Assembly (NCBI GenBank): GCA_963205235.1
Contig: CAUJIP010000066.1
Coordinates: 1 to 52,894, forward strand
Reading direction: 5' to 3'
DNA: 52,894 nt
DNA from: Pseudomonadota bacterium
GTDB taxonomy: Bacteria > Pseudomonadota > Alphaproteobacteria > Rhodobacterales > Rhodobacteraceae
The number at the start of each line of letters is the position of its first letter. The stretch's first letter is position 1. Below the pieces are notes generated by a model. That model saw only the letters and a program-made list of their open reading frames with translations. It was not told the DNA's origin and made no database searches. The position numbers were made by a program, and so were the translations under genes. This document shows positions 1 through 52,894 of this stretch, piece by piece.

Positions 1-1397
1 TCACTTTCGCGCTGGAAGGTTCGCGCTACGACTATGCCTATGTCACCCCGCAAGGTGCGCAATGTGTCGTCGCGGCGGGAGAGGATCTTCGCCTGTTGCC
101 AAGGGTCACCAGCGGCAAGGTCACTGTGACGGGGGAATGGCGGCGCGATCACGCGGCCAACGTGGCGATGACCTTTTCCGGTGCCGCCGGGTTCGAGGGG
201 ACTATCGATCTGTTCCCTGCAATACCGCCTGAGCCCACGACCGACAGTTTCGATCAAGCCCGCGCCGGGGCGGCTGACGACTTTGCCGACTGGCTGTCGC
301 GCACGCCCGAGGGTGGCCAGACCGAAGCGCGCAGCCTTGCCGCCTATCTTCTGTGGGCCAATACGGTCCCGGCCTCGGGCAATCTGACCCGGCCCGCAGT
401 CTATATGTCCAAGAACGCCATGATCAACATCTGGTCCTGGGACAATGCCTTTTCGGCCCTTGGCGTCGCGGCGATGGACCCTGACCTTGCTTTCGACCAG
501 TTCGCCGCGATCTATGACCATCAGCACCCTTCCGGCCTACTGCCGGATTTCGTCAATGACCGAGAGTCCTATTTCGCCTTCACCAAACCCCCGGTGCATG
601 GCTGGGCGATCCTGCGGCTGATCGAAAGCCAACCTGACTGGCTGACCGAACCGCGTCGCGCAGCTTTGGTGCCTTGGCTGGAACGCCAGCTTTCCTATTG
701 GCTGACCCATGCCCGGAAGGATGCCGACAGCCTGCCCGCCTATTGCCACGGCAATGACTCCGGCTGGGACAACGCCACCTTCTTTGCCGAGGGCGGCCCG
801 GTCCTGACACCCGATCTGCCGACCTTCCTGATCTTGACCTGCGATTGCCTTGCCCAGCTTGATCCCGTCCGCGCCGCGCACTGGAAGGCCGAAGGCGCGA
901 AGCTTTCCACCCTTCTTGCCACGCTCTGGACTGGCGAAGCTTTCGGCACCCGCCTGACCGCCGATCCCACACGCCTGCGGCAGGACGAAAGCTTGATCGG
1001 CTTTATCCCCCTGGTTCTTGGGGCCCGTCTCGCACCCCACATGGCCAGCCGTCTGATCGACCGGCTGGATCAGGGCTGGATCACCGACTGGGGCCCGGCC
1101 ACCGAACGCCCGCAAAGCCCGCTTTACGAGGCCGACGGCTATTGGCGCGGGCCGATCTGGGCGCCGACGACGATGCTTTTGTGGGATGGCCTTCTGCGCC
1201 AAGGCCACGACGACAAGGCCGCCGACATCGCCCGCCGCTTCTGCCGACTTTGCGAAACCTCGGGCATGGCGGAAAACTTCGACGCGCTCAGCGGCGCGGG
1301 CTTGCGTGACCGCGCGTTTGCCTGGACTTCTGCGGTATATCTTCTGCTTTCGGCCTGGCTCGCCGCCCGCAAAATCCAAGGACAAGACCAAGCATGA
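1..1397 (+). CDS. GH63/MGH1-like alpha-glycosidase, 5' partial
   Basis: The reading frame is open at the left edge, so the N-terminus and start lie outside; about 464 residues are visible. It looks like the (alpha/alpha)6-barrel glycosidases of the GH63 / mannosylglycerate-hydrolase-like group. The visible landmarks are a WSWDNAF segment (near nt 430), NDSGWDNATFF (near 760), YWRGPIWAPTT (near 1140) and AENFDALSGAG (near 1270). The D of the second block and the E of the last sit where the family keeps its catalytic acid and base. Family members cleave alpha-linked glucose or mannose, often 1,2-linked or on small aglycones such as glycerate. The stop overlaps the next ATG by 4 nt, so the two genes are translationally coupled. 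Whether a signal peptide is present cannot be seen. The family call is firm; the substrate is unknown. Confidence 0.82.
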   Translation, partial: TFALEGSRYDYAYVTPQGAQCVVAAGEDLRLLPRVTSGKVTVTGEWRRDHAANVAMTFSGAAGFEGTIDLFPAIPPEPTTDSFDQARAGAADDFADWLSRTPEGGQTEARSLAAYLLWANTVPASGNLTRPAVYMSKNAMINIWSWDNAFSALGVAAMDPDLAFDQFAAIYDHQHPSGLLPDFVNDRESYFAFTKPPVHGWAILRLIESQPDWLTEPRRAALVPWLERQLSYWLTHARKDADSLPAYCHGNDSGWDNATFFAEGGPVLTPDLPTFLILTCDCLAQLDPVRAAHWKAEGAKLSTLLATLWTGEAFGTRLTADPTRLRQDESLIGFIPLVLGARLAPHMASRLIDRLDQGWITDWGPATERPQSPLYEADGYWRGPIWAPTTMLLWDGLLRQGHDDKAADIARRFCRLCETSGMAENFDALSGAGLRDRAFAWTSAVYLLLSAWLAARKIQGQDQA

Positions 1398-4300
1398 CCC
1401 TGTTCGCGACCGCCAATCCCGCCTTTTCCGATGCCGAGCTTCTGGCGCTCGCCTCCCGGCATTTCGGAAAATCCGGCAAGATCCGTCCGCTGCCCTCCGA
1501 AAGGGACCAGAATGCCCGCCTGACCGTGGCAGATGAAGAATTCGTTCTGAAGATTGCCAATCCCGCCGAAGACCCCGGCCAGATCGACCTGCAGAACGCA
1601 ACGTTGCTGCATCTGGCCCGTGTCGGCCAACCCGGCATCCCGCGCGTCGTGCCAATGCTTGACGGCAAGGACCGCGCGACCCTCAGTGTCGATGGTCAAC
1701 CCGCCCTGATGCGCCTTGTCACCTGGGTCAGCGGCAAGCCCCTTGCCGAAGCGCCGCACAGCCCGGACCAGCTTGCCGCACTTGGCCGGTTCATGGGTGG
1801 GCTTACCCGGTCGATGCAGGGCTTTGGTCACCCGCAGGCCTTCCGCCCAGATTTCCCCTGGTCGCTGGACCATGTGATCCAGCTTAAGGACCACGCAGCC
1901 GACATCACCGACCCGGCCCGCCGCGCCTTGGTTGAACGGCTGTTCGCCCGGTACGAAGCGCAGGTCCTGCCGCGCCTTCCCGGCTTGCGTGCTTCGGTGC
2001 TGCATCAGGATGCGAATGACTGGAATGTCATTGTCGACCCCACGGACCCGACCCACATTGCCGGGCTGATCGACTTTGGCGACATGTGCCATGGTCGTAC
2101 CGTCAACGAGCTTGCCATCACGCTGGCCTATGCCTTGCTTGACACGCCCGATATCTATTCTGCCCTGCGCGTGCTGATTGCTGCCTTTGCTGAAAGCTTC
2201 CCGCTGACGGAAGACGAGGCCGATCTGGTCTTTGACCTGATGCGGATGCGGCTTGTCTGTTCGGTCTGCATCTCTTCGCGCCAGTCGAAGCTGCACCCGG
2301 AAAACGACTATCTGCTGATCTCGCAAGCCCCGGCCTTTGCGCTGCTGGAGCGGCTCGACAGTCTTGATCCGGCCTTCATGATCGCCCTTTGCCGCAAAGC
2401 CGCCGGGTTCGAGGCGGTTCCCGGCACGACGGAAATCATTACGGACATTGCAAACCGCGCGACCCATCCGATCCTTGCCGCCGACCCCCGCCGTGCCGCT
2501 CGGATAGCGCTTCCGACCGACGGCAGCCGGGTCGGAATGCCCGTCTATTCCGACCGCGCCTTTGACGACTGGTTTACCGCCCAACGCCCCGCCAACCTGC
2601 CAGCCGACATCCCCTTCCTTGGCTTCGGCCTTTATGGCGAGAAGCGCTCGGTCTACACCTCGGCCCATTTCGCCGATGCTGCCAGCGAAGAACGTCGCAC
2701 CCGCCACCTTGGGGTGGACATCTTCGCCCCGGCAGGGACCGCCGTTCATGCACCGCTGGATGGGGTGGTCGAAAGCGTCACCTACAACGCCGACCCGCTG
2801 GACTATGGTAATACACTGGTCCTGCGGCACAAGACTGCAACTGGCAGGCCGTTCTTTACACTGTATGGCCACCTTGCGGGCACGCTTCCCGGTCTTTGCA
2901 CCGCCGGCCAGACGATCAAAGCTGGCGACCTTGTCGCCCATTTCGGCGATTGGCATGAAAACGGCGGCTGGGCGCCGCATGTGCATTTCCAGCTGGTCAC
3001 CAGCATGCTGACCCAGTCCGGCAATTTCTTCGGCGTGGGTCACGCCAGCCTTTGGGACACCTGGGCCGACATCAGCCCGGATGCCAACCTGATCCTGCGG
3101 CTGGAACCCGAAAGCTTTCAGATCGACCCCGAACCGCCCGAAGCGCTACTTGCCCGCCGGCGCAAGGTGATCGGGCCGTCCCTATCAATTTCCTACCGCG
3201 AAAAGCTCAAGATCGTCCGGGGTCGTGGCCCCTGGCTGATCGACCATACCGGGCGGCGCTATCTGGACACGGTCAACAACATCACCCATGTCGGCCACTG
3301 CCACCAGCATGTGGTGCAGGCGCTGGCCCGGCAGGCGGCTGAATTGAACACCAACAGCCGCTATCTGCACGACGGCATGCCCCGCCTTGCAGAGCGCATC
3401 GCCGCCACCATGCCCGGCGACCTGCGCGTTGTGTATTTTGTCAATTCCGGCACCGAAGCGAACGAGCTTGCCCTGCGCATCGCCCGTACCGCGCTGGGGA
3501 AGAAAGACACCGTGGTCCTTGACTGGGCCTATCACGGCAATTCCGGCGGCACGGTGGAAATCAGCCCCTACAAGTTCAAACGCAAGGGTGGCTTCCCGCA
3601 GCCCGATTTCGTGCAGATCGCAACCTTCCCCGATCCCTATCGCGGCCCGCACCGTGGGCCAGATTCCGGCCCCGCCTATGCCGCCGATATCGACCGCTGC
3701 CTTGATGCCATCGAGGCGCGCACCGGCACGGGCGCTGCCACCTTCATCGCCGAATCCCTTTCCGGCGTCGGTGGTCAGGTGATCCTGCCAAAAGACTATC
3801 TGGCGCAGGTCTATTCCCGCATCCGGGCGCGCGGCGGCATCTGCATCGCGGATGAGGTGCAATGCGGCTTTGGTCGCGTCGGCCCCGCCTTCTGGGGCTT
3901 TGCGACCCAGAACGTCACGCCGGATATCGTCGTCCTTGGCAAGCCCATCGGCAACGGGCATCCGCTGGCTGCCGTGGTCACCACGCCCGAACTTGCCGCG
4001 AAGTTCGCCAACGGGATGGAGTATTTCAACTCTTTCGGCGGCAACCCGGTCTCGATGGCCGTGGGCCACGCCGTCCTGGACGTGATCGAAGCCGAGAACC
4101 TGCCCGCCAAGGCCGTCACGACGGGCGAAGGCCTGATGCAGGGCTACCGCGCCATGGCAGACCTCTTTCCGATCATCGGTGATGTGCGTGGCATGGGACT
4201 GTTCGTCGGGGTCGAACTGGTGACCGACCGGGATACCCGCGCTCCTGCTACAGCTGCAGCCGACCACATCGTCGACCAGCTTCGCCTGCGCGGTGTTCTA

Positions 4301-4423
4301 GCCTCGACCGACGGGCCGGATGACAACGTGCTGAAGATCAAGCCGCCCATGGTTTTCGGCCCGGATGAAGCCGCGATCCTGCTGGCGGAAACCGAAGCCG
4401 CCCTTTCCACTTTGCCCAACTGA
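1394..4423 (+). CDS. Kinase (APH) - M23 peptidase - class III PLP phospholyase fusion
   Basis: This is a 1009-residue three-domain protein. Residues ~1-340 are an aminoglycoside-phosphotransferase-type small-molecule kinase with HQDANDWN (H204, D206, N211) and IDFGD (D227). Residues ~400-560 are an M23 (LytM-like) domain with intact zinc ligands H438, D442, H529 and H531. Residues ~580-1005 are a class III aminotransferase-fold enzyme with DEVQCGFGR and [10 protein letters not shown] (PLP lysine K850). The kinase resembles hydroxylysine kinase. The last domain resembles the animal ammonia-lyases acting on phosphohydroxylysine or phosphoethanolamine (GMEYFN, GGNPVS and NVLKIKPPM motifs). By inference one chain phosphorylates a hydroxyl group and then eliminates phosphate and ammonia. 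No signal peptide is seen, so the M23 domain is probably cytoplasmic and its job is unclear. The start overlaps the upstream stop (ATGA). Confidence 0.88.
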
Positions 4424-4440
4424 CCAACCCGGAGGAAGAA

Positions 4441-5184
4441 ATGAAACGGACTGCCCTTACCCTCTTTGCCGCCCTTGCGCTGACCACAGCCGCCCATGCC
4501 GCCGATCTTGGCGGAGCGACCCTGAAAGTCGCGTCCGACACCACCTCTCCACCGATGGAGTTCATCGATCCCGACACCGGCGCAATCGTCGGCTTTGACG
4601 TCGATGTGGTGAATGCGATCTGCGCCAAGATCAACTGCACCGCCGAATTCGTCACCACCGGCTGGGACGGCATCTTCACCGCCCTTCAGGAAGGCCAGTT
4701 CGATCTGGTGGCTTCGGGCGTGTCGATCACCGACGAACGGCTTGAGGTGATGGATTTTTCGGATCCCTACATCATCAACGGTCAGGCCATCCTTGTCCGC
4801 GCCGCCGATGCCGCGCTGACGGTCGATGACTTCAAGTCCGGCAAGAAGCTGTCGGCCCAAGCCAACACGACCGACGCAGCCACCGCCGAGGAAATTGCCG
4901 GGAAGGACAATGTGCAGGCCTATGACACTTTCAACGGCTCGGTCCTGGCGCTGCGTAACGGCGATGTCGACGGCGTGGTGATCAACGGCGCGAACGCCGC
5001 CGCCTATGAGGCCGAGTTCGCGGGCGAACTGGTCGTGACGATCCGGGACCTCAAGGCCGACCCGCTGGGTCTGGTGTTCCAGAAGGGCGACGAAAAGGTC
5101 GCGGCCTTCAACGAAGGGCTGGCCGCGATCAAGGCCGATGGCACGCTTGACGCGCTGATCGCCAAGTACTGGACCGCCGAGTAA
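4441..5184 (+). CDS. Amino-acid-type ABC transporter substrate-binding protein (family 3)
   Basis: A 247-residue periplasmic binding protein. A Sec signal peptide covers residues 1-20 (MKRT, a hydrophobic core, then AHA-A). The mature part follows the polar-amino-acid binding fold: PPMEF after the first strand, GFDVDVVNAICAKI, WDGIFTALQEGQFDL, SGVSITDER and DFSDPYI. The usual GTTGE-like ligand loop is replaced by an ANTTDAATAEE segment, so the ligand may not be a standard amino acid. GGAGG sits 6 nt before the ATG. It lies 17 nt after the kinase-lyase gene and is followed by a strong hairpin, so it should be a more abundant product than the downstream genes. Its partner permease is at 7703-9226. 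No ATPase gene is in the window. Confidence 0.92.
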   Translation: MKRTALTLFAALALTTAAHAADLGGATLKVASDTTSPPMEFIDPDTGAIVGFDVDVVNAICAKINCTAEFVTTGWDGIFTALQEGQFDLVASGVSITDERLEVMDFSDPYIINGQAILVRAADAALTVDDFKSGKKLSAQANTTDAATAEEIAGKDNVQAYDTFNGSVLALRNGDVDGVVINGANAAAYEAEFAGELVVTIRDLKADPLGLVFQKGDEKVAAFNEGLAAIKADGTLDALIAKYWTAE

Positions 5185-5193
5185 CACGCCCTC

Positions 5194-5226
5194 GGCCATG
5201 GCGGACCCCCTGCCATGGCCCCTTTT
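5194..5226 (+). terminator. Strong stem-loop with T-tract between binding-protein and GH1 genes
   Basis: GGCCATGGC (5194-5202) pairs perfectly with GCCATGGCC (5212-5220) across a 9-nt loop, and CCTTTT follows directly. It lies inside the operon just after the binding-protein stop. That is a common place for a partial terminator or mRNA-stabilising hairpin that raises binding-protein expression over the genes behind it. Confidence 0.75.
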
Positions 5227-5252
5227 GACTCGCATTCCCAAGGTAGCGACCC

Positions 5253-6626
5253 ATGCTTGACCACAGCTCTGACGATCTTCTTGCCCGCGCCCGTGCGCTG
5301 CACCTGCCCCGCGACTTCGTTTTCGGGGGTGCCACCGCCGCCTATCAGATCGAGGGCGGATGGAACGAAGACGGCAAGGGCGAAAGCATCTGGGACAGGT
5401 TCTGCCGCAAGCCGGGTGCCATCATCGACAAAAGCTCGGGCGACGTGGCTTGCGACCACTATCACCTGTGGCAAGACGACATCCGCCTGATGCAAGACCT
5501 TGGCCTTGACGCCTATCGCTTCTCGATCGCGTGGAGCCGCGTACAGCCGGAAGGCCAGAGCGCGATGAACCAGAAGGGCATCGCCTTTTACGACAGGCTG
5601 ATCGACGGGCTTTTGCAGGCCGGGATCACGCCTTACCTGACGCTTTACCACTGGGACCTGCCGCAAGCCCTGCAAGACAAGGGCGGCTGGTACAACCGCG
5701 ACACGGCCCACCGGCTGGCCGACCATGCCGAAGCCATGGCCCGCACCTTTGGCGACCGCGTCAAGCACTGGACCACGCTGAACGAACCTTGGACCTTCTG
5801 CTGGTCCGGCCATGCCAGTGGAGAGGACGCACCCGGCCTGACCGACGGCGTCAAGGGTGGCCTTCTGGCCAGCCACCACGCCCTGCTTGGCCACGGGCTT
5901 TCCGTCCCCCGCATCCGCGCCGCCGCACCGGGGGCCGAGGTTGGCATCGTTCTGGACCTGAACGTCGTCGAACCGGCATCGCAAAAACCGCAGGATGTGC
6001 AGGCCGCGAAACACTTCGAGCTGGCACAGAACCGGTTCTACCTCGATGCCGTCTTCAAGGGCCGCTACCCGCAGGAATTGCTCGACCTCTGCAAGGACCA
6101 ACTTCCCGACATCCGCGACGGCGACCTTGCCACGATCTCCGCCCCCGTCGACTATCTCGGCGTCAACATCTACCGCCGTTCGGTCATGCAGGCGGGCGCC
6201 GAACTGCCGCCCCTGAACTTCGCCCGCGTCAGCCCGCCCGGCGATTACACGGCCGTCGGTTACGAGATTTACCCGCCTTGCATCCATGACATCCTGACCT
6301 ACGTCCACCGCGACTATGCCCCGCGGGCCATCCACATCTCGGAAAGTGGCATGGCCACCCGGCCCGAGACGCCCGAGGCCGATGGTCTGATCCACGACCG
6401 CCAGCGCGCGGCCTATTACATCGACCACATCGCCGAACTTGACCGCGCCCGTCGGGCAGGGGTGCCGGTAAAGGCCTATTTCGCCTGGACTCTGATCGAC
6501 AATTTCGAATGGGCCTATGGCTATACAACCCCATTCGGCATCGTGCATGTCGATCTGGAAAACCAGAAACGCAGCCCCAAACTGTCCGCCCTTTGCTATC
6601 GTGAAGTCATTGACGCCCGCCGCTGA
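5253..6626 (+). CDS. GH1 beta-glycosidase (beta-glucosidase/beta-galactosidase family)
   Basis: A 457-residue glycoside hydrolase family 1 enzyme of normal family length. The N-terminal block FVFGGATAAYQIEGGW, the acid/base glutamate in TLNEPW (E178) and the nucleophile in ISESG (E364) are present. So is the C-terminal WTLIDNFEWAYGY block that shapes the sugar-binding -1 subsite. GH1 enzymes remove beta-linked glucose, galactose or related sugars with retention. No signal peptide is seen, so it acts in the cytoplasm after uptake. It follows the binding-protein gene and hairpin and precedes the LacI gene by 22 nt. The sugar specificity cannot be read from the sequence. Confidence 0.95.
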   Translation: MLDHSSDDLLARARALHLPRDFVFGGATAAYQIEGGWNEDGKGESIWDRFCRKPGAIIDKSSGDVACDHYHLWQDDIRLMQDLGLDAYRFSIAWSRVQPEGQSAMNQKGIAFYDRLIDGLLQAGITPYLTLYHWDLPQALQDKGGWYNRDTAHRLADHAEAMARTFGDRVKHWTTLNEPWTFCWSGHASGEDAPGLTDGVKGGLLASHHALLGHGLSVPRIRAAAPGAEVGIVLDLNVVEPASQKPQDVQAAKHFELAQNRFYLDAVFKGRYPQELLDLCKDQLPDIRDGDLATISAPVDYLGVNIYRRSVMQAGAELPPLNFARVSPPGDYTAVGYEIYPPCIHDILTYVHRDYAPRAIHISESGMATRPETPEADGLIHDRQRAAYYIDHIAELDRARRAGVPVKAYFAWTLIDNFEWAYGYTTPFGIVHVDLENQKRSPKLSALCYREVIDARR

Positions 6627-6648
6627 CCTGCCCCGAATGAGGTAACCC

Positions 6649-7689
6649 TTGCGCAAGACCACCCCGCGACCCACGATCAAGACGCTGTCCGAGATGACCG
6701 GCTTTTCCATAGCCACCATCTCGAAAGCGCTTGGCAATTCGCCGGTGGTGACCGAAGCGACAAGGCAGGCGATCATCGAAGCGGCGGAAAAGGTCGGCTA
6801 TCAGGCCTCGCTTCGGGGCCGGTCGCTGCGCACGGGAAAGTCGTATCAGATTGCAGTGCTGATGCCGCTTTCGGTGGCGAAAAGCCATGAATGGAACGGG
6901 GTCGAACATGCCGAAATCCTTGCCGGAATTGTCGAGGGGCTGGAAGGTTCGCCCTATCGCATCGCCGTCCATCTGGTGCGCGATACCGAAGACAGCCTTG
7001 ATGTGGTCCGCAGCATCGTCGAGGGGCATCAGGCCGATGGGTTGATCTTTTCGGGCATCCTGTCCGACGATCCGCGCATCGCCTTTCTGGCCACGCAAGG
7101 GTTTCCCTTTGTCACGCTGGGCCGCAGCCACACCGCCGCGCCGCATGCCTTTGTCGACATCGACAGCGAATGGGCCGCCCATACCGCTACCCTGCGCCTG
7201 CTGGAGGGCGGTCATCGTCGCATCGCCCTGGTCAACCCCACGCCCGAGCTTGCCTATAGCCGCGACCGCATCAACGGCTATTCCCGCGCCCTGACCAAAG
7301 CGGGCCTGCCCTTCGACCCCAGCCTGATCATCGGCGGCGATCTGACCACCCGACATGGCAAGGATGCCGCCCTTGCGCTGCGCGCCCTGCCCGATCCTGC
7401 CACCGGGTTTGTCTGCGTCAACGAATCCACCGCGCTGGGGGTGCTTTCCGGCCTGCACTCGCTTGGCATCGATGTTGGTGCCAAAGCCTCGGTCATCGCC
7501 TATGACGACATCAACGCCAGCGCCTATTTCTGGCCACCGCTGACCACGTTCCTTTACCCACTGGAAACCCTCAGCCGCGTGCTGGCCCAGTTCATGTTGC
7601 GGCTCTTGCAGGGCGAAAACCCCGCCAGCCTGACGCATTTCGTCCAGCCGCAGATGATCATCCGCCAACCCGACCGCCTGATCCCGTGA
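6649..7689 (+). CDS. LacI-family transcriptional regulator
   Basis: A 346-residue LacI/GalR repressor starting at TTG, with a gaggt-type site just upstream. The N-terminal helix-turn-helix and hinge helix are clear (TIKTLSEMTGFSIATISKAL, then VTEATRQAIIEAAEKVGY). A periplasmic-binding-protein-like sensor domain follows, with GLIFSGI, FPFVTLGR, FVDIDSEWAA, GHRRIALVNP and AYDDINASAYFWPPLTT. It sits inside the transport/glycosidase operon and is probably its local repressor, responding to a sugar or sugar-linked inducer. Its operator was not identified, and the main promoter may lie left of the window. Confidence 0.93.
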   Translation: MRKTTPRPTIKTLSEMTGFSIATISKALGNSPVVTEATRQAIIEAAEKVGYQASLRGRSLRTGKSYQIAVLMPLSVAKSHEWNGVEHAEILAGIVEGLEGSPYRIAVHLVRDTEDSLDVVRSIVEGHQADGLIFSGILSDDPRIAFLATQGFPFVTLGRSHTAAPHAFVDIDSEWAAHTATLRLLEGGHRRIALVNPTPELAYSRDRINGYSRALTKAGLPFDPSLIIGGDLTTRHGKDAALALRALPDPATGFVCVNESTALGVLSGLHSLGIDVGAKASVIAYDDINASAYFWPPLTTFLYPLETLSRVLAQFMLRLLQGENPASLTHFVQPQMIIRQPDRLIP

Positions 7690-7702
7690 CGGAGTGTCCC
7701 TT

Positions 7703-9226
7703 GTGAAACGCCTGCCCCGGCTTGATGCCCTGCGCCCCGCGAACTTCCTGTTGCTGCTGGCGTTTCCGTTTCTGGTCTGGCTGTTCCTGTCCTCGACCGA
7801 CTACAGCCGCTCCTTCGCCGCCATCATCGGGGTTGAACGTGGTTCGGCCAACCAGCTTCCCGGTTTCCTGCTGTTTGCAACGCTCTTTGCCGGTGCCTTG
7901 GCCGCAACCCTGACCGGACGGCAAAGCCTGTTCCTTGTGTCGCTGGCGGCAGGCCTGACGCTGACGGTGACGCCCCTTGGCCAGCCTTTCCTTGCCGCAA
8001 ACCTTGCCGAGTCGGCAACTTCCACCCTCAGCCGCGGCCTGCCGATTGCCCTGACCTTGGCCAATGCGCTGCTGTTCGCTTTGTCGCGCAAGTATCGCGT
8101 TGCCCGACGCGGTCTCTTGGCGCTGAACGGGGCGGGGCTGGCTGGCCTGTTCCTTTTCGCCCATCTTGGCTTTGCCACCGGCCTTGCCGTCGCCGTGCGG
8201 GCCGGGGTGACTGCCTATATCCTTGCCTCGATCCTGGCGCTGTTCTGGGTCGGCCTGATGCAACTGCGCCTGTCCCGCCGCAGCCTGCCGATCTTCTTGG
8301 CGCTTGCCGTCGCCGCCCTTGCCCTTTCCGGCTCGCAATTCCTGCAACCACACATTCCGGTGGCACTGATCGGCGATGCCTCCGGCACCGTCGGGATCAC
8401 TGTCGGCACTCCCGCCCAAGTGGTCGACGCGATCCGCCATGGCTCCTGGCCCGATGCCCCTGAAACCGACCCCAAGATCCGCACTGTCCTGACAGCCGAG
8501 GAAGGCATCGCGCAGTTGCAATCGGGCAAGCTCTCCGGCGTCGTCCTGCCCACCCCGCTTGCCCCACCCGCACTGATCCTTTGGCAGACCGAGGTTCTGC
8601 CCGATGCCCAAGCCAACCTTGGGATCACCGCACTTGTCCTTGGGATCGCGCTTTTGCTTTTGACCACCTGCGGCTGGATCTACCGCCGTCATCCCCTGTC
8701 CATCGCAGCCGAATTCCTGATCGACACCCTGCGCGGCATTCCGATGCTGGTGATCATCCTTTACATCGGCCTGCCTTTGGCCGGGGTGCTGAAATCCTCG
8801 ACCAATGGCTTTCTTGATCCGCCAAACCTGCTTCGTGGGATCACCGCCATGGCCATCGCCTATTCCGCCTACATGGCCGAGATATTCCGCGCCGGTATCA
8901 ATGCGGTGCCCACAGGGCAGGTCGAGGCGGCGCGCAGCCTTGGCCTGACCCGCTGGCAAACCGCCCGACATGTGATCTTGCCGCAGGCCTTCCGCATTGT
9001 GATCCCGCCGATGGGCAATGAATTCATCGCCATCCTCAAGGACACCTCGCTCCTCTCGGTCTTGTCGATCCGCGACCTGACCCAGCGGATGCGCGAATTC
9101 CAGTCCGCAACCTTTCTGACCTTTGCGCCCTATAACACGGTGGCCATCATCTATGTCTTCCTCACCCTCATCGCCGCCAGCCTTGTCGCCCGCGTCGAAC
9201 ACCGGTTCCGCAACCATCAACGCTAG
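7703..9226 (+). CDS. ABC amino-acid-type permease with extra N-terminal membrane half
   Basis: About 507 residues. The C-terminal ~220 residues are a standard polar-amino-acid ABC permease, with TLRGIPMLVIILYI, YMAEIFRAGINAV and the EAA loop EAARSLGLTRWQTARHVILPQA-like block. The first ~215 residues hold five or six predicted hydrophobic helices. They are followed by a soluble stretch (ALIGDASGTVGITVGTP to LQSGKLSGVVLPT) that resembles part of a family 3 binding-protein lobe. I chose the GTG at 7703 because GGAG (7691-7694) sits 8 nt before it; a GTG at 7694 is the in-frame alternative. The partner is probably the binding protein at 4441. No ATP-binding subunit is present locally. Confidence 0.87.
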   Translation: MKRLPRLDALRPANFLLLLAFPFLVWLFLSSTDYSRSFAAIIGVERGSANQLPGFLLFATLFAGALAATLTGRQSLFLVSLAAGLTLTVTPLGQPFLAANLAESATSTLSRGLPIALTLANALLFALSRKYRVARRGLLALNGAGLAGLFLFAHLGFATGLAVAVRAGVTAYILASILALFWVGLMQLRLSRRSLPIFLALAVAALALSGSQFLQPHIPVALIGDASGTVGITVGTPAQVVDAIRHGSWPDAPETDPKIRTVLTAEEGIAQLQSGKLSGVVLPTPLAPPALILWQTEVLPDAQANLGITALVLGIALLLLTTCGWIYRRHPLSIAAEFLIDTLRGIPMLVIILYIGLPLAGVLKSSTNGFLDPPNLLRGITAMAIAYSAYMAEIFRAGINAVPTGQVEAARSLGLTRWQTARHVILPQAFRIVIPPMGNEFIAILKDTSLLSVLSIRDLTQRMREFQSATFLTFAPYNTVAIIYVFLTLIAASLVARVEHRFRNHQR

Positions 9227-9866
9227 CTGGCTGGTCACAGGAGCATCCCGCGGGCTTGGCCTCTGCCTTGTCCGCCAGCTTTCGGCCAGCGGCGCGCGCG
9301 TGCTTGCCCTGTCCCGCAGCACCGGACCTGCCCTTCCCGGCGTGACCCATGTCGCATATGACCAGTCGGATGCGGCCTCGATCACCGCTGCCGCGCAGGC
9401 CATTTCGACACCCATCGACTATGTCATCCACAATGCCGCCATTCGCGGTGATACCGGCGGATTGGCGAGCCTGACCGCAGACCATCTGGCCGAGGTCATG
9501 CGGATCAACGTCGCGGGGCCCCTTCTTCTGACGCGCGCTCTGCTTCCGCACCTGTCCCCAAGGGCCACGCTTGCCTTCATCTCCAGCCGCGCGGGGTCGT
9601 TCACCGAAGGCCACGATCCCGACGGCGACTATGCCTATTGCCTGTCAAAGGCCGCGCTGAACCGGGCAGTGGCCAAGCTTGCCGATGATCTGTCGTGCAG
9701 GGTTCTGGCCCTGCACCCCGGTTGGCTTCGTACCGACATGGGCGGGGACGAGGCCCCCGACGACCCCGAAACCGCCGCCGCCCGGATCCTGTCGCTGCTG
9801 GTCAATCCAAAGGGACCGCGAACCGGAAGCTATTGCGATTCCTACGGCAAACCGATCCTGCCTTAG
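9153..9866 (+). CDS. Short-chain dehydrogenase/reductase
   Basis: A classical SDR of roughly 225-237 residues. It has the nucleotide-binding WLVTGASRGLG motif, NAAIRG, a serine in FISSRAG and the YCLSK catalytic tyrosine-lysine pair. The domain begins only around nt 9225, so the start is uncertain. ATG 9153 is the first good in-frame start, TTG 9183 is another, and both overlap the permease end in a different frame. As the last gene of the operon it may oxidise or reduce an intermediate of the imported compound, for example a semialdehyde or a sugar. This is inference from position only. It ends 9 nt from the convergent flagellar operon. Confidence 0.85.
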   Translation: MSSSPSSPPALSPASNTGSATINASWLVTGASRGLGLCLVRQLSASGARVLALSRSTGPALPGVTHVAYDQSDAASITAAAQAISTPIDYVIHNAAIRGDTGGLASLTADHLAEVMRINVAGPLLLTRALLPHLSPRATLAFISSRAGSFTEGHDPDGDYAYCLSKAALNRAVAKLADDLSCRVLALHPGWLRTDMGGDEAPDDPETAAARILSLLVNPKGPRTGSYCDSYGKPILP

Positions 9867-9875
9867 GGGCAAAAC

Positions 9876-10232
9876 CTATTCACCCCCTATGCCCGTACGG
9901 GGCTTCATCGACTGCGCCAAACCGCTCAACGCCTCTCGCCGCCCAAAAGCCGTCTTCGCCTCATCCCGTGCGGTCAGCCAGTCCGCCGTCTGCCGGGCGA
10001 TCACAAGGTTCAACTCGCTGCGCCGCTGATCCGCCCAGCGCCGATAGGCCCATTCCGCCCGCGCGCCCGCGACCATTGGCAGATCGGCGGGCCTGGCCGC
10101 CTCATTGATCGCGGCAAGCTGGTCCCGGCTTCGCTCCAGCGCGCGACTGGCAGCCCGCATCTGGCCCAACCGATGATCCAGCGTCAGCTTCGCAAGCTCG
10201 GTCAGCCGGGCAAGATCCTTCGCTTTGCTCAT
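9876..10232 (-). CDS. FliJ-like coiled-coil protein of the flagellar cluster
   Basis: A 118-residue, charged, helix-rich protein without a signal peptide or membrane span (RLGQMRAASRALERSRDQLAAI and similar heptad-like stretches). Its start overlaps the flhB stop by 4 nt (ATGA), so it is translated as part of the flagellar export operon. Size, coiled-coil character and position fit a FliJ-type chaperone/escort or other soluble export component, but there is no signature that proves FliJ. It is the last gene of the - strand operon. Confidence 0.6.
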   Translation of the reverse strand: MSKAKDLARLTELAKLTLDHRLGQMRAASRALERSRDQLAAINEAARPADLPMVAGARAEWAYRRWADQRRSELNLVIARQTADWLTARDEAKTAFGRREALSGLAQSMKPRTGIGGE

Positions 10233-11311
10233 CTTTTCCGCGCCTTCTTCCGCATGGCATCGGCAAAGCGGACCGCCGCGGCGATGGCGCGGTAATGCTC
10301 CACCCGGATTTCCTGCCCAATCTCGACCGTGGCAAAAACCGCCCGTGCAGTTGGCGGATCGCTGTGAATCGGCACACCATGTTCCGCCGCGCGTTCGCGG
10401 ATGCGCGCGGCGATTTCATCCACGCCCTTGGCGACACAGATCGGTGCCTTGCCCTTGGTCCGATCCCAGCGGAGGGCCACGGCATAATGCGTCGGGTTCA
10501 CCACCACCACATCTGCCTTGGCAACGTCGGTCAGCATCCGGTTCGTCGCCACCTCTTGCGCGCGTTGCCTGCGGGCCGATTTCAGATGCGGATCGCCTTC
10601 GCTTTCCTTGAATTCATCCATCACCTCCTTGCGAGACATCCGGTTGCGCTGGCGGAACAGGTAGACCTGCCACAGGTAATCCACCCCGCCGATCACTACC
10701 GCCAACAGCAGAAGCACGACCAGAAATTCCTGGATCAGCTTTGTCAGAACCGCCGTCGAAAGGTTCGGAGCCATGTAGACGGTGGTTATGATCCTGTCGG
10801 CCCGTGAGGCGAGGAACAGATACAGCACCCCCGAAACAAGACACAGTTTCACGGCGCTTTTCGCAAACTCTACCAGTCCATCGATGCCGAACTTTTGCTT
10901 GGCCGTCGCCATCGGAGAGACGCGGGACAGTTTCGGCATCAATCGGTTGGGTGCGAAGACGAACCCCTTTGTCGCCACGACAACCGTCAGAACCAAAAGC
11001 GGCGGCAGGCCAAGCAGCGCCAGGGGTGGCCCGGCAAATGCAAGCAGCAGGCCACCGATCTGGCCTTCGGCCCCGCCCGACCCAACCAGACGCGCCAAAC
11101 GGGCGGAATGGTCCAAAAGGACAATCCCCGCCTCACCCGCAGACTGAACCGCCCAGCCACCCAACGCATAGAGCGACAGAAGAAAGCCACCGATCCCCGC
11201 CGCAGTCAGAAGATCGACCGAGCGCGGAACATCCCCCTGCTTCCGCGCCTCGATCAGCTTTTGCGGCGTGGCCTCGTGTTCCTTGTCCTGGTCGTCTTCG
11301 CCCTGGCTCAT
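10229..11311 (-). CDS. flhB: Flagellar type III export protein FlhB
   Basis: A 360-residue inner-membrane export switch protein. It has the typical N-terminus (EATPQKLIEARKQGDVPRS), four hydrophobic segments, and the cytoplasmic autocleavage motif NPTH (N272-H275) followed by YAVALRW. FlhB cleaves itself between N and P to switch substrate class from rod/hook to filament. ATGA-type overlaps with fliR upstream and the fliJ-like gene downstream indicate translational coupling. Confidence 0.96.
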   Translation of the reverse strand: MSQGEDDQDKEHEATPQKLIEARKQGDVPRSVDLLTAAGIGGFLLSLYALGGWAVQSAGEAGIVLLDHSARLARLVGSGGAEGQIGGLLLAFAGPPLALLGLPPLLVLTVVVATKGFVFAPNRLMPKLSRVSPMATAKQKFGIDGLVEFAKSAVKLCLVSGVLYLFLASRADRIITTVYMAPNLSTAVLTKLIQEFLVVLLLLAVVIGGVDYLWQVYLFRQRNRMSRKEVMDEFKESEGDPHLKSARRQRAQEVATNRMLTDVAKADVVVVNPTHYAVALRWDRTKGKAPICVAKGVDEIAARIRERAAEHGVPIHSDPPTARAVFATVEIGQEIRVEHYRAIAAAVRFADAMRKKARKR

Positions 11312-12090
11312 GGCGGGCCCCGGAACGGATCGGCCAGATGGTCGTGAAACGCACCAAGCCAGACGGACAGCAGAACCGGCGCGACCACCGCCAAAAGCGC
11401 AAGCGCCCCCAACGTCAGCGCCGGTGCGCCCACCATCGACACCATCAGTTGCGGCATGGCCCGGTTGATCGCGCCAAGGGCAAGGTTATAGATCATCCCG
11501 GCGATGACAAACGGGGCCGCAAGCGAAAAGGCCAAGGCAAAAGTCCGGCCCACCAGCGCCAGACCCCAGTCCGCTGCAATCCCTGCATCCGGAAACAGGC
11601 CGGGCGGCAAGATGTCATAGCTTACGACAACAAGCTCTGCCGCGCGAACATGCAGCCCAGCAGCCATGGCCAGCGCGATCCCGGCCATCGTCAGCAGGTT
11701 GCCAATCGCTGGCTGCGGCTCTGGTCCAGCCCCGCCGAAAAGCTGCGACAGGGTCGTAGCCTGCGCGATGATCGCAGCGGCCGTCTGCAGCCCCAGCAGG
11801 AACAGCCGCATCCCGACCCCCAGGATCAGGCCTGCCACCGCCTCGGCACCCAGCATCGCCATGTCGGGGCCAGACCCGGCCACCGGCAACCTCTCGGCAA
11901 GGATCGGCGTGATTGCCACGCTAAAAGCCAAAGCCAGCGCCAGCTTCACCCGCTGCGGCACTGCCGTTTCACCAATGCCGGGCATCAGCGCGACCATCGC
12001 CCCGACCCGCAGAAAAACCAGAACCGCCGTCCAGGCCACCCCTTCGGCAAGGTCAAGCAATCCCGAAAGTTCGGTGATTATCCCATTCAT
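11308..12090 (-). CDS. fliR: Flagellar export apparatus protein FliR
   Basis: A 260-residue multi-spanning membrane protein of FliR length, with the N-terminal segments FLRVGAMVALMPGIGE and VPQRVKLALALAFSVAITP. It is one component of the FliPQR export gate. It overlaps flhA (upstream) and flhB (downstream) by 4 nt each. fliQ, which often lies beside fliR, is absent here; fliP is encoded on the opposite strand at 22037. Confidence 0.94.
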   Translation of the reverse strand: MNGIITELSGLLDLAEGVAWTAVLVFLRVGAMVALMPGIGETAVPQRVKLALALAFSVAITPILAERLPVAGSGPDMAMLGAEAVAGLILGVGMRLFLLGLQTAAAIIAQATTLSQLFGGAGPEPQPAIGNLLTMAGIALAMAAGLHVRAAELVVVSYDILPPGLFPDAGIAADWGLALVGRTFALAFSLAAPFVIAGMIYNLALGAINRAMPQLMVSMVGAPALTLGALALLAVVAPVLLSVWLGAFHDHLADPFRGPP

Positions 12091-14162
12091 GCCGGGATCT
12101 GCCCGATCAGGGCGGGGCGGGCCTCGGTGCCGATCTCCTCATAGGACAGCACCGGCATCTGCAACCCCTTGGCCTGTACGACAGTCCGCAGGAACCTGCG
12201 CCGCGCGACCGAGGTGACCAGCGCCGGATAGACCCCCCCCTCTGCCGCGCGGTTGACCCGTTCAGTCAACCCATTGGCCAGCCGCGCAAAAAGCTCAGGC
12301 GGCAAGGCCACATCTCGCTGCCCGCGATCACCGTCGATCTGATAGCTGGCGAAGGTCTTTTCCCAATCCGGCGCAAGCTGGATCAGCGGCACCGTGCCAT
12401 CGGTCCGCTTCAGATCGGAAATGATCTGAAATCCCAGCCGCTGCCGGACATGTTCGCAGATTGCCTCGGGCGAACCGAAAGGCCGCGCTTCGGCCACCGC
12501 TTCCAGGATCAGCGGCAGGTTCCGGATCGAGACCCGTTCATCCAGCAAAAGCCGCAGCACCGCATGCAAAAGATCGATTGGCACCTTTTCGGGCAAAAGC
12601 TCGTCCAGCAAGCGGCGGTTCGCCTCGGCTCGTATCGGATCAGACAGCCGCACAAATTCATCGAGAAGCCGCCGCAACCCGCGCAGGGTCAACAGCCGCG
12701 ACAGGTTGGCCTTCAGAACCTCCAGCAGGTGCGTCGCCAGAACCTCGGTCGGCGAGACGACCGTCAGGCCCGAAAGGGCCGCATCCTCTTGCTGATCCGG
12801 CAGGATCCAGCGCGCCGGGGCGGCATAGACCGGCTCTTTCACATCCAGACCATCCGGCGCCAGAATTCCATCGGACAAAAGCACCAGAACCCGGTCTGGG
12901 AACAGCCGGTCCGCCACCCTCTCAACCCCCTGCAGCCGAATGCGATAGGAACCGGCTGGCAGGCTTGCCTCATCCGTCAGGCGAATCTCGGGCAGGATGA
13001 AGCCAAAGGCCGTGGCCACATGGTTGCGCATGTTGGCGATCCGGCTGTCCAGACCCGTCGCAGGGTCAAGCACCATGGCAACCAGGTTCGGCGCGAATTC
13101 GATATGGATGTCATCGAAATCAAGCACATCGCCGATGGTCTTCTGCCGCGCCGGTTCGATCACGGCGGGCGGGCGGGCATCGGGCCGCGCCGCCTTGCGG
13201 GCCTGCAGGAAGGCCGTTGTTCCAAGACCACCCGCGGCCAGGATGAAGGGCAGGAACGGCATCCCCGGCACCAGTGCAAACAGCGCCATCAGCCCCGCCA
13301 CCGTGCCCAACGCGCCGGGATAGCGGCCAAGCTGCGCGAAAAAGCTGATGTCCGCCGCGCCCTTCTGACTGCCCTTGGTCAAAAGCAGTGCCGCCGCGAC
13401 CGATATGATCACTGCCGGAATCTGGCTGACCAGTCCGTCCCCGACCGTCAGGATCGTATAGGTCTGGATCGCGGTTGCCGTGTCCAGACCGTGGATCAGG
13501 ACCCCGACAATCAGCCCGACGACAATGTTCAGCCCCGTGATCAACAGACCGGCAATCGCATCGCCCTTGACGAATTTCGACGCCCCATCCAGCGAGCCGA
13601 AAAAGTTCGTCTCGGCCAATTCCAGCTCTCGCCGTCGTTTCGCCTCGGCATGGTCGATTGCCCCTGCAGACATGTCGGCATCAATCGCCAACTGGCGTCC
13701 CGGCATCCCATCCAGCGCAAAGCGGGCGCCAACTTCGGCCATCCGGCCAGCACCCTTTGTGATCACGATGAAATTCACGATCAGAATGACGATAAAGATC
13801 ACAAGGCCCAGCACAAGATTGCCGCCCATGATGAACTCGGCAAAGCCTTCGATCACATGACCCGCCGCGTCAGTTCCGGTGTGACCCTCGCCAATGATCA
13901 GCTTGGTCGAAGAGACGTTCAGCGAAAGCCGCAGCAAGAGCGAGGCCAGCAGGATCGTCGGAAAGGCCGAAAAATCCAGCGGCCGGTCGATGAACAGCGT
14001 GACCGTCAGCATCAGGATCGCCAAGGCGAAGGAAATCGCCAGCCCGATGTCCAGCATCCAGGCCGGGATTGGCAGGACCATGATGACGATTATCGCCATC
14101 AGACCCAACGCCAGCAGAATTGTCGGGCGGAAGATCGATGACAGCGTTAGCGTCTTCAACAT
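12087..14162 (-). CDS. flhA: Flagellar export gate protein FlhA
   Basis: A 691-residue protein with the FlhA layout. Eight hydrophobic segments lie in the first ~310 residues, with the cytoplasmic loop GAGRMAEVGARFALDGMPG plus the charged AEAKRRRELE region. The soluble C-terminal domain follows and docks export chaperones. It forms the nonameric ring of the type III export gate that uses the proton gradient. The start follows the transglycosylase stop by 1 nt and the end overlaps fliR by 4 nt. Confidence 0.97.
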   Translation of the reverse strand: MLKTLTLSSIFRPTILLALGLMAIIVIMVLPIPAWMLDIGLAISFALAILMLTVTLFIDRPLDFSAFPTILLASLLLRLSLNVSSTKLIIGEGHTGTDAAGHVIEGFAEFIMGGNLVLGLVIFIVILIVNFIVITKGAGRMAEVGARFALDGMPGRQLAIDADMSAGAIDHAEAKRRRELELAETNFFGSLDGASKFVKGDAIAGLLITGLNIVVGLIVGVLIHGLDTATAIQTYTILTVGDGLVSQIPAVIISVAAALLLTKGSQKGAADISFFAQLGRYPGALGTVAGLMALFALVPGMPFLPFILAAGGLGTTAFLQARKAARPDARPPAVIEPARQKTIGDVLDFDDIHIEFAPNLVAMVLDPATGLDSRIANMRNHVATAFGFILPEIRLTDEASLPAGSYRIRLQGVERVADRLFPDRVLVLLSDGILAPDGLDVKEPVYAAPARWILPDQQEDAALSGLTVVSPTEVLATHLLEVLKANLSRLLTLRGLRRLLDEFVRLSDPIRAEANRRLLDELLPEKVPIDLLHAVLRLLLDERVSIRNLPLILEAVAEARPFGSPEAICEHVRQRLGFQIISDLKRTDGTVPLIQLAPDWEKTFASYQIDGDRGQRDVALPPELFARLANGLTERVNRAAEGGVYPALVTSVARRRFLRTVVQAKGLQMPVLSYEEIGTEARPALIGQIPA

Positions 14163-14163
14163 C

Positions 14164-14844
14164 TCACGGATCCCCGATCAGCCGGATCCCGCCCGGAGTT
14201 GCCGGGACAAGCGATCCGGCGCTTCCCCCTTGCCCGGCGATCAGCAGTGGAAACCGGTTCGGCCTTGCCTCGTCCAATGGGGGCAGGTCGGGTTCGGCAC
14301 CAGCAAGCTTAGTCCAGGTTTCGTCAAACCGCGTTTCATAGCGGTCGGCGGCTTCCGGAGTTGCCGAGTGATAGGCGGCAGCGGCAGCTGACCAATCGCC
14401 GGTTTCCGCGTATTTCTCGGCCAGAAACTCTGCTGCATAGGCCGCATTCCGGGACGGGTCGAGCATGTCTTCGACCGACTGGAACGCCCCCGCATGCCAG
14501 TAGAGGTTCAGTTGGAAACACCCGATGTCGACATTGGTCACCCCGGCCTGCAGCGCGGAATAGACGAGGTTCGCCGCATCTTCCGCCGTGTCCGACCACT
14601 GCCCTTCGCCGGCAATGGCGACCGTCCAAGGCCATGGCTGGCCATCGCGTCCGGTTTCGACGACCGATATCGCAAGCAACACGTCATACGGAACGCCGGT
14701 CTGATCCGCCGCATTGGCTGCCGCCTGTAGGCACAGGTCGGCATCCTCCGGATCCGCATTTGCCTGCGCTGCAAGAACCATCGCGCAAAGCGTGATCAGG
14801 CTGGATGCGGAAATTGCAGGGAAACTTGGCATTCCGGCCCCCAT
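14164..14844 (-). CDS. Secreted SLT-family lytic transglycosylase of the flagellar cluster
   Basis: About 226 residues, with a signal peptide (hydrophobic LITLCAMVLAAQANA, cleavage near residue 30). The lysozyme-like SLT fold has its catalytic glutamate in ISVVETGRDG (E63 counting from the 14844 start) and the GCFQLNLYWH block in place of the usual GLMQ. The C-terminal AAYAAEFLAEKY and AAAAYHSATP helices are typical of the family. It probably opens peptidoglycan locally so the rod can cross the wall, a role known for dedicated flagellar transglycosylases. ATG 14844 and ATG 14832 are both possible starts; the reading frame runs further upstream but that part reads as non-coding. Confidence 0.85.
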   Translation of the reverse strand: MGAGMPSFPAISASSLITLCAMVLAAQANADPEDADLCLQAAANAADQTGVPYDVLLAISVVETGRDGQPWPWTVAIAGEGQWSDTAEDAANLVYSALQAGVTNVDIGCFQLNLYWHAGAFQSVEDMLDPSRNAAYAAEFLAEKYAETGDWSAAAAAYHSATPEAADRYETRFDETWTKLAGAEPDLPPLDEARPNRFPLLIAGQGGSAGSLVPATPGGIRLIGDP

Positions 14845-14911
14845 CGCACCGGACTTTCTGACCGGGGCTGACCAAAGACTAGGGGATGAATCTTTCCAAG
14901 CGGTTAGCGTT

Positions 14912-17065
14912 TCATGGTTCGGGGGCGGTAACACCCGAAAGAAGTGCCTCGATTGTGGCGCGCGAACTTGCGCTTGCCTCGACAATCGCGGCCCCTCGGG
15001 CAAGCGGGCCGACGGCCAGCGGCTGCTCTTGGTCGATGACCGCGGCAGCACTGCCCCAAAGCGGGGCATCGGCTGCCTGCAGATCGCTCCAGGCCCCTTC
15101 CCACGCCGCCAGCCGGAGCGCCTCATCAGGCAGGCCGGCGGCGGTATAGGCCTCACGCGCGGTGGAAATCTGACCAAGCCGGACCATCGCCTGGGCCTTG
15201 ATCGTCTCATCTTCTGGCGTACTAAGTCCATCAAGCAGGGCCAAAGTCTGCCGCGCATCGCCACGCGAAAGTTCGGCTAAGGCCGCAACCCTGCGTTTGT
15301 CAGCCCCGTCTTCGGGCCCTGTGGGCCCCAACCAGACCAGGGCTGCATCCGGAAACCCAAGCCCGACGAGGCGCCGGGCAACCGCGATGGCGACCTCGGG
15401 GGTCACAGCCGGTTTGTCCTGCCCCGACACGACCGGAATCGCCCGCCGCAGAAACGCATCGTCCTCGGCCAAGGCCACAGCCACCTGCCAAAGGTCCGAA
15501 GTCTGCAACGACTGCGTTTCGGCGGTGTGGAAACCAGATTCGGTCTGGCCGGAAAGCAGTTCGGCCAAGGCAAGCGCCCGGACGAACCCCGCTCGCCCGT
15601 CCGGCGTCGCAATCTCCCCCTCAAAGCTCCGCAACACTTCGGCAGCTTCCGGAGTCATCGGCTCGACCTGGCGGAAGTGCGCTTCGACAAGGGCGATCCA
15701 TTCCTCGACCCCAGTGCCGTCTTCGGCAATTGCCGTCGTCGCATGGTCCCGTGCCGCCTCGGGCTCTCCGCCATGCAGATCGGCTTCCGCATCCAGAAGC
15801 GCCACGGTTGCGGGGGCGATGTCAGGTGTCCGCTCTATCGCATTGCGAACGATCCGAGCCGATTCACCGTCGCCCTGGGCCAGTAGCCGTTCGGCCAGAC
15901 CGGCACCAAGCGCCGCGCGAAGATGTGGGGGCAGGGCCAGAAAGTGACGAACCATGGCATCGATGTCTATCACCGCCCCCGGCGGAATCTCGGCTTGCGC
16001 CAAAGCGGCCCACAATGCGGCAGCCCCGTCGCAGGCCAGCATGTTCAGGAAGGGGGACTGGGGATCTGTTTCGCCTTCGACCAGCCGCGACAAGGACTGC
16101 AGGATGGCCAGATCCTCGGGCGGCGCGGTGCCGGACAGAAGCTTGGCATATTGCGCGGCTTCGGCCCCGAACCCAAGATAGAGGTGCAGCCGCACGGCAT
16201 GCAGGGTTGCCTTGGGATCAAGAAGATCAAACTCTCCGTACAGGCCCGAGCGCGCCTCGGCCAGAAGGTCAAGAGGTGCCCGCCCCGCCCCCCATTCGGC
16301 AAGGGCAAGCTGGTCATCGGCGATGCAGGCTTGCCCTTCCGGCGTCCGTCCATCCCTGCCCTCGGCCGTTGCCGCAATTGCCGCATCTTCCGGCGGGCCG
16401 ATGTGGATTTGCGACCAGGGCAGGGTTCCGCGATCCACCGGCTCGTTCTCGGGTGGCTTTCCGGGCAAAGCCATGTCGACAACACCCTGCGCTGCGCCCC
16501 GGCTGATTTCCTCAAGCAATTCGGCGCGCAACGGATCAAGCGACACCCCGCCGGTCGGAAGCGGAATTTCAGCGGTCTCGGAACCGGGACTTCTTGCCGC
16601 AAGCGGATCAAGCCAGTCATAGGCTGGCAGAGCGCCAGACGCAGCAATTGGGCTGGGGCTTTCCGCTAATGGCGGTTGGAAGACCAGTTCAAAGGTTGAT
16701 CCTTTGGGGGCCGGACCCGGCTTGATGTCCAGAACGATCACCCCCGGCTGGTATTCGAACGGAAAGACATGGCAGGCGCACGCCAGTGTCAGTTGCAGCG
16801 CGCCAGTCTCGGGATCGGTCCGCAAGGCCTGCAGTCGGCTTTTCGGGATCCGGTCCCAAACTGTCGAAATGTCGAAAACCGGCTGCGAGTCGGATAGGGT
16901 CGCAAAGCCATAGCCCATCGGTGTGCGGCCCAGGGTCCAATCCTGATCGGACGAAAGCTCGACCACCAGACGGGTAAAATCCGCATGCTCGCCGGAATAG
17001 ACCCGGGCGCCATCAGACAGGGCAGGGCCCGCCAGCAGCATGAAAGCGGCAAGAAAGCGGATCAT
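14912..17065 (-). CDS. Large periplasmic TPR-like protein in the flagellar motor operon
   Basis: 717 residues with a signal peptide (MIRFLAAFMLLAGPALS). An N-terminal ~110-residue beta-rich module (VVELSSDQDWTLG, AMIN-like in feel) is followed by a Pro-rich linker (~115-250). A long alpha-helical part then carries TPR/SEL-type helix pairs from ~260 to the end. The function is not known. Its start overlaps the motA stop by 4 nt, so it is produced together with the stator. A MotE-like protein, a chaperone of the periplasmic stator partner MotC in rhizobia, is encoded two genes upstream. A role as a periplasmic stator or disc partner is therefore plausible, but that is inference. Confidence 0.85.
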   Translation of the reverse strand: MIRFLAAFMLLAGPALSDGARVYSGEHADFTRLVVELSSDQDWTLGRTPMGYGFATLSDSQPVFDISTVWDRIPKSRLQALRTDPETGALQLTLACACHVFPFEYQPGVIVLDIKPGPAPKGSTFELVFQPPLAESPSPIAASGALPAYDWLDPLAARSPGSETAEIPLPTGGVSLDPLRAELLEEISRGAAQGVVDMALPGKPPENEPVDRGTLPWSQIHIGPPEDAAIAATAEGRDGRTPEGQACIADDQLALAEWGAGRAPLDLLAEARSGLYGEFDLLDPKATLHAVRLHLYLGFGAEAAQYAKLLSGTAPPEDLAILQSLSRLVEGETDPQSPFLNMLACDGAAALWAALAQAEIPPGAVIDIDAMVRHFLALPPHLRAALGAGLAERLLAQGDGESARIVRNAIERTPDIAPATVALLDAEADLHGGEPEAARDHATTAIAEDGTGVEEWIALVEAHFRQVEPMTPEAAEVLRSFEGEIATPDGRAGFVRALALAELLSGQTESGFHTAETQSLQTSDLWQVAVALAEDDAFLRRAIPVVSGQDKPAVTPEVAIAVARRLVGLGFPDAALVWLGPTGPEDGADKRRVAALAELSRGDARQTLALLDGLSTPEDETIKAQAMVRLGQISTAREAYTAAGLPDEALRLAAWEGAWSDLQAADAPLWGSAAAVIDQEQPLAVGPLARGAAIVEASASSRATIEALLSGVTAPEP

Positions 17066-17931
17066 GCGGCGTCCTGCTTCAGGTTTCGCATCGCCTCCTC
17101 CAGATCGCTGAACCCCGGGCGAACGGCATGGGGGGTATTCTGGCGACCAACCTCGATGCAGATGTTCGGCGGGTGGCGATGCAGGTTGGCGATCAGCACC
17201 TCGCGGATCAGCTGATAGAAATGAATGTCTTCCTCGACCACGGTCTTTACCCGCGCGGCGAAGGGACCCATCAGGCCATAGGCAAGAAAGACGCCAAGAA
17301 AGGTTCCGACCAGCGCGCCACCGATCATCTTGCCCAGCACCTCAGGCGGCTGGTCGATCGCACCCATCGTCTTGATCACGCCCAGAACTGCCGCGACAAT
17401 CCCAAGCGCAGGCAGCGCGTCTGCCACAGTCTGCAGGGCGTGGCTTGAGTGCATCGCGTGGTTCAACGTCGCCTCCATCCGCTTGTCCAGCACTTCCTCG
17501 ACCTGATGCGGGTCGTCATAGTTCATCGACGCGGCCCGCAATGTGTCGCAGATCAGATCAATCGCCTCATGGTCGTGCTGGATCTTTGGATATTTGCTGA
17601 AAATCGCGGATGTTTCAGGCGATTCGACATGTTCCTCAAGCCCGACGGGGTTGGCGCGCGCCAGGCGGATCAGTTCGAACAGCAGGCACAGAAGATCACG
17701 GTAGTCGGCGGTCTTCCATTTCGCGCCTTTGAAGACCTTGCCGATGTCCTTCAGCGCATGCTTGACCGAGGCCATGTCATTCGAGATCAGAAAGGCCCCG
17801 ATCGCCGCGCCGCCGATCATGATCATCTCGAACGGCAGGGCCTTCAGGATGATGCCCATCTTGCCCCCGGCCAGTACATAGCCGCCGAAAACCATGATGA
17901 GGATGACGGCGATGCCGACAAAGCCAAGCAT
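17062..17931 (-). CDS. motA: Flagellar motor stator protein MotA
   Basis: 289 residues. Four transmembrane segments are visible: residues 1-20, ~30-50, ~195-220 and ~230-255. The large cytoplasmic loop is rich in charged residues that contact FliG, and PALGIVAAVLGVIKTMG plus the IGGALVGTFLGVFLAYG block are typical of MotA. It conducts ions together with MotB. motB is not in the window. The end overlaps the periplasmic TPR gene by 4 nt. Confidence 0.95.
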   Translation of the reverse strand: MLGFVGIAVILIMVFGGYVLAGGKMGIILKALPFEMIMIGGAAIGAFLISNDMASVKHALKDIGKVFKGAKWKTADYRDLLCLLFELIRLARANPVGLEEHVESPETSAIFSKYPKIQHDHEAIDLICDTLRAASMNYDDPHQVEEVLDKRMEATLNHAMHSSHALQTVADALPALGIVAAVLGVIKTMGAIDQPPEVLGKMIGGALVGTFLGVFLAYGLMGPFAARVKTVVEEDIHFYQLIREVLIANLHRHPPNICIEVGRQNTPHAVRPGFSDLEEAMRNLKQDAA

Positions 17932-18009
17932 ATCTGGATCCTGAAGTTGCCTTTCGGGCAGTATCCCGGCCCGAGGTTAAGGTTTCGTCTCTGGCCGCCG
18001 GGAATTCTG

Positions 18010-18576
18010 CTATTCAGTGGGCGCGCCGACATTGCGACCGGCGACAATGACGCTGATCCCATAGGCGGCCTCGGGTGACATGGCCGACAGGATCGCGGCG
18101 GCCGAATCGGGTGGCAGGCGGCCAAGGAATCCGGCGGCGAATTCTGGCGACATGGTTTCGAACAGCGCCGCCGCGTCCTTAGGTTTCATCGCCTGATAGA
18201 CGGCGGTCAGCCCGGCAATGTCGTTTTCCGCGGCCTTGTCGGCCAACGCGAGCGTCGAGCGAAGCTCGTCTTCCATTGCCTGCATTTCAGCCATGCGCTT
18301 GGTGATTGCGGCATCTGCCAGGGCAAGGGCTGCCAGCCGGTCTTCAAGCGCCGCTTCCCGCACGGTCAGCCGGTCCTCCCGCTGCGACAGGGCCTCGGAC
18401 AGGGCGGCAGGGCTTTCGCAAGTTGTCCGTTCAACAACCGGCTCTTCGGCTTTGGCGTCTTCGGAACTGGCAAGCGCCGCCCCGACACCGGACCCCAGCC
18501 GCAGCGCCCCCGACATCGCAAACAGCATCGCGACGATGAACAGCGTGCCGCGCCCGGACCTGCGCCGCCTGCTCAT
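18010..18576 (-). CDS. MotE-like flagellar periplasmic protein
   Basis: 188 residues. An N-terminal signal anchor (GTLFIVAMLFAMSGALRLG) is followed by a coiled coil (~65-115) and a C-terminal MgtE_N-like helical module (MKPKDAAALFETMSPEFAAGFLGRLPPDSAAAILSAM, split here over two helices). This layout matches MotE-family proteins of alphaproteobacteria. The start overlaps the preceding gene by 4 nt. A 78-nt gap separates it from motA and contains no obvious promoter. Confidence 0.8.
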   Translation of the reverse strand: MSRRRRSGRGTLFIVAMLFAMSGALRLGSGVGAALASSEDAKAEEPVVERTTCESPAALSEALSQREDRLTVREAALEDRLAALALADAAITKRMAEMQAMEDELRSTLALADKAAENDIAGLTAVYQAMKPKDAAALFETMSPEFAAGFLGRLPPDSAAAILSAMSPEAAYGISVIVAGRNVGAPTE

Positions 18577-18968
18577 TCTGCCGCCTCCAGCGTATCGCGC
18601 GTGACCCGACGGCGGACGAACCGCAGCTTCCGATCCTCATCCGGCGGTTCCTCGGCTACCGGCGCGCGCGGCTTCGCCTCGGGTTCCGGCAGGTCATGCA
18701 GCGAGGCCACCAGAAGCTCCAGCCGTTTGGCCACTGCTTCCCCCCGCGCAGTCAGCGCCTCAAGGCTTTCGGCCGAGTGATTCGCCGCCCCCCGCGCCTT
18801 TTCCAGCGCCACGGTCATGTCATCGACCTGCGCCGACAACACGGCAATCGCCCCGCCCATCCCGCTTTCCAGCGTGGTAAAGCGTTTCAACCGTGTGGCC
18901 AGCACCCAACAATAGATCGCGGCCCCGAAAGAGCCTGCGATCAGAAGGACATTGGCGATCAGGTCCAT
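18573..18968 (-). CDS. Small membrane-anchored coiled-coil protein of the flagellar operon
   Basis: 131 residues. One N-terminal transmembrane helix (LIANVLLIAGSFGAAIYCWVL) is followed by a coiled coil (~35-90) and a Pro/Glu-rich tail. It looks like the DUF6468-type proteins found between fliL and motE in alphaproteobacterial flagellar operons; that family name is from memory. It overlaps the motE-like gene by 4 nt and follows fliL by 10 nt. No enzymatic motif is seen. Confidence 0.75.
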   Translation of the reverse strand: MDLIANVLLIAGSFGAAIYCWVLATRLKRFTTLESGMGGAIAVLSAQVDDMTVALEKARGAANHSAESLEALTARGEAVAKRLELLVASLHDLPEPEAKPRAPVAEEPPDEDRKLRFVRRRVTRDTLEAAE

Positions 18969-18978
18969 CTTTCGCCCC

Positions 18979-19461
18979 CTAGTTCAGCACGAATTCAGTG
19001 ATCAGAAGGTCGCGCACCCGGCCTTCGCCGGTCACGATCTGGATCCGTCGCAACATCTGCGCCCGCAGCCGCCCCATGGCCTGCGGATCCTCGATCGAGG
19101 CGACATCGATGGCGCGCAGATAGCTGTTCAGCACGTCAAGAATGCGCGGCACCAGAAGCGTCACCTCGGCCGCTGCGGTATCCACAACCTCGACCTGCGC
19201 GGTGAACCGCAGATGGGCGCTGCCCGACTCCTTGCCCAGCGAAACGACCATGGTTTCCAGCGGCACAAAGGCGATTCCCGCAAGCGATTCCGGCTTGCCC
19301 TCGCCATGTTCGGCGCTGTCTTCGCCTGCCAGAATCATCCCCGACCAGGTTGCGTAAAAACCCCCACCACCAAGCAAAATTGCCAGGACAAGCCCGATCA
19401 GCAGCGGCTTTTTTGACCGTTTCTTCGGGGCGTCTTCCTGCGGGGCTTCTGCGGTGGCCAT
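18979..19461 (-). CDS. fliL: Flagellar basal-body protein FliL
   Basis: About 160 residues. A short basic cytoplasmic head (KKRSKK) and one transmembrane helix (PLLIGLVLAILLGGGGFYA) lead to the periplasmic FliL domain (ETMVVSLGKE, LRFTAQVEV, VPRILDVLNSYLR, LLITEFVLN). FliL rings surround the stator. ATG 19461 was chosen because the conserved part begins soon after; ATG 19470 and GTG-like starts upstream are alternatives. It heads the - strand operon. Confidence 0.9.
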   Translation of the reverse strand: MATAEAPQEDAPKKRSKKPLLIGLVLAILLGGGGFYATWSGMILAGEDSAEHGEGKPESLAGIAFVPLETMVVSLGKESGSAHLRFTAQVEVVDTAAAEVTLLVPRILDVLNSYLRAIDVASIEDPQAMGRLRAQMLRRIQIVTGEGRVRDLLITEFVLN

Positions 19462-19507
19462 GACCTGCATCCGGTGTCTTTGCGGCGCCACCATAGGCCA
19501 ATGGTCA

Positions 19508-19522
19508 CTAACCGATTGTTAA
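19508..19522. promoter_or_regulatory. Candidate CtrA box between fliL and fliF
   Basis: CTAACCGATTGTTAA matches the CtrA consensus TTAA-N7-TTAA in 7 of 8 fixed positions. It lies 55 nt before the fliF TTG and 47 nt before fliL, between the two divergent flagellar operons, where one CtrA dimer could control both. This is by inspection only. Confidence 0.65.
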
Positions 19523-19576
19523 GCGCAGTCAGTCATTCGTTGGACATCGGCAGAACGTCGAACGCGGAGAATCGCC

Positions 19577-21178
19577 TTGCAGAACCTGCTTGCCATCTGG
19601 TCCTCGCTCAACCTGCGCCGCAGGGTCATCATCATCGGCGCAACGATTGCAATGTTCGCCGCGATCCTTGGCCTTGGCAGCTTGGCTGGCCGGTCCGACA
19701 TGGTGCTTCTTTACGCGGGCCTTGAACCTTCGGCAGCAGGTGAAGTGGTTTCCGCGCTGGATCAACGCGGCATCCCTTACGAAATCTCGGGCGACTCCAT
19801 CTTTGTCGACGCCAACCAGCGTGACAGCCTGCGCATGGCGCTTGCCGCCGAAGGCCTGCCCGCTGCAGGGGGCGCGGGTTATGAGCTGCTTGATAATCTT
19901 TCGGGCTTTGGCACCACCTCGCAGATGTTCGACGCGGCCTACTGGCGCGCGAAAGAGGGCGAACTTGCCCGTACCCTTCTTGCCCTGCCCGAGGTCAAGG
20001 CCGCCCGCGTCCATATTGCAAGCGCCCCGTCCCGCAGCTTTCAGACCGATGTCCAGGCCTCGGCTTCAGTCACACTGACAACGACCGGCGGTACGCTAAG
20101 CGAAGCCCAGGCCCGCGCCATTCGGCATCTGGTTGCCAGCGCCGTCTCGGGTTTGCAGCCGGACGCGGTGCAGATCATCGACACGGTGTCCGGCCTGATC
20201 GGCGGCGACGATACTGACGGCTTTTCCGGAAAGGACGCCACGGACCGCGCCGCCATGATCAAGGGCAACGTCGAGCGCCTGCTTGCGGCAAGGGTCGGCC
20301 CCGGCAAGGCGGTGGTCGAGGTGGCAGTTGATCTGGTGTCGGACCGCGAACAGATCACCGAACGGACCTTCGATCCGCAGGGCCGTGTCGCTATTTCGTC
20401 CGAGACCGAGGAAAGCTCCGGCTCATCAACCGAACCCGGCGGCGATGTGACCGTCGCCTCCAACTTGCCTCAGGGCGATGCGACGGCGGGTGCGCAAGGC
20501 AAAAGCGAAAATGCCCTGACGAAAGAGCGGGTGAATTACGAAGTATCTGAAACACAACGAGAAATCCTGCGTGGGCCGGGGACGGTAAAGCGGATGACCG
20601 TCGCCGTGATGGTCGACGGCGTGGTCACCGTCGCAGCCGATGGCACCCGCAGTTGGGCCCCACGCCCGGATGACGAACTTGCCACCCTGCGCGAACTTGT
20701 CGCCTCGGCGGTGGGCCTTGACGAAACCCGGGGCGACGTCCTGACGCTGAAAACGCTGGAGTTTCAGGCACCCCCGCTTGCCGAAGGAACCGAGGCTGGC
20801 GCCGGTCTTCTGGCGCAGATGGGCCCGGTCGATATCCTGTCCTACGTTCAGACGGCTGTGCTTGCTGTCGTTGCGCTGGTACTTGGCCTTTTTGTCCTGC
20901 GCCCGATCCTGACCTCCGCCGCCACCCGGCCCGCGCTTGCGGCCCCAAACCCGACGCTTGCCCTGCCGCCGATGGCCGGATTCGGCAGCGCTGCCCTTGA
21001 TGGTGAAGTGGAGCCCGCCTTCGACATTCCGGGGCTGACCCGCGACGGGCAGGGCGCGTTGGACGAAGCCGGGGAGGATGACCCGGCAAGCCGTCTGCGC
21101 CGACTGATCGCGCAGCGCCAAACCGAATCCATCGAAATCCTGCGCAACTGGATGGAACATGAAGAGGAGCCCGCCTGA
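19577..21178 (+). CDS. fliF: Flagellar MS-ring protein FliF
   Basis: 533 residues. It starts at TTG, with GGAGA (19565-19569) 7 nt upstream. A transmembrane helix lies at residues ~13-37 and another at ~418-442. The ring-building motifs lie between them (ALDQRGIPYEIS, LAAEGLP, LARTLLALPEVKAARVHIA, SASVTL, IRHLVASAVSGL). The cytoplasmic tail that binds FliG is at ~445-533. The stop and the next start share bases (TGATG). The length is on the short side of the family but complete. Confidence 0.96.
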   Translation: MQNLLAIWSSLNLRRRVIIIGATIAMFAAILGLGSLAGRSDMVLLYAGLEPSAAGEVVSALDQRGIPYEISGDSIFVDANQRDSLRMALAAEGLPAAGGAGYELLDNLSGFGTTSQMFDAAYWRAKEGELARTLLALPEVKAARVHIASAPSRSFQTDVQASASVTLTTTGGTLSEAQARAIRHLVASAVSGLQPDAVQIIDTVSGLIGGDDTDGFSGKDATDRAAMIKGNVERLLAARVGPGKAVVEVAVDLVSDREQITERTFDPQGRVAISSETEESSGSSTEPGGDVTVASNLPQGDATAGAQGKSENALTKERVNYEVSETQREILRGPGTVKRMTVAVMVDGVVTVAADGTRSWAPRPDDELATLRELVASAVGLDETRGDVLTLKTLEFQAPPLAEGTEAGAGLLAQMGPVDILSYVQTAVLAVVALVLGLFVLRPILTSAATRPALAAPNPTLALPPMAGFGSAALDGEVEPAFDIPGLTRDGQGALDEAGEDDPASRLRRLIAQRQTESIEILRNWMEHEEEPA

Positions 21179-21759
21179 TGCCGGCCCTGCGTCTTGAAAT
21201 CTTTGACACCGCCATCGCTACCGATGGAACGCCGCAGCCTTTGGTGGAAGCCACCGCCGTGGAAGAGGCCAAGGTTGCGTCATTCGAGCAGGGCTATTCC
21301 GCAGGTTGGGATGATGCCACTGCCGCCCAGCAGGGCGATCAGTCCAAGATCCGCGCCGATCTGGCGCGCAACCTGCAAAGCCTGTCCTTCACCTTTCAGG
21401 ACGCGCGCAGCCATGTTCTGCAGGCGATCAAGCCCCTGATGATCGAGATGATCAACCGCCTGCTTCCCGAAGTCGCGCACGAGGCCCTTGCCCCCACGGT
21501 GCTGGAGGCACTGATGCCCATGGCCGACGATCTTGCCGATGCACCGCTGACCCTGGTCCTGAACCCCGCCGTCCGCCCACAGATCGAGGATCTGGTGACC
21601 CAGGCCACCGGCCTGCCCCTGGTGATCGAGGAAGAACCCTCGCTGTCCGAGGGGCAGGTCTACATCCGCTTTGGCACCGCCGAGACCAAGGTCGACCTTG
21701 ATCGGGTGACCTCAGACATCGCCAACGCCGTCCGCGCGTTTTTCACCCTCAAAACCTAA
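21178..21759 (+). CDS. fliH: FliH-like flagellar export ATPase regulator
   Basis: 193 residues, soluble. The N-terminal part has EQGYSAGWDDA, a typical FliH-like segment, and the C-terminal half resembles the FliH/V-ATPase E-subunit fold (MIEMINRLLPEVAHEAL, LVLNPAVRPQIEDLV, GQVYIRFG). FliH brings the FliI ATPase to the export gate. fliI itself is not in the window. It is coupled to fliF by TGATG and followed by fliN after 11 nt. Confidence 0.82.
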   Translation: MPALRLEIFDTAIATDGTPQPLVEATAVEEAKVASFEQGYSAGWDDATAAQQGDQSKIRADLARNLQSLSFTFQDARSHVLQAIKPLMIEMINRLLPEVAHEALAPTVLEALMPMADDLADAPLTLVLNPAVRPQIEDLVTQATGLPLVIEEEPSLSEGQVYIRFGTAETKVDLDRVTSDIANAVRAFFTLKT

Positions 21760-21770
21760 GGGGCCGTCCC

Positions 21771-22040
21771 ATGGATGACATCACCGACGCCAACCCGTTC
21801 AGCCAGGTCCCGATCGAGGTGACGATCTCGGTCGGTCGCGCCCGGCCCCTGGTCCGCGATCTGCTTCGCATGTCAAAGGACGCGGTCCTGCAACTTGACC
21901 GCCGTGTCGATGACCCGGTCGAGCTTTACGTCGGCGACCGTCTTATCGCGCGGGGGGAGTTGACCGAACTTGACGGCGACAATGCAGGCCAGCTTGCCGT
22001 TCGCCTGACCGAGGTTGCCAATCTGCGCGGTGGGTTGTGA
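21771..22040 (+). CDS. fliN: Flagellar C-ring protein FliN (SpoA domain)
   Basis: An 89-residue single SpoA/FliN domain: IEVTISVGRARPLVRDLL, LDRRVDDPVELYVGDRLIARGEL and VRLTEVANLR. It is short, lacking the variable N-terminal extension of enteric FliN. It forms the base of the C-ring and docks FliH. The GTGA overlap with fliP shows coupling. Confidence 0.94.
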   Translation: MDDITDANPFSQVPIEVTISVGRARPLVRDLLRMSKDAVLQLDRRVDDPVELYVGDRLIARGELTELDGDNAGQLAVRLTEVANLRGGL

Positions 22041-22771
22041 ACCGCCTGCTTTCCCCGTCGCTGGCCTTGGGCCTTGCCGTGGCGCTGCTGTCGGCCCCGG
22101 CGATGGCGCAAGAAATGTCGATCAACCTTGGCGGCGGCGGGGATACGCTGTCGCTGCGGTCGGTGCAGCTTCTGCTGTTGATCACGGTTCTCAGCATCGC
22201 GCCGGGGCTTGCGGTGATGGTGACCTGCTTTCCGTTCGTCGTCACGGTACTGTCGATCCTGCGGCAGGCGATTGGCTTGCAGCAGGCCCCGCCGAACATG
22301 CTGATCATCAGCCTGGCCCTTTTCATCACCTGGTATGTGATGGACCCCGTCTTTGCCGAGGCCTGGGTCAAGGGCATCCAGCCCCTTACCGACGGCACGA
22401 TGGAGGTTGGTCCCGCGCTTGAGGCGGCGATTGCGCCGTTCCGCGCCTTCATGGCGCTGCGGGTGGACGCGGACACGTTCCTGAACCTGCAGGACCTGCG
22501 CGCGACGGCCCCGGTTGCGCCGGGTGATGCGCCGCTTTCGTTGCTGATCCCGTCTTTCCTGCTATCGGAAATTCAGCGGGCCTTCGAGATCGGCTTCATG
22601 GTCTTTCTGCCCTTCCTGATCATTGATCTGGTCGTCGCGGCGATCCTGATGTCGATGGGGATGATGATGGTGCCACCGGCCGCCGTCTCGTTGCCGTTCA
22701 AGCTGGCTTTTTTCGTGGTGGCCGATGGCTGGTCCCTGATCACCGGGGCGCTGGTGAGGAGCTATTTCTGA
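22037..22771 (+). CDS. fliP: Flagellar export gate protein FliP
   Basis: 244 residues starting at GTG. A cleavable signal peptide (ALLSAPAMAQ) is followed by the FliP family blocks VMVTCFPFVVTVLSILRQAIG, LSLLIPSFLLSEIQRAFEIG, FLIIDLVVAAILMSMGM and MMVPPAAVSLPFKLAFFVVADGW. It is the founding subunit of the FliPQR export gate. It is the last gene of the + strand operon. fliQ is missing nearby and fliR is at 11308. Confidence 0.96.
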   Translation: MNRLLSPSLALGLAVALLSAPAMAQEMSINLGGGGDTLSLRSVQLLLLITVLSIAPGLAVMVTCFPFVVTVLSILRQAIGLQQAPPNMLIISLALFITWYVMDPVFAEAWVKGIQPLTDGTMEVGPALEAAIAPFRAFMALRVDADTFLNLQDLRATAPVAPGDAPLSLLIPSFLLSEIQRAFEIGFMVFLPFLIIDLVVAAILMSMGMMMVPPAAVSLPFKLAFFVVADGWSLITGALVRSYF

Positions 22772-22888
22772 TTTCTGTCCACGGTGGACAAATTGGAATA
22801 CATAATTGATTTCAATATGTTGAAATTTTCTGTTAACCATTTGTCAATATCTTGACGGCCCGGAGTCGGGCATGGACACCGGCACACC
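22772..22888. promoter_or_regulatory. AT-rich spacer with three inverted repeats and a CtrA-like site
   Basis: This 117-nt gap between convergent fliP and ispE is strikingly AT-rich for the window. It holds TGTCCAC-G-GTGGACA (near 22776-22790), ATTTCAA-TATG-TTGAAAT (22809-22826) and GTCAA-TATC-TTGAC (22843-22856). It also holds TTAACCATTTGTCAA (22833-22847), which differs from a CtrA box by one base. A terminator, a hidden small transcript or an orphan promoter are all possible. No gene is seen. Confidence 0.5.
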
Positions 22889-23752
22889 CTAGGCGTTAGA
22901 GCCGTTCGCGATCCACCAGCCGGGATAGGCAGCGCGAAGCTGGTCGGCGGCGACTGCGGCGGCACTTTTGCTGGCGAACAGCCCGAAATGGGTGCCACCC
23001 GAGCCGGACATGCGGGCCAGCAGACAGCCGGGTGCCGTCTCCAGCGCGGACTGCACCTGCGCCAGACCCGGCGAAACCTGTCGCGCGGCATCGACCAGAT
23101 CGTTGCGGGTATGGCCCCCCAACCACTTTGCGAAAGCGGCGGCAGAAATCAGCGCGGCGGCGGGCATGACCGGGATTGGCGGGTTGTCGCGGCGGGTCAT
23201 GGCGGCAAAGACCTGCGGTGTCGGCACGGGCACGCGCGGGTTGACCAAAACCAGCCAGAGGGGCGGCAGCGGTGGGAGCGGCGAAAGATCCTCGCCCACA
23301 CCACGCATGCGGACGGGCTGCCCCGCCAGACAGACCGGCACATCAGCCCCAAGCCGCAGCACCGCGCCAGGGTCGGGCAAAGGACGCCCGGTCCTGCGGG
23401 CCAGAAGACGCAGCGTCGCTGCCGCATCTGCCGAACCGCCGCCGATACCCGACGCAACGGGAAGCTGCTTGTCCAGCGTCAGTGCAAGGTCATCCGCCCC
23501 CATCAGACGCGCGGCCCGCAGGACAAGGTTGTCTGCCTCGGGACCAAGCGCCGCCGCTTCCGGTCCGGTCAGGTGCAGCGAAAGGCCAGGGTCTGCCATG
23601 GCAGACACCCGGTCGCCCACATCCGCAAACACCACCAGACTGTCGAGCAGGTGATAGCCATCGGCGCGGCGACCCATGACGTGCAGACAGAGATTGACCT
23701 TTGCCGGAGCAAATTCGCCAAGGTCGGGCTTCGCGGACCCGGCCGACTGCAT
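22889..23752 (-). CDS. ispE: 4-diphosphocytidyl-2-C-methyl-D-erythritol kinase IspE
   Basis: A 287-residue GHMP kinase of the MEP isoprenoid pathway that phosphorylates CDP-ME at the 2-hydroxyl. [21 protein letters not shown] lies at the N-terminus and the ATP-binding [16 protein letters not shown] block in the middle; [13 protein letters not shown] is near the C-terminus. The start shares a base with the upstream TPR gene stop (TGATG), so the two are coupled, although their functions appear unrelated. Confidence 0.96.
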
Positions 23753-25464
23753 CAGTTTCCGGTCTCGGTTTCCTCGGCCACCGGGGCGTCGGCTTCCTCG
23801 GCCATGACGGCATCGAGGCCGATTTCAAGCTTGCGCAGGATGCGTGCGGCGTCCTTTTCGGTCGGCTCGAAAGACAGCGCCCGCCGCCACTGGAATTCGG
23901 CCTCCATCTTGCGGTCGTTCATCCAGTAAACGTCGCCCAGGTGGTCGGTGACAATCGGATCGACAGGCTCAAGCAAGGATGCCCGCTCCATCGGCTCCAG
24001 CGCGTCGGCATAGCGGCCAAGCTTGAAGTAGGCCCAGGCCAGACTGTCGATGATATAACCCTCTTGCGGGTCGCCCGCGACGGCCTTCTCGATCATGGCA
24101 AGGGCTTCATCCAGCTTTTCGCCCCGGTCGACCAGACCATAGCCAAGATAATTCAGAACCTGCGGCTGCGTCGGGTTCAGGGCCAGCGCCTGCCGGAAAT
24201 CGGCTTCAGCCGGGTCCCAGTTCTTGGACTGCTCATGGCAAATGCCGCGATAGAAATACAGGACCCAGTCTTCCTTGGTCGGCGCGCCACGCAGGTCGAT
24301 GGCCGCCGAATAGGCGGCTGCGGCCTCTTCAAACCGCTTTTCGTCCTGCAGAACCTCGCCCAGTGAAAACTGCACGCTGACCAGATCGCCATTCTGTGCC
24401 GCCAGCGCCTGAAGCGCCTCGATCGCCACATCGGCTTTGCCCTGCTCTTTGAGCACATTGGCCCGCCCGACCTCGGCGTTGACATGATAGGGGCTGTCGG
24501 GTGCGAAGGCGGCATAGGTCTCGACGGCAAGGTCGCTCATGCCCAGAGTGCCAAGCACATCCGCCGTCAACAGCATCGCATCGGCGTTTCCGGGCTGCAG
24601 ATAGCCGGCAATGCGCAGATGGATCAGGGCATAGACCGGATCATCCTCGCCGTTCAGCGCGGTCGAGATCGTATAGAAGGTTTCTGCGATGCCATCACGC
24701 GCGGTCGCCACTGTGTCAAAGGGAACCGGCTCGCCCGCCTCAAGCCGGTGCCGCAAGGCGTCAATTACCGGGTCGGGCCGGGTTCCGAACGACTTGTCCA
24801 GAAGGGCAAGCGCATCGGCGTTGCGCTCAAGCTGGCTAAGGATCTGGGCATGGGCCATGATCCCGCGCCGCATCATGAAGATCGGCCCCGCAACCTTGCC
24901 CGACAGGATATCATCGGCACCCTGGAAATCCCCGACCATCGCCATGGCCAGGGCCTTGTGATAATAGCCAAAGGCTTCCAGCCCCTTGGCTTGGGTCAGC
25001 GTGTCGAATTCGGCAAGCGCATCGGACATCTTGCCTTCGCCGACTTTGGCCCAGGCGGTGACCAACGAGTTTGCAAGACCCCCGACATCGCGCCCCTGGT
25101 CAAAGGCGGCAAGGATAGCGGCATAATCCTCGCGCTGAGCCTCTCCGGCCAAAAGCGCAAGCTCGGCCAACTGGCTTTCCGGGGCATCAAGCGTCTTCAG
25201 AAGGTCGGCCGCCTGGATCGCCACGTCAAAGTCGCCAATCCCGATCTCGGCCAGAACCGCGCCTTCCAGGATTTGCGGGTTGCTGGGATCAGTCTCGATC
25301 GCACGGGCGTACCAGGCCGAGGCCGCCGGAAAATCGTTGTGGGATTCCGCCACCCGCGCCGCAAGGTAGGCCCCGGTGTCAATCGCTTCCTCGGCTTGCA
25401 GCGGGCTTCCCAGCACCGCCGCCAGGGAAAGGGCCGAAAGGCAGCGCGACAGGATCTTCGACAT
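23752..25464 (-). CDS. Exported tetratricopeptide-repeat protein
   Basis: About 570 residues with a signal peptide ([15 protein letters not shown]). TPR helix pairs run along the whole length; the clearest are [20 protein letters not shown] near the N-terminus and [27 protein letters not shown] near residue 440. The acidic tail is rich in E and V. AAGGAG lies 6 nt before ATG 25464, which decides the start; an upstream in-frame TTG at 25470 is less likely. It is probably a periplasmic scaffold. The role is unknown, and the coupling to ispE may only reflect shared transcription. Confidence 0.9.
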
Positions 25465-25555
25465 GGGCAACTCCTTGGAACTTGCGCAAAGCTAGCTACG
25501 CGCGGGGGCACTGGCAATGACGCCAGTGGCGGAATGTCGGAAAATCGCGGACTTG

Positions 25556-25975
25556 TCAGAATGCGAAGGTGGCTAGCCAAGCGGCAATCAGGATCGCAAA
25601 CACGATTGCCCCCACAACAAAAATGACCGGACGCCGATAGACCAGTGTTCGGTCCGCGTAGACCATTGACCAGGTGCGGAGTTCGGCAGACCGAGCGAGA
25701 TCATCGAGGGCGATAGGAAGGTCGTCCAACTTTTGTCCATCCAATGAGACCGGCCGGTAGCGTCTGAAATAGGGCGGCTCATCAGCATCGTAGTGATACC
25801 AGGGGTTTAGCGTAGTCAGATCGACCTCAAAGCGTTCTGCAAACGCTGACAGAAGCTCATCGGCGTCGTCCCCCTCATATCCAAGAGACCCCAGAAGGTC
25901 GCTGGGGTCGACCGAGGCGAAGTCGGGGCCCAAGTAGGACTCGAGCCACCGCGCAACTTCGCCTCGATAGTCCAT
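25556..25975 (-). CDS. DUF1493-like acyl-carrier-fold protein with C-terminal membrane helix
   Basis: 139 residues. The N-terminal ~75 residues (EVARWLESYLG, then DLLGSLGYEGDDADELLSAFAERFEVDLT) follow the acyl-carrier-like helical pattern of DUF1493. The position where carriers keep DSL serine is LGYEGDD, so no phosphopantetheine site is seen. A basic linker follows, and the C-terminus is a transmembrane helix (VIFVVGAIVFAILIAAWLA). The start overlaps the etfQO stop by 1 nt (TAATG), so it is co-translated. The function is unknown. Confidence 0.82.
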   Translation of the reverse strand: MDYRGEVARWLESYLGPDFASVDPSDLLGSLGYEGDDADELLSAFAERFEVDLTTLNPWYHYDADEPPYFRRYRPVSLDGQKLDDLPIALDDLARSAELRTWSMVYADRTLVYRRPVIFVVGAIVFAILIAAWLATFAF

Positions 25976-27624
25976 TACATGTTGGGATAGTTCGGCCCGC
26001 CGCCGCCCATCGGCGTGGTCCAGGTGATGTTCTGGCTGGGGTCCTTGATGTCGCAGGTCTTGCAGTGGACGCAGTTCTGGAAGTTGATCTGGAAGCGCGG
26101 CGTTTTGCCTTCTTCGGCGATCACCTCGTACACCCCCGCCGGGCAATAGCGCTGCGCCGGTTCGGCATATTGCGGCAGGTTGACCCCGATCGGGACCGAC
26201 GGGTCTTTCAGCACCAGATGCGCGGGCTGGCCTTCGTCGTGGTTGGTGAAGCTGAAGGCGACGTTGGTCAGCCGGTCGAACGACAGTTTGCCGTCGGGCT
26301 TGGGGTAGTTGATCGGCTTGTGATCCTTGGCCAATCCGGTCGAGGCGGCGTCGGATTTCTTGTGGCGAAGGGTGCCAAAGGCCGTCAGGCCAAAGGTGTT
26401 CAGCCACATGTCCAGACCGCCGCCGATCAGGCTGGCGATCAGGCCAAAGCGCGACCAGAGCGGTTTGACGTTGCGGACCTTCTTCAGGTCCTTGGCAATC
26501 GCGCCGCTGCGGACATCGGATTCGTAGGCGGCAAGTTCGTCGCCCGCCCGACCGGCCTTGATCGCCGCATTGGCAGCTTCGGCAGCCGCGATGCCGGACA
26601 GCATCGCGTTGTGGTTGCCCTTGATCCGCGGCACGTTCACCAGACCGGCCGTGCAACCCAGAAGCGCCACACCGGGGGCGACCATCTTCGGGATCGACTG
26701 CCAGCCGCCTTCGCTGATCGCGCGGGCACCATAGGCCACACGTTTGCCGCCCTTCAAAAGCTCGGCCACCATCGGGTGATGCTTGAAGCGCTGGAATTCC
26801 ATGTAGGGGTACAGGTGGGGGTTCTTGTAGTTCAGGTGGACCACAAAGCCGACATAGACCTGATTGTTTTCAAGGTGATAGATGAACGAGCCGCCGCCCG
26901 CATTACCGCCCAACGGCCAGCCCATCGTATGGGTGACGGTGCCTTCGCGGTGTTTGGCGGGATCGATCTCCCAGATTTCCTTCATGCCAAGGCCGAATTT
27001 CTGCGGGCAGTGGCCTTTGGACAGCTGGTACTTTTCGATCACCTGTTTCGCAAGGCTGCCGCGCACGCCTTCGGACAGGAAGACATACTTGCCGCGCAGT
27101 TCCATCCCCGGCTCGTATCCCGGCCCCGGTTCGCGGGTTTCGGGGTCGCGGCCAAACTCGCCAGCGACAACGCCGACCACGGTATTGCCCTCATAGACAA
27201 GCTCGCTGCAGGCCATGCCGGGGAAAATCTCGACGCCCAGCCCCTCGGCCACACCAGCCATCCAGCGGCAGACATTCGCCATCGAGACGATGTAATTGCC
27301 GTGGTTGTTCATCAGCGGCGGCATCGGCCAGTTCGGAATGCGGATCTTTCCGGCGGGGCCGAGGATATAGAAGTTGTCTTCCTTCACCGGCGTCTTGATC
27401 GGCGCGCCCATGTTGCGCCAGTCGGGAAGCAGCGCATCCAGCCCCGACGGGTCAAGCACCGCGCCGGAAAGGATATGCGCGCCGACTTCCGACCCCTTTT
27501 CCAGCACGACGACCGACAGATCCGGGTCAAGCTGTTTCAGCTTGATCGCCGCCGACAGACCCGAAGGCCCCGCGCCCACGATCACGACATCATAGTCCAT
27601 CTTCTCGCGCTGGATCGCAGTCAT
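25975..27624 (-). CDS. Electron-transfer flavoprotein:ubiquinone oxidoreductase
   Basis: A 549-residue ETF dehydrogenase. It has the N-terminal FAD motif VVIVGAGPSGLSAAIKL, the ubiquinone-binding and membrane-associated middle domain, and the C-terminal 4Fe-4S ligands in CPAGVYE and NCVHCKTCDIKDPSQNI. It passes electrons from fatty-acid and amino-acid oxidation (via ETF) to the quinone pool at the inner membrane. It is followed directly by the DUF1493-like gene. Upstream lies a 264-nt gap shared with divergent greA. Confidence 0.97.
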   Translation of the reverse strand: MTAIQREKMDYDVVIVGAGPSGLSAAIKLKQLDPDLSVVVLEKGSEVGAHILSGAVLDPSGLDALLPDWRNMGAPIKTPVKEDNFYILGPAGKIRIPNWPMPPLMNNHGNYIVSMANVCRWMAGVAEGLGVEIFPGMACSELVYEGNTVVGVVAGEFGRDPETREPGPGYEPGMELRGKYVFLSEGVRGSLAKQVIEKYQLSKGHCPQKFGLGMKEIWEIDPAKHREGTVTHTMGWPLGGNAGGGSFIYHLENNQVYVGFVVHLNYKNPHLYPYMEFQRFKHHPMVAELLKGGKRVAYGARAISEGGWQSIPKMVAPGVALLGCTAGLVNVPRIKGNHNAMLSGIAAAEAANAAIKAGRAGDELAAYESDVRSGAIAKDLKKVRNVKPLWSRFGLIASLIGGGLDMWLNTFGLTAFGTLRHKKSDAASTGLAKDHKPINYPKPDGKLSFDRLTNVAFSFTNHDEGQPAHLVLKDPSVPIGVNLPQYAEPAQRYCPAGVYEVIAEEGKTPRFQINFQNCVHCKTCDIKDPSQNITWTTPMGGGGPNYPNM

Positions 27625-27834
27625 CGCTTGTCCTTCCCCGACAGTCCCGTTCCCGTCCGCTTGCGGTCCCCTGTTGCCTTAGGACAGCCGCAAGGTCAAC
27701 CGTGACGCAACATCCGGGCAGCATGGCCACCTGTCGGCGACACTTTCTGTCTTCGTCGCGACGGCTGGTATTTCGTGGCGGCATGGCCCTTGCAATTATG
27801 GGCCTCATCGGGTGAGGTGAGGCCAAGCAAGTCC

Positions 27835-27875
27835 GAAGTCATGGGTCGTGTCCCGGCCCGTGACTTCTTCTTTTG
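27835..27875 (+). promoter_or_regulatory. Hairpin plus T-tract in the greA leader (possible attenuator)
   Basis: GAAGTCATGGG (27835-27845) can pair with CCCGTGACTTC (27857-27867) as an 11-bp stem with one G-U pair and an 11-nt loop, followed by TTCTTTTG. The only co-directional gene nearby is greA, starting 14 nt later, since etfQO is divergent. The hairpin therefore lies in the greA leader. The rest of the 264-nt spacer (27625-27834) shows no gene. Confidence 0.6.
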
Positions 27876-27888
27876 ATCTAGGTGGCCG

Positions 27889-28359
27889 ATGGAAAAGATC
27901 CCGATGACGCGGCGCGGCTTTGACGCGCTTGATGCCGAACTGAAGCAGCTGAAAAGCGTCGACCGTCCGGCGATCATCCGTGATATCGCCGAAGCGCGCG
28001 AACATGGCGACCTTTCGGAAAACGCCGAATATCACGCCGCACGCGAAAAGCAGGGCTTCATCGAAGGCCGCATCAAGGAACTGGAAGGCACGCTTTCGCT
28101 TGCCGAAGTGATCGATACCTCGCGCCTGTCCGGGTCGGTCAAGTTTGGTGCGACCGTGACTTTGCTTGATGAAGATACCGACGAAGAAAAGACGTATCAG
28201 ATCGTCGGTGAGACCGAGGCCGACATCGAGAATGGCCTGTTGAACATCCGCTCTCCGCTTGCGCGCGCCCTGATCGGCAAAGAGTCCGGGGACAGTGTCG
28301 ACGTCAAGACCCCGGGCGGTGCCCGGTCTTATGAAATTCTGTCCATCCGCTATATCTGA
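27889..28359 (+). CDS. greA: Transcription elongation factor GreA
   Basis: A 156-residue protein of standard length. The N-terminal coiled coil carries the conserved acidic tip ([22 protein letters not shown]), and the FKBP-like C-terminal domain ends with [21 protein letters not shown]. It inserts into the RNA polymerase secondary channel and stimulates cleavage of backtracked RNA. AGGTGG lies just before the ATG. A terminator-like hairpin immediately upstream may control it. Confidence 0.97.
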
Positions 28360-28374
28360 TCAGGGAACACCCTG

Positions 28375-29412
28375 ATGAAACCACCACCTGACCTGACCAG
28401 CAAAAGCACGGGCCCTGGCCCCGGCCTTGGCATGGCAGATCAGGACGGCCCCGGACACGGGATGGAAATCATCGGGTTTGTGCTCAGCGTCGTCTGGGCT
28501 GGACTGGTCTTGCTGTTCATGCTGATGTCCGACCCCGGCGACGAACAGGACACGCTTGGGCTTCTAGCGACCCTGTTGATGGTCTTCCTGCCGGTCGCGC
28601 TGATCTGGGTGGTGGTCATCACCCTGCGGTCGGTCCGTTCGCTTCGGGCCGAAGCTGCGCGCCTGCAAGCCACGGTCGAGGCGATGCGGACCAGCTATGT
28701 GCAGACGCAGTCGCAGTTGCCGGGCAGTCAGGGCAAGACGGCGGTGGAACGCAAGATCGACGAGATCGCCGCCTCGACCCGGCAGGCAGAGACGGTTCTG
28801 ACAACGTTCATCTCGCGCCGGGATGCTGCTTTGACCGTGCCTTCTGCCGACCGAAAGGCCGCGCTTGTGCCGCAGGCGTCCGAGCCGGCCGCCGAGCAGC
28901 CCGTCCTTGCGCTTGGTAGCCCGCCCGATGATCTGCGCCCGCCGCTTCCGGTGCCAGAAGTCATCCGCGCCCTGCATTTCCCCGAATCCCCCGACGACCG
29001 CGAAGGGTTTCGCGCGCTCCGGATCGCGCTTGAGGATCGGGTGGTCGCCAAGCTGATCCGCGCCTCGCAGGATGTGCTGACGCTGCTAAGTCAGGACGGG
29101 ATCTATATGGATGACCTGGTCCCCGAAATGCCGCGCCCCGAACTTTGGCGCCGTTTTGCCGGGGGCGAACGCGGGCGGTCGATTGCCGACCTTGGCGGTA
29201 TCCGCGACCGGTCGGCTTTGGCGCTGACGGCGGCACGCATGAAAACCGACCCGGTGTTTCGCGATGCCGCGCACCATTTCCTGCGCAGCTTTGACCGCAC
29301 CTTCGCGCTGATCGAACCCAACGCCAGCGACACCGACCTTGCCGCGCTGTCCGACACCCGGTCTGCCCGCGCCTTCATGCTTTTGGGTCGGGTAACCGGG
29401 ACTTTCGACTGA
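28375..29412 (+). CDS. Inner-membrane protein of unknown function
   Basis: 345 residues. Two transmembrane helices lie at about residues 31-50 and 62-85, followed by a coiled coil (~86-145), a Pro-rich linker and a soluble helical C-terminal domain (~190-345). I recognise no family motif; similar proteins appear beside greA in related genomes as I recall, but this is not verified. It starts 15 nt after greA and is probably co-transcribed. The usual ACP, kinase or nuclease motifs are not seen. Confidence 0.8.
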   Translation: MKPPPDLTSKSTGPGPGLGMADQDGPGHGMEIIGFVLSVVWAGLVLLFMLMSDPGDEQDTLGLLATLLMVFLPVALIWVVVITLRSVRSLRAEAARLQATVEAMRTSYVQTQSQLPGSQGKTAVERKIDEIAASTRQAETVLTTFISRRDAALTVPSADRKAALVPQASEPAAEQPVLALGSPPDDLRPPLPVPEVIRALHFPESPDDREGFRALRIALEDRVVAKLIRASQDVLTLLSQDGIYMDDLVPEMPRPELWRRFAGGERGRSIADLGGIRDRSALALTAARMKTDPVFRDAAHHFLRSFDRTFALIEPNASDTDLAALSDTRSARAFMLLGRVTGTFD

Positions 29413-29440
29413 AAAGCCCATCGCCAAGGCCGATGATTTT

Positions 29441-29490
29441 GGAAGGGTATTTCCGTTTATCGGGCGACTTTGGAAATATCTTCCTTTCTG
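29441..29490 (+). terminator. Imperfect inverted repeat after the 345-residue protein gene
   Basis: GGAAGGGTATTTCC (29441-29454) and GGAAATATCTTCC (29472-29484) are near-complements, and TTTCTG follows. This could terminate the greA operon. It is weaker and more AT-rich than the other hairpins, so it could also be a regulatory dyad upstream of the peroxiredoxin. Confidence 0.35.
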
Positions 29491-29576
29491 GCCGGCATGT
29501 CATAGCGGATGGTGAAAATTCTTTCTGCCGCGCCTATTTTGGCGTCAGCAAGGATTCGCAACCAACCGAGGTTTTC

Positions 29577-30227
29577 ATGTCCATCCGTATCAACGACATC
29601 GCCCCTGACTTCACTGCCGACAGCACTGCTGGAACGATCAAGTTCCATGACTGGCTGGGCGACAGCTATGGCATCATCTTCAGCCACCCGCGCGATTTCA
29701 CGCCGGTTTGCACCACCGAATTCGCTGCCGTCGCCCAGCTGGCCGAGGAATGGAAAAAGCGGAAGACCAAGGTGATCGGCGTGTCGGTCGACGGCGTATC
29801 GGACCACGAGAAGTGGAAGCGCGACATCGAGGCCTTTGGCGGTGCGCCCGCTGATTTCCCGATCATCGACGACACATCGCTGACCGTGGCCAAGGCCTTT
29901 GATATGCTGCCGGCCGAATACTACCTGCCGACCGAGGGCCGGACCCCCGCAAATACGGCGACGGTGCGCACGGTCTATATCATCGGGCCGGACAAGAAGG
30001 TGCGTCTGACGATGACCTACCCGATGTCGGTGGGCCGCAACTTTGCCGAAATCCTGCGGGCGCTGAATGCCGTGCAAAAGACCGACGGCGTGCCGCTGGC
30101 GACCCCCGCCAACTGGGTGCCGGGTCAGGACGTGATCGTGGCCTTGGCGTTGAGCAACGACCAGGCCAAGGAACGCTTTGGCGAGCTGGACATCAAGCTG
30201 CCGTATCTGCGCTTCGCCAAGGTCTAA
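29577..30227 (+). CDS. 1-Cys peroxiredoxin (Prx6 family)
   Basis: 216 residues. The peroxidatic cysteine is in FTPVCTTE (C45), and the long C-terminal Prx6 extension (GRNFAEILRALNAVQKTDGVPLATPANW) is present. It reduces hydrogen peroxide and organic hydroperoxides. ATG 29577 is preceded by GAGG at 5 nt, and the conserved fold starts here; the frame is open 144 nt further upstream, but that part is AT-rich leader. It is monocistronic, with its own terminator. Confidence 0.95.
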   Translation: MSIRINDIAPDFTADSTAGTIKFHDWLGDSYGIIFSHPRDFTPVCTTEFAAVAQLAEEWKKRKTKVIGVSVDGVSDHEKWKRDIEAFGGAPADFPIIDDTSLTVAKAFDMLPAEYYLPTEGRTPANTATVRTVYIIGPDKKVRLTMTYPMSVGRNFAEILRALNAVQKTDGVPLATPANWVPGQDVIVALALSNDQAKERFGELDIKLPYLRFAKV

Positions 30228-30243
30228 GCCGACGCACCAATGA

Positions 30244-30280
30244 AAAGGACCCCGGAGTGTTTCCGGGGCCTTTCTCGTTT
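30244..30280. terminator. Bidirectional hairpin terminator after the peroxiredoxin gene and the pnp 3' copy
   Basis: CCCCGGA (30250-30256) pairs with TCCGGGG (30262-30268), with outer AAGG/CCTT pairs, and TTTCTCGTTTT follows on the + strand. On the - strand it sits right after the stop of the duplicated pnp tail and has an A/T-rich exit (TCCTTTTC). It looks like the original pnp terminator. Confidence 0.75.
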
Positions 30281-30291
30281 TGAAATTCAGA

Positions 30292-30515
30292 TCAGCCCTC
30301 GGCCGATTCCTCTTTCTTCTCGACGATCTCTTCGCCGGTTTCCTGGTCGACCATCTTCATGCCAAGGCGGACCTTGCCACGGTCGTCAAAGCCCAGCAGC
30401 TTGACCTTGACCTCCTGGCCTTCCTTCAGAAGCTCGTTCGGGTGGTTCAGGCGCTTGTTGGCGATCTGGGACACGTGGACCAGACCGTTGCGCTTGCCGA
30501 AGAAGTTCACGAAGG
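30292..30515 (-). pseudogene. Duplicated 3' end of pnp (S1 domain and tail)
   Basis: Its 72 translated residues match the last part of PNPase encoded at 31903-32126 almost exactly; only two residues differ (KRNG for KRDG, EIVEKK for EITEKK). By hand count about 18 of 224 bases differ and nearly all are silent. No proper start is present, because the ORF begins at an internal GTG. The copy is followed by its own hairpin terminator. It is a remnant, most simply the original pnp 3' end displaced by an incoming DNA segment. Confidence 0.88.
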
Positions 30516-30520
30516 TCCAC

Positions 30521-30557
30521 CGGAACCTACTGGAACCTACTGGAACCTACTGGAACC
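30521..30557. repeat. Ten-base tandem repeat at the edge of the inserted segment
   Basis: GGAACCTACT is repeated three times (30522-30551), followed by a partial fourth copy, GGAACC. The array begins 6 nt after homology between the two pnp copies ends. It lies between that junction and the ATPase stop. Confidence 0.9.
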
Positions 30558-30584
30558 CGGCAACTTAGTTTTTTGCCACCGAAC

Positions 30585-31817
30585 CTACGCAGAGTCTCCA
30601 AAGAAGTCCTCTCGCCCCGACCTCCCAACTGCCAAAATCCAAGTCGCGAATGAACGTGTTGGAAGGCGATAGAAACCTCTCCGTGCGTCGTCCGCGAGGA
30701 CTATTTCTCTGCTCTTAAGGGCCATCAGTGCATTATCAACGTTAGTTGAAGCAACGCCACAGTTCTGAATGATATCTTTTCTCGATACCCACTGGTCACC
30801 ATGGGTTGCCATATAGTCCAAGACTTTTCTATACTCAGATGATAAAATCTTTGAAAAATACTGTTTGCTGAAGTACTTCGCACCAAGTTGCGAAATAGCT
30901 CCATTCTCTGAATAAGCGCCGGTCGATACATCGTGAATGTCAATTTTATCATCAGTGTCGACCTGAAAGGCGGAAGACGAAAACTGCTGAACGAAATGCG
31001 GGTAGCCTTCCGAAAGCATCGCGATCAAATCAAGTGCATCGTCAGATATTGCAGTCTTGCGCTCGTTCTTTTCATTCGCGATGGAAATCCCACGCTGAAC
31101 TACAGCCCGCCGCTCTGACTGTTCCAGAGGGTGCATGTCGACGATCTGAAACACTCGCAGGGATGATTCGTGACTTTCACGGAGGCGACTAATTAAAAGT
31201 GACTGACCTGCAAGGATGAGAAGCAGATGGGGTTGTCCCCGTTTAGAAAGCCTCTCAGTAAAGACTTTTACGAACTCACCAAGATTAGCTGCAGCAGGTG
31301 GGCTGTCAGCCTCGTCCAAAAGGAATACAACACCATCAAATTGTTCACTACCAATAAGTTGGTCACAAATGGTGACCAGGTCGTCAAGAAGTTCATCTGG
31401 GTCAAGCTCATCGTCTCGGGCATTGTATTTGACGCCGAGAACCTCCCAATTGGACAAGAACTCCCATACCTTCCTTGCCTTGTCCTGCAATTTTTGATGT
31501 TGACGAAGTTTAGATCGCAGCTCGCGAGCAACTTGCTTAATCAAGCCTACCTGGCTGGAAATTCCAGCCAAGTCCGTTGAAACGGTAATAAAGTTAAAAT
31601 TGGTGTGATCATCTTCAATTTCTCCACGCGCCACCAAGTCCGCGTAGAACAGTAAAGAAGATTTTCCGATTCCGCGCTCACCAGTAAGCAGAAGGTGCTG
31701 TGGGTTGCCGTTAAGAGTTTGGAACAGCGCCTGCTCAATTGTTTGAATTTCGTCAAGTCTGCCGATGAACATCCCGGGGTAAGCGATGCCGTTGGGAACA
31801 AACGGATTGAACTTCAT
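30585..31817 (-). CDS. AAA-type ATPase with C-terminal winged helix, in an AT-rich insert
   Basis: 410 residues. Walker A is GERGIGKS (46-53), Walker B is VVFLLDEAD (163-171), a sensor-like ILAGQS is at 201-206, and EGYPHFVQQF at 270-279 is typical of the Orc1/Cdc6 and archaeal-type AAA ATPases. A winged-helix-like C-terminus covers ~330-390. The start at 31817 is set by GGAG 7 nt upstream; the frame is open further but runs through the pnp terminator. Base composition is clearly more AT-rich than the neighbours, pointing to transfer. The gene lies between two copies of the pnp 3' end. The function is unknown; replication-initiator-like, transposition-helper and defence roles are all possible. 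Confidence 0.9.
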   Translation of the reverse strand: MKFNPFVPNGIAYPGMFIGRLDEIQTIEQALFQTLNGNPQHLLLTGERGIGKSSLLFYADLVARGEIEDDHTNFNFITVSTDLAGISSQVGLIKQVARELRSKLRQHQKLQDKARKVWEFLSNWEVLGVKYNARDDELDPDELLDDLVTICDQLIGSEQFDGVVFLLDEADSPPAAANLGEFVKVFTERLSKRGQPHLLLILAGQSLLISRLRESHESSLRVFQIVDMHPLEQSERRAVVQRGISIANEKNERKTAISDDALDLIAMLSEGYPHFVQQFSSSAFQVDTDDKIDIHDVSTGAYSENGAISQLGAKYFSKQYFSKILSSEYRKVLDYMATHGDQWVSRKDIIQNCGVASTNVDNALMALKSREIVLADDARRGFYRLPTRSFATWILAVGRSGREDFFGDSA

Positions 31818-31853
31818 GGTCGATCTCCGAGACTTTTGGAGAACTGTAACACG

Positions 31854-31885
31854 AAGGCCCCGGCGTTTCCACCGGGGCCCTGTTT
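31854..31885 (-). terminator. Hairpin after pnp
   Basis: GGCCCCGG (31856-31863) and CCGGGGCC (31872-31879) form a perfect 8-bp stem with an 8-nt loop, 24 nt after the pnp stop. The T-tract on the - strand is poor (TTCGTGTT), so some readthrough into the ATPase gene, 38 nt further on, is plausible. Confidence 0.7.
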
Positions 31886-31902
31886 CGGCGTCGAAGAAGA
31901 CC

Positions 31903-32126
31903 TCAGCCCTCGGCCGACTCTTCTTTCTTTTCGGTGATTTCCTCACCGGTCTCCTGGTCGACCATCTTCATGCCAAGGCGGACCTTGCCACGGTCGTCGA
32001 AGCCCAGAAGCTTGACCTTCACTTCCTGGCCTTCCTTCAAAAGCTCGTTCGGGTGGTTCAGGCGCTTGTTGGCGATCTGGGACACATGCACCAGACCGTC
32101 GCGCTTGCCGAAAAAGTTCACGAAGG
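31903..32126 (-). repeat. Intact copy of the pnp 3' direct repeat
   Basis: This segment of the functional pnp gene is repeated in the same orientation at 30292-30515 with about 92% identity by hand count. The pair brackets the ATPase gene (repeat-to-repeat spacing 1611 nt). Homology stops abruptly inside the S1 domain, after AAGTTCACGAAGG. Confidence 0.9.
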
Positions 32127-34044
32127 CGCCGAAGTCGACCAGTTTCACCACCTTGCCGGTGTAGATCTTGCCGTCTTCCGGTTCCGCCACGATCGACCAG
32201 ATCATGTCATAGGCCTTCTTGATGGCCTTCTGGTCGTTCGAGGCGATCTTGATCATGCCGTCGTCGTTGATGTCGACCTTGGCACCGGAAACCTCGACGA
32301 TCTCGCGGATGACCTTGCCGCCCGAGCCGATCACTTCACGGATCTTGTCGGTCGGAATGGTCATCGTCTCGATCTTCGGGGCGTATTCGCTGAAGGCTTG
32401 CGCCGAGGTCAGCGATTTGGCCATTTCACCCAGGATGTGGATACGGCCGTCCTTGGCCTGGGCAAGGGCTTGTTTCATGATCGCGGGGGTGATCCCGGCG
32501 ATCTTGATGTCCATCTGCAGCGAGGTGATGCCCGCCTCAGTCCCGGCAACCTTGAAGTCCATGTCGCCAAGGTGATCCTCGTCGCCAAGGATGTCGGTCA
32601 GGACCGCCCATTTGCCATCGTCTTCCAGGATCAAACCCATCGCCACACCGGCGACCGGGGCTTTCAGCGGCACGCCCGCGTCCATCATGGACAAGGAGCC
32701 ACCGCAGACCGAAGCCATCGAAGAGGAGCCGTTCGACTCGGTGATCTCGGACACGACGCGGATGGTATAGGGGAAGTCGGTCGGTGCCGGCAGAACCGCC
32801 TGCAACGCACGCCAAGCCAGTTTCCCGTGGCCGATTTCACGACGACCGGGGCTGCCCACGCGGCCAACTTCGCCCACCGAATAGGGAGGGAAGTTGTAGT
32901 GAAGCATGAAGTTCGACCGATAGTTGCCGTTCAGCGCGTCGATGATCTGCTCATCTTCACCGGTGCCCAGCGTGGTGACGACCAACCCTTGCGTTTCCCC
33001 ACGGGTGAACAGCGCCGAGCCGTGGGTGCGCGGCAGAATGCCGGTTTCGCAGGTGATCGGGCGAACGGTCTTGGTGTCACGACCGTCGATCCGGGTGCCG
33101 TTCTTCACGACGTCACCGCGCAGAACCGCTGCTTCCAGCTGCTTGATCGCCGGATAAAGGTTGGCATCGGCCTTGTCTTCATCGCTCATTGCGGCCTTGA
33201 TCGCATCGACTGCGGCTTCGATGGCGGTGGTGCGTTCCTGCTTGTCGCGGATCGCGAAAGCGGCGCGCATCTGCGCCTCGCCAGCCTTTTTCACCGATGC
33301 ATAAAGCGCCGAGTAATCGGGCGGGGTGAAGTCGAAGGGTTCCTTCGCCGAGTCCTCGGCAAAGGCCATGATCAGGTCGATCACCGGCTGCATCTGTTCG
33401 TGGCCAAAGACGACCGCGCCCAGCATTTCCTCTTCCGTCAGCTCGTAAGCCTCTGATTCCACCATCATGACGGCGTCTTTGGTGCCGGCGATGACAAGAT
33501 CAAGCCGCTGGTCGGGCTTCATGCGCAGTTGCGTCATGTCGTCCATCGCAGGGTTCAGCACATACTGGCCGCCGACAAAGCCGACACGGGCAGCGCCGAT
33601 CGGGCCCATGAAGGGCACGCCGGAAATCGTCAGCGCGGCGGAAACCGCAATCATCGCGACGATATCGGGGTCGTTCTCAAGGTCGCAGGAAAGGACGGTC
33701 GCCATGACCAGCACTTCGTTGCGGAAGCCGTCGACGAACAGCGGACGGATCGGGCGGTCGATGAGGCGGGAGGTCAGCGTTTCCTTTTCGGAAGGACGCG
33801 CCTCACGCTTGAAGAAGCCGCCGGGAACCTTGCCCGCGGCATAGTATTTTTCCTGGTAGTGGACGGTCAGCGGGAAGAAGTCCTGACCCGGCTTTGCTTG
33901 CCGTGCAAAGGTCACGTTGGCCATAACTTGCGTTTCGCCCAGCGTCGCGATCACCGACCCATCGGCCTGACGCGCAACTTTCCCGGTTTCCAGAGAGAGC
34001 GTTTCGCGGCCCCACTGGATCGATTTCTTGGTCACATTGAACAT
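31903..34044 (-). CDS. pnp: Polyribonucleotide nucleotidyltransferase (PNPase)
   Basis: 713 residues. Two RNase PH-like domains (N-terminal [24 protein letters not shown]-type block, split here) are joined by an all-helical linker (~215-310). A KH domain with [15 protein letters not shown] follows, then an S1 domain ([21 protein letters not shown]). It degrades RNA 3'-5' with phosphate. ATG 34044 is preceded by AGAGGAAAC, and the frame upstream is non-coding. The 3' 224 nt are duplicated at 30292. rpsO, which commonly precedes pnp, is not found upstream. Confidence 0.97.
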
Positions 34045-34426
34045 GTATCGTTTCCTCTGAGGACCCGACCCCTGCCGGTGCCCTCGATATATGGCGGCCC
34101 CATTGCCGCCCTTCCCCCAAATCCTTCGCACGGGCCCCGGGGGCGGGCCTCACGTCTCAGATGGCGGGGGCCATACAGGAAAAACCCTGCGATGGAAAGA
34201 ACTGGCTTTGACAGGCCGCCCCGGATGGCGGGTTGGCGGCGGTCTGGTTGATGAAAGATGAAGACAAATGGCCCAGCTTTCCCGACAGGAGACCCGAATG
34301 ATACCGCAAGGCCTTGGGAACGCTACCTTAATGGGGGTCACTTTGGGGGAAGCGACGAGGAAGAAAACGTCTTCCTTTTGTCTTGCTTCCGTCTTGCCCT
34401 TTGGCAGGAAAGCCGGGGATTAACCT
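34045..34426. other. Non-coding spacer upstream of pnp
   Basis: This is a 382-nt stretch between the pnp start and the EamA gene stop. On the - strand it holds the pnp leader, including a GGCGGC/GCCGCC hairpin (34093-34110) about 50 nt before the pnp ATG. That could be a site for the autoregulation known for pnp in other bacteria. A + strand ORF at 34258-34446 has no recognisable sequence and runs into the EamA gene, so I do not call it. No rpsO, tRNA or repeat is seen. Confidence 0.6.
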
Positions 34427-35326
34427 CTATCGCGAATCGGCGGTGACGGAAACGATCCGCCCGGTCGTGACCAGCGTCACCCCGCCCAATGTAACCAGAA
34501 GCCCCAGCGCCATCACCCAGGTCAGGGGTTCACCAAACAGTGCCCAGGCCCAGATCATGGTGACGGGCGGGGACAGGTAGACCGTCGCCGAGACCAGTGC
34601 CGGGGGATAAAGCCGCAGGAAAAGGTAATAGATCAGCCAGCCGCCATAGGTCGCCAGCACGACCAGCCAGACCATGCCCAGCGCATAGCTGGCGGTCAGG
34701 TGCGGGAACAGCCCGCCCGACCAGACCGCGAAGGGCGCGAACATGACTGACGCCCACAGGCATTGCAGGCAAAGGCGCTGCGGGATGGTCAAGGGGACCG
34801 CGGCGCGGCGTTCCTGCAGGACGGTCGACAGGGCAAAGGCGAGCATGCCAAGGATCGGCAAGGCATAGGCGAGCGGTGGTGCCTCGCCCAGCGCCAAGGC
34901 ATCTGCCGAGATCAGAAGGACGCCTAGAAGGGCGACGACAGTGCCCAGCCATTGCCGCCCCGACAGCGCCTGCCCAAGGATCGGCGCGGACAGGACGGCG
35001 ATGCCCAGCGGCACAAGGTCAGCCATCAGTGCGACAAGGCCGGTCGGCACGCCCCGACCAATCGCCACCGCAAAGCCGCCCAGATACAGGAACATTCCCA
35101 TGAAGGCATAAAGCCCCTGTTCGGCAACGGCGCGAAAAGTGATCCGTGGCCCGCGCAGAAGGGCAAGCGGCAGAAGTGTCAGGCCCGAGAAGATGCTGCG
35201 CCCGAACAGGATCTGCGGCACGGTCGCACTGTCGGTGGCAAAGCGGATGCCGACGAAGCCGGAACTCCAGCAGATCACCAGCGCAGTGGCGAGGGTGACG
35301 AAGAGAAGGGGGGAAGGGCGCGGCAT
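34427..35326 (-). CDS. EamA/DMT-family exporter
   Basis: 299 residues with about ten hydrophobic helices in two EamA repeats (WSSGFVGIRFATDSAT in the first; AWALFGEPLTWVMALGLLVTLGGVTLV in the second). Members export metabolites or amino acids across the inner membrane. The substrate is unknown. It stands alone: the HxlR-type regulator upstream is on the same strand with a 93-nt gap, and it might control this gene. Confidence 0.92.
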   Translation of the reverse strand: MPRPSPLLFVTLATALVICWSSGFVGIRFATDSATVPQILFGRSIFSGLTLLPLALLRGPRITFRAVAEQGLYAFMGMFLYLGGFAVAIGRGVPTGLVALMADLVPLGIAVLSAPILGQALSGRQWLGTVVALLGVLLISADALALGEAPPLAYALPILGMLAFALSTVLQERRAAVPLTIPQRLCLQCLWASVMFAPFAVWSGGLFPHLTASYALGMVWLVVLATYGGWLIYYLFLRLYPPALVSATVYLSPPVTMIWAWALFGEPLTWVMALGLLVTLGGVTLVTTGRIVSVTADSR

Positions 35327-35419
35327 GGAAGCAAAGGCATAGGCTGAACCGGAAGGCCGGGCCTTATGTTGTCCGACCTGTGAGGATCGCGCAGCGACCG
35401 AATTCGGCCTCTTCGCCGT

Positions 35420-36133
35420 TTAAGATGCGGCGGCGGGCAACATGCGGATGCCGTCGACGGCAGAATAGTAGGATTGGGGCAGCCATTGCTGCATCGTGCG
35501 CTGCAGAACCGGATCACCGGAGACAAACATTCGTCCGGCCTCAATTTCCCGCGCGACGGTCGAGCGGCCGTAGAAGATGGCGACCAACGACACATTGGCC
35601 AGTTCGACGTAAAGATCGACGTCCAGATCGGGCATGGCAACGCAGACATCGCAGGGCGAACCGGGGTCTGCCAGAAGGTAGTAGGTCTTGTAGGGGTTGG
35701 GCTCTTCGGAAAAGTTGAACCGAACCACCACGCGACGTTGTGGGAGGAGTTCGGCGTTCAGGCTTTTTCCAAAGCCCCACATGATCCGCGCGACATCGCT
35801 GTTTGCCAGGGCGACATCGGCGTCAATGTTGCGTTGGGCCCAGATGCACAGCGCATCCATGGCCGGTTCAAGATCAATGGCCATCTGGGTTCTTACATAG
35901 TCGACCGTGCCCTTGGCGCGATCTTCCAGGCGTTCGACCAGACCCATCCGCTCCATCTCGGACAGGCGTTTGGACAGGACGCCGGGGGAGATGTTGCCCA
36001 CCGCGCGGCGCAAGTCGCTGAAGCGGGAATAGCCCGACCACATCTGGTTGAGGATCAGAAGCGTCCAGCGCGGTTCAAGTGCGTCGCAGGCCTTGGACAG
36101 GGCACAGATCGACCCATAGGGTTTTCCGGTCAT
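35420..36133 (-). CDS. HxlR-type winged-helix regulator with SCP-2-like C-terminal domain
   Basis: 237 residues. The N-terminal ~100 are an HxlR domain (CALSKACDALEPRWTLLILNQ, FSDLRRAVGNISPGVLSKRL, ERMGLVERL). The rest (~110-237) looks like a sterol-carrier/SCP-2-type small-molecule binding fold, an architecture known in HxlR regulators. It probably represses a nearby gene such as the EamA exporter, or itself. A dyad upstream (36182-36224) is a candidate operator. Confidence 0.88.
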   Translation of the reverse strand: MTGKPYGSICALSKACDALEPRWTLLILNQMWSGYSRFSDLRRAVGNISPGVLSKRLSEMERMGLVERLEDRAKGTVDYVRTQMAIDLEPAMDALCIWAQRNIDADVALANSDVARIMWGFGKSLNAELLPQRRVVVRFNFSEEPNPYKTYYLLADPGSPCDVCVAMPDLDVDLYVELANVSLVAIFYGRSTVAREIEAGRMFVSGDPVLQRTMQQWLPQSYYSAVDGIRMLPAAAS

Positions 36134-36181
36134 GGTCGGACCCTCCTGCAGGCGAATTTACCGGAAGGCGGGGCCGGCTGA

Positions 36182-36224
36182 CCAGTTCGAAAAGCGTAGC
36201 GGTTCCCTTCGGTTCCCGAACTGG
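36182..36224. promoter_or_regulatory. Candidate operator between the HxlR and DUF1127 genes
   Basis: CCAGTTCG (36182-36189) and CGAACTGG (36217-36224) are perfect inverted arms. Between them lies the direct repeat GGTTCCC-TTC-GGTTCCC (36201-36217). It sits 49 nt upstream of the regulator start and 63 nt before the divergent DUF1127 gene. Confidence 0.5.
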
Positions 36225-36286
36225 CTGGAGAATGGGGTCACAGCGCAGGATGTCGGTCAGACACATCACTCAAAGGAGGTTTCGTC

Positions 36287-36547
36287 ATGATCAGCAGCCG
36301 TTTCACGACCCCGACCGCAGGCGCAAGAGTCCGGACGTTGCAGTTGTTCCGTCCGACGCTTGACCTTTTGGCCGAGGTGCTGCGCCGCCGCCAGATCCGC
36401 CGCAGCTATGGCCGCATGTCTGGCGAAATGCTGCGGGACATCGGGCTAACCAGGTGGGACATCGAAGTTGCGTTGTCGCTGCCGCTGGAGAAAAGCGCGG
36501 CCGACGCGATTGCCAATGCAGCGGCGGGCGAAGCGGCCCGGTGGTAG
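36287..36547 (+). CDS. DUF1127-family small protein
   Basis: 86 residues. The Arg-rich core RRRQIRRSYGRMSGEMLRDIGLTRWDIE is the DUF1127 motif. Such proteins affect phosphate, carbon or RNA metabolism in alphaproteobacteria, with no known enzymatic activity. An excellent ribosome site (AAAGGAGG) lies 8 nt before the ATG. It is divergent from the HxlR gene. Confidence 0.9.
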   Translation: MISSRFTTPTAGARVRTLQLFRPTLDLLAEVLRRRQIRRSYGRMSGEMLRDIGLTRWDIEVALSLPLEKSAADAIANAAAGEAARW

Positions 36548-36574
36548 TCCGTTCAGCAGGGCATAGAACGAATG

Positions 36575-36606
36575 ACGCCCGGAAGCCTGTTCAGGCGACC
36601 GGGCGT
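36575..36606. terminator. Hairpin between convergent DUF1127 and trxA genes
   Basis: ACGCCCGG (36575-36582) pairs with CCGGGCGT (36599-36606), and GCCTG/CAGGC (36585-36596) forms an inner stem. No T-tract is visible on either strand, so it may act as a roadblock or 3'-end stabiliser. Confidence 0.6.
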
Positions 36607-36624
36607 GACGCGGTCGTCAAGCGA

Positions 36625-36951
36625 TCAGATCGCCGACTTGATCCAGTTTTCCAGCGCGGCCTTGGGGGCGGCGCCGACCTTGTTCGACACGACCTGACCG
36701 TCCTTGAACATGAACAAGGCCGGGATTCCGCGCACGCCCAGAACGGCGGGGCTGTCGGGGTTTTCGTCGACGTTGACCTTCACGATCTTGACCTGACCGG
36801 CATATTGCGCGGCAAGCTCTTCCAGCGCGGGGCCGATCTGGCGGCAGGGGCCACACCATTCGGCCCAGAAGTCCACGACGACCGGAATGGCCGATTTGCG
36901 GACTTCGGCATCGAAAGTGGCGTCGGTGACGGCGACGGTATTGGCGCCCAT
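36625..36951 (-). CDS. trxA: Thioredoxin
   Basis: A 108-residue classical thioredoxin with the active site WCGPC (C33, C36), the DFWAEW strand before it and the cis-proline in GIPALFMF. It reduces cytoplasmic protein disulfides. It lies 37 nt after addA on the same strand and may be read from the addAB transcript as well as its own promoter. Confidence 0.97.
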
Positions 36952-36988
36952 GATCGTATCTCCTGAGGGGAATTATCAGGAACAGAAG

Positions 36989-39900
36989 CTATGAAGCCGG
37001 GGCCGGAACGTCAAGGGCCAGAACCCAAGGGATCGTGGTTCGCAGGAAGGCCTGCCTCACCATCTCGGGATCAAGCGGCATCAGACGGGCAACGCGCGTC
37101 CACAGGACCGCCACTTCGATCCGCCGGTCGGGATAGATCGCTTGCAGCATATGCGCATAGGCCCCCAACTGGCGCAGGATGCCTTCCGGAACCTCGGCCG
37201 GCCCTTTCGGCACCACCGTGTTCGACTTGAAATCCACGATCAGCACACGGTCGCGCGACAGGACCAGCCGGTCCACCGTCCCTGCCAGCACCGTATCGCC
37301 CCAAGGGGCGGTCACGGCGACCTCGGCCAGGCCTGCGGCGAACAGGGGCGCAAGCTCGGGCGCGGATAGCACCGCCCGCGCCTCGGCCAGAAGGGTCGCG
37401 GCCAGGGCCTGATCCGGGATCAGTGCGCTTGCCAGCGCCGTCCAGTCCTGTTGCGCAACTTCCGGCAGTCGTTCCAGAAGCAGATGCAGCGCTGTTCCCC
37501 TTGCGCGGAGGTCAATCTCGGTCTCGACTTCGCCCGGAAGAGCCTTGGCCCCGCCAAGATCCGAGGGTGACAGAACGCGCAGGGTCCGTGCAACCTCGGG
37601 TGCCGGATGTTCGGCCCAATCCGGCAGAACAGGTGCCGACAGGCGCGCGTCAGCCGAGGTCAGAGGCCCCGGCCAGACCCCGACCGAATGCCGCAACACG
37701 CCACCATCCAGCGTTTCGGCCTGCGCGAGGGCGACCCCGGCGCGGATCAGGTTGTACCAGGCCCCGTCCTGCTTCATCTCGCCCTTGCCGGCCACGACCA
37801 GCCAGGTCCGCGCCCGTGTCATCGCGACATACAGGAGCCGCAGCCGTTCCGCCGCTTCGCGCGCCTGACGGGCGGTGCGGGCGGTCGAGATGAGGGCCGG
37901 GCTTTCCTCTTGGCGGACCCTCCAGACTGCCGCGCCATCGCCCAACCGGTAAAGTTCGTCCCGGTCCTGCGGCTTTCGATCACCGGTATCGGCAAGGATC
38001 ACCACGTCCGCCTCAAGCCCCTTGGCCCCGTGTACCGTCATCACCCGGATCTGGTCGCCAGCGGCGTCAAGCTGGCGCTTGACCTCGATATCATCGGTCT
38101 CGATCCAGGCGAGGAAGCCGGTCAGGCTGGGCACTTCGGACGTTTCATAGGACAGCGCCTGACCCAGAAGTTCGTCAATCCCGTCTTCGGCTTCGGGCCC
38201 CAGCCGCGCCAGCAGTTTCCGTCGCCCGTCATGGCGGTAAAGCACCCGCTCGATCAGGTCATAAGGCCGCAGAAAATCGGCCTGCCCGCGCAGATCGTTC
38301 AGGAAATCCAGCGTTTCGGGATGGGTGGCGTCATTGCGCAAGACCTCCCACAGATAACCGCGACGCCCCTGCGCCAGCCGGTAAAGGTCGGCCTCGCTCC
38401 AGCCGCAGAGGGGCGAGCGCAGGACGGCGGCAAGCGACAGGTCATCCTCGGGGGTGTTCAGGAATGACAGCAGCGCCGCCAGATCCTTGACCGCAAGTTC
38501 CGCACCAAGCTTGAGCCGGTCCGCCCCTGCGATGGGCAGGTTCAGCTTCTTGCACGCGCGGATAATCTCGTGGAACAGCGCCGACCGCCGCTGCACAAGG
38601 AACAGCACATCGCCATAGCGCATCGGTCGTGCAGTGACGCCGTCTTTCGGGACCTGCGGCAGTTGCACCCCGGCCAGCACCTGATCGCGCACCCATTCCG
38701 CAAGCATCCGCGCCAGCACGACATCGGCATTTTCGGGGTTCGGGCGGTCGACCGGCGTATGCCAGGGTTCCGGCGCGGGCTTTTCCGGGCTTTCCACCAC
38801 GGGCCAGACCTCGACCCGGCCCGGCAGGGATTCATGATAGGCCACATGGCGTGCCTCGCCGCCCAAGGCGTCAAGGTTCGGCCCCCGGAAGGTTGCGTCC
38901 ACCACATTCAGGATCGCCGCCGAGGACCGGAAGGAATGCGCCAGCACCTTGTCAACCAAGGGCTCGCCCCCGGCCAACCGTTCGGCAAAAAGCTTTCGCT
39001 TCTGGTCAAAGGCCGCGACATCCGCGCCCTGGAAGGAATAGATCGACTGCTTCTTGTCGCCGACAACAAACAGCGTCCGGCTGCGGTTGCTTGCCCCCTG
39101 ACCCGAGATGAGTTCCGAGGCGAGGCTTTCGATCAATTGCCACTGTTCGGGGCTTGTGTCCTGCGCCTCGTCCACCAGAATATGGTCGATCCCGCCATCC
39201 AGCCGATACAGAACCCAGGCCGCCCGCCCCGGATCGGTCAGCAATGTCCTTGCCCGTTCAATCAGGTCTTCGAAATCCAGCTGCCCCCGCGCCGCCTTGC
39301 GCGCCGCATAGATCGGCAGGAAAGCCCCCGCGAACTGATGCAGCGCCAAGGTCTTTTCGGCGGCGGAAAGGGCGAGACGGCGCTGTCGGGCGGTTTCCAC
39401 CCTGGCCATCAGGTTGTTGAGCCGGTCGGTCAGATCATGCAGCTTCTTGCGCGTATCCTGGGTTGGGAAATCGCCGATCTTTGCGGTAAAGCTTCGTTCC
39501 GGAGTTTTTTTCGACACCCCAAGCAGAAAAACATCTTCCAATATCTCGAGCGCGGCCAAGTCGGGCACTGAGAAAGGCACCTTCTTAAGCTTGCTGGCTG
39601 CCTTCACGTCATTGCTGGACCCTGCGGCGATGATGCTGATGACTTCGGGCATCCATTGCCCCTCATCGCCCAGAAACACGTCCGCCAATACATCTGCCGC
39701 GCTGAATTCTGAGGGCAACCCGAACCGCGCCCAGATCTGCGACTCGGTCAAGGGTGGGCTGAAGCTGGCCCGGTGCCGCGACACCTGTTCGACGAAACCG
39801 GCGAAATCCTCGCCCGAATGCACCTCGGTCAGGCGGCGCACGGCGGCCGGGGCCAGACGGTCGGCCATTTCCTCGACGATCTCGGCCCGCATCAGTTTTG

Positions 39901-40351
39901 CCGCCCGGTCTTCCATCTCGGTAAAGCCCGGCGGCACCCCTGCTTCCAGCGGAAAGCGGCGCAGAAGGCTGGCGCAGAAGCTGTGAATCGTCTGGATGCG
40001 CAGGCCACCCGGCGTTTCGATTGCACGGGCGAAAAGCTGGCGGGCGCGGGACAGGCGCTGGGCCGACAGGTCCAGTTCACCCAAATCCACCAGATCACGG
40101 CGCAAGTCATCGTCGGGCTTCATCGCCCATCGACCCAGCCTCTGGAACAGGCGGTTCTGCATCTCGGACGCGGCGGCCTTGGTATAGGTCAGACACAGCA
40201 CATGCTGCGGTTCGACCCCGTTCAGCAGCAGCCGCGCCACCCGGTCGGTCAGGACGCGGGTCTTGCCGGAACCGGCATTCGCCGACAGCCAGGTGTTGCG
40301 TTCCGGGTGCGCCGCCTCGGTCTGCGCGAGAAAGGCCGGAGTGATGGTCAT
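36989..40351 (-). CDS. addA: Double-strand break repair helicase-nuclease AddA
   Basis: 1120 residues. Walker A is ANAGSGKT (24-31), with the UvrD-type motifs LTYTKAAASEM, HILVDEAQDTSPEQW, GDKKQSIYSFQGAD and VMTVHGAKGLEADVV. The C-terminal RecB-like nuclease block contains RGTALHLLLERLP and the catalytic VDFKSN. With AddB it resects DNA ends for RecA loading. The start overlaps the addB stop by 4 nt, so the subunits are made together. Confidence 0.97.
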   Translation of the reverse strand: MTITPAFLAQTEAAHPERNTWLSANAGSGKTRVLTDRVARLLLNGVEPQHVLCLTYTKAAASEMQNRLFQRLGRWAMKPDDDLRRDLVDLGELDLSAQRLSRARQLFARAIETPGGLRIQTIHSFCASLLRRFPLEAGVPPGFTEMEDRAAKLMRAEIVEEMADRLAPAAVRRLTEVHSGEDFAGFVEQVSRHRASFSPPLTESQIWARFGLPSEFSAADVLADVFLGDEGQWMPEVISIIAAGSSNDVKAASKLKKVPFSVPDLAALEILEDVFLLGVSKKTPERSFTAKIGDFPTQDTRKKLHDLTDRLNNLMARVETARQRRLALSAAEKTLALHQFAGAFLPIYAARKAARGQLDFEDLIERARTLLTDPGRAAWVLYRLDGGIDHILVDEAQDTSPEQWQLIESLASELISGQGASNRSRTLFVVGDKKQSIYSFQGADVAAFDQKRKLFAERLAGGEPLVDKVLAHSFRSSAAILNVVDATFRGPNLDALGGEARHVAYHESLPGRVEVWPVVESPEKPAPEPWHTPVDRPNPENADVVLARMLAEWVRDQVLAGVQLPQVPKDGVTARPMRYGDVLFLVQRRSALFHEIIRACKKLNLPIAGADRLKLGAELAVKDLAALLSFLNTPEDDLSLAAVLRSPLCGWSEADLYRLAQGRRGYLWEVLRNDATHPETLDFLNDLRGQADFLRPYDLIERVLYRHDGRRKLLARLGPEAEDGIDELLGQALSYETSEVPSLTGFLAWIETDDIEVKRQLDAAGDQIRVMTVHGAKGLEADVVILADTGDRKPQDRDELYRLGDGAAVWRVRQEESPALISTARTARQAREAAERLRLLYVAMTRARTWLVVAGKGEMKQDGAWYNLIRAGVALAQAETLDGGVLRHSVGVWPGPLTSADARLSAPVLPDWAEHPAPEVARTLRVLSPSDLGGAKALPGEVETEIDLRARGTALHLLLERLPEVAQQDWTALASALIPDQALAATLLAEARAVLSAPELAPLFAAGLAEVAVTAPWGDTVLAGTVDRLVLSRDRVLIVDFKSNTVVPKGPAEVPEGILRQLGAYAHMLQAIYPDRRIEVAVLWTRVARLMPLDPEMVRQAFLRTTIPWVLALDVPAPAS

Positions 40352-43260
40352 GCCAGATCCTCGGGCGTGACAGCCGCGGTTTCATCCCATTCGCCATAGC
40401 GCGACAGGTGGTCATAGTCCGATACGTCGCTGTCCTTGGCCATCGCCGCGCGGGCCGAATAGCCACGGGAGGGGCGGGCATAGGCGGCGATCAGGTCCTT
40501 GAATTCCTCCCACACTCTGGCCACTTCGCCGGGTTCAAGATCGACAGGGCTGACCTTGAAATCCGCCTTCACCCCGACATAGGCCAGCTTTGCCACTTCG
40601 GCCAGCGGCAGGCCTGCAAAGGCGCCGTTCTCGGCCATGGCGGCGGCAAGATAGAGCTGCCGGTCGAAATGCTTTTGCTGTTCCGCCGATGGTGGCGCGC
40701 CGGTCTTGTAGTCGATGATCAACAGCCGCCCGTCGTCCAGCATGTCGATGCGGTCGGGCTTGCCCTTCAGGGTGAAGTCCTGGCCTTGCAAGGTAACCGC
40801 ACCCCGTTCTTCGACCAGCACCGGCTTGCCGCCCGTATCGGCGCTGAAGGCCAGAAAGCCCGGCGCGGCCTTTTCGATCCGCGCCCGCCAGATGGCCCGC
40901 GCCAGGGGCCACGCAACCTCGGCCTCAAGCACGCGGTCGGCGATGGACATCAGTGCCGCCTCGCCGCCTTCACCTTCGCGCAGATAGGTTTCAAGGATCT
41001 TGTGCAGGACCGTCCCACGGAGCCTTGGGTCGGCTTCGGGGCGCAGGGGGTCAAGCGGGGCAAGCTTCAGGATATGCTTGGCATAGATCGCATAGGGGTC
41101 GCGGATCAGCTTCTGGATTTCCGTGATCGAAAGCTGTCGTGGCCGCACCGCCACCGGAGGACGTGGCGAGGGGCGGATGGCCGCCGCAACCTGCGCCTTT
41201 GGCGCGGCATAGGCCTCGGCCATGGTCAGCCAGTGCTTGCCCCGGTCGCGCATCGTCTTCAGCGCATCGGGCCCGCCCCGCCCCGGCAGACCCTCCATCA
41301 GGTTCACCAGCCGGTTCACCCAGCGCGAGGGCACGGTCTGCGCCTCGGCCCCGCGGATCGACCGGCTTAGCACGACCGATGGCGCGGCGATCCCCTGCTG
41401 GAAATCATGCGCCGACAGCCCGATCTTGCGTTCCGGCAGCAACAGCCCCGCCGCCTTGCGCATCGCCCGGTTCAGCCAGGGGTCGGGCGGCGGGGCGGCG
41501 GGCCAGATACCGTCGTTCAACCCGCCCAGAATCACCAGATCGGCCCCCTGAACCCGCGCTTCCAGCGTGCCCCGGATCATGATCGCCGGATGCAGCGCCT
41601 CGGCCTCACGCACTTCGCCCTTGTCGAGGATCGAGCGGAAGAGGCTGGCGTAGTCGCCGGGCGACATGACGCCCCCCGCATCGGCCACATCCTGCAAGCC
41701 CTGAACCGCCTCGCGCGCCTTGATGCCTGCTTCCTTTTCCCACAAGGCACCGCTGCCAGTTTCGGCAAAGCCGCGCGCCAAAGCCTCGGTCAGGGCCAGA
41801 TGTCGCGACAGGAACCCGGTCAGGGGTTGATCGGCCATGGCCTCTTGCCCACACAGTGTCTGACCAAGGATCGCAGCCCAGCGCGTGGCCCCGGCAAGAC
41901 GCGACTTTGCCGCCCAATCCGCCAGACTTTCGGCGGTGGGAAAGACCGGACCATGCCGCCGCAAGTGCAGTTCATATTCGTGCGACAGGATCAGATGTTG
42001 CCCGCGCCCGAACTCTGCGCCTTCCCCGGTGAAGGCCAGGGGATGCTTGATCACGGCAAGGGCTGCATCGACCGTCAGCCTTTGCCCGAACAGGCCCGCC
42101 ACCTGCCGCAGCAACCGGCCGGGAGCCGACAGGGCCAGCGGTTTGCCCGCCGAATCGTCGGGCCTGATCCCCCAGCGGTCCAGCGCCGCCGTCACCCGCC
42201 GCGTCAGGTTGCGGTCAGGGGTGATCAGTGCGGCGGGCGTCCCGGTTTCGGCCGCCTCGCGCAGGATCAGGGCAATCGCCAAGGCCTCGGCCCGTTCGCC
42301 CGGTGCTTCGATCAGCGTCAGCCCTTCGGTCGCCGGACCAAGATCGGGCAGGTTTGGCCCTTCGTCCAGCCATTGGTCGGTGATCGGCGCGGGCCGCAGC
42401 GCCAGAGACAGGAGCTTGTTGCGGTCCGCCGAAGGTGCGGGAACGGTGGTCCAGGGTTGCACCGCGCCGCGCCCGATGCCCAACCCCTCCATCAGCCGAC
42501 GAAAGCGGTATTGTGGATGATCTTCCGCCGTCAGCGCGTCGTCCATGCTGTCCCAGACCTGATCCGGCAGGTCGAAGTCGAACCCCGGCAGCACAACCGC
42601 CCCCTGTGGCAGCCGCGCCACCGCCAGCATCAGAAGGGCAGTCGTTCCCCGCGATCCGGTCGATCCCGCCACGATCACCGGCCCCTTGGGTGGCGCAGTG
42701 GCCCAGGTCTCGGTCAGGTCCAGGACCAGCCGCCGCAGCCGACCTTCGGCATCCGGGGCATCGCCTTTCAGCGCCTCGGCCACGATGCCAAGAAAGGCCT
42801 GCGTCCGTGCCCAGTGGCCGGAATGTTCGGCCACATCCAGCGCGGCGATCCGGTCGGGGGTGACCCCTTCGCCCTGCATCTCCTCCATCAGGCTGGCCAG
42901 GCTTTCGGCCAGATCGAACAGCGCGGCGCGGGGGAAATCGGTGATCCCGGTCTGCAACAACCCGTCCAGCAACTGCGCCAGTTCCAGCCTCCGTCGCAAC
43001 GGCTGCGCCGGGGGAGGGGGCGGTAGAGCGGTCAGCCGGTCAACCTCGGTCACCAGCAAGAGGCGGGGCAGAAACCGCGCGCCCCGCGCCTGAAACTGCG
43101 CCTTGACCCGTTCGCGCATCCTTTGCGTGTTCAGGATCAGCGTGACCCGCGCCATGTCTTCCGGGGCGCTGGTGCCGAACCGGTCCAGAAGGCCCGTGAC
43201 AAGCTCATCCGGGAAATCCACCCCGGGGGGCAAGGCGAAAAGGTTTGGCGCTTCAATCAT
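40348..43260 (-). CDS. addB: Double-strand break repair protein AddB
   Basis: 970 residues from ATG 43260. The helicase-like N-terminal and middle parts (LPRLLLVTEVDRL, LVILGGLNDGIWPAAPPPDPWLNRAMR) lead into a C-terminal RecB-type nuclease domain (RLRGTVLHKILETYL, then LLIIDYKTGAPPS). I see no intact Walker A near the N-terminus, consistent with the alphaproteobacterial AddB type. The start overlaps the murU stop by 8 nt. It is coupled to addA. Confidence 0.95.
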   Translation of the reverse strand: MIEAPNLFALPPGVDFPDELVTGLLDRFGTSAPEDMARVTLILNTQRMRERVKAQFQARGARFLPRLLLVTEVDRLTALPPPPPAQPLRRRLELAQLLDGLLQTGITDFPRAALFDLAESLASLMEEMQGEGVTPDRIAALDVAEHSGHWARTQAFLGIVAEALKGDAPDAEGRLRRLVLDLTETWATAPPKGPVIVAGSTGSRGTTALLMLAVARLPQGAVVLPGFDFDLPDQVWDSMDDALTAEDHPQYRFRRLMEGLGIGRGAVQPWTTVPAPSADRNKLLSLALRPAPITDQWLDEGPNLPDLGPATEGLTLIEAPGERAEALAIALILREAAETGTPAALITPDRNLTRRVTAALDRWGIRPDDSAGKPLALSAPGRLLRQVAGLFGQRLTVDAALAVIKHPLAFTGEGAEFGRGQHLILSHEYELHLRRHGPVFPTAESLADWAAKSRLAGATRWAAILGQTLCGQEAMADQPLTGFLSRHLALTEALARGFAETGSGALWEKEAGIKAREAVQGLQDVADAGGVMSPGDYASLFRSILDKGEVREAEALHPAIMIRGTLEARVQGADLVILGGLNDGIWPAAPPPDPWLNRAMRKAAGLLLPERKIGLSAHDFQQGIAAPSVVLSRSIRGAEAQTVPSRWVNRLVNLMEGLPGRGGPDALKTMRDRGKHWLTMAEAYAAPKAQVAAAIRPSPRPPVAVRPRQLSITEIQKLIRDPYAIYAKHILKLAPLDPLRPEADPRLRGTVLHKILETYLREGEGGEAALMSIADRVLEAEVAWPLARAIWRARIEKAAPGFLAFSADTGGKPVLVEERGAVTLQGQDFTLKGKPDRIDMLDDGRLLIIDYKTGAPPSAEQQKHFDRQLYLAAAMAENGAFAGLPLAEVAKLAYVGVKADFKVSPVDLEPGEVARVWEEFKDLIAAYARPSRGYSARAAMAKDSDVSDYDHLSRYGEWDETAAVTPEDLA

Positions 43261-43957
43261 GTCTGGCAGAGTGAAGCAGAGCCTCTGCCTGAGCAATCCC
43301 TTCCGGATGCCCCACGTCGCACCATTTGCCCTGATGCAGCGCGCCAAAGGCAGTGCCTGCCGCGATCATGTCGTTCCACGGACGGTTCAGCGAAAAGACC
43401 GGATCGGGAATGGTGGCAAGGCGGGCAGGGTCGATGATCGAGGCGCCAAGATAGACCTGATCCTCCCCGCCCAGTCCGCGCGCAATTCGCCCCTGATCGT
43501 CCAGGCTGAAATCACCCTTCACCCCCGGCCCCCGCGCCTGATCCGCCGAAAGCAGAAGCAAAAGCGTCTCCATCCGGGCCGTGTTCCAGGCTTGGGCCAG
43601 TTCGAGAAGCGGATTCTTTCCCGTCCAGATCGCGTCACTGTTCAGAACCGCCACCGGCCCCGGCCCCAAAAGCGGCAGCGCGGCCTTCAGACCGCCGCCG
43701 GTTTCCAGAATGGTGCCCGGTTCGGGGCTGATGAGAACGCCGGAGCCTTGCAGATACGCGGTCATCTGGTCCGCCCGGTAATGGGTGTTGACGACGATCC
43801 GCCGCACCCCCGCCGCGCGAGCCAGATCAAGCGCGTGGTCGATCAATGCCCGCCCGGCCACCGGGACCAGGGGCTTTGGCCGGTCAGCCGTCAAGTGCCG
43901 CATCCGGGTGCCGAACCCGGCGGCAAAGATCATCAGCGGGAAGGGGAAGTCGGGCAT
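43253..43957 (-). CDS. murU: N-acetylmuramate-1-phosphate uridylyltransferase MurU
   Basis: 234 residues from ATG 43957. The nucleotidyltransferase signature is MIFAAGFGTRMRHLTADRPKPL, with LNSDAIW as the metal/nucleotide block and KWCDVGHPEG near the end. It makes UDP-MurNAc from MurNAc-1-P in the fosfomycin-bypass peptidoglycan recycling route. The start lies 25 nt inside the end of the amgK gene. The neighbour AmgK makes its substrate. A mannose-1-phosphate guanylyltransferase would look similar; the pairing with AmgK favours MurU. Confidence 0.88.
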   Translation of the reverse strand: MPDFPFPLMIFAAGFGTRMRHLTADRPKPLVPVAGRALIDHALDLARAAGVRRIVVNTHYRADQMTAYLQGSGVLISPEPGTILETGGGLKAALPLLGPGPVAVLNSDAIWTGKNPLLELAQAWNTARMETLLLLLSADQARGPGVKGDFSLDDQGRIARGLGGEDQVYLGASIIDPARLATIPDPVFSLNRPWNDMIAAGTAFGALHQGKWCDVGHPEGIAQAEALLHSARHD

Positions 43958-44949
43958 TGGCTTGCAATCCGCGTCAGGACATCCGGGGTTGGTTCCGGCA
44001 ACAGCTTCCGGCATTCGGCGCGCAGGGTGGCCAGTGCCGGGTGGTCAAGGTTGCGCCAAAGCTGCCCCCAGACGCGGGGCATCAGGCGCAGATAACCGGG
44101 TTTGCCCGCCACGACGCAAAGCCGCGCGAAGATCCCCAGGATGCGCAGCGCCCGTTGCGCCCCCAGCGCCGCATATTCCGCCGCAAAGGCCGTGGCATTC
44201 GCCCCGGTCACCGCCACGAACCGCGCGATCATCGCCGTTTCGGTCTGGGTCGCAACATCGCGTCGGGCATCCTGCAAGAGCGACACCAGGTCATATCCCG
44301 GCTGCCCCATCTGCCCCAGTTGAAAGTCCAGAAGCCCCACCCGCGCCTGCCCCTGCCTTTGCGGCAGCCAAAGCAGGTTTTCGGCGTGGAAATCCCTCAG
44401 GATCAACACGCGCGGCCCGTCGGCAAGGTCGGTCAGGGCGTTTTCCAACGCCGCAAGGAACGGAAGCGCGTCTGGGGTTTGGCCGGTTGCGGCTGGAACA
44501 TAGTGTTCGACCACCAGCCCCGCCGCCGCAGCCCAGTCTGCCGCTGACAGGTTGGGCAGATCAGCCGGGGCCGAAGCCGCCTGCAGATGCGCCAGAACAT
44601 CGACCGCCGCTGCGTAGATTTCGACCTCATGCTCTGGCTTTTGTTCCAGAAGCCGGGCGTACAGGTCGTCGCCAAGGTCTTCCAGCACCAAGAACCCCTG
44701 GTCCAGATCCATCGCCAGGATATCCGGCGCCGAAAGGCCCAGCCCCCGCAGATGCCGGTCCATCGCGACGAAGGCGCGGATATCGTCGACCCCGCCGGGT
44801 GGGCTGTCCATCAGCACGGCGCGACGGTCGCCAAGATGGACCCGCGCATAGCTGCGATCCGAGGCGTCGCCCGCCAGATGTTCTGCGCGCCCGGCACCCC
44901 AGCCCGCGCGCTGCAGGAACGCCCGTGCCAACACCGACCGGTCAGCCAT
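43933..44949 (-). CDS. amgK: Anomeric MurNAc/GlcNAc kinase AmgK (APH family)
   Basis: A 338-residue APH-type sugar kinase. The catalytic loop is LRDFHAENLLW (D186, H188, N191), and the metal-binding LLDFQ has D208. The N-terminal GDASDRSYARV is the ATP-grasping segment of this subfamily. It phosphorylates MurNAc at C1 for MurU. It overlaps tsaE by 8 nt and murU by 25 nt. Confidence 0.9.
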   Translation of the reverse strand: MADRSVLARAFLQRAGWGAGRAEHLAGDASDRSYARVHLGDRRAVLMDSPPGGVDDIRAFVAMDRHLRGLGLSAPDILAMDLDQGFLVLEDLGDDLYARLLEQKPEHEVEIYAAAVDVLAHLQAASAPADLPNLSAADWAAAAGLVVEHYVPAATGQTPDALPFLAALENALTDLADGPRVLILRDFHAENLLWLPQRQGQARVGLLDFQLGQMGQPGYDLVSLLQDARRDVATQTETAMIARFVAVTGANATAFAAEYAALGAQRALRILGIFARLCVVAGKPGYLRLMPRVWGQLWRNLDHPALATLRAECRKLLPEPTPDVLTRIASQCPTSPSR

Positions 44950-45406
44950 GCGCTGCCCCGCGCAGCGCGTCCCGCCCGCCGTGGATCACGACGCGGCGAC
45001 CCTCACCATCCGCCGCAAGCGTCAGGTGCAGCGCGCCATCAGGCACATGCTTTCCCAGCCGGTCCGGCCATTCAACCAGACAGATCGCGCGGGCAAAGGC
45101 ATCGTCCAGCCCCAGTTCCCAAACCTCGTCGGGATGGGTCAGCCGGTAAAGATCGGCATGCCAGATTTCCGTCACGCCATCCTCATAGACCTGCACCAGC
45201 GTGAAGGTGGGTGAGGGCACATCTTCCTCCGCGCCGCAGCGTGCGCGGATGAAGGCGCGGGCCAGCGTGCTTTTCCCCGCCCCGATCGGTCCGGACAACA
45301 ACAGGCAATCCCCCGGCTGGGCCGCCAATGCCAACCGTTCGCCCAGCGCGGCGGTATCAGCCTCGGACGGCAGCGGCAGGATCAGGTCGGGGGCGGCATC
45401 GGTCAT
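44942..45406 (-). CDS. tsaE: tRNA t6A biosynthesis ATPase TsaE
   Basis: 154 residues from ATG 45406. The P-loop is GPIGAGKST (39-47), followed by PSPTFTLVQVYEDG and HADLYRL, the TsaE signature, and the LVEWPDRLG block. It works with TsaB, TsaC and TsaD on A37 of ANN-decoding tRNAs. The frame is open upstream, but the family fold begins at MTDAAPD. Confidence 0.95.
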   Translation of the reverse strand: MTDAAPDLILPLPSEADTAALGERLALAAQPGDCLLLSGPIGAGKSTLARAFIRARCGAEEDVPSPTFTLVQVYEDGVTEIWHADLYRLTHPDEVWELGLDDAFARAICLVEWPDRLGKHVPDGALHLTLAADGEGRRVVIHGGRDALRGAAHG

Positions 45407-45469
45407 GGCCGCGAGTCTACCCGCCCACCCGTCCGCCGCAAGCGGCATTGCCCGCAAGAGCGGACTGCT

Positions 45470-47041
45470 TCAGGCCGACAGACGATGCGGCACCGCAATT
45501 TCGGGGCGTGGCAGGGTGATCTCGGTCTGCTGGGAGCGAAAGGCGATCAGCGTCGCGCCGCCTGTCAATGGCCGGAACCGGCAATGAAGCAGCCGCCCGT
45601 CCAGAAGCCGCGCCTCGCCCTCCCACGCGGTCCGGTCGCTGATGGCCGAGGCAAACTCCAGCGCGTCGTCCCACAGCAGGCTTGGCGTCGTATGGTCCCG
45701 CCACCAGGCGCAAAGTGTGGCAATGCCCGCATCGGACAACAGCACCGCCGGGTCGTGGTTCCAAAGTTCTGCATAGGCAAGGTTCGACATCACCAACTGC
45801 CCGCCCTGGGAAAAGACCGCGACAGCTTCGTCAACCGCGTCGATCACCGACTGGCCAAGCTCCAGATCGGCGCGATATCGACGGGTTCGGATCATTTCCG
45901 AGGAGATATCCTCGAACATGAAGGCCAGGGCGCCATTCGGATGCGGCCGCCCGATCACGCGATAGGTCTGACCGCCCGGCAGGCTCCAGGTTTCCTCGAA
46001 CACGCCATGCGAGGCTTCTTCCTCGACCTTGGTCAACTGCCGCCGCCAACTGCGATAGTCCTTGGGTTCGGGCAGCATCGCCTTGGCCCGCAGCGCATCC
46101 AGCACCGCACTTAACGAGGGGTGCGCGATCAGGAATTCCGGGGCTAGCGTGGTCAGGTCGGCAAGCGCGGGATTGAACAGCTGCAACACGCGCGTGCGGT
46201 CAAAGATGGCAAGGCCAATGGGCAGGTCGGCGAAGGTCTTGGTCAGGGTCTGCATGAATTCGCGCAAAGTGGTTTCCGCCTGAACGGTCGAATTTGCAGG
46301 CACGCCATAGCAAAGCTGCTCGTCCCCCTGCGGCAGGCGCGCAAGGTCGAACCATTCCGCCCCGCCCTGCATCTGCAGCTTGGCCCGTGTCGGCATTGGC
46401 GCACCTTGTTCCGCCTTGGGGAACAGTCGGGGCAATGGCCAGGAAAGCTCTTCCCCCTCACGCAAAAGCTCGGAGGCGCGGATCATGTAGGCGTGGTTCG
46501 CCCAGGTGACGGCACCTTGGGCATTTTCGCTCCACATCAGGGCTGGGGCGTGCAGAAGGACGTTGCGTTGCAGGCTGACCTCTTGCTGCAAGGCGGCCAG
46601 AACGGCGCTGTCCCCAATGTCGCCGTGGGTCGCAGGATTGGCGTCGGTCACCGTCAGTCTGGTGTGGCCCGACAGATATTCGGCGTGCAACACAACTGGC
46701 GGCTCAATCGCCGGACCCGAGGTCACCACCACATCGCCCGTGCTTTGCAGGCTGTCCAGCATGGCACCAAGGCCTGGAAACATCGGCCCAAGCCGGGCCA
46801 GCACCCTGCCCCATGCGCCCGCCTCGTCCCCTTCGGCCAGAAGCGCGTGGGCCTGGGGTGTGGCGTCCAGCAGCCGCTTTCCATCAAACAGAAAGGCGGT
46901 CGCAGGTCCCGCACCGGCGAAAAGGCTGTCGACCTGACGGCCCTGGCGCGATTGCCATGCCAGAAGAAAGGTCAGGCAAGCCATGGCAATCAGGGCCGAG
47001 CACAGGACCAAGCCCAATGCGGAAATCCAGTCTGTGATCAT
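45470..47041 (-). CDS. divL: DivL-like membrane PAS-domain protein without a kinase domain
   Basis: 523 residues. An N-terminal transmembrane helix (LGLVLCSALIAMACLTFLLAW) is followed by several PAS-like modules. The clear ones begin at MWSENAQGAVTWANHAYMI (~165), FADLPIGLAIFDRTRVLQLFNPAL (~270) and VIDAVDEAVAVFSQGGQLVMSNLAYAELW (~400). No HATPase or phospho-acceptor domain follows. I recall that in Rhodobacter the DivL homolog, a regulator of the CckA-ChpT-CtrA relay, is a PAS protein of this kind encoded near regB. A perfect CtrA box upstream supports the call. It could still be a different PAS sensor. Confidence 0.72.
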   Translation of the reverse strand: MITDWISALGLVLCSALIAMACLTFLLAWQSRQGRQVDSLFAGAGPATAFLFDGKRLLDATPQAHALLAEGDEAGAWGRVLARLGPMFPGLGAMLDSLQSTGDVVVTSGPAIEPPVVLHAEYLSGHTRLTVTDANPATHGDIGDSAVLAALQQEVSLQRNVLLHAPALMWSENAQGAVTWANHAYMIRASELLREGEELSWPLPRLFPKAEQGAPMPTRAKLQMQGGAEWFDLARLPQGDEQLCYGVPANSTVQAETTLREFMQTLTKTFADLPIGLAIFDRTRVLQLFNPALADLTTLAPEFLIAHPSLSAVLDALRAKAMLPEPKDYRSWRRQLTKVEEEASHGVFEETWSLPGGQTYRVIGRPHPNGALAFMFEDISSEMIRTRRYRADLELGQSVIDAVDEAVAVFSQGGQLVMSNLAYAELWNHDPAVLLSDAGIATLCAWWRDHTTPSLLWDDALEFASAISDRTAWEGEARLLDGRLLHCRFRPLTGGATLIAFRSQQTEITLPRPEIAVPHRLSA

Positions 47042-47091
47042 GACCGGTCACCTCGCAGGTAAATGCAAGGTTAAGCCTTAGGGAGGTTTCC

Positions 47092-47106
47092 TTAATCAAG
47101 CGTTAA
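47092..47106 (-). promoter_or_regulatory. Perfect CtrA consensus box upstream of the divL-like gene
   Basis: TTAATCAAGCGTTAA equals TTAA-N7-TTAA with no mismatch. The flanks extend the symmetry (CCTTAA and TTAAGG). It lies 51 nt before the PAS gene start and 26 nt after the regB stop. Confidence 0.75.
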
Positions 47107-47131
47107 GGCAGCACGCAGTGTCGGGCGGCGA

Positions 47132-48520
47132 TCACGCGCTTTCATTGCGCGGATTATGCCCAAGCCCGGCTGCGGGGGGGGCCTGCACATCGGCGCGGGC
47201 CCAGACCACCTCGACCACCGCGCCGCTGCGGTCGCTGCGTTCCTCGGGCGACAGGAAGGGATCAAGCGCATTGGCAAAAGAAAGCTCTGCCCCCGACCGT
47301 TCAAGCAAGGTCTTGGCGATGAACAGGCCAAGGCCCATGCCTTCATAGCCCGGTCGCTGGCTGGCTTCGCCCTCCGGGCGGCGGGCGCGGACAAAAGGGT
47401 CGCCGATCCGGCCGATGACGCTGGCTGGAAAACCGTTGCCATTGTCGGTGATCCGGACGGTGATCCGCTGCGCTGTCCATTCGCCGCTGATCCAGACGGT
47501 CGACCGGGCAAAGTCCACCGCGTTCTGCACCAGATTGCGCAGGCCGTGGATGATCTCGGGGCGGCGATAGATCGTCGGCTGATCGCTTCCGTCCGGCCCC
47601 CCCGCGATTTCGAACCTGACATCCTTGCCGCGGGCCAGATGCGGTTCCGCCGCCTCACGCAGGACAGCACCCAAGGGGGCCTGCCGCAGATGCAGGTCAT
47701 CCTTCCCGGCCCGACCCATGTCGCGCAGGATATCGCGGCACCGGTCAGCCTGTTCGCGGATCAGCCGCGCATCGGCCTGCAGGTCGGGCATCTTGTCCAG
47801 TTCGTCAATCAGCTCGGCACTAACCAGCTTGATCGTGGCCAGAGGCGTGCCCAGTTCATGCGCCGCCGCCGCGACCACCCCGGCCAGATCGGTCAGCTTC
47901 TGTTCGCGCGCAAGGGCCATCTGTGTCGCCAGCAGGGCCTCGGACATCGACCGCATCTCGGTCGCCACCCGGCGCGAATAAAGCCCAAGGAACAAGACTC
48001 CGATCACGATGGCCAGCCAGAAGCCGAACAGGAACAACCTTGGCACCACCAGCACGCTGCCGTCGACAAAGCGCAGCGGCAGGTACCAGAACAGCGCCGC
48101 GGTCACGAACAGGATCGCCACTGCCGCCAGAACCACGGTCGAGCGCAGGCGCAACACGCTGGCTGAAATGGTCACCGGTGCCAGAACAAGGATCGCGAAA
48201 GGGTTGGTCAGGCCACCGGTGGCAAGGATCAGGCAGGAAAGCTGCGTCAGGTCGAACAGCAGGGTCAGAAAGGCCTCGCCCTCGTTCAGCCTGCGGTTTT
48301 CCGGGAACAGCATGACCAGCGCCAGGTTGGCGATGACCGAAGACCCGATTGCCAGCGCGCAAAGCCCCAGTGGCAGCTTCACGCCATAGACCTGACTGGC
48401 CACCAGCGTCGCCGCCACCTGCCCTGCAATCGCCGTCCAGCGCAAAAGGATCAGCGTCCGCAGCCGAACCCAGTTCGTCCCGGCCTCATGGGCCTGAAAT
48501 CCGGTTTGCGTATTCACCAT
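47132..48520 (-). CDS. regB: Redox-sensing histidine kinase RegB/PrrB/ActS
   Basis: 462 residues from ATG 48520. Six transmembrane segments carry the quinone-binding GGLTNPF (102-108). The H-box AAAAHELGTPLATI contains phospho-histidine H221. The redox-box cysteine is in DRCRDIL (C261), 40 residues after the histidine, the same spacing as H225/C265 of the Rhodobacter capsulatus protein. The HATPase domain ends with GMGLGLFIAKTL. It senses aerobic quinone state and phosphorylates RegA. It is divergent from senC-regA-hvrA. Confidence 0.97.
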   Translation of the reverse strand: MVNTQTGFQAHEAGTNWVRLRTLILLRWTAIAGQVAATLVASQVYGVKLPLGLCALAIGSSVIANLALVMLFPENRRLNEGEAFLTLLFDLTQLSCLILATGGLTNPFAILVLAPVTISASVLRLRSTVVLAAVAILFVTAALFWYLPLRFVDGSVLVVPRLFLFGFWLAIVIGVLFLGLYSRRVATEMRSMSEALLATQMALAREQKLTDLAGVVAAAAHELGTPLATIKLVSAELIDELDKMPDLQADARLIREQADRCRDILRDMGRAGKDDLHLRQAPLGAVLREAAEPHLARGKDVRFEIAGGPDGSDQPTIYRRPEIIHGLRNLVQNAVDFARSTVWISGEWTAQRITVRITDNGNGFPASVIGRIGDPFVRARRPEGEASQRPGYEGMGLGLFIAKTLLERSGAELSFANALDPFLSPEERSDRSGAVVEVVWARADVQAPPAAGLGHNPRNESA

Positions 48521-48610
48521 GCTGCGACCGGGTGTCCCTTTCTGGGCTTTGCCATTGTTAAGATCGCTTGCATCTGAGATCAATGCAGCCCGGATCAGGG
48601 GGATCAAGTG

Positions 48611-49237
48611 ATGACAAAGCTATATGCCAGCGTGGCACTGGTCGGCGTAGTGGCCTTTCTTGGGGCCTCGGCCTGGTATGTGCTGTCCAACAGCCCCAAT
48701 GACGAATTCACCGAATGCCGTCAGGGACAGGTCGCCGGTGGCGATATCGGCGGACCCTTCACCCTGGTCAATACCAAAGGCCAGACGGTGACCGACAAAG
48801 AGGTGCTGACCAAGCCCTCGCTGGTCTATTTCGGCTATACCTACTGCCCGGATGTCTGCCCGATGGACATGGCGCGCAATGTCGAGGCGGTCGATCTTCT
48901 GGCCGAAAAGGGTATCGAGGTGACCCCGGTCTTCATTTCCATCGACCCCGCCCGCGACACACCAGATGCGCTGGCCGACTATGCCACGAACATGCACCCG
49001 AACCTTGTCGCGCTGACCGGAAGCGATGAACAGGTTCGGCTTGCGTCGCAGGCTTACAAGACGTTTTACCAAAAGCAGGATACCGGCGACGAATATTATC
49101 TGGTCGATCATTCGACCTTCACCTATCTGGTCCTGCCCGATAAAGGCTTTGTCGACTTCTTCCGCCGTGAAGTTACATCGGAACAGATGGCAGAAAGCGT
49201 TGCGTGTTTCGTTCAGGCAGGCAAAGGTGGCAGCTGA
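48611..49237 (+). CDS. senC: SCO1/SenC/PrrC copper-binding protein
   Basis: 208 residues. One N-terminal membrane anchor (SVALVGVVAFLGASAWYVL) leads to a thioredoxin-fold domain with the metal ligands CPDVC (C79, C83) and H167 in VDHSTF. It helps assemble the copper centre of cytochrome oxidase and influences RegB signalling. ATG 48611 is taken; a GTG at 48608 directly before it is an alternative. Then follow regA after 20 nt and hvrA. Confidence 0.95.
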   Translation: MTKLYASVALVGVVAFLGASAWYVLSNSPNDEFTECRQGQVAGGDIGGPFTLVNTKGQTVTDKEVLTKPSLVYFGYTYCPDVCPMDMARNVEAVDLLAEKGIEVTPVFISIDPARDTPDALADYATNMHPNLVALTGSDEQVRLASQAYKTFYQKQDTGDEYYLVDHSTFTYLVLPDKGFVDFFRREVTSEQMAESVACFVQAGKGGS

Positions 49238-49257
49238 CCGAATATCTGGAATGACGG

Positions 49258-49812
49258 ATGACTGAAGACCTCTCGCTTGACCCCGGACAGGACCGCTCGC
49301 TTCTTCTGGTGGATGATGACGAACCCTTCGTCAAACGTCTTGCCAAGGCGATGGAGAAACGCGGCTTTCTTCCCGACACTGCGCTATCCGTGGCCGAAGG
49401 CCGCGCTAAGGCAAGGGCGCATCCTCCCGCCTTTGCCGTCGTCGATCTTAGGCTTGAGGATGGCAACGGACTTGAGGTCGTCGAAACCCTGCACGAACGC
49501 CGCCCTGATTGCCGTGTCGTTGTCCTGACCGGCTATGGCGCGATTGCCACCGCCGTGGCAGCCGTCAAGATCGGGGCCATCGACTATCTTTCCAAACCCG
49601 CCGATGCCGATGACGTGATGCGCGCGCTTCTGGGCAAGGCTGCCGAATTGCCGGATGTGTCGGAAAACCCGATGTCCGCCGACCGCGTCCGCTGGGAACA
49701 CATCCAGCGCGTCTATGAGATGTGCGACCGCAATGTTTCCGAAACCGCGCGGCGACTTTCGATGCATCGGCGAACCCTGCAACGCATTCTTGCGAAACGT
49801 AGCCCCAAGTAA
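49258..49812 (+). CDS. regA: Redox response regulator RegA/PrrA/ActR
   Basis: 184 residues. In the receiver domain LLLVDDDEPF and VVDLRLEDG give phospho-acceptor D63, and VVLTGYG and YLSKPAD supply the switch residues. The C-terminal Fis-type helix-turn-helix NVSETARRLSMHRRTLQRIL binds DNA. It controls photosynthesis, nitrogen fixation, carbon fixation and respiration genes in purple bacteria. It lies in the senC-regA-hvrA order known from Rhodobacter capsulatus. Confidence 0.98.
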   Translation: MTEDLSLDPGQDRSLLLVDDDEPFVKRLAKAMEKRGFLPDTALSVAEGRAKARAHPPAFAVVDLRLEDGNGLEVVETLHERRPDCRVVVLTGYGAIATAVAAVKIGAIDYLSKPADADDVMRALLGKAAELPDVSENPMSADRVRWEHIQRVYEMCDRNVSETARRLSMHRRTLQRILAKRSPK

Positions 49813-49882
49813 TCCAATATTGTTGCAAAACTGGAATTGGCGGCCTATTGATCAGGCATCCAAACTTACGGGGAGTAGTGCT

Positions 49883-50197
49883 TTGGGAAACGATCTGAAT
49901 TCGCTCTCGATGAAAGAGCTGAAAGAATTGCAGTCGCAGGTTGCAAAGGCGATTGCCGAGTTTGAAGAGCGCCGCAAACGCCAAGCCCTTGCCGAACTTG
50001 AGGAAAAGGCCAAAGCCATGGGCTTTTCGCTTGCCGAACTGACCGGGGCGGTCAAGACCCGGAAACGGTCGCCGTCGGTGGCGAAATATGCCAATCCGGC
50101 CGACAAGTCCGATACGTGGTCTGGCCGTGGCCGCAAACCGCGCTGGTTCTCGGAAGCGCTTGCAAAGGGCAAGAAGCCGCAGGATATGGCGATCTGA
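49883..50197 (+). CDS. hvrA: H-NS-family nucleoid protein HvrA
   Basis: 104 residues. The N-terminal coiled coil (SMKELKELQSQVAKAIAEFEERR) oligomerises. The C-terminal DNA-binding core TWSGRGRKPRWF is the H-NS family motif. The start is TTG 49883, set by GGGGAG at 49870-49875; the longer frame from 49655 lies inside regA and is not real. HvrA modulates photosynthesis and nitrogen-fixation genes under low light or ammonium in R. capsulatus. Confidence 0.93.
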   Translation: MGNDLNSLSMKELKELQSQVAKAIAEFEERRKRQALAELEEKAKAMGFSLAELTGAVKTRKRSPSVAKYANPADKSDTWSGRGRKPRWFSEALAKGKKPQDMAI

Positions 50198-50200
50198 TCC

Positions 50201-51076
50201 TTAGCTTTGGGATTTGAGCCATTTCAGAAAAGCCCGGGCCGCGGCACGCTTTGGCCCGGGCAATGTCACGATGAAATAGGCCGGCAGCTTTTCCCGGCTT
50301 TCATGCACGATCCGCAGCCGACCGTCGGCGACATCGGAATCGATCAGCGCTGCGCTTTCCACCACCAGACCAAGCCCCTGCCGCGCGGCGGCAATTGCCA
50401 GTTCCTCATTGTTGATATCGGTCCGGCTTAGCGTGTCGGGATCAAGCCCGATCCGGCGCAGATAGGTGTCCTGCTCGGGCCAGCTGCGCGACAGGATCCA
50501 GTCGAAGTCCCGCATATCCTCGATCGTCAGCGCATCGCGCTTGCCAATCAACGAAGGGGCACCGGCAATGACCAGCCGGGCCGAGGCAAGATAGCTGCTT
50601 TCCGTCCCCGGCCAGTCACCGTTGCCATAGCGGATGCCAAGGTCCATCCGTTCGCGGTGCAGATCGACGACACGGCTGTCGGGATGCAGCGAAAGCCCGA
50701 TGTCCGGGAACTTTTCCCAGAAATCCTTAAGCCGGGGCATCAGCCATTGCGCGGCGAAACTTGCCGTCAGCGTCACGCGGACGGGACGATCCGCCTCGCC
50801 CGCCTTCAGCGCCTCCAGCCCCCGTTGCATGGCCAAGAAACCTTCGTTCAGCGCATCCGCCAGATGCTCGCCATCCGTGGTCAGGCTGACCCCCCGGCCT
50901 TCGCGCTGCACCAAGGGACGGCCAAGCTGATCCTCAAGCGCCCGCACCTGCTGGGCGACTGCGGCATGGGTGACGTTCAGCGCGCGGGCCGCTTGCGAAA
51001 AGCTGCGCAGTTCCGCCGTAGCCGCAAATGCGCGCAGCGCGGTCAGCGATGGCAGGGATCGCCAGTCGATATTCAT
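50201..51076 (-). CDS. LysR-family regulator (GcvA-like)
   Basis: 291 residues from ATG 51076. The N-terminal helix-turn-helix (LRAFAATAELRSFSQAARALNVTHAAVAQQVRALEDQLG) and the GVSLTTDGEHLADAL wing are typical. The C-terminal co-inducer domain runs from VRVTLTASFAAQWLMPRL onward. AAGGTGG precedes ATG 51076 at about 8 nt, so I prefer it to the upstream GTG. It is divergent from a 47-residue ORF and is likely to control it. Confidence 0.92.
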   Translation of the reverse strand: MNIDWRSLPSLTALRAFAATAELRSFSQAARALNVTHAAVAQQVRALEDQLGRPLVQREGRGVSLTTDGEHLADALNEGFLAMQRGLEALKAGEADRPVRVTLTASFAAQWLMPRLKDFWEKFPDIGLSLHPDSRVVDLHRERMDLGIRYGNGDWPGTESSYLASARLVIAGAPSLIGKRDALTIEDMRDFDWILSRSWPEQDTYLRRIGLDPDTLSRTDINNEELAIAAARQGLGLVVESAALIDSDVADGRLRIVHESREKLPAYFIVTLPGPKRAAARAFLKWLKSQS

Positions 51077-51174
51077 ATGATAGCCCACCTTACATGTTTT
51101 CAGGCTTTCTGAGTCGTATCATAGCCGGTTTTGTGCGAAAAGATCATCATTCAGACATGGAAAGGAGAAAGATC

Positions 51175-51318
51175 ATGTTGAATATCTTCGCCGACGCTCT
51201 GCTTATCGCTGCACGTCTTGGCCAACTGCCGAAGGACGCGAACCACCGCGCGCCGCATGAGTTTCAGGATATCGAAGCCCTGCGTACCGTGACGACCCTG
51301 CGCCATACGCTGCGCTAG
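51175..51318 (+). CDS. 47-residue hypothetical peptide divergent from the LysR gene
   Basis: It starts at ATG 51175, with an ideal AAAGGAG (51161-51167) 7 nt upstream, which argues for real translation. The sequence is MLNIFADALLIAARLG followed by a basic/acidic tail ending TTLRHTLR; there is no clear membrane span. I recognise no family, though the size recalls small DUF1127-type proteins. It is probably controlled by the adjacent LysR protein. Confidence 0.6.
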   Translation: MLNIFADALLIAARLGQLPKDANHRAPHEFQDIEALRTVTTLRHTLR

Positions 51319-51358
51319 GACGGGCACCGATCTTGCCGTCTTGTTGCCAAAGCCAGGA

Positions 51359-51949
51359 TCAGTCGCAGGCCGATAAAAGCCGCGCAACCGTTGCGATATA
51401 GTCCGCCCGCACCTCTGTGGGCGGACGCAATCTTATTTTCAGACCCTTGATCATCTCTGGCGCAGGCTTTCCGAACAGCTTGTCGGCCTCGACCTCGCGA
51501 AATCCAGCAATCTTCACCGCCTCAAGCCAGGCGGAAACCTTGTCCGCCGCCTTGATCTGCTTCTTGATCGGCGCGGGCAGCACAGCGGGCAGGCCGAACC
51601 GCAAATGCACCGCCGCCGTCAATCGCAGGTCAAGCTCGCCATAGCCCGGCCCGACAGCCGCCTTCACCGGGCTGATCATGTCGCCGATCACGTATTCGGG
51701 CGCGTCGTGCAGCACTGCCGCCAACCGCCACCTTGCCGCGATACCGGGATTGGCGCGATGGAAGATTTCTTCCACCAGCAGCGAATGTTCGGCCACCGAA
51801 TAGGGCCAATCGCCCATCGTCTGCCCGTTCCAGCGGGCAACGAAGGCCAGGCCGTGGGCGATATCCTCGACCTCGATATCCATCGGTGTCGGGTCCAGAA
51901 GATCGAGCCGCCGCCCCGAAAGCATCCTTTGCCAGGCCCGTACCGCCAT
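51359..51949 (-). CDS. HD-domain phosphohydrolase (YfbR-like)
   Basis: 196 residues. The HD metal site is seen as H55 in VAEHSLLVE and H81-D82 in LHDAPEYVIGD, with D134 in KAADKVSAWLE as the likely last ligand. The arrangement resembles 5'-deoxynucleotidase YfbR-type hydrolases of nucleotides. It lies 1 nt after the GT8 gene stop (TAA-G-ATG), so it is in the same transcript. The substrate is not known. Confidence 0.88.
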   Translation of the reverse strand: MAVRAWQRMLSGRRLDLLDPTPMDIEVEDIAHGLAFVARWNGQTMGDWPYSVAEHSLLVEEIFHRANPGIAARWRLAAVLHDAPEYVIGDMISPVKAAVGPGYGELDLRLTAAVHLRFGLPAVLPAPIKKQIKAADKVSAWLEAVKIAGFREVEADKLFGKPAPEMIKGLKIRLRPPTEVRADYIATVARLLSACD

Positions 51950-51950
51950 C

Positions 51951-52894
51951 TTACACCAATACGTCGTAGGGGCTTTTGAACCGCCCGATCAGCGTTGCCA
52001 CCAAAGCCTGCGACTGGATATGCCACATGACAAGCTTGGCAGCACGACCGAAGGTCATCGGCATCGGATCGCCCGGCGGTGCCAGCCTGGCCAGCTCCTC
52101 GGGGGCGAAACTGCGGAAATGGTCCTCATAGGCCTGCCGGAACCGCGCGTCCCTGGGATCGCCGGAATCATTGTTGGGCTTCCTGGTCCCGATGAGGTGC
52201 CGCAGAAACACCGGGTATTTCAGCGTCACCAAGGGCAACCTGCCGCTAAGCTGCCAGTTCCACGCGGGCGAAAGCACGGCAAACTTGCCCCGCAGCGCCA
52301 GATTGAACAGCGACTGGTCCGCTAGGTGAAACCCCTTCGGATGCCCGTCCAGAGTGGCAAAGATACGCTGCGCCAGGTCCTGATCGTGGCAGGCCGCCGT
52401 ATCAAGCAACAAGGTGCCGGTGTTCATGTAGGGCAGCACCGGCAATCCGGCAGCAGCGAATTCCCTGGCGTGAAAGTTCGGCACGTAAAATGTCGGCGCG
52501 TCATAGGTGCCTGCAAGCGGATGCGGCCCCAGGTCGGCCTGCAGGATCCGGTTGAAATCGCCACCCTCCACGAACATGTCAGCGTCCAGGTACAGGATAC
52601 GCCGATAGCGGCTGCGCAATTCACCTGGCAGAAGAATCCGCAAATAGGTGGCCATCGACCCACGAAACCGCGCCGGAAGCGGCAGGTCCGGCAGACTGCC
52701 CATCACATGGACCTTTATGTCCAAGGACTGCGCCCATTGTGGCAGATCGAACTGATCCTGCGTCGCGATGACGAAATCGAACTGCCGGACCGGATTGTGA
52801 AACGCGATCTGCCGCACCATGAACAGCGCGAAAGGCAGAAAGTTCCGGTCCACGCAGAATGCGACCGCACAGTCATGGCGCTCTGTCTTTGTCA
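51951..52894 (-). CDS. Family 8 glycosyltransferase, start at the right edge
   Basis: About 314 residues are visible. The frame runs through the right edge, and the last base pair there completes an -TG codon followed by TKTERHD, so the start codon probably lies one base outside. The GT8 fold is shown by AVAFCVDRNF at the N-terminus, the metal-binding DAD in ILYLDADMF, NTGTLLLD and HLADQSLFNLAL. Such enzymes transfer galactose or glucose from a nucleotide sugar, often to lipopolysaccharide. The acceptor is unknown. Confidence 0.92.
   Translation of the reverse strand, partial: TKTERHDCAVAFCVDRNFLPFALFMVRQIAFHNPVRQFDFVIATQDQFDLPQWAQSLDIKVHVMGSLPDLPLPARFRGSMATYLRILLPGELRSRYRRILYLDADMFVEGGDFNRILQADLGPHPLAGTYDAPTFYVPNFHAREFAAAGLPVLPYMNTGTLLLDTAACHDQDLAQRIFATLDGHPKGFHLADQSLFNLALRGKFAVLSPAWNWQLSGRLPLVTLKYPVFLRHLIGTRKPNNDSGDPRDARFRQAYEDHFRSFAPEELARLAPPGDPMPMTFGRAAKLVMWHIQSQALVATLIGRFKSPYDVLV

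What the first reader, a model, noticed from the sequence alone, without database searches (positions are those of the whole stretch)
1..9866. Possible uptake and breakdown pathway for glycosylated hydroxylysine (collagen-type)
One locus combines an alpha-glycosidase, a beta-glycosidase, an amino-acid-type ABC system, and a protein fusing a hydroxylysine-kinase-like domain to a phosphohydroxylysine-lyase-like domain. Collagen hydroxylysine carries Glc-alpha-1,2-Gal-beta. The GH63-like enzyme could remove the alpha-glucose, GH1 the beta-galactose, the kinase would phosphorylate hydroxylysine and the lyase would yield aminoadipate semialdehyde, with the SDR as a possible next step. Seen: the domains and their order. 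Known: animal kinase and lyase roles and collagen glycan structure. Inferred: the pathway. Other glycosylated amino alcohols are possible.
Basis: partly seen in the sequence, partly recalled or inferred. Interest (0 to 1): 0.8.

Follow-up and report, generated by a model that had tools for sequence, protein, structure and literature searches.

The report
Bacterial operon for sugar-tagged hydroxylysine breakdown
This gene cluster, from a relative of the bacterium Rhodobacter, most likely imports hydroxylysine (an amino acid typical of animal collagen) with its two sugars still attached, strips off the sugars and breaks the amino acid down, a recycling route so far described for animals.

Summary
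Two things were missed. The "kinase-lyase fusion" (1394-4423) has three domains: APH-type kinase, M23 metallopeptidase and class-III PLP phospholyase, with the M23 metal motif invariant in 38 of 38 fusions aligned. And the contig begins inside the first gene; in relatives a sugar (CUT1-type) ABC importer precedes it. Among 80 related loci the fusion lies near a GH63 glucosidase in 43, a GH1/GH2/GH42 enzyme in 42, both in 39; within 1.5 kb 46 of 80, against 0 of 23 other class-III aminotransferase genes of the genus. Some flavobacterial loci add galactose, hydroxyproline and prolyl-peptidase genes. In 4 of 18 genomes of the window's clade, aminoadipate-semialdehyde dehydrogenase, which would consume the lyase's predicted product, lies within about 11 kb. 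Best reading: import of Glc-Gal-hydroxylysine, deglycosylation, phosphorylation, elimination to aminoadipate semialdehyde. Every substrate is inferred. Against a collagen specialist: this genome has no 4-hydroxyproline epimerase match, and 25 of 80 loci have none of the marker genes. The M23 step is unexplained. The fusion itself is an already named family of unknown function.

The parts
3..1397 (+). GH63-type glycosidase, 5' end cut by the contig start; proposed alpha-glucosidase
   Evidence: Pfam MGH1-like_GH 158 bits; D256 and E424 align with the acid/base region of solved GH63 proteins (catalytic role partly recalled)
1394..4423 (+). Three-domain fusion, 1009 aa: APH-type kinase, M23 metallopeptidase, class-III PLP phospholyase
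1394..2560 (+). Kinase region of the fusion (about residues 1-389)
2594..3070 (+). M23 region of the fusion (about residues 401-559), metal motif H438/D442/H493/H529/H531
   Evidence: Pfam Peptidase_M23 59 bits; invariant in 38 of 38; aligns with solved M23 domains
3140..4420 (+). PLP phospholyase domain of the fusion (residues 583-1009), PLP lysine K850
4441..5184 (+). Amino-acid-type periplasmic binding protein
   Evidence: SBP_bac_3 133 bits
5253..6626 (+). GH1 beta-glycosidase; proposed to remove galactose
   Evidence: TIGR03356 556.8 of 478.5 bits
6649..7689 (+). LacI-type regulator
   Evidence: Pfam Peripla_BP_3 and LacI
7694..9226 (+). Amino-acid-type ABC permease with a long N-terminal extension
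   Evidence: BPD_transp_1 at residues 327-506; EhuD-like 123 bits, under cut-off
9219..9866 (+). SDR oxidoreductase, role unknown (exact start uncertain)
   Evidence: adh_short 81.7 bits

Best explanation
The operon takes up and degrades glycosylated 5-hydroxylysine. A sugar ABC importer (upstream of the window, seen in relatives) brings in the glycoside, probably Glc-alpha1,2-Gal-beta-O-hydroxylysine or Gal-hydroxylysine; the amino-acid-type binding protein and permease may take free or less glycosylated hydroxylysine. The GH63 enzyme removes glucose, the GH1 enzyme galactose. The kinase domain phosphorylates the 5-hydroxyl, and the PLP domain eliminates phosphate and ammonia to give alpha-aminoadipate semialdehyde. 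An aminoadipate-semialdehyde (piperideine-6-carboxylate) dehydrogenase, encoded beside the operon in some relatives and on another contig here, passes it on to aminoadipate. The M23 domain has an intact metal site and probably hydrolyses a related bond, perhaps in a short hydroxylysine peptide. Shown: gene content, domains, conserved motifs, co-occurrence, neighbourhoods. Inferred: every substrate and the order of steps.
Against: No assay. This genome has no 4-hydroxyproline epimerase match at E 1e-60; one over the cut-off occurs in 3 of 7 fusion-bearing genus genomes against 15 of 25 without the fusion, so no positive link in the genus. 25 of 80 loci have none of the marker genes. Five Rhodobacteraceae fusions at 38-42% showed no glycosidase marker nearby, so the family may have other substrates. 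The GH1 model that fits is named beta-glucosidase. The lyase's best match acts on phosphoethanolamine, and no phosphohydroxylysine-lyase sequence was compared. 5g4i is tied with dialkylglycine decarboxylase (44.7) by Z, and sugar 1-kinases rank second for the kinase (26.8). The aldehyde dehydrogenase was not seen near the operon in 14 of 18 genomes (several loci short or cut; in G032 far off on the same chromosome). M23 and SDR are unexplained.
Confidence: 0.7

Rival explanations
1. Same enzymatic logic, but the aglycone is another hydroxy-amino compound (for example another glycosylated amino alcohol), with hydroxylysine only one of several substrates of the family.
For: Fusions occur without any marker gene in 25 of 80 loci and without glycosidases in five Rhodobacteraceae loci; kinase and lyase folds fit several amino alcohols; the host lacks the hydroxyproline epimerase.
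Against: Hydroxyproline and prolyl-peptidase genes in some flavobacterial loci and aminoadipate-semialdehyde dehydrogenase beside the operon in 4 of 18 genomes point to hydroxylysine.
Confidence: 0.17
2. The glycosidases and sugar importer serve an ordinary plant or algal disaccharide; the fusion is a separate amino-acid enzyme that happens to share the operon.
For: GH1 matches a beta-glucosidase model; LacI-type control and CUT1-type import are common for sugars; rhizobial fusions stand alone with an Lrp regulator.
Against: GH63 and fusion overlap by 4 bases, co-occur in the same 7 of 32 genus genomes, and the pairing recurs in another phylum with different glycosidases.
Confidence: 0.09
3. 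The fusion degrades ethanolamine through phosphoethanolamine, as its nearest solved relatives do.
For: Best structural matches are phosphoethanolamine-type phospholyases.
Against: No ethanolamine genes were recognised beside the operon; neighbours are glycosidases, hydroxyproline genes and aminoadipate-semialdehyde dehydrogenase.
Confidence: 0.04

Closest known systems
Animal hydroxylysine pathway: hydroxylysine kinase (HYKK) and phosphohydroxylysine phospho-lyase (PHYKPL); 2012 paper not held, known here from passages of PMC5200902 and PMC9283133
   Same: Same predicted two steps to aminoadipate semialdehyde, same broad enzyme families
   Different: One bacterial protein with an added M23 domain, in an operon with glycosidases and importers
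PRK06148 (NF004799) fusion subfamily, and its paralogue PRK06149
   Same: The window protein passes the PRK06148 cut-off
   Different: The models carry no function; in the one PRK06149-type protein examined four of the five M23 residues differ
Collagen glucosylgalactosyl-hydroxylysine glucosidase PGGHG, GH65 (passages of PMC8626586)
   Same: Same predicted reaction: glucose off Glc-alpha1,2-Gal-Hyl
   Different: GH63 here, GH65 in animals; the bacterial GH65 of that paper acts on kojibiose
E. coli YgjK (GH63)
   Same: Catalytic-domain family; flavobacterial loci carry a YgjK-type enzyme with the YgjK N-domain
   Different: Window GH63 matches YgjK only weakly (25.8 bits); YgjK's natural substrate is described as another, unsettled alpha-glucoside (passage of PMC9061262)
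Colwellia collagen-utilisation cluster of a marine bone microbiome (passages of PMC7883544)
   Same: Hydroxyproline genes and prolyl peptidases, as in some flavobacterial fusion loci
   Different: The word hydroxylysine does not occur in the main text

Membership tests
PRK06148 (NF004799) fusion subfamily | Score over the curated cut-off along the full length | tested here: met
   1208 bits against 1128, residues 3-1005
PLP O-phospholyase | Class-III fold, PLP lysine, closest kin among phospholyases | tested here: met
   K850 invariant in 38 rows; 6tor and 5g4i top by sequence and structure, 5g4i tied by Z with a decarboxylase
Phosphohydroxylysine lyase (PHYKPL) | Acts on 5-phosphohydroxylysine | not testable with these tools
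   Needs assay; no PHYKPL sequence compared
Hydroxylysine kinase (HYKK) | APH-type kinase with catalytic and metal-binding residues | tested here: met
   APH 95.2 bits; D206, N211, D227 invariant; roles of these residues recalled
Hydroxylysine kinase (HYKK) | Phosphorylates 5-hydroxylysine | not testable with these tools
   Needs assay
M23 metallopeptidase | HxxxD and HxH metal-site motif | tested here: met
   Invariant in 38 of 38, intact in 18 of 19 further loci; aligns with solved M23 domains
M23 metallopeptidase | Peptidase activity | not testable with these tools
   Needs assay
Glucosylglycerate hydrolase (NF047898) | Score over the curated cut-off | tested here: not met
   60.3 bits against 550, for the 5'-cut protein
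GH1 beta-glucosidase (TIGR03356) | Score over the curated cut-off | tested here: met
   556.8 bits against 478.5
GH1 with beta-galactosidase activity | Cleaves Gal-beta-O-hydroxylysine | not testable with these tools
   Only positional replacement by GH2 or GH42 in relatives
Collagen-utilisation gene set | Hydroxyproline epimerase in the same genome | tested here: not met
   No NF010578 match at E 1e-60 in G000, 97.6% complete; met in some relatives

The most novel reading that the evidence does not exclude
A dedicated bacterial pathway for glycosylated hydroxylysine, assembled more than once from different glycosidase families, whose central protein is one machine with three activities: its M23 domain, metal site kept from Rhodobacteraceae to Flavobacteriaceae, frees hydroxylysine from short peptides, the kinase phosphorylates it and the lyase opens it. 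That would give a cytoplasmic M23 domain a role in amino-acid catabolism.
Probability: 0.3. Interest if true: 0.8.

Novelty: new variant of a known kind. Interest (0 to 1): 0.68.

Why it matters
Glycosylated hydroxylysine is a chemical signature of animal collagen and is excreted in urine (recalled). I saw no description of how bacteria recycle it in the papers searched. A defined operon would give a sequence marker for this flow of carbon and nitrogen, candidate enzymes for trimming or reading collagen glycans, and a function for a widespread fusion family annotated as hypothetical. It also poses a testable question: why a peptidase domain best known from cell-wall enzymes sits between a kinase and a lyase.

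Tried and rejected
Glucosylglycerate hydrolysis for the GH63: equivalog model far under its cut-off (60.3 of 550). SDR as next enzyme: nothing supports it; the aldehyde dehydrogenase fits better. Hydroxyproline catabolism in the host: no epimerase match. Aminoadipate-semialdehyde dehydrogenase within the first 80 loci: none over 50% identity; it showed only with longer flanks and further genomes.

Literature: ten searches of open-licence PubMed Central; I saw no bacterial glycosyl-hydroxylysine pathway in the rows listed, which I know mostly from listings. Eight papers were seen in passages only. The 2012 hydroxylysine kinase paper and the 2013 YgjK paper are not held. Recalled, from no call: that the 2012 authors used bacterial fusions as a clue, and that Glc-alpha1,2-Gal was a YgjK glycosynthase product.

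Limits. The fold searches tested the lyase and kinase parts only; the M23 part was compared by sequence. The quick tree of 92 fusions needs 16 changes of the glycosidase label against a shuffled mean of 31.0, so loci are not independent; it has long branches; L086 (frame with a stop) and 10 of the 19 further family loci were left out of it. Gene calls in relatives come from my codon-score script. Gene names read by eye without a family search include SusC/D, galactokinase, mutarotase, GalT, S9 and S37 peptidases, the alpha-ketoglutarate-semialdehyde dehydrogenase, and the importer permeases and ATPase. Only Xaa-Pro-type models, under their cut-offs, were matched for two peptidase clusters. The 80 loci are the best 80 of 171 confirmed.
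Full report
What is there. The window is contig C66 of a genome of 3.79 Mb in 131 contigs; its nearest named relatives are Rhodobacteraceae and Tabrizicola records. On the + strand lie a GH63-type glycosidase (3-1397, cut by the contig start), a 1009-aa fusion (1394-4423), an amino-acid-type binding protein, GH1, a LacI-type regulator, an amino-acid-type permease and an SDR, followed by flagellar genes on the other strand. GH63 and fusion overlap by 4 bases.

Upstream. Contig C65 of the same genome starts inside a GH63 gene, 77% identical to the window's over 79 shared residues, and goes on with two CUT1-type permeases, a sugar-binding protein (SBP_bac_1) and an ABC ATPase. The same order runs into GH63 and fusion in relatives such as L034 and L036. 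C65 and C66 overlap with mismatches, so their junction in this genome is inferred. I saw no signal peptide on GH63 (from relatives) or GH1 by eye, so the glycoside is probably imported whole.

Relatives. One scan of the GTDB contigs confirmed 171 places and kept the best 80 loci. Over these 80: GH63 in 43, GH1/GH2/GH42 in 42 (GH2 32, GH1 8, GH42 2), both in 39; galactose-pathway genes in 13; hydroxyproline-type genes in 12 (three with a single such gene; in L052 a proline-racemase-family gene under the epimerase cut-off); prolyl-peptidase-type genes in 10; none of these in 25. Within 1.5 kb a glycosidase was found at 46 of 80 fusions and 0 of 23 other class-III aminotransferase genes of the genus. 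In 25 of 80 loci the order is YgjK-type GH63, fusion, GH2 beta-galactosidase, consecutive on one strand; the GH2 example passes its model (1005.8 bits, cut-off 999), the GH63 example matches the YgjK model under its cut-off (342 of 625) and looks exported by eye. The GH63 enzymes of the two phyla share 26% identity. This looks like separate recruitment for one job, although the glycosidase label is clustered on the tree.

Collagen signs. In 11 genomes picked because their loci showed hydroxyproline-type or related genes, 9 have a 4-hydroxyproline epimerase over the cut-off and 10 any match, 1 or 2 each. By coordinates it lies inside or at the edge of the locus in L055, L056, L062, L084 and L087, 0.4 kb beyond it in L109 and 2.5 kb beyond it in L113; in L095 it would be about 1 kb beyond if the numbered contig is the same record, which I did not verify. 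Chance placement in a 23-kb stretch would be roughly 1% per genome (my estimate), but the 80 loci are not independent. Xaa-Pro-peptidase-type genes occur in some of the same loci. Against: the window's genome has no such epimerase; over the cut-off it occurs in 3 of 7 fusion-bearing and 15 of 25 other genus genomes. For this host, free glycosyl-hydroxylysine is a better guess than whole collagen.

The product sign. The expected product is aminoadipate semialdehyde. In G030 and G016, about 10 kb from the fusion, lies L-piperidine-6-carboxylate dehydrogenase (799 and 804 bits, cut-off 730), with a saccharopine-dehydrogenase-like gene (Pfam) between. A family search found a fusion at E 1e-200 in 33 of 394 genomes. 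In two of them, G081 and G326, homologues 80-83% identical lie 5-7 kb from the fusion, beside an operon of importer, GH63, LacI, fusion and GH42: divergent in one, downstream in the other. That is 4 of 18 genomes of the clade at 64% identity or more: the window's, those of L034-L044 and L058, Paracoccus seriniphilus L114, and G075, G365, G081, G326. In 14 of these 18 a GH63, GH1 or GH42 gene is near. Three arrangements are seen; several of the other loci are short or cut, and L037 and L040 are near-identical. Of 12 fusion-bearing genomes tested the gene is single in 10, double in one and absent in one, so chance adjacency is around 1% each (my estimate). In the window's genome it lies on contig C59.

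Other members. In three rhizobial plasmid loci the fusion stands between an Lrp/AsnC regulator and an amino-acid binding protein; in Paracoccus seriniphilus beside a MurR/RpiR regulator and a glutamine-synthetase-family gene. Five Rhodobacteraceae fusions at 38-42% gave no glycosidase marker. The common core may be amino-acid use, with sugars added in some clades.

Prior knowledge. PMC5200902 calls the hydroxylysine pathway metazoan (passages). PMC8626586 describes the animal GH65 glucosidase for Glc-Gal-Hyl and a bacterial GH65 for kojibiose (passages). PMC7883544 describes a bacterial collagen cluster with hydroxyproline genes; hydroxylysine does not occur in its main text. PMC9061262 says the natural substrate of YgjK is assumed to be another alpha-glucoside. 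My ten searches (listed under Tried and rejected) showed me no bacterial glycosyl-hydroxylysine operon.

Verdict. Observation confirmed with corrections; central interpretation supported by comparison at 0.7, with no activity shown. The fusion is a known family without a function; the operon logic, its recurrence with different glycosidases and the kept M23 site are what seems new.

Noticed in passing
window 2594-3070 (fusion residues 438-531): Intact M23 metal site inside a kinase-lyase protein; role unknown, mostly lost in the one PRK06149-type paralogue examined.
   Followed up: partly
L003 1-505 against window 3-239: Two contigs of one genome carry overlapping GH63 pieces only 77% identical; the C65 piece is 100% identical to L039, so strain mixing or recombination is likely.
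   Followed up: partly
window 7694-9226: The permease carries about 300 residues ahead of its transport domain, and no amino-acid-type ATPase was seen in the operon.
   Followed up: no
window 30001-32000: G+C falls to 0.52 against about 0.61-0.62 on either side; an ORF at 30585-31946 on the - strand looks by eye like an ATP-binding protein.
   Followed up: no
G002:C7:2050-4349: Adjacent lyase-type and kinase-type stretches as separate matches, the kinase one with a stop inside: a possible unfused relative without M23.
   Followed up: no
L109 8744-9922, and L113: A gene that looks by eye like a GH27 alpha-galactosidase, and a second GH2, beside the fusion in two loci.
   Followed up: no
L041: Record titled Exiguobacterium profundum groups with Rhodobacteraceae at this locus: the title looks wrong.
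   Followed up: no
L111: Record titled Flavobacteriaceae isolate BB35 carries GH63-fusion-GH2 plus galactose genes; its name fits the biofilm MAG series of the bone-microbiome paper PMC7883544, but the name was not found in that text.
   Followed up: partly
L142 and L143: In relatives the second glycosidase is GH42 and the operon lacks the SBP3-permease-SDR block; in Defluviimonas L044 that block is present but separate from the fusion and divergent.
   Followed up: partly
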